This document shows positions 1-32,911 of a stretch of 32,911 nt of DNA, piece by piece (the first letter of the stretch is position 1; each line of letters starts with the position of its first letter). The stretch is taken from the IMG/VR virus record IMGVR_UViG_3300027881_000046, positions 1-32,911 of that record; one strand, written 5' to 3'. The DNA comes from a virus. The translations under genes were made by a program, and so were the position numbers. Below the pieces are notes generated by a model. It had not been told where the DNA came from. It saw nothing but the letters and a program-made list of their open reading frames with translations, and did no database searches.

Positions 1-114
1 GGTATAGCGAAGCGCGATCTCTTTTTCTACAAAACCAAATCATTCGGCATAGCCGTTTTTAAGCTAAAAACGCGGTTTTTTATAAGTGAATCTGTTATTT
101 GGCTAACTGGCTAA
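1..114 (+). other. Open frame entering from the left edge (possible 3' end of an upstream gene)
   Basis: Frame 1 is open from the first base to a TAA at 112-114 (37 codons) and contains a basic, aromatic stretch (RDLFFYKTK). It could be the end of a gene starting outside the window. Against this, an AT-rich hairpin with a T-run lies inside it at 54-81, and the frame ends inside the TGGCTAA repeats, which suggests the region is non-coding. No family is recognised. Confidence 0.2.
54..81 (+). terminator. AT-rich hairpin followed by T6
   Basis: CGTTTTTA (54-61) and TAAAAACG (65-72) are perfectly complementary around a 3-nt AGC loop. CGG and six T (76-81) follow. The shape is that of an intrinsic terminator, though the stem is mostly A-T and three bases separate it from the T-run, so it is weak. 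It may close an operon that lies upstream of the window. Confidence 0.35.
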
Positions 115-136
115 AAGCTTCTGGCTAACTGGCTAA
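100..136 (+). repeat. Four TGGCTAA repeats upstream of the methylase/terminase operon
   Basis: TGGCTAA begins at 100, 108, 122 and 130, as two pairs spaced 8 bp within each pair. GGCTAACTGGCTAA is identical at 101-114 and 123-136. The block lies just before the AT-rich stretch that precedes the first late gene. Spaced direct repeats like this usually bind a protein. Candidates are the small terminase (as the R sites of lambda cosB bind Nu1), a transcription regulator, or the methylase next door. The repeats are seen; the role is inferred. Confidence 0.55.
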
Positions 137-185
137 CATTTTTTTATATTAATAAAAACAATCAACATTTCAAAAGGCGGTTACA

Positions 186-1457
186 GTGGCTATTAAATTT
201 CCTGCAGGAATTCCCCTTGTCCCTATCTCAGATTTTGTCGAATATGAATTGAATCCTAAATTGCACCCGCCAGAACAAATAGACCGGCTGGCTTCTGGCA
301 TGCTGGAGTATGGTTTTTTAAATCCAGTAATAGCCGACTCAACCGGACAGCTTGTTGCGGGACACGGCAGGTTGTTAGCAGCTCGAATTTTAGGGTTGAC
401 AGAACTTCCATGCATAAAAATAGACCATTTATCCGAGAGTCAAAAAAAAGCGTTTGTGATATTTGACAATAAAATATCTGAAACGGGATGGGATGATGAA
501 AAGGTCGCGCAGATAATGAAAGAATTGGATACAGAGAATTACTACTTAGAGCAAACTGGATTTAACGATAAGGAAATAGAAACTCTGATGGATGACTTTG
601 ATACAGGCGATCGCCGCGACGGTGAGCGCACAAGCAGGGTGGCTCCACGCGATGGAGTTGACAACGCTCCTGCAAAACCTAAGAATATAATATCAAAAAC
701 CGGTGACTTGTGGGCGCTCGGCGGCTTACACCATTTACTGTGCGGAGATTCGACCAATGCTGAAAACGTGGCTGCAGTGTTTGGTGATAAAAAAGCGGAT
801 ATGATTTTAACAGATCCGCCTTACGGTGTTAATTATTCCGCAAAAAATGAAATGCTTAATGCTATTGACAGGGGAAACCATATACAAAAACCTATCGAGA
901 ATGACAAAGGGATAGATTATAAGCAATTTTTTATGGATTTTTTGAAACCTGTGCCACTTAAAGATTACAATACTTGCTATATTTTTATGAGTAATGTTGA
1001 ATTACATAACTTGAGAACGGCTTTCGACGCAAGCGGCTTTTATTGGAGCAGCTATTTGTGTTGGTGTAAAAATCATTTTGTATTAGGGCGTAAAGATTAC
1101 AACCACAAGCATGAGTTTGTTTTATACGGCTGGAAGGGAAAGCATAAGTTTTATGGTGAGAGCAATAGTTCTACGGTGTTGAATTATAGTCGCCCAGCTA
1201 AAAGTGATTTGCACCCAACAATGAAGCCGGTGGATTTGTTAATGCATTTAATAACTGATGGATCCCCGCGCAAAGGCGTTGTTTATGATCCTTTTGGCGG
1301 TTCGGGTTCGACGCTCATTGCTTGTGAAGAAACAGGACGGAACTGTTTGACGATAGAAAAAGATCCAGCATATGTTGACGTAATAGTGCGGCGTTATCGA
1401 GAATTAACAGGGAAGACGGCGCGGTTGTTAAACAGAGAAGAGCCGGTTAGTGTCTGA
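186..1457 (+). CDS. ParB-like nuclease domain fused to DNA N6-adenine (or N4-cytosine) methyltransferase
   Basis: The protein has 423 residues. Residues about 10-115 are a ParB/sulfiredoxin-like domain with the phosphate-binding type motif GHGRLLAA (59-66). Residues about 170-415 are a SAM-dependent amino-methyltransferase: catalytic DPPY at 210-213 comes before the SAM-binding DPFGGSGST at 368-376, which is the beta-class motif order. DPPY favours N6-adenine as product. Phages often carry such ParB-methylase fusions beside the terminase genes, where they may protect phage DNA from host restriction or mark packaging sites. The start is GTG with AAAGGCGG 5 bp upstream. The stop overlaps the small terminase start by 8 nt, so the two are translationally coupled. 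The target sequence cannot be read from the protein. Confidence 0.9.
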   Translation: MAIKFPAGIPLVPISDFVEYELNPKLHPPEQIDRLASGMLEYGFLNPVIADSTGQLVAGHGRLLAARILGLTELPCIKIDHLSESQKKAFVIFDNKISETGWDDEKVAQIMKELDTENYYLEQTGFNDKEIETLMDDFDTGDRRDGERTSRVAPRDGVDNAPAKPKNIISKTGDLWALGGLHHLLCGDSTNAENVAAVFGDKKADMILTDPPYGVNYSAKNEMLNAIDRGNHIQKPIENDKGIDYKQFFMDFLKPVPLKDYNTCYIFMSNVELHNLRTAFDASGFYWSSYLCWCKNHFVLGRKDYNHKHEFVLYGWKGKHKFYGESNSSTVLNYSRPAKSDLHPTMKPVDLLMHLITDGSPRKGVVYDPFGGSGSTLIACEETGRNCLTIEKDPAYVDVIVRRYRELTGKTARLLNREEPVSV

Positions 1458-2055
1458 ATTCGTAACTCAGCGCGGGCTTGCGCGTCTCATTGGTGTACAT
1501 CACAGGGCGGTACAGATTGCCGTACAGAATGGACGTATCACGCCAGACAAAACAGAACAGCGCGGACAGCGTACCGCTATATGGTTTGATCCAATAAAGG
1601 CCGTTTCTGATTGGGGAAAGAATACCGACCATTCCCTGAATTATCCCGGTGGTGGGGCGACGAAAAAAAACGGCGCAAAAAAACCGGCATTGGGAAAACC
1701 GGCATCAGAAAAAAAACAGACCTCAGAAATACCACAAGCCCAAACAGCGTCCGAAGCTCCATCTCAAATGAACAGGGCGCGGACAGTTGAGATAATACAC
1801 AAAGCAAAATTAAAAGAGTTGGAATACAAGGCGCGGGCGGGTGAGTTGGTAGATTATGAAAAAGCGAAAGAATTGTTTTTTGATGTAGCCAACACGGTTA
1901 AACAAAATATATTGAATGTTTCTTCCCGCATTGCATCCCTTGTAGCTCCGGAGAATGACCCGTCACGATGCTATGATATAATTGACCGCGAATTAAAAAC
2001 CGCGTTGTCTGCTTTAAGCTCCACAAAAATCGAATTAATAAAAGCTGATGAATAG
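1450..2055 (+). CDS. Terminase small subunit, Nu1-like
   Basis: The protein has 201 residues. The N-terminus (about 1-50) reads as a winged helix-turn-helix (TQRGLARLIGVHHRAVQIAV followed by a strand-like segment ending in WF), as in the DNA-recognition domain of Nu1. A Lys/Pro/Ala-rich linker (about 65-108) leads to a helical C-terminal part (ARTVEIIHKAKLKELEYKAR, about 109-195), the region that in this family mediates oligomerisation and binding to the large subunit. It would recognise the packaging site and load the motor. The start is GTG and overlaps the methylase end by 8 nt; the stop overlaps the large subunit start by 8 nt. Position and fold class support the call; sequence identity to Nu1 itself is not claimed. 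Confidence 0.8.
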   Translation: MSEFVTQRGLARLIGVHHRAVQIAVQNGRITPDKTEQRGQRTAIWFDPIKAVSDWGKNTDHSLNYPGGGATKKNGAKKPALGKPASEKKQTSEIPQAQTASEAPSQMNRARTVEIIHKAKLKELEYKARAGELVDYEKAKELFFDVANTVKQNILNVSSRIASLVAPENDPSRCYDIIDRELKTALSALSSTKIELIKADE

Positions 2056-3853
2056 TATTGACAGATTGAAGACGGCTTTTTTTAAAGCACTGAAACCGCC
2101 TCCGGAATTCTCTATCACTGAGTGGGCGGACAAATACAGGAAGCTTCCTCAAGTGTCAAGTTCCGAGCCGGGGCAATGGCGCACATCCCGCACGCCATAC
2201 CTTGCAGAAGTAATGCAAGAGTTGTCACCGCAAAGCCACGCACAGGAAATTGTATTCATGAAAGGCTCGCAGATTGGCGCGACGGAAGCCGGGCTGAACT
2301 GGTTAATGTTTGTCATTGACCACGTTCCCGCGCCAACGCTTGCAGTTCAGCCGACTGTTGAAATTGCTAAAAGATATAGCAAACAGCGTTTGACATCATC
2401 CATTAATCTATGCCAGAAAATTAGAAAAAAAGTTACAGAAAGTGTAAGTCGCCGGTCCGGTAATAATATTTTGCAGAAAGATTTCCCCGGCGGCACAATA
2501 ATGATAGGCGGCGCAAATTCTGCGGCGGCATTGCGTGGCATGCCGATAGCCAATCTTAAAGCAGATGAGGTTGACGGCTGGCCCAGTGACGTTGAGGGTG
2601 AGGGCGATCCTTTGGCGTTGGCAATCCGCAGGACAACAAATTTTCCACGCCGGAAAATATTTATAATATCCACACCAACAATTGCAGAAGAATCAAGGAT
2701 TGATAAGCGGTTTGAAGATTCAGACCAACGTTATTATTTTGTGCCGTGTCCTTTTTGCGGCAACATGGAAATTATAAAATGGGAAAACATACGCTTTGAA
2801 AATCGGGACCCGGATACAGTTTATTTGCATTGTGTGAAATGCAGCGATAAAATATATGAAAACCATAAAACAGACGTGCTTTCGAAAGGCGAATGGCGGA
2901 AAACCAAACCCGAAAACAAAATACCGGGATTTCATTTGTCTGCTTTATATTCACCGTTGGGCTGGTATTCGTGGCGCCAAGCAGTAAAGGAACATCTTGA
3001 AAGTTTGACGGATCCGCAGAAGCGGCAGGTATGGGTTAATACCGTCTTAGGTGAAACGTATGAGCTTTCACCGGTTACTATTGATGCGGATTGGATGATG
3101 AAGCGTTGCGAGAAATACGCGGCTCCCGTTCCTGCTTGCGCGTTATGTCTTACCGCCGGAGTCGATACACAGGATGACCGATTGGAAATATCGGTTTATG
3201 GATGGGGCATTGATAATGAAAGCTGGTTGATTGAGCATAAAATATTATTCGGAGATACATCCCAAGCCGAGGTATGGCGCGACCTGGATAATTATTTATT
3301 GACGGAATTTGAACACGAAAGCGGATACAAGATTTATATTGCCTGTGCGTTTGTTGATGCTATGGGACACCGGACGGATGAGGTGTATGCATTTGCAAGG
3401 GATAGACAATTCCGTAAGGTGTTTGCAATTCAAGGTCACGCCGGAAGTGGGCGCCCGATTATTGGCCGCGTGACAAAAAACAAAACCAAAAAGATATATT
3501 TAATACAGGTGGGTGTTGACCAGGCCAAGGGTACGCTGTATTCACGATATAAAATTCCTGAACCTGGACCGGGATTTGTACACTTTCCGAAGGGATTGGA
3601 TAAAACATTTTTCAATCAGTTGACAGCAGAAAAAAGAATCTTGCGAAGAGCATCAGGAATGCCTACACATGTTTGGACTCTGGCACCAAACAAGCGAAAC
3701 GAAACACTTGATTGCGCGGTTTATGCATTGGCCGCTTTCAAGTTGTTATCGCCGAACCTTGAATTATTGGCAAAGGAAAATATAATTTTAACCGGAAAGC
3801 CCAAATTAAAATCCTCAAGAGGCAGAAGGATTTTGAGCAAGGGCGCTTCATAG
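2048..3853 (+). CDS. Terminase large subunit, lambda GpA family
   Basis: The protein has 601 residues, normal for GpA-type motors. The ATPase part has a Walker A-like loop KGSQIGAT (72-79), Walker B LKADEVD (170-176) and a coupling motif IISTPT (206-211). A zinc-binding pair CPFC (234-237) and CVKC (262-265) sits between the ATPase and the nuclease. The RNase H-like nuclease has acidic residues D373 (GVDTQDD), D437 (FVDAMG) and D555 (ETLDCA). It cuts concatemeric DNA and pumps it into the prohead. GpA-type terminases are usually linked to cos-type packaging. It overlaps the small subunit by 8 nt and is followed after 10 nt by the connector gene. Confidence 0.96.
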   Translation: MNSIDRLKTAFFKALKPPPEFSITEWADKYRKLPQVSSSEPGQWRTSRTPYLAEVMQELSPQSHAQEIVFMKGSQIGATEAGLNWLMFVIDHVPAPTLAVQPTVEIAKRYSKQRLTSSINLCQKIRKKVTESVSRRSGNNILQKDFPGGTIMIGGANSAAALRGMPIANLKADEVDGWPSDVEGEGDPLALAIRRTTNFPRRKIFIISTPTIAEESRIDKRFEDSDQRYYFVPCPFCGNMEIIKWENIRFENRDPDTVYLHCVKCSDKIYENHKTDVLSKGEWRKTKPENKIPGFHLSALYSPLGWYSWRQAVKEHLESLTDPQKRQVWVNTVLGETYELSPVTIDADWMMKRCEKYAAPVPACALCLTAGVDTQDDRLEISVYGWGIDNESWLIEHKILFGDTSQAEVWRDLDNYLLTEFEHESGYKIYIACAFVDAMGHRTDEVYAFARDRQFRKVFAIQGHAGSGRPIIGRVTKNKTKKIYLIQVGVDQAKGTLYSRYKIPEPGPGFVHFPKGLDKTFFNQLTAEKRILRRASGMPTHVWTLAPNKRNETLDCAVYALAAFKLLSPNLELLAKENIILTGKPKLKSSRGRRILSKGAS

Positions 3854-3863
3854 AGGGGATGAT

Positions 3864-4076
3864 ATGGCAACAACAGCAGAAACACAATTGGCGCTATGGA
3901 TTATCGCCGACACTAAAGTAGCTAATAGCCAGAAATATGAAATTGCAGGACGCAGTTTAACGCGGGCCGATGCCGATGTAATAACAAAAAAAATCATATA
4001 CTGGAAAGGCATTGTTGACGCTGAAGCCAGAGGCGGCGGCCTTAAAACCCGGCGGGTAGTTCCGCATGATTCATAA
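3864..4076 (+). CDS. Small head-tail connector-like protein, DUF6148 type (gpW position)
   Basis: The protein has 70 residues. It shows the pattern of DUF6148 proteins: a helix (TQLALWIIADTKVANSQ), then YEIAGRSLTRADADVITKKI, an amphipathic helix, and a C-terminal VVPHDS tail. It sits between terminase and portal, exactly where lambda has gpW. A role as a head completion or connector protein is inferred from position. GAGGGG lies about 5 nt before the ATG. Family recognition is from memory of the motif pattern. Confidence 0.75.
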   Translation: MATTAETQLALWIIADTKVANSQKYEIAGRSLTRADADVITKKIIYWKGIVDAEARGGGLKTRRVVPHDS

Positions 4077-4116
4077 TTTTTTTGTAATTTAAGGCGTTTA
4101 AATATATATTAGGATT

Positions 4117-5751
4117 ATGCAAATCGTTAAAAACGACGCTCCCAAGATAAAACTTTCCATATATGACCGCGCAATAAACAGCGTTTTTCCCGCTTACGGG
4201 ATGAAGCGTGTACGGTCAAAAGTCTTAGTTCAAACTCTCAAAAACACCGGATACATTGGCGCGTCAACCGTTCGCACGGCTGGTCGTGGTTTCGATAGCC
4301 GGGGCGCAAGTTCGGACGTTGACGATCTTAAGGACTTGCCTGCATTACGGGCAAGGGCGCGGGACCTTTACAGAAATAATCCACTTGGAAGCGGTGCCTT
4401 AAAACGGACGGTGACTAATGCTATCGGCATCGGTTTAGATTTGCAATGCCTGATCAAAGAAAGCATTTTAGGCATAAGCTCGGAAGCCGCAAGGGCATGG
4501 GAAACCGATACGGAAAACCGCTTCAAAGCATGGGCTGAATCAAAACATTGTGACCAGACCAAGACACAAAACTTTTATGAGATGCAAGGGCTGGCTTTTC
4601 TTTCGACGCTTATGTCCGGTGATTGCTTCACGCTCCTACCGATAGCAAACCCGAAGAAAAAATTTGTTGATAATAATTTACGTCTGTTAGTTGTTGAGGG
4701 TGATTTTGTAGAAAACCCAAACATGCAGCCAGATACAAAAAGGTTAAGCGGCGGCGTTCAGGTTGATGCAAACGGAGCGCCGGAAATATATCACTTTGCA
4801 AAAACACATCCGGGTGCAAGCATTTTAAATAGCTCATACGGGTGGACTGAGGTCCGTGCGTACGGGCGTAAATCCGGGCGTCGTAATGTTATTCATTTGT
4901 TTGACCGCGTGCGCCCAGGGCAAAGGCGGGGCGTGCCTTTGCTTGCTCCCGTGATAGAACAGTTGCATCAACTTGGGCGCTTCACGAATTCGGAATTAAT
5001 GGCGGCGGTGATTAATAGTTTTTTCACAGCCTTTATAAAGTCTCAAACATCAGAAGGCAACATTTTAGAACAGACCATCCCGGACGCTCAGAAAGTAACA
5101 AATCAAGATAATGCAGCAGATGCAAAATTAATGGAAATGGGTTCCGGTAATATGATCCAGTTGGCAGAAGGTGAGGACGTAAGTTTTGCCGATCCAAAAA
5201 GACCGAACGCAAATTTTGATATATTTTTCAATTCCATAGTGCGACAAATCGGGGCGGCAGTTGAAATACCTTTCGAACAATTGATATTGCATTTTCAGTC
5301 TTCGTATTCGGCAGCACGTGGTGCGATGCTCGAAGCCTGGAAGCATTACAGAAATCGCCGCATGTTTACCGCCCGCAATTGGTGCCAACCCGTTTTTGAG
5401 GAATGGCTTTATCAGGAAATAATAAGCGGCAGAATTTCGGCGCCTGGTTTTCTTACTGATAATTATCGGCGTTGGGCTTGGTCTTCCGCAAAATGGGTTG
5501 GGTCCGGACCAGGGCAAATTGATCCATTAAAAGAAACAAAGGCGTCGCGTGAAAAAATAGCCGGTAATCTTTCCGACCACTCAACAGAATACACAAATAT
5601 TAATGGCGGCGATTGGGCTTCGTCTATGGCGCGAAGGTCACAAGAAAATAAATTGCTGGAAAAATTGGGTTTAGATAATAGCAACGAAACAGCGGACGAT
5701 GAAACAACGGACGATAATACGATCCCCCCTGTAGAACCACCGGAGGAATAA
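4117..5751 (+). CDS. Phage portal protein, lambda gpB family
   Basis: The protein has 544 residues, typical for lambda-family portals. Diagnostic segments are ALRARARDLYRNNPLGSGAL followed by TNAIGIGL near residues 80-115, the wing region with LMSGDCFTLLP (about 167-177), GQRRGVPLLAPVIEQL (about 270-285), and AVEIPFEQLILHFQSSYSAA followed by GAMLEAW (about 380-405). It forms the dodecameric ring at the portal vertex through which DNA passes. The C-terminal tail is acidic and Pro-rich (DDETTDDNTIPPVEPPEE), typical of the disordered end. The stop TAA shares its last base with the protease ATG, and a GGAGG lies within the final codons. Confidence 0.95.
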   Translation: MQIVKNDAPKIKLSIYDRAINSVFPAYGMKRVRSKVLVQTLKNTGYIGASTVRTAGRGFDSRGASSDVDDLKDLPALRARARDLYRNNPLGSGALKRTVTNAIGIGLDLQCLIKESILGISSEAARAWETDTENRFKAWAESKHCDQTKTQNFYEMQGLAFLSTLMSGDCFTLLPIANPKKKFVDNNLRLLVVEGDFVENPNMQPDTKRLSGGVQVDANGAPEIYHFAKTHPGASILNSSYGWTEVRAYGRKSGRRNVIHLFDRVRPGQRRGVPLLAPVIEQLHQLGRFTNSELMAAVINSFFTAFIKSQTSEGNILEQTIPDAQKVTNQDNAADAKLMEMGSGNMIQLAEGEDVSFADPKRPNANFDIFFNSIVRQIGAAVEIPFEQLILHFQSSYSAARGAMLEAWKHYRNRRMFTARNWCQPVFEEWLYQEIISGRISAPGFLTDNYRRWAWSSAKWVGSGPGQIDPLKETKASREKIAGNLSDHSTEYTNINGGDWASSMARRSQENKLLEKLGLDNSNETADDETTDDNTIPPVEPPEE

Positions 5752-6887
5752 TGAAAAATTGGTTTGAAATTCTTAACAAGAAAAGCGACACTGCCGAAAT
5801 CAATATTTATGATGAAATCGGGCTGTGGGGAATAACGGCTAAACATTTTTCGGACGAATTCAAAGAGATAGAGGCTGAAAATATTGACGTTCATATTAGT
5901 TCGCCCGGCGGCTCTGTTGTGGACGGCCAAGCCATACACACTATTTTGCTGAATTCAAAAAAGAATATTACAGTTTATGTTGACGGCATGGCATTGTCGA
6001 TTGCTTCTGTTATTGCCCTGGCTGGTAAAACTGTAATCATGCCAGAGAATGCATTGTTTATGATGCACAATCCTTCCTTTGTAACATGGGGGGAAAGCAA
6101 GGATTTAAGAAGAGATGCGGACTTGCTTGATAAAATCCAGGGACAAATAGCAGGTATATACTCCGCAAAATCCGGCAAAGACCTTGACGAAATAAAAAGC
6201 TTAATGGATGCTGAGACATGGTACACCGGCAAAGAAGCATTCGAGGAAGGTTTCGCGGATAAGACCGTTGAGCCATTAAAGGCGGCGGCAAAAGTTGATA
6301 TATCGAAATTCAATTATAAAAACGCCGGTCGTTATAACGAATTGAAAAATTTATCTAACGTGATCCCGACGAACGCAAAACCAATAGATACAAACCACGC
6401 GGTAATAAAACCAACGGATACAAACTCAATAACCCAAAAGGAGGATTCAATTATGAATCTTGTAGAACTAAAGGACAAACATCCAGAAATCTATAACGCT
6501 GCAAAGGCAGAAGGCGCAACAGAAGCGGCAACGCCAAACCAAGAAGCTTTGAACGCTGCTACGGCTGCAGGTGCCACGGTTGAGAATAAGCGCGTTGAAG
6601 ACATTAAAAGTCTTGCCGGTATCAAAGGCACGGAGACGATCATAGAGAATGCGTTGAAAGACCCCAAGGCGACAAAAGAAAGTGTTGCATTGGAACTACA
6701 TGCGTTCAATAAAGCCGCAGCCGAAAAAGCCAATGGAGACAGTGCAGCGGACGGTCAAGAATTGAATACATCCATAAACGGTCTTGACACCGGTTCACCC
6801 GATAATGCCGGAGTTGATGCCGACACCAAAGCCAAAAATGAGAATGTCAAGAACATGGTTGCGGGAATGAATTCAAAAGTCAAATAG
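5751..6887 (+). CDS. Head maturation protease (ClpP-like) with C-terminal scaffold domain
   Basis: The protein has 378 residues. Residues about 15-175 are a ClpP-type serine protease: SSPGGSVVDG (50-59) forms the oxyanion region, S83 in GMALS is the nucleophile, H106 in MMHNPS is the base, and D153 in LMDAETWYTG is the probable third residue. A Thr/Asn/Pro-rich linker (about 200-232) leads to an Ala/Glu/Lys-rich helical region (235-378) typical of scaffold proteins. The enzyme would trim head proteins during prohead maturation. The same 3' end is probably also made separately from the internal start at 6453, as with lambda gpC/Nu3. It overlaps the portal stop by one base. Confidence 0.93.
   Translation: MKNWFEILNKKSDTAEINIYDEIGLWGITAKHFSDEFKEIEAENIDVHISSPGGSVVDGQAIHTILLNSKKNITVYVDGMALSIASVIALAGKTVIMPENALFMMHNPSFVTWGESKDLRRDADLLDKIQGQIAGIYSAKSGKDLDEIKSLMDAETWYTGKEAFEEGFADKTVEPLKAAAKVDISKFNYKNAGRYNELKNLSNVIPTNAKPIDTNHAVIKPTDTNSITQKEDSIMNLVELKDKHPEIYNAAKAEGATEAATPNQEALNAATAAGATVENKRVEDIKSLAGIKGTETIIENALKDPKATKESVALELHAFNKAAAEKANGDSAADGQELNTSINGLDTGSPDNAGVDADTKAKNENVKNMVAGMNSKVK
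6453..6887 (+). CDS. Nested scaffold protein from internal in-frame start (Nu3-like)
   Basis: ATG at 6453 is codon 235 of the protease gene, in the same frame. It is preceded by a near-perfect Shine-Dalgarno sequence AAGGAGG (6438-6444) with 8 nt spacing, stronger than the site of the parent gene. The product of 144 residues starts MNLVELKDKHPEIYNAAKAE, is very rich in Ala, Glu, Lys and Asn, lacks Cys, and looks helical then disordered. In lambda the scaffold Nu3 is made in the same way from inside gene C, and scaffolds are needed in excess over protease, which a strong internal site would provide. Expression is inferred. Confidence 0.75.
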   Translation: MNLVELKDKHPEIYNAAKAEGATEAATPNQEALNAATAAGATVENKRVEDIKSLAGIKGTETIIENALKDPKATKESVALELHAFNKAAAEKANGDSAADGQELNTSINGLDTGSPDNAGVDADTKAKNENVKNMVAGMNSKVK

Positions 6888-6943
6888 CAGCACGGAAAAA
6901 GCGGAAAAAATAAAAATAAAAACAATTAAACAAGAGGTATAAA

Positions 6944-7306
6944 ATGTCTGAAACTTTCACACATGACAATCTTCTCGCGGGCGATTATCCTAACATCGCC
7001 GATGAGGGAACGTTAATCTCTGGACAAAATTTAGTGCGCGGTACGCTGATTGCAAAAATTACCGCATCGGGAAAATTAACACAGTGCGATGTTGCCGCAG
7101 CCGCAGGTGATGGCTCTGAAATCCCTTATGCTATTTTGATAGAGGATACTGACGCAAGTGGTGGAGACGTGACACATACGCCTTATTACTTATCAGGGGA
7201 ATTCGACGACCAACAGGTAACGCTTGACGCAGGCGACACAGTAGCCGGGGTCAAAGATCTTTGCAGAGATAAGAGTATTTATCTCAAAACTGTTGTTCCG
7301 CAGTAG
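6944..7306 (+). CDS. Head decoration protein, lambda gpD family
   Basis: The protein has 120 residues. It follows the gpD-family pattern: an N-terminal extended arm (TFTHDNLLAGDYPNIADEGT), then a compact beta domain with SGQNLVRGTLIAK, IPYAILIEDTDAS, a YYLSGEFDDQQVTL core and a short C-terminal strand. These proteins bind as trimers on the expanded capsid and stabilise it. AAGAGG precedes the ATG by about 7 nt. It sits between protease/scaffold and the major capsid gene, as in lambda. Confidence 0.9.
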   Translation: MSETFTHDNLLAGDYPNIADEGTLISGQNLVRGTLIAKITASGKLTQCDVAAAAGDGSEIPYAILIEDTDASGGDVTHTPYYLSGEFDDQQVTLDAGDTVAGVKDLCRDKSIYLKTVVPQ

Positions 7307-7367
7307 TTCTGTGTGATTTTTTTGAATGCAATTAACGTATTATTTAACTTAAAAAAAAGGACAAAAA

Positions 7368-8393
7368 ATGGCTGTTGATCTTTTCGAAACCAGGGCAATG
7401 TTAGAAGCATTGTCACAGTCAATTGCGCCGAAAACGTTTCTGCGTGATTTCATTTTCACAGGACAAAAAACATTCAATACCAAAACGGTTGATATTGATA
7501 TTCGCAAAGGCAAGCAGAGGATTGCGCCTTATGTCAATCCAAGAATGCCGGGTAAAATGGTAGAGAGAATCGGATACACCACCAACACATACGCGCCGCC
7601 TTATGTAAAGCCGAAAATGATAACAACGGCAGAAGATTATTTGACCCGCGATATTGGCCGTAGTATTTATGAAGGTAACTTGACAGCCGGACAGCGTGCT
7701 GCCCGCAAGCTTGGTGAAGACCTTGGTGAATTGAATGCAATCATAACGCGCCGCGAAGAGCAGCAATGCTCGGATGTTTTGAATGACGGTATCATAACCG
7801 TAGTTGGTGAAGGCGTGAATGATGCTATCGATTTCCAGATGGCGGCAACGCATAAGATCACTCTGACAGGTCTTGCCCTTTGGACAGATACCACTAATTC
7901 AACGCCGTTCGTGAATTTGCGCACATGGGACCGTTTGAATGCTCAGGATTCCGGTATATCCTCAGAATTCGCTATCATGGGTTCAAGCGTTTACGATGCT
8001 TTTGTCGCACATCCTGAATATGAAAAGCGCGTTAATTTCAGGCGTTCGGATAGCGTGGCATTTGAAACCCGCGATCTTGACAGCGGTGCAAAGTATCGTG
8101 GCCGATACGATGAAGCTGGTCTTGATATTTACACATACGACGCGCAGTATATTGACGATGCAGGCGCTACACAGCCCATGATTGCAGTTGATAAAGTCAT
8201 AATGGGAAGCACGCGTGCAAGGGCTGAAAAACTCTATGGAATGATTCAGGACATAGAGGCTATGGTTGAAGCTCCCAGGTTTGCAAAATCATGGATTGAA
8301 AAAGACCCAAGTAGCCGCATACTTCTTTTGCAGTCAGCACCTTTGATGTCTTTGCATCAGGTGGATGCTTTCGTTTCTGCAAAAGCTGTATAA
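7368..8393 (+). CDS. Major capsid protein, lambda gpE family
   Basis: The protein has 341 residues, the usual length of gpE capsid proteins. Family features are the N-terminal MAVDLFETRAMLEALSQSIA with the motif FLRDFIF and a TKTVDIDIRKGKQRIAPYVN stretch (E-loop area), YVKPKMI..AEDYLTRDIG, and the C-terminal YDAQYID..G..QPMIAVDKVIMGS. The protein would adopt the HK97 fold and form the shell. AAGGAC lies upstream of the ATG. A strong intrinsic terminator follows 27 nt after the stop, which fits a very abundant product. Confidence 0.95.
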   Translation: MAVDLFETRAMLEALSQSIAPKTFLRDFIFTGQKTFNTKTVDIDIRKGKQRIAPYVNPRMPGKMVERIGYTTNTYAPPYVKPKMITTAEDYLTRDIGRSIYEGNLTAGQRAARKLGEDLGELNAIITRREEQQCSDVLNDGIITVVGEGVNDAIDFQMAATHKITLTGLALWTDTTNSTPFVNLRTWDRLNAQDSGISSEFAIMGSSVYDAFVAHPEYEKRVNFRRSDSVAFETRDLDSGAKYRGRYDEAGLDIYTYDAQYIDDAGATQPMIAVDKVIMGSTRARAEKLYGMIQDIEAMVEAPRFAKSWIEKDPSSRILLLQSAPLMSLHQVDAFVSAKAV

Positions 8394-8419
8394 CGGTAAA
8401 GAAATTTCATTTAATAACC

Positions 8420-8453
8420 AGACCGGCGGTAATGCGCCGCCGGTCTTTTTTTT
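8420..8453 (+). terminator. Strong intrinsic terminator after the major capsid gene
   Basis: GACCGGCGG (8421-8429) pairs perfectly with CCGCCGGTC (8437-8445) around a 7-nt loop, with an additional A8420-T8446 pair. T8 follows (8446-8453). It stands inside the late operon with the next start only 13 nt downstream, so it probably gives partial termination or protects the 3' end of the capsid mRNA. Confidence 0.9.
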
Positions 8454-8465
8454 AAGGCGGCTATA

Positions 8466-8801
8466 ATGAAAGTTGAAATTTTAAAAGGTGTTATCCCCAT
8501 AGGAGATAAGCAGCATGTTGTTGGCGATGTTATCGATATAGAGAACAAAGCCGAAGCATTTAGCCTTATTAAACTTGGGATTGTTAAACAAGCTTCAAAA
8601 ACCGAAAAGAAATTCGACCCTTCCGACTTGACAGTTATTGACGGAGTTGATAAAGGCATCCAAATGTCTTTGAATGGTGAGGACATAAAAACTCTTACAG
8701 ACTTGGGAAAGACCAAAGTTGCTGATTTTGAAAAAATAACAGGTTTCAGCAAGAGCGTTGCCGGTGCCATCATTAAGAAAGCCAAAGACCTTTCAAGATA
8801 A
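8466..8801 (+). CDS. DUF7210-like N-terminus with helix-hairpin-helix C-terminus
   Basis: The protein has 111 residues. The first about 40 (MKVEILKGVIPIGDKQHVVGDVIDI) resemble a small beta domain often encoded after phage capsid genes. Residues about 55-108 look like a pair of helix-hairpin-helix motifs (LTVIDGVDKGIQMSLNGEDI, TLTDLGKTKVADFEKITGFS, VAGAIIKKAK), a fold that usually binds DNA or proteins non-specifically. The position just after the capsid matches lambda gpFI, but no sequence match is claimed. AAGGCGG precedes the ATG. The function, perhaps in head completion, is inferred. Confidence 0.6.
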   Translation: MKVEILKGVIPIGDKQHVVGDVIDIENKAEAFSLIKLGIVKQASKTEKKFDPSDLTVIDGVDKGIQMSLNGEDIKTLTDLGKTKVADFEKITGFSKSVAGAIIKKAKDLSR

Positions 8802-8825
8802 TTGGTGTAAATATGGCGGTAAATA

Positions 8826-9155
8826 ATGGCAACATTTAAAGATGATTTGGTTACTGATTTGGAGGAGACTTTTTTTAACGAGGAAGACTTCGCCGAGGAA
8901 ATAACATACAATCCGGATGGTGGTGCGCCATACGCTATCAGTTCTATTTTTGATAATGAGTATGAAGCGACCGATCCAGATACTCAGCAACCAATATTAT
9001 CTTTAAATCCTACTGTTTTAATTAACGCGAATGATTTAGCCGCGCCGGTTGCGCGGGCCGATACTGTGACTGTGCGCGGTAAGACTTATAAATTTACATG
9101 GAACCAGCCAGACGGGACGGGGCCGATCAGGATATTATTAAATGAAGAGGTTTAA
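8826..9155 (+). CDS. Head-tail joining protein, gpFII-like
   Basis: The protein has 109 residues. The order of elements (short helical start, then SSIFDNEYEA, a strand carrying LNPTVLINANDL, ARADTVTVRGKTYKFTWNQP, ending IRILLNEEV) resembles the small beta-barrel of lambda gpFII and related joining proteins, where the phrase 'R-DT-v-GK-Y' before the final strands is typical. It would cap the portal and receive the finished tail. It is followed by a 2-nt gap to the next gene, so it is co-translated. Confidence 0.6.
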   Translation: MATFKDDLVTDLEETFFNEEDFAEEITYNPDGGAPYAISSIFDNEYEATDPDTQQPILSLNPTVLINANDLAAPVARADTVTVRGKTYKFTWNQPDGTGPIRILLNEEV

Positions 9156-9157
9156 AA

Positions 9158-9352
9158 ATGGCGGATAATTTTGTGATAAAAGATACATGCGAAGCGAAAC
9201 ACCACGGATTAAATATTGAACTTATAGGAATTAACAAGACGATTGACTGTATTAAAATAGCAATAGATGCTTTGAATAAAAGATTTTTCGGAATATTATT
9301 GACCTTAATATTATTACTCGGAACCGCTGTTGCGAATTTGGTGATAAAATAA
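9158..9352 (+). CDS. Small single-pass membrane protein, XhlA-like
   Basis: The protein has 64 residues: a helical N-terminal half (HHGLNIELIGINKTIDCIKI, probably a short coiled coil) and one C-terminal membrane segment (about 43-62, FFGILLTLILLLGTAVANLV). This layout is shared with XhlA/hemolysin-type phage proteins that help membrane lysis, but the position inside the head genes is unusual for a lysis gene. GAGG precedes the ATG, and the next gene starts one base after its stop. The function is uncertain. Confidence 0.6.
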   Translation: MADNFVIKDTCEAKHHGLNIELIGINKTIDCIKIAIDALNKRFFGILLTLILLLGTAVANLVIK

Positions 9353-9353
9353 C

Positions 9354-9770
9354 ATGTTTGTAGAAATTGTCATAGCCACGGAAACGCGAAGATTTAATGA
9401 TAAAGATATTCTGAATATAATAACTTCAGATCGAGCAAAAACAATACACGATCAGATGCTTGCCTCTGGAAAGATGAAGCAAGCCGAATATGACAACGCT
9501 CAAATATTGCCAGGGGTTTTCAGATACCCAACAGGGGGAGAACAACAATATCAAACATTAATTTTAGTAAGTGACGAAACTTTCACGGAAGAGGAAATCA
9601 TAGAATTTACAAGACGCGGGGCGGATAAAAGGCCGGTTTATTATTTAGATTATAATTCTGTTTTATCAGAGGGCGAGGTTGTCATTGCAAAAGATTTGAA
9701 TCAGGTATATGTTTGTGATTATGAAAATCCAATGAAATTAAAAAACTCCATTAAAAAGTGGTTGCCATAA
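9354..9770 (+). CDS. Hypothetical phage protein
   Basis: The protein has 138 residues and no recognised family. It is soluble, with mixed alpha/beta character and no signal or membrane segment. It contains a hydrophobic strand TLILVSDETFTEEEIIEFTR and a second strand pair around EGEVVIAKDLNQVYVCDY. It lies between the membrane protein and the first fibre-like gene, whose ATG follows its stop codon with no gap, so it is probably made together with that structural protein. It could be an assembly partner; nothing in the sequence proves this. Confidence 0.7.
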   Translation: MFVEIVIATETRRFNDKDILNIITSDRAKTIHDQMLASGKMKQAEYDNAQILPGVFRYPTGGEQQYQTLILVSDETFTEEEIIEFTRRGADKRPVYYLDYNSVLSEGEVVIAKDLNQVYVCDYENPMKLKNSIKKWLP

Positions 9771-11021
9771 ATGCCTACAATAGTGTCAAAATCAGTGGGG
9801 ACAAAATCCCAGTATAGCACAGGTACAATTGCCATCGATGCCACGGGATTAATCGTTACTCTTTCCGGTGGAACGTTTGACACGGATTGGGGTGAGGGAG
9901 ACTTTTTTCGAATAGATACCGGCGGAACTCCGGAAACAAGATATGTATTAACAAGAGATTCAGCAACGCAACTAACGCTGCAAACAGCGAGTAGTAAAAC
10001 CAGTCAATCAGGATTGGCTTATTACATCCAAAGGTGTTATACAGATATTGATGCTTGGGATTCAGGAGAAGATAGGAATATTGTTTCCGCAGATGAAATA
10101 GCAAGAGCGGTTTGCCGTTATGACGGACAAACCGATAGCGGCAACATATCTTTTAATTACACTTTTTCCAATTGGACATGTGATTCTACAAGATATATAG
10201 ATATATGGGTACACCCTGACAGCAGGAAAACTAAAAGAAGTGACTCAGGTTATACGCTATCCACAACTGCGGATAACTGTATGGTCATTAAAGAGGTAGC
10301 AATTGTTGTAACTGGTATAGATTTTGTAAATGTTTTCTCTTCTTATAAAAATTATTGTGTTTATGCCACAGATGTATCTATAAGGTTAGAATTTCTTGAA
10401 TGTTTTTTCAAAGCCACGGGACACGCAGATGCAACAGGTGTGAGATTAACTACTACAAGTGTAACTCCTGTTTTGGTTGCAAATTGCGATGCTTTCGGCT
10501 GTAATGTGGCCATGCAATTTGGGAATACTGCAACTGAGCAAGCAAGATTTGAAATATATAATAGTGTAACAAATGGCAATGGTACTGGTGTATATTTTGA
10601 GCCTGATGCTGGTGGTGGCGGTACAATGGACATGTATAATCATTACTCTGGGGACAATTCCTCTGATGATTACAACGATGGATCAAGCGGATTAGCCACC
10701 TTGGTTAAATGTGCATCAAGTGACGCAACGGGAAGCTCAGGCCTGCAAAATATGGCATACAGTGCAGCAACTGGGGCAAAATTTGTCAATGTTACTGGCG
10801 GCAGTGAGGATCACCATATACAGAGCGGTTCGGATTTAGAGGCGGCTGGAAATAATTATGATACTGTATTTACCATTGATATAGATCAAGAAACTCGACC
10901 AAGTTCACCTACTGCATGGGATATTGGCATAGATCAGATATCGGGCGCACCGGCAGGCGTGGACGTTCATATGGTTGGCGGCACACAAGAATTAACGGGT
11001 GGATTTACTCAAGGATATTAA
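9771..11021 (+). CDS. Beta-helix fibre-like structural protein with N-terminal small beta module
   Basis: The protein has 416 residues. Residues about 10-88 form a small beta module (STGTIAIDATGLIVTLSGGT, GEGDFFRIDTGGTPETRYVL, TQLTLQTA) that is also seen in the gp48-like and fibre genes of this phage. The rest (about 120-390) is Ser/Thr/Asn/Gly-rich with short repeated strands and turns (for example CVYATDVSIRLEFLECFFKA, VTPVLVANCDAFGCN, RFEIYNSVTNGNGTGVYF), as in right-handed parallel beta-helices of tailspikes and receptor-binding proteins. No catalytic site is recognised. Its location between head-joining and tail-terminator genes suggests a head or neck fibre, but it could serve the tail tip. 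Confidence 0.65.
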   Translation: MPTIVSKSVGTKSQYSTGTIAIDATGLIVTLSGGTFDTDWGEGDFFRIDTGGTPETRYVLTRDSATQLTLQTASSKTSQSGLAYYIQRCYTDIDAWDSGEDRNIVSADEIARAVCRYDGQTDSGNISFNYTFSNWTCDSTRYIDIWVHPDSRKTKRSDSGYTLSTTADNCMVIKEVAIVVTGIDFVNVFSSYKNYCVYATDVSIRLEFLECFFKATGHADATGVRLTTTSVTPVLVANCDAFGCNVAMQFGNTATEQARFEIYNSVTNGNGTGVYFEPDAGGGGTMDMYNHYSGDNSSDDYNDGSSGLATLVKCASSDATGSSGLQNMAYSAATGAKFVNVTGGSEDHHIQSGSDLEAAGNNYDTVFTIDIDQETRPSSPTAWDIGIDQISGAPAGVDVHMVGGTQELTGGFTQGY

Positions 11022-11033
11022 CGGAGGTTTAAA

Positions 11034-12509
11034 ATGAGAGTACCCAAAGGCAGTAAAGACGTAACCACTTATTTCCAATTTGAAACTGGACTTACAATAA
11101 CGCTTTTTGATTTGCAATACACAAGGACAAGATCGACCCCCGCAACAAAAGTTGATGCAACAGCCCTTGGTGCTGCAAATTCAGCACATGCCGATAACAA
11201 AATGATTGAGGTTGACGCAACTACCTCACCTGGCCTTTACAGAGTTGACTGGCCGGATGCTGCATTTGCTAAAGGCGTTGACGAAGTTATGTTAACTGTG
11301 AATTTTGTTGATGGTGGCCCGGTTGAAAATTTACGAGTTGAATTAACGAATGATAGGATTGAATCCGTTTATCTTGATTTTACAAGCGGTGCCGGTGATG
11401 ATGGCAACAGGGGAGGCATTGAAGATCCTTTACGGACTCTTGCAGAAGCAAATAGCCGTCTAAGTAGTGGAACGGCAAAAGGCGGTATTATATATGTAAT
11501 GTCAGACATTGCAACATATGCAGAAGGCCTGATAACTCTTGGCGAAAACGTTAGCCTTGTAGGATTGGGAAGCTTAAAAAAATTAGAAACTGCTGCGTCT
11601 GCTGATGTTTTGCAATTTAATAATTCAACGATTAAAAACATGCATATTAGAAATTATGGTTCCGGAAAAGCTATTGATTTAAGTAATAATGGTATAGTGA
11701 CTTTTGAAGATTGTGAAATTAGCGGCGGCATTGATTGGGGTACACCACCAACGGTCACCATCGCAAAATTTATTAGAACAAGAATAGAAACGCTGGATAC
11801 AGTAACCGCGCACGCTGTCAGATTTTATGGTTGTGATATATTAGATACTGGTACAAGTACGTTTGATGATATTGACGAAATGTCACTTTCTAATTGTATG
11901 TTTGCGGGTCATATAGATATAACCAATGCAAATCCTCTTGTAGAATTTTTAAATGTTTCCTGTGATAATCTGACTGTAATTGCGTCAACAATTGGCAAAT
12001 TTTTAGGCAATATTGTTGGCACGATAACGAATAATTCAGGCACTTTTGATATCACCAATTTAAAAGACGTTCCCGGAATTAAAACGGCAACGGATCAATT
12101 GTCTTTCACGTCTGGCAATGTTGACAGTAACGCCAAGGCCATATCGGACAGCACGGCGGCGGCGGATAACGTCGAAGCTAATATTGGTAACCTGGATGCA
12201 GCCGTTTCAGACGTGAAAACGGCAACCGATCAAATGAATTTTACCGCTGGGAACATCGACGCAAATATGAAAGCTATTTCAGATAGTACATCAGCGGCGG
12301 ATGATTTGGAAGCAAGTGTGGCGGATATTGAATTGACCGCCAAGCTTTTAAATCTTGATATTGAATATGATTTTGTTTCGACTCCGGCCAAAATGTATCT
12401 GAATACGATAGGTACGTCAACGCACGAATATACTTTTGAGGTATACACGGAAGCCGGGACGAAACCGACAACATCCGCAGAAATTGCAATACGAAGGAAT
12501 TTTGCTTAA
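11034..12509 (+). CDS. Fibre-like protein: BppU-like N-terminus, beta-helix, 45-residue repeats
   Basis: The protein has 491 residues. Residues about 8-105 resemble the N-terminal beta domain of BppU-type baseplate and fibre proteins (LTITLFDLQYTRTRSTPATK, SPGLYRVDWPDAAFAKGVDE). A beta-helix follows (about 120-345), opening with GDDGNRGGIEDPLRTLAEA, the usual cap of phage and bacterial beta-helix proteins. Two helical repeats, 349-388 and 394-433 (KTATDQ.., N.DAN.KAISDST.AAD), probably form a trimeric coiled region, and the last 58 residues make a compact beta end. An ACGGAGG site precedes the ATG. It sits directly after the other fibre-like gene, so the two may build one appendage. Confidence 0.7.
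   Translation: MRVPKGSKDVTTYFQFETGLTITLFDLQYTRTRSTPATKVDATALGAANSAHADNKMIEVDATTSPGLYRVDWPDAAFAKGVDEVMLTVNFVDGGPVENLRVELTNDRIESVYLDFTSGAGDDGNRGGIEDPLRTLAEANSRLSSGTAKGGIIYVMSDIATYAEGLITLGENVSLVGLGSLKKLETAASADVLQFNNSTIKNMHIRNYGSGKAIDLSNNGIVTFEDCEISGGIDWGTPPTVTIAKFIRTRIETLDTVTAHAVRFYGCDILDTGTSTFDDIDEMSLSNCMFAGHIDITNANPLVEFLNVSCDNLTVIASTIGKFLGNIVGTITNNSGTFDITNLKDVPGIKTATDQLSFTSGNVDSNAKAISDSTAAADNVEANIGNLDAAVSDVKTATDQMNFTAGNIDANMKAISDSTSAADDLEASVADIELTAKLLNLDIEYDFVSTPAKMYLNTIGTSTHEYTFEVYTEAGTKPTTSAEIAIRRNFA
12078..12332 (+). repeat. Two coding repeats, offset 45 codons, in the fibre-like gene
   Basis: Codons 349-388 and 394-433 encode two similar 40-residue copies that share KTATDQ, FT.GN.D.N.KAISDST and AAD..EA. 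The DNA copies are diverged, so this is an old duplication kept by selection rather than a recent slippage product. Such repeats commonly set the length of a fibre shaft. Confidence 0.8.
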
Positions 12510-12537
12510 ACACGCGGGAAGGAATTTTGCTTAAACA
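12493..12537 (+). repeat. 20-bp direct repeat across the stop codon
   Basis: GAAGGAATTTTGCTTAAACA occurs at 12493-12512 and again at 12518-12537, separated by CGCGG. The first copy encodes the last codons and the TAA of the fibre-like gene; the second lies in the gap before the tail terminator gene. It looks like a recent local duplication that left the protein end unchanged. Confidence 0.9.
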
Positions 12538-12553
12538 TAAGGGATTTTAATTA

Positions 12554-13108
12554 ATGGCAAAAGAAAGAAAACAGATAAGGGACAAAATAAAAACCATATT
12601 GGATGCGGCTAATATTACGTATGATGCCGCCGTTGTCCCAACTGTTTTAAATAGGGCCGTCCCTTATTGGAAAACAGAGTTGCCGACGATATCAATTTAT
12701 ATGTTAGACGAAACATCCGACCATGAAAAAACAGCGCCAAGAAGATATAAAAGAAAATATCGTTTGGTCTGTGAAATTGTTTGCAAGGAAGATGGGATAG
12801 AATCAACGGATGATATCATTGATGAAATAGCGGAGCAAATCGAAAATGTAATTGACTTGAACCCGACGCTTGGCTTTACAACTATTGACGTTGAGGATAT
12901 TTACCTTTTAAGTACAAATATTGTAATGAGGACGGAAAAAGCGGAAATAAATTTCACGGCTGGCATAATGACTTATGAAGTAGTTTATTATGATTACGCA
13001 CCTGAAGCGCAACCGCTTGAAGATTTTGAATCACACGATACCGGCATCGGCATTGATGGACATATCGACCCAGATAAACCGGATATTGCAGCCGAATCAA
13101 CTTTATAA
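12554..13108 (+). CDS. Probable tail terminator protein (gpU-like position)
   Basis: The protein has 184 residues. It opens with helices (RKQIRDKIKTILDAANITYD), then VLNRAVPYWKTELPTISIYM and the strand RKYRLVCEIVCKE, a long helix (DDIIDEIAEQIENVIDLNP) and a closing strand pair ending TYEVVYYDYAPE. This alpha/beta order is typical of tail terminator proteins, which cap the tail and bind the head. It stands just before DUF2635 and the sheath, as gp37-like genes do in Mu-type tails. The C-terminal 30 residues are acidic and probably disordered. AAGGGA lies about 9 nt before the ATG. Confidence 0.65.
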   Translation: MAKERKQIRDKIKTILDAANITYDAAVVPTVLNRAVPYWKTELPTISIYMLDETSDHEKTAPRRYKRKYRLVCEIVCKEDGIESTDDIIDEIAEQIENVIDLNPTLGFTTIDVEDIYLLSTNIVMRTEKAEINFTAGIMTYEVVYYDYAPEAQPLEDFESHDTGIGIDGHIDPDKPDIAAESTL

Positions 13109-13122
13109 ACGGAGGTTTTTAA

Positions 13123-13389
13123 ATGGAAAAAATCACAATAAAGGCAGTGGGTAACACCAAGCTTTATGATCCTGAAAGGAAGCGGTTTATCTCTGAAAAT
13201 GGTGAGCGTGTACCTAAAAGCCAATACTGGCTAAGACGTGTTGCGGACGGTGGCGCAAAAATTATTACCACAGCGAAAAAGGAACCGCTGAAAACTGGGA
13301 CGAAAGAGGAAACGAAATCAAGCGGATTCAGTTCAAGCATCCCATCAAAATCAGAAACGTCGAATCAGAAAAAGAAATCTGAAAAATAA
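13123..13389 (+). CDS. DUF2635 protein (Mu gp38-like) with charged tail
   Basis: The protein has 88 residues. The first about 45 match the DUF2635 pattern: KLYDPERKRFISENGERVPK, then a YWLRRVADGGAKI segment. Proteins of this family are encoded immediately before the sheath in Mu-like tails; the role is not firmly known. The last about 40 residues are a Lys/Ser/Thr/Glu-rich disordered tail (EPLKTGTKEETKSSGFSSS), longer than the usual family member. ACGGAGG precedes the ATG. Confidence 0.8.
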   Translation: MEKITIKAVGNTKLYDPERKRFISENGERVPKSQYWLRRVADGGAKIITTAKKEPLKTGTKEETKSSGFSSSIPSKSETSNQKKKSEK

Positions 13390-13431
13390 TAAAATTTTTA
13401 ATTATAACTTTCAATCGGAGGTATAAAAATC

Positions 13432-14916
13432 ATGGCAACATCTTTCAATGATATACCGGCCACGCGCGTGCAAGGACAGTATGCGGAATTTGCAGAGGGC
13501 GCACCGTCCGGGCTTTCTCTGTTAAGGTATAAAGCTTTGAGTATCGGACAAGCAACGGATGCCGGGACCAAGCCCGTTGACGAATTAAACTCGGTCAAGA
13601 ACGCAGACCAGTCGGCAACCTTTTGGGGTCGTGGCTCAATGTTGCACCGTCAGGCAATAGCTTTCTTTGCCAACAATACCAATAATGAATTCACGCAGAT
13701 TGCGGTGTCAAAAGACCCTATCGCCGTTGCCACAAGCAAATCAGTTGGTGAGATCCAGTTCACAGCCGCAGCAACCGCCGACGGTGAGCTGGTTGTTTAT
13801 ATTGCCGGTGAGCGCATAGCCGTAACGATTTCAAGCGGTGACAGTGTTTCCGATATGTCCGCAGCATTGGCAGCAGAGATAGCCGCAAGCCATCCAAACC
13901 TTCCGGTGAAGTCAACGGATGACACTGTTGATACCGTCGATTTTGAGGCGTTGAATCTTGGCGTGAACGGTGATGATATTGATATCCGTTTGAATTATAA
14001 TGTCGGTGAAGAATTACCCGCAGGCGTTGCCGTGACTATCGTTGCAATGAATGCCGGAGCCGCTACACCGGCGTTGACTTCATTGATTACCGCCCTTGGT
14101 GATACATGGTTTCAGCTCTGGACTTCACCTTATGTTGACGCAACCAATTTGCTTGCAATCGAAACGGAATTGGACAGGCGCTTTCTTCCAGTGCAGCAAA
14201 TTGACGGCGTGCACTTTTCATTCAAAGCTGATACCGCAAGTAATTTGGTGACATGGGGAAGCTCTGAGAATTCAAAGCAATCATCCGTTGCGGGCATGTA
14301 CGGATCACCGACTGAACCGGTACAAATCGCCGCCGCTGTTATGGCAAAATGGGCGCAAATGCTATCAACCGGAAACGGTGCGGAATCCAAACCCGCGCAG
14401 ACTATGGCACTTGTCGGAGTGCTGGCTCCGAAGGATACCGATAAATTCACTTTCACGGAAAGGGATTCACTGCTTAATAATGGCGTTGCAACCATTAAGG
14501 CAGACGATGCCGGAACCGTAAGGATAGAAAGATCCATAACCACATATCAAAAGAATGCCGCAAGCGCGGTTGATTTAACGTGGCTGGATGTTAATACACG
14601 GTTCACAGCAATGTTTATTCGGTGGGATTGGGTGAATTATATCGGCGCGAAATATCCCCAGGCAAAGCTTGGAGACGATACAAAGCGTGTTGGTGGAGGT
14701 CAGAAAATAATGACTCCCGCCGTCGGACGTTCGGAAGCTGTGGCACGTTTTGCATTGTGGGAATCAGTGGCACTTGTTGAGGATGAAGATTTCTTCAAGG
14801 CAAATCTGATATCGGAGCGCAATATCAGTGACGTTAATGCAATGGACTGGTTTTTGCCTTGTGACTTCGTGAATCAGTTCAGAGTTGGCAAGACGCAGAT
14901 TGAAATTAATTTATAA
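13432..14916 (+). CDS. Tail sheath protein, Mu gpL family
   Basis: The protein has 494 residues, about the length of Mu gpL. The N-terminus (SFNDIPATRVQGQYAEFAEG) matches the 'F..IP...R.....E' opening of Mu-type sheaths. Core segments are LSIGQATDAGTKPVDELNSV, TQIAVSKDP, VNGDDIDIRLNYN, and LLAIETELDRRFLPVQQIDG; the conserved C-terminal domain carries RIERSITTYQKNAASAVDLT and, near the end, ISERNISDVNAMDWFLPCDF. It polymerises around the tube and contracts during infection, so this tail is contractile. CGGAGG precedes the ATG by about 10 nt. A hairpin follows the stop. Confidence 0.95.
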   Translation: MATSFNDIPATRVQGQYAEFAEGAPSGLSLLRYKALSIGQATDAGTKPVDELNSVKNADQSATFWGRGSMLHRQAIAFFANNTNNEFTQIAVSKDPIAVATSKSVGEIQFTAAATADGELVVYIAGERIAVTISSGDSVSDMSAALAAEIAASHPNLPVKSTDDTVDTVDFEALNLGVNGDDIDIRLNYNVGEELPAGVAVTIVAMNAGAATPALTSLITALGDTWFQLWTSPYVDATNLLAIETELDRRFLPVQQIDGVHFSFKADTASNLVTWGSSENSKQSSVAGMYGSPTEPVQIAAAVMAKWAQMLSTGNGAESKPAQTMALVGVLAPKDTDKFTFTERDSLLNNGVATIKADDAGTVRIERSITTYQKNAASAVDLTWLDVNTRFTAMFIRWDWVNYIGAKYPQAKLGDDTKRVGGGQKIMTPAVGRSEAVARFALWESVALVEDEDFFKANLISERNISDVNAMDWFLPCDFVNQFRVGKTQIEINL

Positions 14917-14923
14917 TAATAAT

Positions 14924-14951
14924 GGCGTCGGTAAATCCGGCGCCTATTTTA
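14924..14951 (+). terminator. Hairpin after the sheath gene
   Basis: GGCGTCGG (14924-14931) pairs with CCGGCGCC (14937-14944), with one U-G wobble and a 5-nt loop. TATTTTA follows rather than a solid T-run. It probably works as a weak terminator or as a 3' stabiliser, because the tube gene starts only about 20 nt later. Confidence 0.6.
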
Positions 14952-14965
14952 TGGAGGGCTAAAAT

Positions 14966-15322
14966 ATGCGCAGAGTAGGCGGGATAATATATGTCAAAGT
15001 AGACGGCACAGTCTACCAGGCAAAAGGTGATTATACCTATAACTTCGGATCGCCAAAGCGTGAAACGATTTTAGGTGTTGATGGACCACACGGCGTTAAG
15101 GAAACACCACAAGCCTCATTCATTGAAGGTGAAATCACCGACGCATCCGATTTGGACGTGAAGGCTTTCACCGAGTTGATAGACAGCACTGTCACGATTG
15201 AATTGAACAATGGAAAAACCATTGCTTTGAAAGAAGCCGCATACACGGCAGACGGTGATATCAACACAGGCGAAGGAAACATCCAGGTGCGCTTTGAAGG
15301 CTCTGGTATGACAGAGGTTTAA
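14966..15322 (+). CDS. Tail tube protein, Mu gpM family
   Basis: The protein has 118 residues, the family length. It begins RRVGGIIYVKVDGTVYQAKG and continues FGSPKRETILGVDGPHGVKE, then TPQASFIEGEITDASDL and the strand pair IELNNGKTIALKEAAYTADG and a GNIQVRFEG end, the typical Mu tube pattern. It forms the inner tube inside the sheath. GGAGG lies upstream of the ATG. It is followed by a perfect 9-bp hairpin. Confidence 0.94.
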   Translation: MRRVGGIIYVKVDGTVYQAKGDYTYNFGSPKRETILGVDGPHGVKETPQASFIEGEITDASDLDVKAFTELIDSTVTIELNNGKTIALKEAAYTADGDINTGEGNIQVRFEGSGMTEV

Positions 15323-15329
15323 TTTTAAC

Positions 15330-15355
15330 GGGGCCGGAAAATCCGGCCCCATTTT
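15330..15355 (+). terminator. Hairpin after the tube gene
   Basis: GGGGCCGGA (15330-15338) pairs perfectly with TCCGGCCCC (15342-15350) around AAA. ATTTTG follows, so the T-run is short. The stem is very stable. The chaperone start at 15370 lies beyond it, so read-through must be common and the hairpin may lower expression of downstream genes. Confidence 0.65.
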
Positions 15356-15369
15356 GAAAGGCGGATGAA

Positions 15370-15669
15370 ATGTTAGAAGAAGAAAAACAGATAGCGGAAT
15401 CAGAATCAGAAAAGACCTACCCGATAATTATTAAATTATCCAAACCAATAACAGACGAAGACGGCAACGAATTAAAACAACTTACTATCAAAAAGGAACC
15501 GACCGGCGGCGATTTGATAGGCTTTACAATGACTAATCCGAAGGCAGAGGATTATTTCAGATTTGCACAAAATGTATGCGGGGTGTCTGTACCTATTTTG
15601 AAAAAAATATCAATTCCCGACTTGGTGAAATTAATTACGGAGTTGTCTGATTTTTTCGAGCAAGCCTGA
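15370..15669 (+). CDS. Tail assembly chaperone, Mu gp41-like (short form)
   Basis: The protein has 99 residues. It fits the small chaperone family by a strand pattern YPIIIKLSKPITDEDGNELK and LTIKKEPTGGDLIGFTMTNP, then a helical end (VPILKKISIPDLVKLITELS). Such proteins hold the tape measure and recruit tube subunits. Its place between the tube and tape measure genes is canonical. The last codons contain the slippery site T TTT TTC, so a share of ribosomes should shift to make the longer form. AAAGGCGG precedes the ATG. Confidence 0.88.
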   Translation: MLEEEKQIAESESEKTYPIIIKLSKPITDEDGNELKQLTIKKEPTGGDLIGFTMTNPKAEDYFRFAQNVCGVSVPILKKISIPDLVKLITELSDFFEQA

Positions 15670-15821
15670 TTCCTGGTGATTGGGATGAGGGCATTGCGTT
15701 AATAGGTTATACTTTCAGTTTTACCGAGCAGGAATTATCCACTATGCCTAATGACCGTGTTGAATTCTGGTATAAAAGGGCAGTTTATATTCACAAACTT
15801 TTTGGGAACATTAAAAAATAA
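15370..15821 (+). CDS. Tail assembly chaperone, -1 frameshift long form
   Basis: After the heptamer at 15651-15657 the -1 frame is open to TAA at 15819-15821 and adds about 55 residues: RASLIPGDWDEGIALIGYTF, then TEQELSTMPNDRVEFWYKRA and a basic end. The 'F...E...M....L.FWY..A' pattern is that of GpE-like C-terminal parts in contractile tails. The extension has no start codon or ribosome site of its own and would otherwise be a 150-base gap in a packed operon. Gene order and slippery site match the G/GT type frameshift known in lambda, P2 and Mu relatives. The stop overlaps the tape measure ATG. Confidence 0.85.
15651..15697 (+). promoter_or_regulatory. Programmed -1 frameshift site: slippery heptamer and downstream stem
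   Basis: T TTT TTC (15651-15657) is in the zero frame as GAT TTT TTC, a canonical X XXY YYZ heptamer. Two bases later GCAAGCC (15660-15666) can pair with GGCATTGC (15690-15697) with one bulged A, giving a 7-bp stem. A stem this close to the heptamer is unusual, as 5-9 nt is normal, so the stem is less certain than the heptamer. Confidence 0.85.
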
Positions 15822-17632
15822 TGGCAGACGAAAAAATTAATGTTGTAATATCCGGCGTTGATAAAGTTTCAAAAGTGTTGCGTCCTATTCAGCGGAAATT
15901 GAATAAATTTTCTGCGAACACTAAGAAGATAGGGAAAACTTGGACCCGTAATATCACTTTGCCAATCCTTGCCACGGGTGCGGCATCAATTAAAATGTCC
16001 ATTGATATGAACAAATCAATGGCGAATGTTGCAACCTTAATTCCGGGTGCAAGTGATAGAGTGAAGGAATTAAAAACGGATGTGCAAAACCTGGCCATCC
16101 AAACGGGTAAATCAACGGGCGATATTTCCGACGGATTATTCCAAGTCATTTCCGCTTTTGGTGATACCGCCGACACAACCAAATTATCAAACATCCAGGT
16201 TAAGGCGGCAACCGCCGGTCAAGCTACGGTCACGGAAGCCCTGAAACTTACCGCCGCAGTAACAAAAGCGTATGGTGACACGTCCGCCTTGGCAAACGAA
16301 AAAGTTGCAGACCTGGCTTTCACAACTAATAAATTAGGGCAAACAACTTTTCCGGAATTGGCACAAAGCATTGGACAAGTCACGCCATTAACAAAAGAAT
16401 TGGGAATTGCTCAAGAAAGCTTGTTCGGGATTTATGCGACGGCAACTGGCGTGACAGGCGACGCCGCAAAAGTATCAACACAATTCAAAGGTGTCTTGCA
16501 ATCACTGCTTGCACCAACAAAGGATATGACTGACCTTTTTGGAGAATTAAAAGTTAAAAGCGGCGCTGCATTAATAGAACAAGTCGGTCTTGCGGGTGCA
16601 ATTAAAACTATTGTTCAAACTGCTAAATTATCAAACATGCCATTGCAGAAATTTATTGGATCAATTGAAGGTCAAACGCTTGCCCTTGCAATGGCCGGTC
16701 CGCAATACGATGTATTAAAGGAAAAGACCGAAGCAATGCGCAATTCTACAGGAGCCATGACCGAAGCTTTTAACGAACAGCAAAACGGTATTAATAAGGC
16801 GGGTGTTGAATTGGAAAAATTCAAACAGTTTGTTATTGTTGCCGGTCAAAGATTAGGCGACAAGCTTGCACCTGGATTAGTAAGTTTAGGCGAAGCCGTA
16901 AAACCTGTTATTAAATGGTTGACTGAATTATCACCAATAACATTAAAAATTGTTGGTGGAATGGTTGCTTTTGCCGCAATAATTGGTCCGGTCATTGCGG
17001 GCGTTGGTATTTTGGCCGGTTCGTTATCGGCAATAATCGGAATTGCCGGAACCGTTGCAACCGTTGCCGGTATTATGTGGGCGGCAATAACGGGACCCGT
17101 CGGGCTTACCGTTATTGCTATTGCCGCCGTCGTTGGTGCTGGCATTGCATTATATAAAAATTGGGAGTGGGTAACGGAAAAACTTAAAGCGCTTTGGGGC
17201 GGTACTGTTGCTATTTTCAAATCTTTATGGGAAGGCATGCCCGGATGGTTAAAACCTATCATTACTACACTTGGACTTATTTTCGCGCCTTTCATTACTA
17301 TCCCGTTATTGTTTTTGAAAAATTGGGAAAAAGTCACAGGCGTTTTTAATAAAATAAAGGGCTTTCTTGGCTTTGGTGGTAATGGTGAGGTGGATATAAA
17401 ATCACCGTCTATAAACACCAAGCCCGGCTCGCCGCTTTTGTCCGCCCGCCCTTCCCTTGGCACAAAGGATTTCAGTAAATCTGTAACCGAAACAACCACA
17501 AACCGAAACACGACTAAAACATCTAAAATTGAAATTGAATTAACCGGAGAAAAAGGCGATGCTAAAATTAAAAAATTTGAATCAGGCGGAAATGATTTAT
17601 CTCTCCTGAACGGCGCGGCAATGGCTTTTTAA
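15821..17632 (+). CDS. Tail tape measure protein, TP901 type
   Basis: The protein has 603 residues. The N-terminal part carries the TP901-type core (IDMNKSMANVATLIPGASDR, LKTDVQNLAIQTGKSTGDIS, FGDTADTTKL, then AVTKAYGDTSALANEKVADL and TTFPELAQSIGQVTPLTKEL). A long hydrophobic stretch follows (about 374-445: GGMVAFAAIIGPVIAGVGIL and onward), then amphipathic segments with repeated Trp (KNWEWVTEKLKALW, KNWEKVTGVF) and a polar tail. It sets the tail length; a tape of this size suggests a rather short tail. The hydrophobic part probably inserts into the host membrane. The ATG overlaps the frameshift stop, and no strong ribosome site is seen, so it may depend on re-initiation. Confidence 0.93.
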   Translation: MADEKINVVISGVDKVSKVLRPIQRKLNKFSANTKKIGKTWTRNITLPILATGAASIKMSIDMNKSMANVATLIPGASDRVKELKTDVQNLAIQTGKSTGDISDGLFQVISAFGDTADTTKLSNIQVKAATAGQATVTEALKLTAAVTKAYGDTSALANEKVADLAFTTNKLGQTTFPELAQSIGQVTPLTKELGIAQESLFGIYATATGVTGDAAKVSTQFKGVLQSLLAPTKDMTDLFGELKVKSGAALIEQVGLAGAIKTIVQTAKLSNMPLQKFIGSIEGQTLALAMAGPQYDVLKEKTEAMRNSTGAMTEAFNEQQNGINKAGVELEKFKQFVIVAGQRLGDKLAPGLVSLGEAVKPVIKWLTELSPITLKIVGGMVAFAAIIGPVIAGVGILAGSLSAIIGIAGTVATVAGIMWAAITGPVGLTVIAIAAVVGAGIALYKNWEWVTEKLKALWGGTVAIFKSLWEGMPGWLKPIITTLGLIFAPFITIPLLFLKNWEKVTGVFNKIKGFLGFGGNGEVDIKSPSINTKPGSPLLSARPSLGTKDFSKSVTETTTNRNTTKTSKIEIELTGEKGDAKIKKFESGGNDLSLLNGAAMAF

Positions 17633-17646
17633 TTTAGGTATAAATT

Positions 17647-18978
17647 ATGGGAATATCAGATTTAATATTCAGTAATTGGCGGAAAGATTACAAGCAAGCT
17701 TCCTTCCGTGGCGTGAAGTTTTATGTCCGGAATATAGATACAACACTCGGGCGCAAAACCGCAGTCCATGAATTCCCAGGCCGTGACATTAATTTTGTCG
17801 AGGACACAGGACGCGCCGCCCGGACATATCCCATTGAAGCGTATATCATAGGCCCCCGCTATCTCGAAGACAAACGCAAACTTATGAATGCACTTGAAAA
17901 AGAGGGTGAAGGCCCGTTAGTACATCCGTATCAAGGCGAAATAACGGTCAAACTACTTGGCATTGTTTCCATTTCTGAAAGCTCCTCAGAAGGCGGCATG
18001 GCCCGCATATCAATGGTGTTTTCCGAAAGCAAAGAGCCGGAATTATTAACGACTGCATTAGACCCAATACAATCATTATATGATACGCTGGCGACGGCTT
18101 ACGATAAAACGCAGGCCGCATTTGAAAAGGCTTTTGACATTTTTCAAACTCCGAAAAATGTGGCCGACGATGTTGCAAGTATTTTGTCAGAACTCAGTGT
18201 TGTTGTGAGTGAGATAAGAAGCGTTGGCCGAAGCGCCGAAGATTTTCAAAAATCATTCGATGGCCTACAAAACAGCGGTTTGGATTTAGCGAAAAATGCC
18301 AGTAATTTATTTAATGAAATCAAAACGCTCTTAACCTCCAAGGATTCAGAAGCCGAAGACGGAATATCGGTTGAGTTTGCGATAAATGATGCCGCAGAAT
18401 TCGAGCGTTTAACAGGCATAGATGATACAGATTTAACGCCGGAAGAAAGAAGTGATATCATATCGGACAATGCCAAAACTTCTGTGAGTGAAACATCTAA
18501 AATGACAGATTTTACAACCGAAGATTTTGGGACTAAATATTTCGGAGATTCCGCAGCAATCACGAAGTTAATAACGGACCCGAACACGCAGGCATTGACG
18601 GACACAATAAAAATAACGTCCGTTATTGCAGCCACTAATGAAATTGTAAACGCTGGATTCAGTAACAAGCAAGAAGCAAGTGCTATGATAGAATTATTGC
18701 AGGAAACTTTTGATAAAATTCTAAATGATATTGAAGACGAGTTATATGATCCGTTATATCAGCTATCAACAGTTGTTATCCAAGATATAAATCAACGGTC
18801 TTTATTATTGCCGACTGTATTGGATTATAAACTTAATGAGGCATTGCCGTCTTTATTTGTAGCAAATGATCTATATGAAGATATCGACCGCGCCGCCGAA
18901 ATAGTTAAAACCAATAACGTCATGCATCCGGGTTTTGTTCCCGGCGGTGTTACTCTGGAGGTCTTGAGCCGTGTTTGA
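17647..18978 (+). CDS. DNA circularisation / tail protein, Mu gpN family
   Basis: The protein has 443 residues. The first about 130 match the DNA_circ_N domain: SFRGVKFYVRNIDTTLGRKT, HEFPGRDINFVEDTGRAART, YPIEAYIIGPRY and a PLVHPYQGEITVKLLG stretch. The middle (about 150-400) is helical and polar, with many Asp and Ser. In Mu, gpN is a baseplate or tail protein; the 'DNA circularisation' name comes from older literature. The stop overlaps the gpP start by 8 nt. Confidence 0.9.
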   Translation: MGISDLIFSNWRKDYKQASFRGVKFYVRNIDTTLGRKTAVHEFPGRDINFVEDTGRAARTYPIEAYIIGPRYLEDKRKLMNALEKEGEGPLVHPYQGEITVKLLGIVSISESSSEGGMARISMVFSESKEPELLTTALDPIQSLYDTLATAYDKTQAAFEKAFDIFQTPKNVADDVASILSELSVVVSEIRSVGRSAEDFQKSFDGLQNSGLDLAKNASNLFNEIKTLLTSKDSEAEDGISVEFAINDAAEFERLTGIDDTDLTPEERSDIISDNAKTSVSETSKMTDFTTEDFGTKYFGDSAAITKLITDPNTQALTDTIKITSVIAATNEIVNAGFSNKQEASAMIELLQETFDKILNDIEDELYDPLYQLSTVVIQDINQRSLLLPTVLDYKLNEALPSLFVANDLYEDIDRAAEIVKTNNVMHPGFVPGGVTLEVLSRV

Positions 18979-20098
18979 TTCGGAATCTGACAGTCTATCC
19001 CTTATTGTTGACGGCAAAGAATACAGGGCTTGGGAAAGCGTGTCTGTGCAACGCTCTATGGATAATCTATGCGGCAGCTTTTCTTTGAATTTGGCTGTTG
19101 CTGAAAAATCCGGCGATAAATTTGTGGACTCCGAAGAATTCAGAGTCAAGGAAGGTGATCCCGTTATCTTGAAAATTAACGGCGCAAAGTATTTAACCGG
19201 CTATATAGACGCGTCAACCATAACCGACTCAGGATCGGAAGGCCGCACTATAAGCATTGCAGGCAGAGACAAAACATCAGATATTGTTGATTGCTCTGCC
19301 TATGTTCTACCCGGAAGTTGGAAACAAACCACGCTGGAAAATGTAGCAAAAAAATTATTGCAGCCGTTTAAATTAAAATTAAAAATCAGCGATGCCGTTA
19401 CATTATCGGGCAGTTTAATCAATTTCGATATTGAAACAGGGGAAACCGTTTTCGAAGCATTGGAACGATTGACACGCAACGAAACTATTTTAATGAATTC
19501 AACCGCCGACGGCGATATGGTTTTGATTGTTAATAAAAATGATATTCTTTCACCTATCGTTTTAAAATATGGTGTCAATATAAAAGCTTATAATGCGAAG
19601 TTTGATTTTTCATCAAGGTATAGCAATTACTTTGTTGTCGGGCAACCGTCCGGAGACGGAACAAAAGAATGGGTTGATATTATTGGAAACATTATGGGAG
19701 ATGCTTCAGATAATGAAGTTGACAGATATCGCCCTTTGGTTATTGTGGCCGAAACGGATTCCAACAATGAAACCGCCCAAAAGCGTGCGACGTGGGAAAA
19801 GGTTATTAGAAAATCCCGATCCGTAAATATAGAAGTCGTGGTCCAGGGATGGAAACAAACACCAACGCAATTATGGAGCATAGGTCAATTAATAAAATTG
19901 GACATTCCCGGTATCGGTATAGTGCAAAACATGCTGATAAATGCCGTTAATTTTACAAAATCAGACGAAGGCACGGAAGCAAAATTAATGTTAGTGCCGC
20001 CCGATTCATATATGAAAGAGCCGAAAAAAGTTAAGAAAAACAAAGACACCAAGAAAGACAAAAAAGGGAAAATCGTTGCATATAGGATATCAGCATAA
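18971..20098 (+). CDS. Baseplate hub, Mu gpP (gp44-like) / late control D family
   Basis: The protein has 375 residues. Features are LIVDGKEYRAWESVSVQRSM followed by CGSFSLNL, GDPVILKINGAKYLTGYIDA, ISIAGRDKTSDIVDCSAYV (the hub's 'GR...D..D' region), then LKISDAVTLSG and VFEALERLTRNETILMNSTA. The C-terminus is a Lys-rich tail (KKVKKNKDTKKDKKGK). It forms the trimeric hub ring that holds the spike. The start is GTG with a CTGGAGG site about 11 nt upstream, overlapping gpN. Confidence 0.92.
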   Translation: MFDSESDSLSLIVDGKEYRAWESVSVQRSMDNLCGSFSLNLAVAEKSGDKFVDSEEFRVKEGDPVILKINGAKYLTGYIDASTITDSGSEGRTISIAGRDKTSDIVDCSAYVLPGSWKQTTLENVAKKLLQPFKLKLKISDAVTLSGSLINFDIETGETVFEALERLTRNETILMNSTADGDMVLIVNKNDILSPIVLKYGVNIKAYNAKFDFSSRYSNYFVVGQPSGDGTKEWVDIIGNIMGDASDNEVDRYRPLVIVAETDSNNETAQKRATWEKVIRKSRSVNIEVVVQGWKQTPTQLWSIGQLIKLDIPGIGIVQNMLINAVNFTKSDEGTEAKLMLVPPDSYMKEPKKVKKNKDTKKDKKGKIVAYRISA

Positions 20099-20685
20099 TG
20101 GCGAATATTCGCTTAGATGTTCTTAACAGGTGGATAAGCCCACTTAAGCGCCGTGTTCAATTAATGATTGGCAAGGCGTTAATTAAAGCCGTGGACAATT
20201 CCGGGGTTATCCAAGTTGCAGATATTTCATTATTGAAGGGTGAGACAAAGCAAGCCGTTGAACTCATACAACAATACGGTTTCGGTTCGTTGCCCCCGAA
20301 TGATTCGGAAGCCGTGATCGCGTCCGTAGGCGGCAACCGTGACAATATGATAATAATTGCAACGGAGAATTCAGCAACGCGGCCAACAAAGGATAATGAA
20401 AATGCCGATTTGGTCCAGGGCGATGTGATATTGTGGCACAAAGACGGACACGCTATAATATTAAAAGCTGGCAAAAATATTGAAATCAACGGCGAAAAAA
20501 CTATATTAAATATGAATAAATTTTCTGTTAAAAATAGCTCGGATGAATTAATAGAAGTATTAAGTGATTTAATACAGGCAATTACGGATGCGCGGGTCGC
20601 AACGGCGGCTGGACCCGCGCCTTTATTAAATCCAACAAATCCGTTTCCGGCTATTAAATCTCAAATAGATGGGTTTATACCGTAA
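20098..20685 (+). CDS. Baseplate spike protein, Mu gp45 family
   Basis: The protein has 195 residues, as for Mu gp45. It begins with an RWISPLKRRVQLMIGKALIK strand region (OB-fold), followed by VQVADIS-like turns (SGVIQVADISLLKGETKQAV), then QYGFGSLPPNDSEAVIASVG and an HKDGHAIILKAGKNIEINGE beta segment. It forms the membrane-piercing needle. It lacks a HxH iron-binding tip; the following gene may supply this. It shares one base with the gpP stop. Confidence 0.92.
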   Translation: MANIRLDVLNRWISPLKRRVQLMIGKALIKAVDNSGVIQVADISLLKGETKQAVELIQQYGFGSLPPNDSEAVIASVGGNRDNMIIIATENSATRPTKDNENADLVQGDVILWHKDGHAIILKAGKNIEINGEKTILNMNKFSVKNSSDELIEVLSDLIQAITDARVATAAGPAPLLNPTNPFPAIKSQIDGFIP

Positions 20686-20978
20686 TGGCAACACCAACCG
20701 TAAGCACGGTAGCGCAAAATATTGTAGATGCCTTGAAAGGGTTGAATCCTGAGATAACGGGAGATGCTGAGGCCGAGGCGGTCGCTAAATGGGAAGCAAT
20801 TATTGGCGCCCTTTTTGTATCGGATATGAAATTTAGCAGTGTAGACGGAGGAAGCAAAGTCACGGCTTTAGCTATTGAAACGGGTGTCACACCTGCAACG
20901 GTAAATCTAAGCACACATTTACACGCAACAACCGGGGCACCCCCTGCACCTACAGCGCCCCCAACACCGGGAACATAA
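20685..20978 (+). CDS. Small protein with HxH and Pro-rich end, possible spike tip
   Basis: The protein has 97 residues. The N-terminal half is helical (STVAQNIVDALKGLNPEITG and EAVAKWEAIIGALF); the second half is a beta segment ending STHLHATTGAPPAPTAPPTP. H78-L79-H80 is a HxH motif placed before a Pro/Thr/Gly-rich tail. In P2 gpV and similar spikes, a HxH motif binds iron at the tip, and phage baseplate clusters often have small proteins with H.H and TG.P ends. The overlap with gp45 and direct contact with gp46 support a baseplate role. The tip function is inferred. Confidence 0.6.
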   Translation: MATPTVSTVAQNIVDALKGLNPEITGDAEAEAVAKWEAIIGALFVSDMKFSSVDGGSKVTALAIETGVTPATVNLSTHLHATTGAPPAPTAPPTPGT

Positions 20979-21494
20979 ATGGCAAAATTAGTAATACAAG
21001 GCTGGCAATCAAATGCAATGGCAACCGTGGGCTGGCAATCCCAAGGCGGCGGTTTTGGTGCAGGTGTACTGGATCCGACAATCATGGATTTTAAAAATGA
21101 CGGCATCCAGGTTGCCATGATTGTATCGCTTTTCTGCGATAAACGATTTCCTTTTGAAAACGAAGACGAACACACTCCAAATGACCGGCGTGGCTGGTGG
21201 GGTGATGATACTCTTTTTATTGCCGGTGATAGAATAGGTTCGTGGCTATGGCGGTTATTTAAGGAAAAAATGGTTGATGAAAAAATATTCCCGGATACTG
21301 AAAAATATATCCGCGATGCCTTGCAGTGGATGCTCGATGATAATGTTGCAGGGAAAATTGAAATAGAAACACGAAAGGAAGATAATGATATAGGGCGCAC
21401 ACGAATTATCGTGTTTTCGCCTGACAATATAGAATTGACGAATTTCTTCTTTACTTGGAATTTATACGCGGAAGAAATAGGAATAACAATTTAA
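20979..21494 (+). CDS. Baseplate protein, Mu gp46 family
   Basis: The protein has 171 residues. It has the gp46 hallmark RRGWWGDDTL followed by GDRIGSWLWRLFKEKMVDE, and MIVSLFCDKRFPFENEDEHT, QWMLDDNVAGKIEIETRKED, plus an N-terminal repeat of GWQS (8-11 and 18-21). This family is the wedge protein comparable to T4 gp25. It starts directly after the stop of the preceding gene. Confidence 0.9.
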   Translation: MAKLVIQGWQSNAMATVGWQSQGGGFGAGVLDPTIMDFKNDGIQVAMIVSLFCDKRFPFENEDEHTPNDRRGWWGDDTLFIAGDRIGSWLWRLFKEKMVDEKIFPDTEKYIRDALQWMLDDNVAGKIEIETRKEDNDIGRTRIIVFSPDNIELTNFFFTWNLYAEEIGITI

Positions 21495-21506
21495 AAGGAG
21501 TTTGTT

Positions 21507-21662
21507 ATGGCAGGCGAAAGAACTGTTTTGGCACCAAGCACGCAAAATTATGAAAGCATTATATCATCAGGTGATATAAAAGGACATGGCCAGGTTGATA
21601 AATTTGGAAGAAATCCCGACGTTGATGCGGCAGGCATTGACATCTATATGGCGGGGGAATAA
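21507..21662 (+). CDS. 51-residue baseplate-associated protein with FGRNPDVD motif
   Basis: ATG at 21507 has AAAAGGAG (21493-21500) at 6 nt, and the frame runs to TAA at 21660-21662, whose last base is the A of the gp47 ATG. The protein reads MAGERTVLAPSTQNYESIIS, then SGDIKGHGQVDKFGRNPDVD and ends AAGIDIYMAGE. A 'FGRNPD.D' segment followed by an 'e.IW..GG'-like end is found at the N-terminus of some phage tail and receptor-binding proteins; here it stands alone as a mini-gene. It could be an adaptor between baseplate and fibre. The gene is well supported by its ribosome site and packing; the function is unknown. Confidence 0.8.
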   Translation: MAGERTVLAPSTQNYESIISSGDIKGHGQVDKFGRNPDVDAAGIDIYMAGE

Positions 21663-22753
21663 TGGCATTTTCAAGACCTACATTACAGGAATTAATCGAA
21701 CGCATAACAAACGATTTGTTGAGCCGCGTAACTTCCGGGACAGGAATGTTGCGCCGATCTTTTCTTCGCGTATACGCGCGAGTGGTTGCGGCCGCAATAA
21801 ATTTGACATATGGTTTTATAGACTATATGTCGAAAATGTTTTTCATTGAAACCGCAGAAGATGAATTCCTTGAAAGACGCGGGGACAAATGGGGTATAAC
21901 GAGAGACCAGAAAAAGATTGCATCCGGCCCGTTGATTATGTATGGCGATAATGGCACGGTAATTCCTGTTGGGACCATATGGCTTAATGATGATGGCGGC
22001 GAATATAAAACATTAACGGGTGAGACTATCGCGGCAGGACAAGCACAAACAGACGTGCAGGCGCTTAAAGCTGGATTGTCATATAATAGGGAAGAAAATG
22101 ACACACTAACAATATCAACGCCAATAGCCGGTTTAATTAATGAGGGCGGAGTGGGGACAGGTGGCATCGTTGGAGGTGCGGATAAAGAAACCGATATATC
22201 TATGCGGGAACGCATTAAAGCCCGTGTCCAACATGAAGCTATGGGCGGCAATGATAGTGATTACAAGGAATGGATGAAAGACACACCGGGCGTTGCTGTT
22301 AATAAATCATGGATATTTGGTAACGTATTAGGTCCGGCAACCGTGGCATGTTATTTCAGGGTTGACCCATGGGATTCTCCGAGCGTTCCACAAATTGCAT
22401 TAGTGCAAGCAAATATTGACGTGCATAAACCGCTTGGGGCAACACCTACGGCGCTTGCTCCGACTGAAGCAGATATCAGCATTACAGTAACGGCAACTCC
22501 CAACACGGCACCCGTAAGAACGGCAATTAAGGATTCACTGGTTGATTTTTTTGAGAAGCGTACAGACGTGGGTGAAACTTTATATTTAAGCAATTTGGAT
22601 GAAGCTATAAGTCTTGCAACTGGTGAGGTTTCGCATACTATAACAGAGTTAAAAAAGAATGGTGATATTGTGCCTACAGATGATATCACTATGGCAACTG
22701 GAGAATTACCAATACTTGATAGCCTTACAGTTAACGGGAGCGTGATGATATAA
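21662..22753 (+). CDS. Baseplate J-like wedge protein, Mu gp47 family
   Basis: The protein has 363 residues. Typical elements are LQELIERITNDLLSRVTSG, YGFIDYMSKMFFIETAEDEF, LERRGDKWGI, VPVGT-like IPVGTIWLNDDGGEYKT, then GGADKETDISMRERIKARVQ and GGNDSDYKEWMKDTPGVAV, the most conserved part of this family. The C-terminus ends with EVSHTITELKKNGDI. It forms the baseplate wedge with gp46 and gp48. It shares one base with the start of gp48. Confidence 0.95.
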   Translation: MAFSRPTLQELIERITNDLLSRVTSGTGMLRRSFLRVYARVVAAAINLTYGFIDYMSKMFFIETAEDEFLERRGDKWGITRDQKKIASGPLIMYGDNGTVIPVGTIWLNDDGGEYKTLTGETIAAGQAQTDVQALKAGLSYNREENDTLTISTPIAGLINEGGVGTGGIVGGADKETDISMRERIKARVQHEAMGGNDSDYKEWMKDTPGVAVNKSWIFGNVLGPATVACYFRVDPWDSPSVPQIALVQANIDVHKPLGATPTALAPTEADISITVTATPNTAPVRTAIKDSLVDFFEKRTDVGETLYLSNLDEAISLATGEVSHTITELKKNGDIVPTDDITMATGELPILDSLTVNGSVMI

Positions 22754-23571
22754 TGGGCTGTTTGAATAAATTCACAGAGGAACAATACACCAAAATGCTG
22801 GTTAATCTATTTCCGACCGGCGCGGCGTTCCCGCGTGAAATAGGAAACACTTTTTATAATTTCATGAACGCACACGCTCCGGAATTATTCCGACTTGACG
22901 GACGAATATCTAAATTGTTTTGGGAAACGGTATTAAATTCTGAATGTAATGGAGTAACTTTCCCAGATGAATTACTGCCTGAGTGGGAAAAAGATTTCGG
23001 CTTTCCTGATAACTGTTTTGATATTCCAGCCGCCGTCAGTGACAGAATAGAACAATTATTGTATCGCGTAATTTTCCCGTTGACGATTGAAACTGGATAT
23101 GTTAGCACTGGCAATACGACAAAAGACAGTAATATTATCACTGGCGTTGCGGACACTACGGATATATATGTCGGTGATTTAGTGCATTTATCCACAGGCT
23201 ATTTTGACCAAGGCAAATATGAAGTATTGGAAAAAACAGCCAGTACGTTGACGCTTGAAAGTGAGGCATTCCGGACCAAGACCGGCGCAACGTTAACCGG
23301 ATATTTTTTAAGGCAGGAACATAGTGAAAGATTTTTCAAGGCTTTGGTGAAATATCTTGATAGTTCGTTGACTGTGACTTCCATAACTTCGGGCGGCGGC
23401 GCTTTTCTTTGCGGGGTCAGTGTGTGCGGGGATCCGATAGGAGATGCCTTGGTATATGAATCTGTTTTCAATATTACACCTGTGCCATCAGCCGAAGCAC
23501 AAGCAAGAATTGAATGTATAATAAATACATTGTTTCATTCACACATGACCGCAACTTTCATTTATAGTTAG
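22753..23571 (+). CDS. Mu gp48-like baseplate protein (DUF2313) with inserted beta module
   Basis: The protein has 272 residues, longer than the usual about 190-200. The N-terminal part (YTKMLVNLFPTGAAFPREIG, FRLDGRISKLFWETV, LLPEWEKDFGFPD, AVSDRIEQLL) and the C-terminal part (GVSVCGDPIGDALVYESVFN, ECIINTLFHSHMTATFIY) are typical of DUF2313. Residues about 114-187 are an insertion (STGNTTKDSNIITGVADTTD, VGDLVHLSTGYFDQGKYEVL, STLTLESEAF) resembling the modules in the fibre gene next door and the fibre-like gene at 9771. The family links the wedge to the fibre. The stop is 11 nt from the fibre start. Confidence 0.88.
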   Translation: MGCLNKFTEEQYTKMLVNLFPTGAAFPREIGNTFYNFMNAHAPELFRLDGRISKLFWETVLNSECNGVTFPDELLPEWEKDFGFPDNCFDIPAAVSDRIEQLLYRVIFPLTIETGYVSTGNTTKDSNIITGVADTTDIYVGDLVHLSTGYFDQGKYEVLEKTASTLTLESEAFRTKTGATLTGYFLRQEHSERFFKALVKYLDSSLTVTSITSGGGAFLCGVSVCGDPIGDALVYESVFNITPVPSAEAQARIECIINTLFHSHMTATFIYS

Positions 23572-23582
23572 GAGATATTATT

Positions 23583-24683
23583 ATGCATAGAGTTGATAAC
23601 GCAACCGCGACAATTGCCGATTATACCGCAACGGGGGACACTTCTATCGGTTCGCCGATAATTACAAACCTTAGTGTTTTAACTACAAATTTAAACGTGG
23701 GTGATTACGTCATTACAACCGCCGGTTTTCCCGGTGATGCAAACACCCGGCATTTAGTTGTTGCCGTTGGCGCTTTTGATTGCACTGTTGATATTGATGC
23801 CGATAGTAATGAAACAGGTGCGTCCGTTGCTAACACTGCTAATATGTTCAGAAATGCATTAGTAAGCCCGGCAATATCTGCAACGGTAGTTGATGCCGAC
23901 GAAAGAAACGTTGTGCAAGAAGAAATTGTCAGCGTTGTATTGGCTTCCGGTCAAGGACTTAACGTTGCCGATAATGAACAACTTAAAAAAGCCGTTGTTT
24001 TAAAAATCGGGGATACGATGTCCGGCCCTTTGCGTATACTGGATGGAAGTGTTGGCGCAACAGTTGATCCAGATGCTAATGATTTTATTATTGAAAGCAC
24101 GACGCCTTGCGGAATGACGTTTTTGACGGATAATAACCAGTCTAATTATATCAATTTCGGAAATGATGTTACGGACGTTTTGGGGTCAATTGAATTCACG
24201 CATGGTAGCGGAGGTACAAGCGGTGATTGGTCTTTTTTGTTATCAGGTGTGGAGGTTTTAAATATTGCAACCACTGGAATAAGGCCGAAAGTTGGCAGCT
24301 CTATTCTTTTAGGGGCGGCAACTGCAAGATGGAGTAATTTATACACTGATAGCATTAACGCCGATGGCTTTAGTACTTTAGGCGCGGGAGCACTCCCCGT
24401 TAAATTCAAATTAGTTTCGGGCGCAACAGGTGCAACGGAAGGCAGCGAAACAACGGTTGATTTAGGTGTGGATGTAATAAAAATATCAAACGCTGCAATT
24501 TTTGTTGTTGCAAGTGGTACAGAACTTATGCCACCACATCATACAACTATTCCAGGTTATGAATTTGATTGGAGATTGTCAAAAATTGGGGCGCAACATT
24601 TGGCTGTTGTTAATTTACATGCAACCAATAGCGAAAACATACTTTTAAAGCCTTTCCGAGTAGGCTTTTTTTATACAGCATAA
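23583..24683 (+). CDS. Tail fibre protein
   Basis: The protein has 366 residues. Residues about 13-82 are the small beta module shared with the preceding gp48-like protein (TATGDTSIGSPIITNLSVLT, NVGDYVITTAGFPGDANTRH). Then come the adaptor-like helix ISATVVDADERNVVQEEIVS, the phage fibre motif GDTMSGPLRI (about 139), and strand repeats with SSILLGAATARWSNLYTDSI. The C-terminal about 90 residues look like a beta-sandwich (ELMPPHHTTIPGYEFDWRLS, HLAVVNLHATNSENI) and may bind the receptor. The position after gp48 is that of Mu gene S. No chaperone gene follows. An AGGAG site precedes the ATG. Confidence 0.88.
   Translation: MHRVDNATATIADYTATGDTSIGSPIITNLSVLTTNLNVGDYVITTAGFPGDANTRHLVVAVGAFDCTVDIDADSNETGASVANTANMFRNALVSPAISATVVDADERNVVQEEIVSVVLASGQGLNVADNEQLKKAVVLKIGDTMSGPLRILDGSVGATVDPDANDFIIESTTPCGMTFLTDNNQSNYINFGNDVTDVLGSIEFTHGSGGTSGDWSFLLSGVEVLNIATTGIRPKVGSSILLGAATARWSNLYTDSINADGFSTLGAGALPVKFKLVSGATGATEGSETTVDLGVDVIKISNAAIFVVASGTELMPPHHTTIPGYEFDWRLSKIGAQHLAVVNLHATNSENILLKPFRVGFFYTA
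24647..24672 (+). terminator. Terminator-like hairpin inside the end of the fibre gene
   Basis: AAAGCCT (24647-24653) pairs with AGGCTTT (24662-24668) around an 8-nt loop, and TTTT follows (24669-24672). It overlaps the last codons of the fibre gene, whose stop is at 24683. It would separate baseplate/fibre from lysis genes if active, but translating ribosomes may suppress it. Confidence 0.5.
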
Positions 24684-24707
24684 TTACAAACATTAAAAGA
24701 GGAAATT

Positions 24708-24950
24708 ATGAGCGAAGAAAAACAAATCGAAAAACCGGAATCCAAAGAAAAGCGCATCAAGTTACCACAAAAAGATATGGCCGTCATCGGCGATTACGTC
24801 AAGCGGATGAAAGCCATTGAATCCGTTATGACTGTTTATTTGCAAGGGCTGGCATCCGGCATGGATTTTCCGGAGGGTTACAAGTTCGATTCTAAAAGCA
24901 TGGAATTTATAATCCCTGAAACCAGACCGGATGAAAATGAAAAAGCGTAA
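24708..24950 (+). CDS. Small hypothetical protein before the amidase
   Basis: The protein has 80 residues, charged and mostly helical, with no membrane segment. After a Glu/Lys-rich start (SEEKQIEKPESKEKRIKLPQ) comes a helix (VIGDYVKRMKAIESVMTVYL) and then LASGMDFPEGYKFDSKSMEF, a pattern seen in small proteins near phage lysis or tail genes but without a known role. AAGAGG precedes the ATG. It overlaps the amidase by 20 nt and probably drives its translation. Confidence 0.75.
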   Translation: MSEEKQIEKPESKEKRIKLPQKDMAVIGDYVKRMKAIESVMTVYLQGLASGMDFPEGYKFDSKSMEFIIPETRPDENEKA

Positions 24951-25566
24951 AAAAACAAACCGCGTAATATTTCATCATAGCTTATCACCGGATGTTGGCG
25001 TTGAGGAAATACGCACCTGGCATGTTGACGGTAACGGTTACGATGATATAGGATATCATTTTGTTATCAGGGCAGACGGATTAATCGAAACCGGACGGCA
25101 TGAAAAATATATCGGAGCACATGCAAAGGGTAAAAACGGCGATAGCATAGGCATCTGTCTTGCCGGTGATTTCCGTAAACATCCGCCGACACAATCACAG
25201 ATTGATAGTAGCCGCGCACTTTATTACAGCCTGTGCAAGCTCAAATATAAAAAACTGTTAAAAATTGAATTTCACAGGACAAAAGAAAATCCGTGTCCGG
25301 GTGTAATGTTGGACAGGACGGCTTTCAAAAAAGCCTTGACCACAAACAGTAAAACAGGGGAGGCGATCATGGGACGATACGAGGTTAGCAAATCATTAAA
25401 AAAAGGTTTAGTTGACGGCATTAAAACAGGGCTGGCATCCGAAGCTGTATTAATGGGGATTGTAGATTCAGAACAAATTGAAGCGCATGTCATATCTGTT
25501 GTTATCGGCGTTGTTTCTGGATTGGCAAGGACTGCGTGGAATTGGTGGAAAAATAAAAACAAGTAA
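24931..25566 (+). CDS. N-acetylmuramoyl-L-alanine amidase (endolysin, amidase_2/PGRP fold) with C-terminal membrane segment
   Basis: The protein has 211 residues. The catalytic domain (about 8-135) has IFHHS with zinc ligand H15 or H16, GYHFVIRADG (41-50), HAKGKNGDSIGICLAGDF, the second ligand H115 (IEFHRT) and C122 (NPCPG). It cuts the bond between MurNAc and the peptide stem. The C-terminal 65 residues hold a helix (SKSLKKGLVDGIKTGLASEA) and a hydrophobic stretch (about 188-205, VISVVIGVVSGLARTAWNWW). The first ATG (24931) has no clear ribosome site and overlaps the preceding gene, so it is coupled; 24937 is an alternative. An internal start at 25369 may release the C-terminal part alone. 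Confidence 0.9.
   Translation: MKMKKRKKTNRVIFHHSLSPDVGVEEIRTWHVDGNGYDDIGYHFVIRADGLIETGRHEKYIGAHAKGKNGDSIGICLAGDFRKHPPTQSQIDSSRALYYSLCKLKYKKLLKIEFHRTKENPCPGVMLDRTAFKKALTTNSKTGEAIMGRYEVSKSLKKGLVDGIKTGLASEAVLMGIVDSEQIEAHVISVVIGVVSGLARTAWNWWKNKNK
25369..25566 (+). CDS. Possible internally started membrane peptide (holin-like), 65 residues
   Basis: ATG at 25369 is codon 147 of the amidase, in frame, and has GGGGAGG (25357-25363) 5 nt upstream, a much better ribosome site than that of the amidase itself. The peptide starts MGRYEVSKSLKKGLVDGIKT and contains one hydrophobic segment followed by a basic C-terminus (WWKNKNK). Small phage membrane proteins of this shape often lie next to endolysins. The amidase could thus be a fusion of an endolysin with a small membrane protein that is still made separately. 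Expression is inferred. Confidence 0.5.
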   Translation: MGRYEVSKSLKKGLVDGIKTGLASEAVLMGIVDSEQIEAHVISVVIGVVSGLARTAWNWWKNKNK

Positions 25567-25592
25567 TCCTTAAAATAAAAAAAGCCTGAAAT

Positions 25593-25638
25593 AAAAAAAG
25601 CCGGTTATGGGTTGTCATCCGCCTTCCCAATCACCGGC
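25593..25638 (-). terminator. Intrinsic terminator of the leftward operon
   Basis: Read on the minus strand, GCCGGT (25638-25633) pairs with ACCGGC (25605-25600), with a further 4-bp TGGG/CCCA helix inside, and T7 follows (25599-25593). It lies beyond the stop of the membrane protein gene at 25670. Confidence 0.75.
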
Positions 25639-25644
25639 CCCAAG

Positions 25645-25671
25645 GGGTGTCCGTTATGGATGCCCTTTTTT
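25645..25671 (+). terminator. Intrinsic terminator of the late operon
   Basis: GGGTGTCC (25645-25652) pairs with GGATGCCC (25658-25665) through two G-U wobbles around GTTAT. T6 follows (25666-25671). It ends rightward transcription exactly where the convergent gene ends. Confidence 0.75.
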
Positions 25672-25858
25672 AATCCGTTACAGTTATTGCGTTGCCGCAA
25701 AAATAACAAATAATTGTTACCGCCCAAGATACAATTACAGCCTCATGCGCTGTTGGCGTCCGGTCAATAGCGCTGTAAATTATAGCGATAAGAATCAGCC
25801 CGATAAGGGATAATACTACACCCCAAATCGTTCCTGTTAAAAACTTTCTCATATTCAT
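25670..25858 (-). CDS. Small membrane protein with two transmembrane segments
   Basis: The protein has 62 residues. It has a basic start (MNMRK), a first membrane segment (about 9-29: TIWGVVLSLIGLILIAIIYS), a short polar loop (DRTPTAHEA) and a second segment (about 40-57: AVIVSWAVTIICYFCGNAIT). The minus strand has AAGGGGG about 6 nt before the ATG. It resembles a small holin in topology, but it is on the strand opposite to the amidase, at the far end of the recombination operon, so it may have another role such as superinfection exclusion. No family is recognised. Confidence 0.72.
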   Translation of the reverse strand: MNMRKFLTGTIWGVVLSLIGLILIAIIYSAIDRTPTAHEAVIVSWAVTIICYFCGNAITVTD

Positions 25859-25881
25859 GCTTCGCCCCCTTATTAATATTT

Positions 25882-26088
25882 TTAGTAATCCGGCTCACCT
25901 CTGCATTCAATTGAAAGTTTTAATCCTGTTGCATTTTGTATTATGCCGAGAAAACACCACGCGAATTCTTTCTCAGAACATAAATCAAAAGGCTTTGAAT
26001 ATCCGACTAAGCAATCGGCGCAGCCACATCCTACGGGATCAATCCTTTTTGGCGCGGTTGCGGGAATTTCAATTTTTGCCTGGCTCAT
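25882..26088 (-). CDS. Cys-rich small protein
   Basis: The protein has 68 residues with six cysteines (C21, C23, C26, C37, C45, C62). GCGCADC gives CxCxxC and suggests metal binding. No membrane segment is seen. GGAGG lies 7 nt before the ATG on the minus strand, and the start overlaps the stop of the HTH gene upstream (TAATG). The family is not recognised; a zinc-binding regulator or an anti-host protein would both fit. Confidence 0.7.
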   Translation of the reverse strand: MSQAKIEIPATAPKRIDPVGCGCADCLVGYSKPFDLCSEKEFAWCFLGIIQNATGLKLSIECRGEPDY

Positions 26089-26273
26089 TAGCCAACCTCC
26101 ATTTCCTTACTCTTCTCAAACTCTTCGATATCGTCTTCCTTATAAAGAATCTTGCCGCCCATTTTGACATACTTCGGGCCTTTCCCTTGGTTGCGCCAAT
26201 TCGCAAGCGTGCCAGGCGTTAATATGCCCTTCCAGCGGGCACACACTTCATCCGGCGTTAAGAATTTAGGCAT
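26088..26273 (-). CDS. Small helix-turn-helix DNA-binding protein (HTH_17 / excisionase-like)
   Basis: The protein has 61 residues from the ATG at 26273 (MPKFLTPDEVCARWKGILTP). It follows the MerR-like/excisionase plan: LTPDEVCARW is the first helix, TPGTLANWRNQGKGPKYVKM is the recognition part plus wing, and ILYKEDDIEEFEKSK is the last helix. I chose this start because AAAGGGG precedes it by 7 nt; a start at 26297 has no such site. It overlaps the ATPase 3' end by 16 nt. It could act as a regulator or recombination directionality factor; no integrase is visible here. Confidence 0.8.
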   Translation of the reverse strand: MPKFLTPDEVCARWKGILTPGTLANWRNQGKGPKYVKMGGKILYKEDDIEEFEKSKEMEVG

Positions 26274-27925
26274 TCGGTTTCCCCTTTCTCTACCCAATAA
26301 GTTGCGCCGCCTATTTTTGAAAGGTCTGGTGCGTCTTCCTTACCTGGTACACTCATGAAAAATATAACATCTATTCCGGAACCATTCAGCAAAGTCAGAA
26401 ATTGATTTTTTCCGACCTTGCCGACAATGATATCCGCTTCGTCGATGATAGTTAAAACAGCATTTTCAATCTTTGCCATAGTTATTTGCATGATAGCCTT
26501 GGCTTTATATTGTTCGGATTTGCTGCAAAGATTTACCAAACGATGGCCGAAAGTAATGTCATAGTTGTTGTCAAGCCTGACTTCCGGCCATCCCGCAAGC
26601 TCTGATAATTCGGCAAGCATTTTATTGAATGGCTGCAACGCTTCAAGCAGTTTTGTTTTTCGGATCCCTGCCGGTGCAAGAATGTCTTGTATGGCTTTGT
26701 TTGATTGAATGCCCGTATTTAATTCTTGCGCCCGCGTGGTTGCCTTAAATGCATCCCTTTTTAATACGGCGGCATCGCGCTTAGTTTGCCATTCCTCAAG
26801 GTTTTTTGTCCATTTTTTGCCGTCCGCTTTGGCGTTGTCTTTTAAACGGGTTTCTGCGTTCGTTGCCTGCAATAATACCGTTTCCTCCGCCCTTAATTCA
26901 GCCCGTAATTTATCCGTGCGGTCGAGGCAGGTTTTGATTTTTTCCTGAATTTCCGCATTGCTTTTTATGGCGGCGGCGTTTGCGGCATCGTCTTTTTTTG
27001 ATTCTTGGATAATGCCGTCAACAACAGTCAAGGCCAAACCGCAGCCGGGGCACCCTTGTTCCTTTCCTTCGTCTATGGGTTTTAATTTGACTTTTAATCC
27101 TTCGTATTCTTCCACGGCAAAATTGATCCGCTTCTCATATTCAACAATCATGACTTCGCTTTGTGATTTCGATGCCGCCGATTTTTCAAGCTCCGCCTTT
27201 TCCATTTCGGACAATACCTTTGCCGCCGTTCCGGTTGCAACTTCGTTATCGCAAACAGCAACATTGTTTGCGAAGGCGTATATGTCTTGTTTTTCCATGC
27301 CGGGTATCCATCCCGCGTGCTGCCAATTCTCTGCTTTACGGCTTCCGTATTCTTCGCCGGTTACTTCCTGCCATTGTCCTTTTAATAGCGTGCCTTTTTC
27401 TCCGGTCTTGGCGTGGGAAGTATCGTAACCATTTATTTTGACGGACTCCGCTATTTTGTCGATTAATTCCGCGTTGAAGTTTTCGGCTTTCAACACCTTT
27501 TTTAAATCGGCTTCTGTTGGTTTGGAATCAATATAATCGGAAAGCGGCGCCGGTCGGTTTTTCCGGTCCAGGTCAATAATGCTTTCCATGCCCGCCGCGA
27601 ATGTTGATATGTTTTTCGGCGGGTTGCCTTCGTTTTTGTACAGGCATTCCGGCCATATAACACCGACCTTATATATTGGCGTTCCATCGTCTGCCGGTGG
27701 GCCGTCAATTTGAATGCCGCCGGTTTTCGCGCCTTCCCTGACAAGTTGCTTTGTCTGCTTTTTTAATAGTCCCTTGACAGGTGACGTATTGCCGGTGAGG
27801 GCGCAGCCCATAGCCTGCGCAATACTTGACTTGCCGTTGCCGTTTTTACCGAATACGCCGGTCAAAGGTTTGGGCTCGATGTCGGCGGAGAATATGCCGC
27901 GAAAATTACGTGTTTTTGATATCAT
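26258..27925 (-). CDS. Rad50/SbcC/RecF-like ATPase with CxxC hook
   Basis: The protein has 555 residues. An N-terminal nucleotide-binding half has Walker A GKNGNGKS (26-33). The middle is Glu/Lys/Ala-rich, predicted coiled coil (about 235-285 and 310-405) with CPGC (292-295) between the arms, as in the zinc hook of Rad50. The C-terminal half has CSKSEQYKA (467-475) in place of the LSGGE signature, and Walker B VLTIIDEAD (490-498). The coiled arms are much shorter than in SbcC. It probably works on DNA ends with the nuclease and RecT encoded upstream. No SbcD/Mre11 partner is seen in the window. AAAGGA precedes the ATG on the minus strand. Confidence 0.88.
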   Translation of the reverse strand: MISKTRNFRGIFSADIEPKPLTGVFGKNGNGKSSIAQAMGCALTGNTSPVKGLLKKQTKQLVREGAKTGGIQIDGPPADDGTPIYKVGVIWPECLYKNEGNPPKNISTFAAGMESIIDLDRKNRPAPLSDYIDSKPTEADLKKVLKAENFNAELIDKIAESVKINGYDTSHAKTGEKGTLLKGQWQEVTGEEYGSRKAENWQHAGWIPGMEKQDIYAFANNVAVCDNEVATGTAAKVLSEMEKAELEKSAASKSQSEVMIVEYEKRINFAVEEYEGLKVKLKPIDEGKEQGCPGCGLALTVVDGIIQESKKDDAANAAAIKSNAEIQEKIKTCLDRTDKLRAELRAEETVLLQATNAETRLKDNAKADGKKWTKNLEEWQTKRDAAVLKRDAFKATTRAQELNTGIQSNKAIQDILAPAGIRKTKLLEALQPFNKMLAELSELAGWPEVRLDNNYDITFGHRLVNLCSKSEQYKAKAIMQITMAKIENAVLTIIDEADIIVGKVGKNQFLTLLNGSGIDVIFFMSVPGKEDAPDLSKIGGATYWVEKGETECLNS

Positions 27926-27989
27926 TTTTTAATTTCCTTTCTGTAATAGATTTTTCAAGTATTTTTTGGGTGATGGAAAGCTGGCATTA

Positions 27990-28178
27990 TTAATTTAGTA
28001 CCTTTCCGTAAATTTCATTATAAACTTGCTCTTGCAGGTCTTTTTTGATGACATCTACATTGATGTCCGACAATTCAGAAATCTCTTGGCGTATTTCTAT
28101 CCTGACTCCAGCTCTTAACAAAACCTTTCCGTTTGGTTTCTTCATTTCTTGCACTGAAATATCATTTATGTCTATCAT
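27990..28178 (-). CDS. Small hypothetical protein
   Basis: The protein has 62 residues: MIDINDISVQEMKKPNGKVL, then RAGVRIEIRQEISELSDINV and a helix (KKDLQEQVYNEIYGKVL). It is soluble, with a beta-hairpin-like first half and a helical end. AAGGAG lies 9 nt before the ATG on the minus strand. It stands between RecT and the ATPase, separated by short gaps, so it is part of the recombination operon. No family is recognised. Confidence 0.7.
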   Translation of the reverse strand: MIDINDISVQEMKKPNGKVLLRAGVRIEIRQEISELSDINVDVIKKDLQEQVYNEIYGKVLN

Positions 28179-28222
28179 TTTTTTGGTCTCCTTTTTTTAT
28201 ATAAGATGTCCATTTATGGAAT

Positions 28223-29173
28223 TCAGAACAAATCCAATTTATTTTCATTGGGTGCGGTTGCCGGTTTCAATTCTGTTGCCGGTGCTTCCTTCGCGGTTGC
28301 CGGTTTCGATTCTGCCGCCGGTCCAGAAGTCCTTGCCCGGAAGCCAACCTTCGGGTTTTCTTCCGTTTGCAACGGCGGTTCGGTTTTATCTTTTTTTTCT
28401 TCCTTCACATTAACATTCTCAACCGCTTTGGATTTCGATTTGCTTTCAGGTTTTGGCGCTTTAGGTTCAGCCAAATCCGGCGACTGTACAGGCGTTTCAA
28501 ATTCAAAACCCGACGAATCATTATCGTTAGAAAGCGCCGTGTCCAAATCCGGTGACGAAGGTAAATATTTGAACAACCGGCGGATAGGAATTTTTCTATA
28601 CATTTCAGTTTCAAAAGCAGCCCACGCGCCTTTCCTTGCCATCCTGGAAGTTGCCCGGACTTTGTTCAGATCATCCATATTCATGAATTCATAAACATTC
28701 TCACCAGTTTCAAGTATAGCGATAGCATACGCGCCAATCATTGCGCCGCGTGCGCCGGTAATAATTGGCGCGTGTTTCATATATGATTCAGTACCATACG
28801 AGATTTCAAATTTATCATTTTCATAAACAATATGACTTTCTATTTTTTTCACTTTTCCGGTTCGCCTGACCAATTCCATCAATCCGCGATAACCGGGCAT
28901 GAATTTGGCCTCATTCGCAAACTTTACAATATACGCATGACCTTTTGCCGGTGTGAAATCCAGCCCTATTTCAGCCGCTTGGCACAGTGTGGATATTATG
29001 CTTTTTTGTGTGCATTCCTTCAAATCTGGATTTGCGTTTAATGCCAGAATTGCAGATTTTAAAAACCTGTCTTTATTAATATGATTTGGCAACAAGCTTT
29101 TAAATTGTGTTGCACCTGATTCCACTATCGTTGCCATTTTTTTTGATTCCTGTACTGCTACATCTTTTCCCAT
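28223..29173 (-). CDS. recT: RecT-family single-strand annealing protein with long disordered tail
   Basis: The protein has 316 residues. Residues about 20-200 are RecT: HINKDRFLKSAILALNANPD, IISTLCQAAEIGLDFTPAKG, KFMPGYRGLMELVRRTGKVK, then VRATSRMARKGAWAAFETEM and YRKIPIRRLFKYLP. It anneals single strands made by the nuclease. The tail (about 215-316) is Pro/Ala/Lys/Glu/Ser-rich, with an imperfect repeat AESKPATAKEAPATELKPAT, and ends NENKLDLF. That end resembles the beta-clamp binding motif QL.LF. AAAGGCGG precedes the ATG; 12 nt separate it from the nuclease gene. Confidence 0.93.
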   Translation of the reverse strand: MGKDVAVQESKKMATIVESGATQFKSLLPNHINKDRFLKSAILALNANPDLKECTQKSIISTLCQAAEIGLDFTPAKGHAYIVKFANEAKFMPGYRGLMELVRRTGKVKKIESHIVYENDKFEISYGTESYMKHAPIITGARGAMIGAYAIAILETGENVYEFMNMDDLNKVRATSRMARKGAWAAFETEMYRKIPIRRLFKYLPSSPDLDTALSNDNDSSGFEFETPVQSPDLAEPKAPKPESKSKSKAVENVNVKEEKKDKTEPPLQTEENPKVGFRARTSGPAAESKPATAKEAPATELKPATAPNENKLDLF

Positions 29174-29185
29174 TTTTTCCGCCTT

Positions 29186-29986
29186 TCATTTATTCGCGCC
29201 AACTTCACAAAATTCCGTGCCGTATGCGCTGCAATATTTAGGGCTGCAAAGCATACTTTTAGGATTAGCGGCAAAACTCCACGGATCCCCGGATTCCATA
29301 AAATCAGCAACATTTTTTTTAATTAATTTAATTACGTTGAATGCGTGTTTTTCTGAATTGTAAACATTGTATTCATGAACAACCGCGCCGGGGTAATTCT
29401 TCCGAAGCGGTGTCCGTGGCAGAAATTCACATTTTAATTTTTTTACCACTTCATGGCCTTGACTCCTTTTTAAAAGGGAATATCCACCACATTGCGCGGA
29501 ATATATGGATACCTTCCCGGTTTTTACATCTGTTATTTCTTCGAGGTTTGAAAAATCACAATGCCCGGTGACTTCATCGGTGCCAAAAACAGCTTTCAAA
29601 GATTCCTCTGCCTTGGCGTTATTCAGGTTTTTTTTAGGGAATATTTCATAATAGTATGACCGGGTTAATATCTGGATTTGTTTTTCAGCCTCATTATTGT
29701 TTGCCGTTATATCGTCGAATTGTACGCCTTCATAAACTTCTTGCCGGTATTCCTGTATTCCGGTATCCGTGACATTTGCCAGACTTGGGGTAATGCCGAT
29801 GTTTATAGCTTCATTCAAAAGCATTTCCGCGCCCTTGTGCGTTCCGGTGCCTACACACGCGGCCACACCTTTGCAATCTTCCGGGATATCGAAGCCTGAC
29901 GCGCTTATATGGCTTTTGAGTAGCTTTGCAGCCGTCCGCCGGGGGCAATCGCAATACATCGGGAGATATGAACAGCGTATTTTCAT
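29186..29986 (-). CDS. PD-(D/E)XK exonuclease, Cas4/RecB-like with probable Fe-S cluster
   Basis: The protein has 266 residues. It has CDCPRR (12-17), a GTGTHKGAE helix with H50 and E54, the metal-binding D144 (GHCDF), D153-x-K155 (ITDVKTG) and Q165 (SAQCGGY), which together form the nuclease active site. C14 with C247, C252 and C260 (MLCSPKYCSAYGTEFC) resembles the four cysteines that hold a 4Fe-4S cluster in Cas4 and AddB-like nucleases. It would resect DNA ends for RecT. It is the first gene of the leftward operon. No Shine-Dalgarno sequence precedes its ATG and the predicted leader is very short, so it may be translated from a nearly leaderless mRNA. Confidence 0.88.
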   Translation of the reverse strand: MKIRCSYLPMYCDCPRRTAAKLLKSHISASGFDIPEDCKGVAACVGTGTHKGAEMLLNEAINIGITPSLANVTDTGIQEYRQEVYEGVQFDDITANNNEAEKQIQILTRSYYYEIFPKKNLNNAKAEESLKAVFGTDEVTGHCDFSNLEEITDVKTGKVSIYSAQCGGYSLLKRSQGHEVVKKLKCEFLPRTPLRKNYPGAVVHEYNVYNSEKHAFNVIKLIKKNVADFMESGDPWSFAANPKSMLCSPKYCSAYGTEFCEVGANK

Positions 29987-29998
29987 TATATATGTAGT

Positions 29999-30027
29999 AA
30001 TTTAATTTAATTTCACATAATTGTCAA
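29999..30027 (-). promoter_or_regulatory. Leftward sigma-70-type promoter for the recombination operon
   Basis: On the minus strand TTGACA (30027-30022) is followed after 17 bp by TAAATT (30004-29999), four of six matches to the -10 consensus. Transcription would start near 29992, about 6 nt before the nuclease ATG at 29986. A perfect TATAAT also overlaps that ATG but has no -35 at proper distance. Confidence 0.55.
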
Positions 30028-30069
30028 TAATTTTTTTTAATACTGCTTAATTGTTTTTCATTTTTCATC

Positions 30070-30098
30070 TTGACATTTCACGAAAACGATGTTATATT
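30070..30098 (+). promoter_or_regulatory. Rightward sigma-70 promoter, near consensus
   Basis: TTGACA (30070-30075), a 17-bp spacer, and TATATT (30093-30098) form a near-perfect promoter. Transcription would start about 30105, just before GGAGG (30108-30112) and the ATG at 30118. Its -35 lies about 43 bp from the leftward -35, so the two may share an operator. It should be active with host polymerase alone, as expected for early genes. Confidence 0.85.
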
Positions 30099-30117
30099 GT
30101 TAGAAATGGAGGCAAAC

Positions 30118-30327
30118 ATGAAAAAAATCACTGTTGAATTGAATGAAGACCAAGCCCAAAGTGTTTTATTAAGCTTAACCATGAGGGTCTTATCTGTTGA
30201 TAAAGCTATTCATGATTTCCCTGATATCAATCATTCTGAATTGCTTAACTTGCGCAAAGCAATATCGGATGCCCGCGCGGAAATTTTAAGGAAATACGAA
30301 GCCGCATGCGCTGGAAAAAAAATATGA
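30118..30327 (+). CDS. Small helical hypothetical protein, first gene of the accessory operon
   Basis: The protein has 69 residues: MKKITVELNEDQAQSVLLSL followed by two or three helices and a Lys/Ala-rich end (EILRKYEAACAGKKI). The ATG at 30118 has GGAGG 5 nt upstream and follows the promoter; the longer frame from TTG at 30070 would run through the promoter and is rejected. It has the plan of a small phage regulator or anti-host protein, but no family is recognised. The TGA overlaps the start region of the DUF5131 gene. Confidence 0.8.
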   Translation: MKKITVELNEDQAQSVLLSLTMRVLSVDKAIHDFPDINHSELLNLRKAISDARAEILRKYEAACAGKKI

Positions 30328-30995
30328 TGCAAAAAAAGAAGCTGATTAAAACAACAATTGAATGGTGTGATTATTCATGGTCGCCGGTTATCGGGTGCGT
30401 TCGCGGGTGCTCATATTGCTATGCAAAGAAAATGGTTAATAGATTCGGCGAAAAACGGGGAGTGAAATCTTTTAATTCGCGGCATTGGTTTTTTTGGGAA
30501 TATTCTGTTGAAATTATCGGGCATCCATGCCGCATATTCGTTGGCCCTATGACAGATATTGCTTTCTGGCAATTCGGTTGGATATTGGATGTACTGGAAA
30601 AGATAAAGTGCTATCCGCAGCACACTTTTATTTTTCTGACTAAAAGCCCGGAAGTATATAAAAATTATAATTGGCCGAAAAATTGTTGGATAGGTGTCAC
30701 GGTTACGGGATTTAAGGATTTGGCCCGATGGAATGTGCTTGCTAAAATGAATTTACCAAATCTGAAATTTATATCAATGGAGCCGCTATTGGAAAACCAA
30801 TATAGCGATAAATATTTAGATGCTGATTGGATAATCTTGGGTTTAGAAACTGGCAGGAAAAAAGCTTTTAATCCGGATTCAAGCATTATTGCGGATTTGA
30901 TTTGTGATTGCCGCGAGCAGGGAGTACCATTATTTATGAAAGATTCTGTATGCAGGATCTGGAGAAATAAATTAATACAGGAGTGGCCGGTATGA
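30306..30995 (+). CDS. DUF5131 / phage Gp37-Gp68 family, radical-SAM-like
   Basis: The protein has 229 residues from the outer ATG; ATG at 30324 or 30327, overlapping the previous TGA, is the likelier start. It has EWCDYSWSPVIGCVRGCSYC, giving C31-x3-C35-x2-C38 and YA, the radical SAM cluster motif. Further family segments are IFVGPMTDIAF, FIFLTKSPEVYKNYNWPKNC, WIGVTVTG, FISMEPLLEN, and DWIILGLETG. Members are common in phages, sit near DNA modification or nucleotide genes, and have no proven reaction. The last codons (KLIQEWPV) are repeated by the following mini-gene. Confidence 0.9.
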   Translation: MRWKKNMMQKKKLIKTTIEWCDYSWSPVIGCVRGCSYCYAKKMVNRFGEKRGVKSFNSRHWFFWEYSVEIIGHPCRIFVGPMTDIAFWQFGWILDVLEKIKCYPQHTFIFLTKSPEVYKNYNWPKNCWIGVTVTGFKDLARWNVLAKMNLPNLKFISMEPLLENQYSDKYLDADWIILGLETGRKKAFNPDSSIIADLICDCREQGVPLFMKDSVCRIWRNKLIQEWPV

Positions 30996-31100
30996 ACAGA
31001 AAAGCAATGTCGTTATTTTTTAAAGCTTCAGCTTTTATTGCCGGTGTGCTGGTGGGTATTGCTATATATGTAACATTAATACAGGAGTGGCCGGTATGAA
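30971..31100 (+). repeat. 26-bp perfect direct repeat flanking a mini-gene
   Basis: An identical 26-bp segment lies at 30971-30996 and 31075-31100. Each copy holds the codons LIQEWPV, an AGGAG ribosome site, the stop TGA and the ATG of the next gene in ATGA overlap. The DNA between is the body of a 35-residue membrane peptide. The arrangement looks like an insertion or duplication that kept the translational coupling intact. Confidence 0.95.
30992..31099 (+). CDS. 35-residue single-pass membrane peptide
   Basis: ATG at 30992 overlaps the DUF5131 stop (ATGA) and has AGGAG 7-8 nt upstream. The peptide starts MNRKAMSLFFKASAFIAGVL and continues with VGIAIYVTLIQEWPV. Residues about 7-29 form one membrane helix with a basic N-terminus. 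The last seven residues equal the end of DUF5131 because of the 26-bp duplication. The stop overlaps the MazG start in the same ATGA pattern. It is too short for most gene callers. The function is unknown. Confidence 0.7.
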   Translation: MNRKAMSLFFKASAFIAGVLVGIAIYVTLIQEWPV

Positions 31101-31425
31101 ACAAAACTTAAACGAATTAGCTTTTGAAATTCACAAAACAGCAATAGAAAAAGGATGGTGGAAAGGCAATCGCAACACGGGCGAGCTGCTATGCTTAATA
31201 CACAGCGAGGTCAGTGAAGCCTTGGAAGATTACCGAAATGATAAGATGCAACCATACTTGGACGATAAAGGTAAGCCGTGCGGTTTCCCTTCTGAATTGG
31301 CCGATATTATCATTAGAGTGCTCGACCTGTCTGCAAGCATGGGGCTTAATATTCAACATCAAGTATTGCAAAAAATGAAATACAACACTACCCGGACACA
31401 TAGGCATGGCGGCAAAAAATGTTAA
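31096..31425 (+). CDS. MazG-like nucleoside triphosphate pyrophosphohydrolase
   Basis: The protein has 109 residues from ATG 31096. It has the MazG metal motif: E38 and E41 in IHSEVSEALEDY, and E67 and D70 in SELADIIIRVLDL, plus YNTTRTHRHGGKKC at the end, a pattern typical of phage MazG-like proteins. These enzymes hydrolyse NTPs or dNTPs to monophosphates; in phages they may alter nucleotide or alarmone pools. AGGAG lies 8 nt upstream in the duplicated cassette. A GTG at 31087 is possible but lies inside the ribosome site. Confidence 0.88.
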   Translation: MKQNLNELAFEIHKTAIEKGWWKGNRNTGELLCLIHSEVSEALEDYRNDKMQPYLDDKGKPCGFPSELADIIIRVLDLSASMGLNIQHQVLQKMKYNTTRTHRHGGKKC

Positions 31426-31550
31426 TCGATGCCGTCAAAGAATTCCTGGAGCACTTCGACTATGCTCCTGTATACACTGGCAAGTATATGATTGATATTG
31501 AGGCGGTGAAGAAGTTGAGGGGTGCGGTTAAGAAAAGTGATATTGGATGA
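31419..31550 (+). CDS. 43-residue hypothetical protein
   Basis: ATG at 31419 overlaps the MazG stop (ATGTTAA) and the frame runs to TGA at 31548-31550. The protein starts MLIDAVKEFLEHFDYAPVYT, then GKYMIDIEAVKKLRGAVKKS. It is soluble, with two helices around a short aromatic strand. A GGCGG site precedes the start at about 6 nt. It is supported by the coupling and by the sensible composition; no family is recognised. Confidence 0.5.
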   Translation: MLIDAVKEFLEHFDYAPVYTGKYMIDIEAVKKLRGAVKKSDIG

Positions 31551-31576
31551 GGGTTTACGTATAACACATTGGAGCT

Positions 31577-31672
31577 AACCTGCAAGCCTTTAGCTGAGGG
31601 CTACTGTACACATGCAATTAAGCGGTAGCTGAAAAGGTGGTGGAATTGCAAGTAGGCGGGGCTTGTCAGGTT
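31577..31672 (+). ncRNA. Possible structured leader RNA before the 85-residue gene
   Basis: The 136 bases 31551-31686 have no gene. AACCTG-CAAGCC (31577-31588) pairs with GGCTTG-(T)-CAGGTT (31660-31672), a 12-bp stem with one bulge. Inside it TGCAATT (31613-31619) pairs with AATTGCA (31644-31650), and TAGC/GCTA can form a small hairpin near 31591-31603. A long closing stem with inner helices just before an AAGGAGG site and ATG is the layout of a regulatory leader. No riboswitch class is recognised; the pairings are found by eye only. Confidence 0.4.
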
Positions 31673-31686
31673 GAGAAGGAGGACGA

Positions 31687-31944
31687 ATGTATAACTATGA
31701 AACGGAAAAGCCGAAACTGTTGACTGATGAAGGACAAAAAATGGTAATAACAGTACTAAAAAATATACAGGAACTGTTGAAGAAATCGGGTGCATTTATG
31801 ACGTTTGCACCACTGAAAAACGTAAAATATGGTGACACATGGACTGCCCTTGCTATTATAGATAGGCTTGTAGAACTTGGAGAAATACGAGAGGTGACAG
31901 ATAAAGGTGTAGCAGGACAAGACCGGGTTTTTGTTTCTGCCTAA
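31687..31944 (+). CDS. Small hypothetical protein, possible winged helix
   Basis: The protein has 85 residues. After MYNYETEKPKLLTDEGQKMV it has two helices (VLKNIQELLKKSG, TWTALAIIDRLVELGEI) and a beta wing (REVTDKGVAGQDRVFVSA), which is the order of a winged-helix DNA-binding domain. AAGGAGG lies 6 nt before the ATG. It follows the possible leader RNA. The family is not recognised; the fold is inferred from pattern only. Confidence 0.75.
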   Translation: MYNYETEKPKLLTDEGQKMVITVLKNIQELLKKSGAFMTFAPLKNVKYGDTWTALAIIDRLVELGEIREVTDKGVAGQDRVFVSA

Positions 31945-31953
31945 ATTTAAAGC

Positions 31954-31980
31954 TCACCTGTTTGGCGGGTGAAAGGAGGG
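31954..31980 (+). promoter_or_regulatory. Hairpin adjoining a strong ribosome site
   Basis: TCACCTG (31954-31960) pairs with CGGGTGA (31966-31972), with one G-U pair and a TTTGG loop. AAAGGAGGG (31972-31980) begins at its last base. It may hold the ribosome site of the gene at 31985 open or closed. There is no T-run, so it is not a terminator. Confidence 0.4.
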
Positions 31981-31984
31981 AAAG

Positions 31985-32185
31985 ATGGAACATCACGGGA
32001 ATGAATTGCCCAAAAAAGATTTAACAATATTTGAGAGCGAGAACAGTGATGGGATAGTGAAATTAAAAAAACAGATAAATAGTATGATATGGGAAAATTC
32101 ACCTGGAAATTTAACGTTAACCGAAGCTGATAATTTGGCGTGCAGCATACTGAACATGATAGAATACGGAAAGGTTTCTACTTAA
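31985..32185 (+). CDS. Small hypothetical protein
   Basis: The protein has 66 residues: MEHHGNELPKKDLTIFESEN, then DGIVKLKKQINSMIWENSPG and a helix LTEADNLACSILNMIEYGKV. It is soluble and mostly helical. GGAGGG lies 4-5 nt before the ATG. No family is recognised. Its last codons run into the repeated ribosome-site segment used by the next gene. Confidence 0.7.
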   Translation: MEHHGNELPKKDLTIFESENSDGIVKLKKQINSMIWENSPGNLTLTEADNLACSILNMIEYGKVST

Positions 32186-32202
32186 CACATTGGAGCTACC
32201 CC

Positions 32203-32406
32203 ATGCCTAAAGACCGTTACGACTTCAAGGCCACAATGAACTACATGCGGGAAACAGGTGCTTGCGTTATCCGGTTCACCAAGATGTACGCAGAAGGGCT
32301 ACCGGTTGCCGTGTGTGGGCACAAAACAAAGATGTTGATAGAGATGGCCCGGTGGAGGTGGTTGCGGGTTCACGGGGAGCAGTTGGAAATGAAGCTCGGA
32401 CAATAA
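32203..32406 (+). CDS. Small basic hypothetical protein
   Basis: The protein has 67 residues: MPKDRYDFKATMNYMRETGA, CVIRFTKMYAEGLPVAVCGH, then KTKMLIEMARWRWLRVHGEQ. It is basic, with a beta-hairpin and a long C-terminal helix. The start at 32203 is chosen because GGAG (32192-32195) is 7 nt upstream; a GTG at 32140 would lie in the previous gene and has no site. It may bind nucleic acid, but no family is recognised. Confidence 0.72.
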   Translation: MPKDRYDFKATMNYMRETGACVIRFTKMYAEGLPVAVCGHKTKMLIEMARWRWLRVHGEQLEMKLGQ

Positions 32407-32427
32407 CTTTTTAAAGGGAGGGAGTGA

Positions 32428-32911
32428 GTGAAAGCGTTTAAAGGATTTAACCAAGATATGACATGTAGGGGGTTTCAGTATAAGGAAGGAGAGGTATATT
32501 CTACAAAAGAAAAGCCTAAATGTTGCACCCAAAACGGCTTCCATTCTTGCGAAAACCCGATAGATATTTTCGGGTATTACCCGCCAGGAAGCAGTGAATT
32601 TCACGAAGTAGAAATTGACGGGAATGTTGACCGTACAGGTGAAGATTCAAAGATCGCATCTTCGACGATAAAAATAGGGGCAGAAATTTCTATAAAATCA
32701 ATTATTGAGGCCGGAATATCTTTTGTTTTTGAAAAATGTAAATGGTCTAAAAAAAATAATACTACAGGGGATCGGTCAGGCTCACAGGCTACAGGGGATC
32801 AGTCAGGCTCACAGGCTACAGGGGATCGGTCAGGCTCACAGGCTACAGGGTATCAGTCAGGCTCACAGGCTACAGGGTATCGGTCAGGCTCACAGGCTAC
32901 AGGGGATCAGT
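32428..32911 (+). CDS. DUF7666-like protein with 9-residue repeats, cut by the window end
   Basis: GTG at 32428 has AAAGGGAGGG (32413-32422) upstream, and the frame is open to the last base (161 codons). Residues 1-95 (VKAFKGFNQDMTCRGFQYKE, EKPKCCTQNGFHSCENPIDI, SSEFHEVEIDGNVDRTGEDS) follow the DUF7666 pattern, with a FHSCENP motif common in these phage proteins. A basic Lys/Trp stretch (EKCKWSKKNN) leads to five full and one partial copies of TG[DY][RQ]SGSQA. In the family such repeats can run for dozens of copies and probably form a beta-solenoid. The function is unknown. The 3' end lies outside the window. Confidence 0.8.
   Translation, partial: MKAFKGFNQDMTCRGFQYKEGEVYSTKEKPKCCTQNGFHSCENPIDIFGYYPPGSSEFHEVEIDGNVDRTGEDSKIASSTIKIGAEISIKSIIEAGISFVFEKCKWSKKNNTTGDRSGSQATGDQSGSQATGDRSGSQATGYQSGSQATGYRSGSQATGDQ
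32764..32911 (+). repeat. 27-bp tandem coding repeats
   Basis: Five complete units start at 32764, 32791, 32818, 32845 and 32872, and a sixth begins at 32899 and is cut by the window end. Units are identical except codon 3 (GAT or TAT) and codon 4 (CGG or CAG). Codon 4 alternates strictly Arg, Gln, Arg, Gln, Arg, Gln. They lie end to end without spacers. Confidence 0.97.

What the first reader, a model, noticed from the sequence alone, without database searches (positions are those of the whole stretch)
32428..32911. DUF7666-type protein with alternating 9-residue repeats
Perfect 27-bp units vary only in codon 3 (Asp/Tyr) and codon 4, which alternates Arg/Gln without exception in six units. 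The 18-residue super-repeat points to unit-pair duplication and to a solenoid with two alternating faces. Near identity at DNA level shows rapid recent turnover, so length and surface may vary between phage individuals, as in a host-binding or decoy protein.
Basis: partly seen in the sequence, partly recalled or inferred. Interest (0 to 1): 0.55.

Follow-up and report, generated by a model that had tools for sequence, protein, structure and literature searches.

The report
Phage early protein with barcode-like repeats
The end of this phage fragment carries the first half of an early phage protein whose tail is a rod of near-identical nine-residue repeats that differ only in two neighbouring residues, like a barcode that changes faster than the rest of the gene; its job is not known, but it looks like a modular recognition surface.

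Summary
The repeat is real: five full 27-bp units and one partial unit (32764-32911) differ only in codons 3 and 4, and the contig stops inside the array. The first 94 residues are Pfam DUF7666. Across 129 arrays from phages and prophages of many phyla, the units mostly vary at the same two adjacent residues after a glycine. In 60 non-redundant arrays these two codons differ 9 times more per site than four-fold synonymous backbone sites, with 27 synonymous against 3253 non-synonymous codon differences. Unit order is random, so the Arg/Gln alternation is chance. Ten of ten gene pairs with >=98% identical N-termini have different arrays. Two closed 62.5-kb phage-plasmids differ by three substitutions, all in one variable codon pair. 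AlphaFold puts the pair at the tips of the turns of a beta-solenoid and gives DUF7666 an ADP-ribosyltransferase-like fold (structure only; no sequence support). The gene sits in early/regulatory regions, not among virion genes. Best reading: an intracellular early accessory protein with an ART-like head and a hypervariable recognition rod, turned over by unit conversion under diversifying selection. Target and activity are inferred. The host-binding idea is not supported; rapid turnover is.

The parts
32428..32911 (+). 5' part of the DUF7666 repeat gene, 161 residues, cut by the contig end
   Evidence: phrog_4433 E 3.7e-56 over residues 1-161
32428..32709 (+). DUF7666 domain (residues 1-94), predicted ADP-ribosyltransferase-like fold
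   Evidence: PF24703 120.4 bits; AlphaFold pLDDT 95.2, pTM 0.86; VIA-align rows mostly ARTs
32710..32763 (+). helix end and linker before the array
32764..32911 (+). array of 27-bp units TG-v1-v2-SGSQA: DR, DQ, DR, YQ, YR, DQ(partial)
32770..32775 (+). variable codon pair of unit 1; the pair recurs every 27 bp
   Evidence: same two positions vary in relatives

Best explanation
The ORF is the first part of an accessory gene of the phage early/regulatory region. Its protein has three parts: an N-terminal DUF7666 domain with an ADP-ribosyltransferase-like fold, a beta-solenoid made of 8- or 9-residue units, and a conserved C-terminal domain (cut off here). In each unit two adjacent residues at the tip of the turn are free to change while the rest stays nearly identical even at silent sites. 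Units are copied into one another (conversion or unequal recombination), which homogenises the backbone, while selection keeps different residue pairs. The rod thus works as a modular recognition edge, and the ART-like head acts on, or binds, whatever the rod engages, most likely a variable host factor such as a defence component. Shown: architecture, the variable pair, excess of replacement change, array differences between close relatives. Predicted: solenoid, ART-like fold. Inferred: early expression in this phage, catalytic activity, target, role against host defence.
For: Variable pair: the two most variable phases are adjacent in 105 of 129 arrays and follow G in 99. 113 arrays, 1026 units: 0.308 differences per site at the pair, 0.044 at four-fold backbone sites; non-redundant 60 arrays: 0.281 vs 0.030, ratio 9.3 (bootstrap 5.4-20.7), pair higher in 60 of 60, 27 synonymous vs 3253 non-synonymous codon differences. 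Residues used are of binding type: v1 D, Y, N; v2 R, Y, Q, S, G, C, W, K. Turnover: 10 of 10 pairs with >=98% identical N-terminal DNA differ in the array; FluPA14 and YA3 100% identical over 300 bp, arrays of 27 and 28 units in different order; pHPA0008-2 and pHPA0271-2, 62.5 kb, three substitutions, all in one pair, DY to YR, the module of the next unit, plus two 1-bp indels elsewhere. Structure. Context: repressor-like gene upstream in 24 of 159 loci, SSB near 15, nearest upstream ORF co-directional in 126 of the 154 loci that have one within 600 bp; ES18 gene between the N-like gene and cIII; F116-type phages have other genes at the same site. Precedent for a phage ART acting on a defence complex: AcrIF11 (PMC12421852, abstract).
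Against: No sequence support for an ART: hhalign to Arr and KptA is at the level of 25 control families, hmmsearch of PDB empty, Foldseek best E 0.36, VIA Z at most 6.7. The usual first His would be an invariant Lys (K5) if my mapping is right, and that mapping is inferred without coordinates. No PADLOC match. One closed pair of phage-plasmids shows no change (CP137943/CP124671), the MK511 isolates that cover the array whole are identical (5 of 12), and 5-residue arrays of Barba phages are mostly constant in length. Short-read polishing can miscall near-identical units. No expression data were found for the gene.
Confidence: 0.45

Rival explanations
1. A host-binding or decoy protein of the virion surface whose repeats change host range.
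For: Variable, binding-type residues on a rod.
Against: Gene lies with repressors, N-like antiterminator, cIII, Kil, SSB, recombination and replication genes; in the window it is separated from the tail genes by lysis, RecT and MazG-type genes.
Confidence: 0.08
2. Neutral VNTR: the two positions are simply free of structural constraint and the backbone is kept alike by concerted evolution.
For: Unit order is random; copy number runs from 3 to 29 in complete genes with a recognised array.
Against: Silent backbone sites are also free yet differ about nine times less; residue choice is narrow, with Pro, Leu, Ile and Val almost absent and His rare.
Confidence: 0.12
3. The pair is a target of directed mutagenesis, as in diversity-generating retroelements.
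For: Change confined to two codons; reverse transcriptase hit in 2 of 20 records examined.
Against: No reverse transcriptase hit in 18 of 20 records, among them the phage-plasmids and ES18; His is rare at v1 although A-to-C change would give it (6 of 1026); the one observed event gives the module of the neighbouring unit.
Confidence: 0.05
4. DUF7666 is ART-like in fold but does no catalysis: it binds NAD or ADP-ribose derivatives, or only anchors the rod.
For: The catalytic His of most ARTs would be Lys here (inferred); PARP13, an inactive PARP (recalled), is among the matches.
Against: K5, C13, R14, Q17, H39, C41, Y51 and K75 are almost invariant in 123 sequences, as for an active site.
Confidence: 0.2
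5. Array order and length are partly assembly artefacts.
For: 74 of 160 contigs end within 500 bp after the domain but 4 of 160 within 500 bp before it; fLi-Aba03 has N exactly at variable codons; the window ends in the array.
Against: Closed replicons and ES18 show the same pattern; the pair is seen across unrelated backbones.
Confidence: 0.1

Closest known systems
Pfam PF24703 DUF7666 / phrog_4433 (function unknown); ES18 gp53
   Same: N-terminal domain, repeat array and, in relatives, the C-terminal domain
   Different: The matches carry no function and no word of the variable pair; no paper held names DUF7666, PF24703 or phrog_4433
TAL effector repeats with repeat-variable di-residues (recalled)
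   Same: Near-identical units, variation confined to two adjacent residues, few module types shuffled
   Different: 8-9 residue beta units, not about 34-residue helical ones; no ordered code shown; no evidence of DNA binding
ADP-ribosyltransferases of the Arr and KptA/Tpt1 type
   Same: Predicted fold of residues 1-94
   Different: No sequence similarity detected; first His position seems to be Lys (inference)
AcrIF11, phage ART anti-CRISPR (PMC12421852, abstract read)
   Same: Phage accessory protein, ART
   Different: AcrIF11 has no such array to my knowledge (recalled); no defence target shown here
E. coli YdhT (b1669)
   Same: Solenoid units and C-terminal domain are related: NCBIfam NF007410 E 1.1e-17 with L249, BLASTP 1e-16 with FluPA14, with low-complexity filter and composition correction off
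   Different: Other N-terminus, diverged units, present in 5367 of 5426 genomes, full length in 59 of 60 listed
Pentapeptide_2 proteins of Rheinheimera Barba phages
   Same: DUF7666 head; 5-residue units NTG-v1-v2 vary at the same two places
   Different: Period 5, mostly constant length

Membership tests
Pfam PF24703 DUF7666 | score above the gathering cut-off of 27 bits | tested here: met
   120.4 bits, residues 1-94
ADP-ribosyltransferase superfamily | ART fold | tested here: inconclusive
   21 of the first 24 VIA-align rows are by title ARTs, PARPs, Tpt1/KptA or ART toxins, Z up to 6.7 over 81 residues, rmsd 3.9; Foldseek itself no significant hit
ADP-ribosyltransferase superfamily | sequence similarity to a known ART family | tested here: not met
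   hhalign vs 16 Arr and 7 (trimmed: 6) KptA sequences at control level; other ART families not tested
ADP-ribosyltransferase superfamily | active-site triad H-H-h, H-Y-[EDQ] or R-S-E (PMC9503650, sections read) | not testable with these tools
   no coordinates; by strand order K5 and H39 would take the first two places (inference)
TAL effectors | about 34-residue helical repeats (recalled) | tested here: not met
   period 9 or 8, beta strands in the model of L032
TAL effectors | binding of DNA by a residue-pair code (recalled) | not testable with these tools
   needs binding experiments
Diversity-generating retroelement target | reverse transcriptase in the same genome | tested here: inconclusive
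   absent in 18 of 20 records, several of them fragments
Pentapeptide_2 (PF01469) | score above cut-off | tested here: not met
   no hit for the window; met only for Barba L007 among six relatives scanned
NCBIfam NF007410 YdhT | score above 300 bits | tested here: not met
   best 64.5 bits, for L249; no hit for the window fragment
RTX repeats | GGxGxDxUx calcium-binding nonapeptide (recalled) | tested here: not met
   units TGxxSGSQA; no RTX family in the Pfam scan

The most novel reading that the evidence does not exclude
Phages across many bacterial phyla carry a programmable recognition rod: a beta-solenoid whose turn-tip residue pairs act as exchangeable modules, re-shuffled by unit conversion faster than any other site of the phage, which aims an ART-like head at variable partners. 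This would be a prokaryotic, beta-type counterpart of variable-di-residue recognition.
Probability: 0.25. Interest if true: 0.92.

Novelty: new variant of a known kind. Interest (0 to 1): 0.72.

Why it matters
If right, phages own a modular binding scaffold that evolves by copying small modules under strong diversifying selection, beside a possible enzyme head. That would give a testable system for how phages track variable host factors, a possible new class of early anti-defence or takeover proteins, and a natural design for customised binding rods. It also explains many contig breaks and odd annotations of this gene.

Tried and rejected
Strict R/Q alternation and 18-residue super-repeat: rejected as general. 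Sequence link of DUF7666 to Arr or KptA: no support. Window backbone DNA in other IMG/VR contigs: 0 matches. Near DNA relatives of window 8000-32911 among phages: none. ES18-type gene in E. coli genomes: the near search with L005 2609-4123 gave, in the 60 rows listed, only matches to the first 132 bases, outside this gene; the distant search with the start of the gene gave none. PADLOC: none. The fLi-Aba03 array length (6 units shorter than fLi-Aba02) was discarded because of N at variable codons. BR319b (+81 bp, i.e. three units, than the other MK511 records; my arithmetic) was not counted because its record ends lie inside the array. Literature searches without a paper on the family: (listings only; the YdhT search, also read as a listing). 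Read: PMC9503650 outline, sections 3.3.1 and 3.7.1 and found passages; PMC12421852 abstract and outline; PMC9305737 found passages, which say nothing of this gene.

Rows dropped before counts: L037 and L122; L122 and L002; five arrays without a G anchor, L027, L038, L061, L068, L145; L037 and L002 in the neighbour count. The IMG/VR scan found at least 500 relatives of which 80 were kept; the genome scan 118, 80 kept. The first AlphaFold job used 38 sequences, the second 123 (the window and 122 of the 140 loci that passed the filter). Contigs of one source may share ancestry, so array counts are not fully independent; the 60-array set reduces this.

Full report
What is in the window. The window is a whole IMG/VR record of 32911 bases, a fragment of a contractile-tailed phage: terminase, portal, major head protein, sheath, tape measure, baseplate and amidase genes, then a minus-strand block with an SbcC-like protein and RecT, and a MazG-type pyrophosphatase at 31087-31425. 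The last ORF, 32428 to the end, is open. Its residues 1-94 are DUF7666; it matches phrog_4433 over its whole length. From 32764 it consists of 27-bp units that differ only in codons 3 and 4. The regular R/Q alternation in six units has a chance of 1 in 32 and no counterpart in 77 other arrays.

The full gene elsewhere. L002, a contig that starts inside a similar array, shows what follows: a conserved C-terminal domain ending in a motif like DTWYxL..GxFVE. Full-length relatives run DUF7666, array, C-terminal domain; L130, L105, L106 and L125 carry one or two units, and L171 has no recognisable unit. Relatives are in 171 phage records, at least 500 IMG/VR stretches, 118 stretches in GTDB genomes from Clostridia to Proteobacteria, Bacteroidales, Actinobacteria and others, and 36 plasmid records. 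It is rare in bacterial genomes: 2 of 292 relatives of one Pseudomonas (the query genome itself counted) and 4 of 299 genomes of the phylum of an Anaerovorax (query counted; 3 of them over the cut-off), one match each.

The variable pair. I took 169 sequences and looked for period 9, 8 or 5 without assuming a phase. 129 had an array (104 with period 9, 25 with period 8). The two most variable phases were adjacent in 105 of 129 and preceded by glycine in 99. Most of the other 24 look like ties or short arrays. In 113 arrays with four or more units (1026 units) the pair differs at 0.308 per site, four-fold backbone sites at 0.044 and other backbone sites at 0.014; 61 arrays show no backbone difference at all. 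In 60 non-redundant arrays (544 units) the values are 0.281 and 0.030, ratio 9.3 (5.4-20.7), pair higher in 60 of 60, with 27 synonymous and 3253 non-synonymous pairwise codon differences; these differences are not independent because modules are copied. Of 228 module types seen at least twice in an array, 4 use more than one six-base spelling. The first residue is mostly D, Y or N, the second R, Y, Q, S, G, C, W, K or N; arrays use 3.9 module types on average over 9.1 units; the two residues are linked, 437 distinct pairs against 581 in permutations. The order of modules is indistinguishable from random at lags 1 to 4 in 77 arrays. The layout recalls TAL effector repeats, but the repeats themselves are of another kind.

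Turnover. Contigs break at this gene: 74 of 160 end within 500 bp after the domain, 4 of 160 within 500 bp before it. L016 and L018 align over 5841 bp with one mismatch and one gap that makes up the 27-base length difference. FluPA14 and YA3 are 98.1% identical over 4.3 kb and 100% over the first 300 bp of the domain, yet their 27 and 28 units are in different order. A scan for the Pseudomonas backbone gave 34 stretches; of the pairs of complete genes with at least 98% identity in the first 300 bp, 10 of 10 differ in the array, with 3 to 28 units. The clearest case is pHPA0008-2 and pHPA0271-2, circular records of 62561 and 62563 bases: over all pieces there are three substitutions, all in one pair, DY to YR, which is the module of the next unit, and two one-base indels elsewhere. 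Against this, CP137943 and CP124671 are identical over 6693 bp with 28 units. The MK511 isolates whose record covers the array whole, 5 of 12, are identical there. Barba 5-residue arrays mostly keep their length. Miscalls in repeats by short-read polishing remain possible; the sequencing methods of the records were not checked.

A natural contrast. E. coli YdhT shares the rod and the C-terminal domain but has another N-terminus and diverged units. It is in 5367 of 5426 genomes and full length in 59 of 60 listed rows. So hypervariability is not a necessary property of this rod.

Structure. The model of L032, the close full-length relative, has mean pLDDT 87.4 and pTM 0.57. Each unit gives one five-residue strand and one four-residue turn, G-v1-v2-S, so the pair is the tip of the turn. 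VIA-align finds RTX beta-rolls first for the rod (Z 8.4, rmsd 2.9, 113 residues), which suggests two edges but does not prove it. The window's own DUF7666 domain is predicted with pLDDT 95.2 and pTM 0.86. Among 999 chains re-aligned by VIA, 21 of the first 24 rows are by title Arr, KptA/Tpt1, PARPs or ART toxins (best Z 6.7; row 2, BC2332, is of unknown function, Z 6.5). Foldseek alone finds nothing significant, and profile comparison with Arr and KptA gives no support. I therefore call the fold ART-like and do not claim membership. K5, C13, R14, Q17, H39, C41, Y51 and K75 are almost invariant in 123 sequences. By strand order K5 would sit where most ARTs have His and H39 at the second catalytic place; this is inference.

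Context. In ES18 the gene lies between the N-like gene and cIII, in Salmonella S135 after antiterminator N, in a Newport phage-plasmid between a SieB-family gene and Kil, in Acinetobacter phages between Xre/CI regulators and excisionase, in Pseudomonas phages downstream of the CI repressor. In 159 loci the commonest neighbours are repressor-like genes (24), SSB (15), antirepressor-like (10), HNH (9) and DnaB-like (8), named by my reading of the sequences. F116-type phages carry other small genes at the same site. This is the setting of accessory early genes, not of virion proteins.

Mechanism. Shown: the architecture, the pair, the excess of replacement change, array differences between close relatives, early-region location of relatives. 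Predicted: rod and ART-like head. Inferred: the rod recognises a partner through the pair ladder, the head modifies or binds it, and the partner varies between hosts, so new module combinations are favoured. A defence component is the likeliest partner because of the accessory early location and the precedent of AcrIF11; no direct evidence names it. The searches listed in Tried and rejected found no paper on the family in the held library, which lacks most subscription journals.

Noticed in passing
L010 3357-3574 (MG592551, Vibrio phage 1.185.O): The repeat array of the DUF7666 gene is annotated as CRISPR spacers 1-4; a mis-annotation of a protein repeat.
   Followed up: partly
L004 (fLi-Aba02), MH370364 (S107), KT630648 (SEN22), L012, L175, MG707188 (TC7): The same gene is named ADP-ribosyltransferase, c-type lectin precursor, flagellar hook-length control protein or ATPase in different records.
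   Followed up: no
L254 (CP148888) and similar Salmonella records of 5.6-5.9 kb: Small circular plasmids carry ParA, an antitermination gene and a short DUF7666 gene; 18 of the 36 plasmid records with a match are of this size class.
   Followed up: no
L261 2748-3560 (E. coli ydhT): Uncharacterised chromosomal YdhT beside ydhU, ydhX, ydhW, ydhV and ydhY shares the rod and C-terminal domain with the phage proteins.
   Followed up: partly
L179 (fLi-Aba03), gene offsets 480, 588, 593: Undetermined bases sit exactly on variable codons, as if reads from different units were merged.
   Followed up: partly
window 26258-29986, minus strand: SbcC-like, RecT-like and an unknown gene form a minus-strand block between lysis genes and the DUF7666 region.
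   Followed up: no
BFVD matches: DUF7666-named structures also appear in giant viruses such as Hyperionvirus and Sylvanvirus.
   Followed up: no
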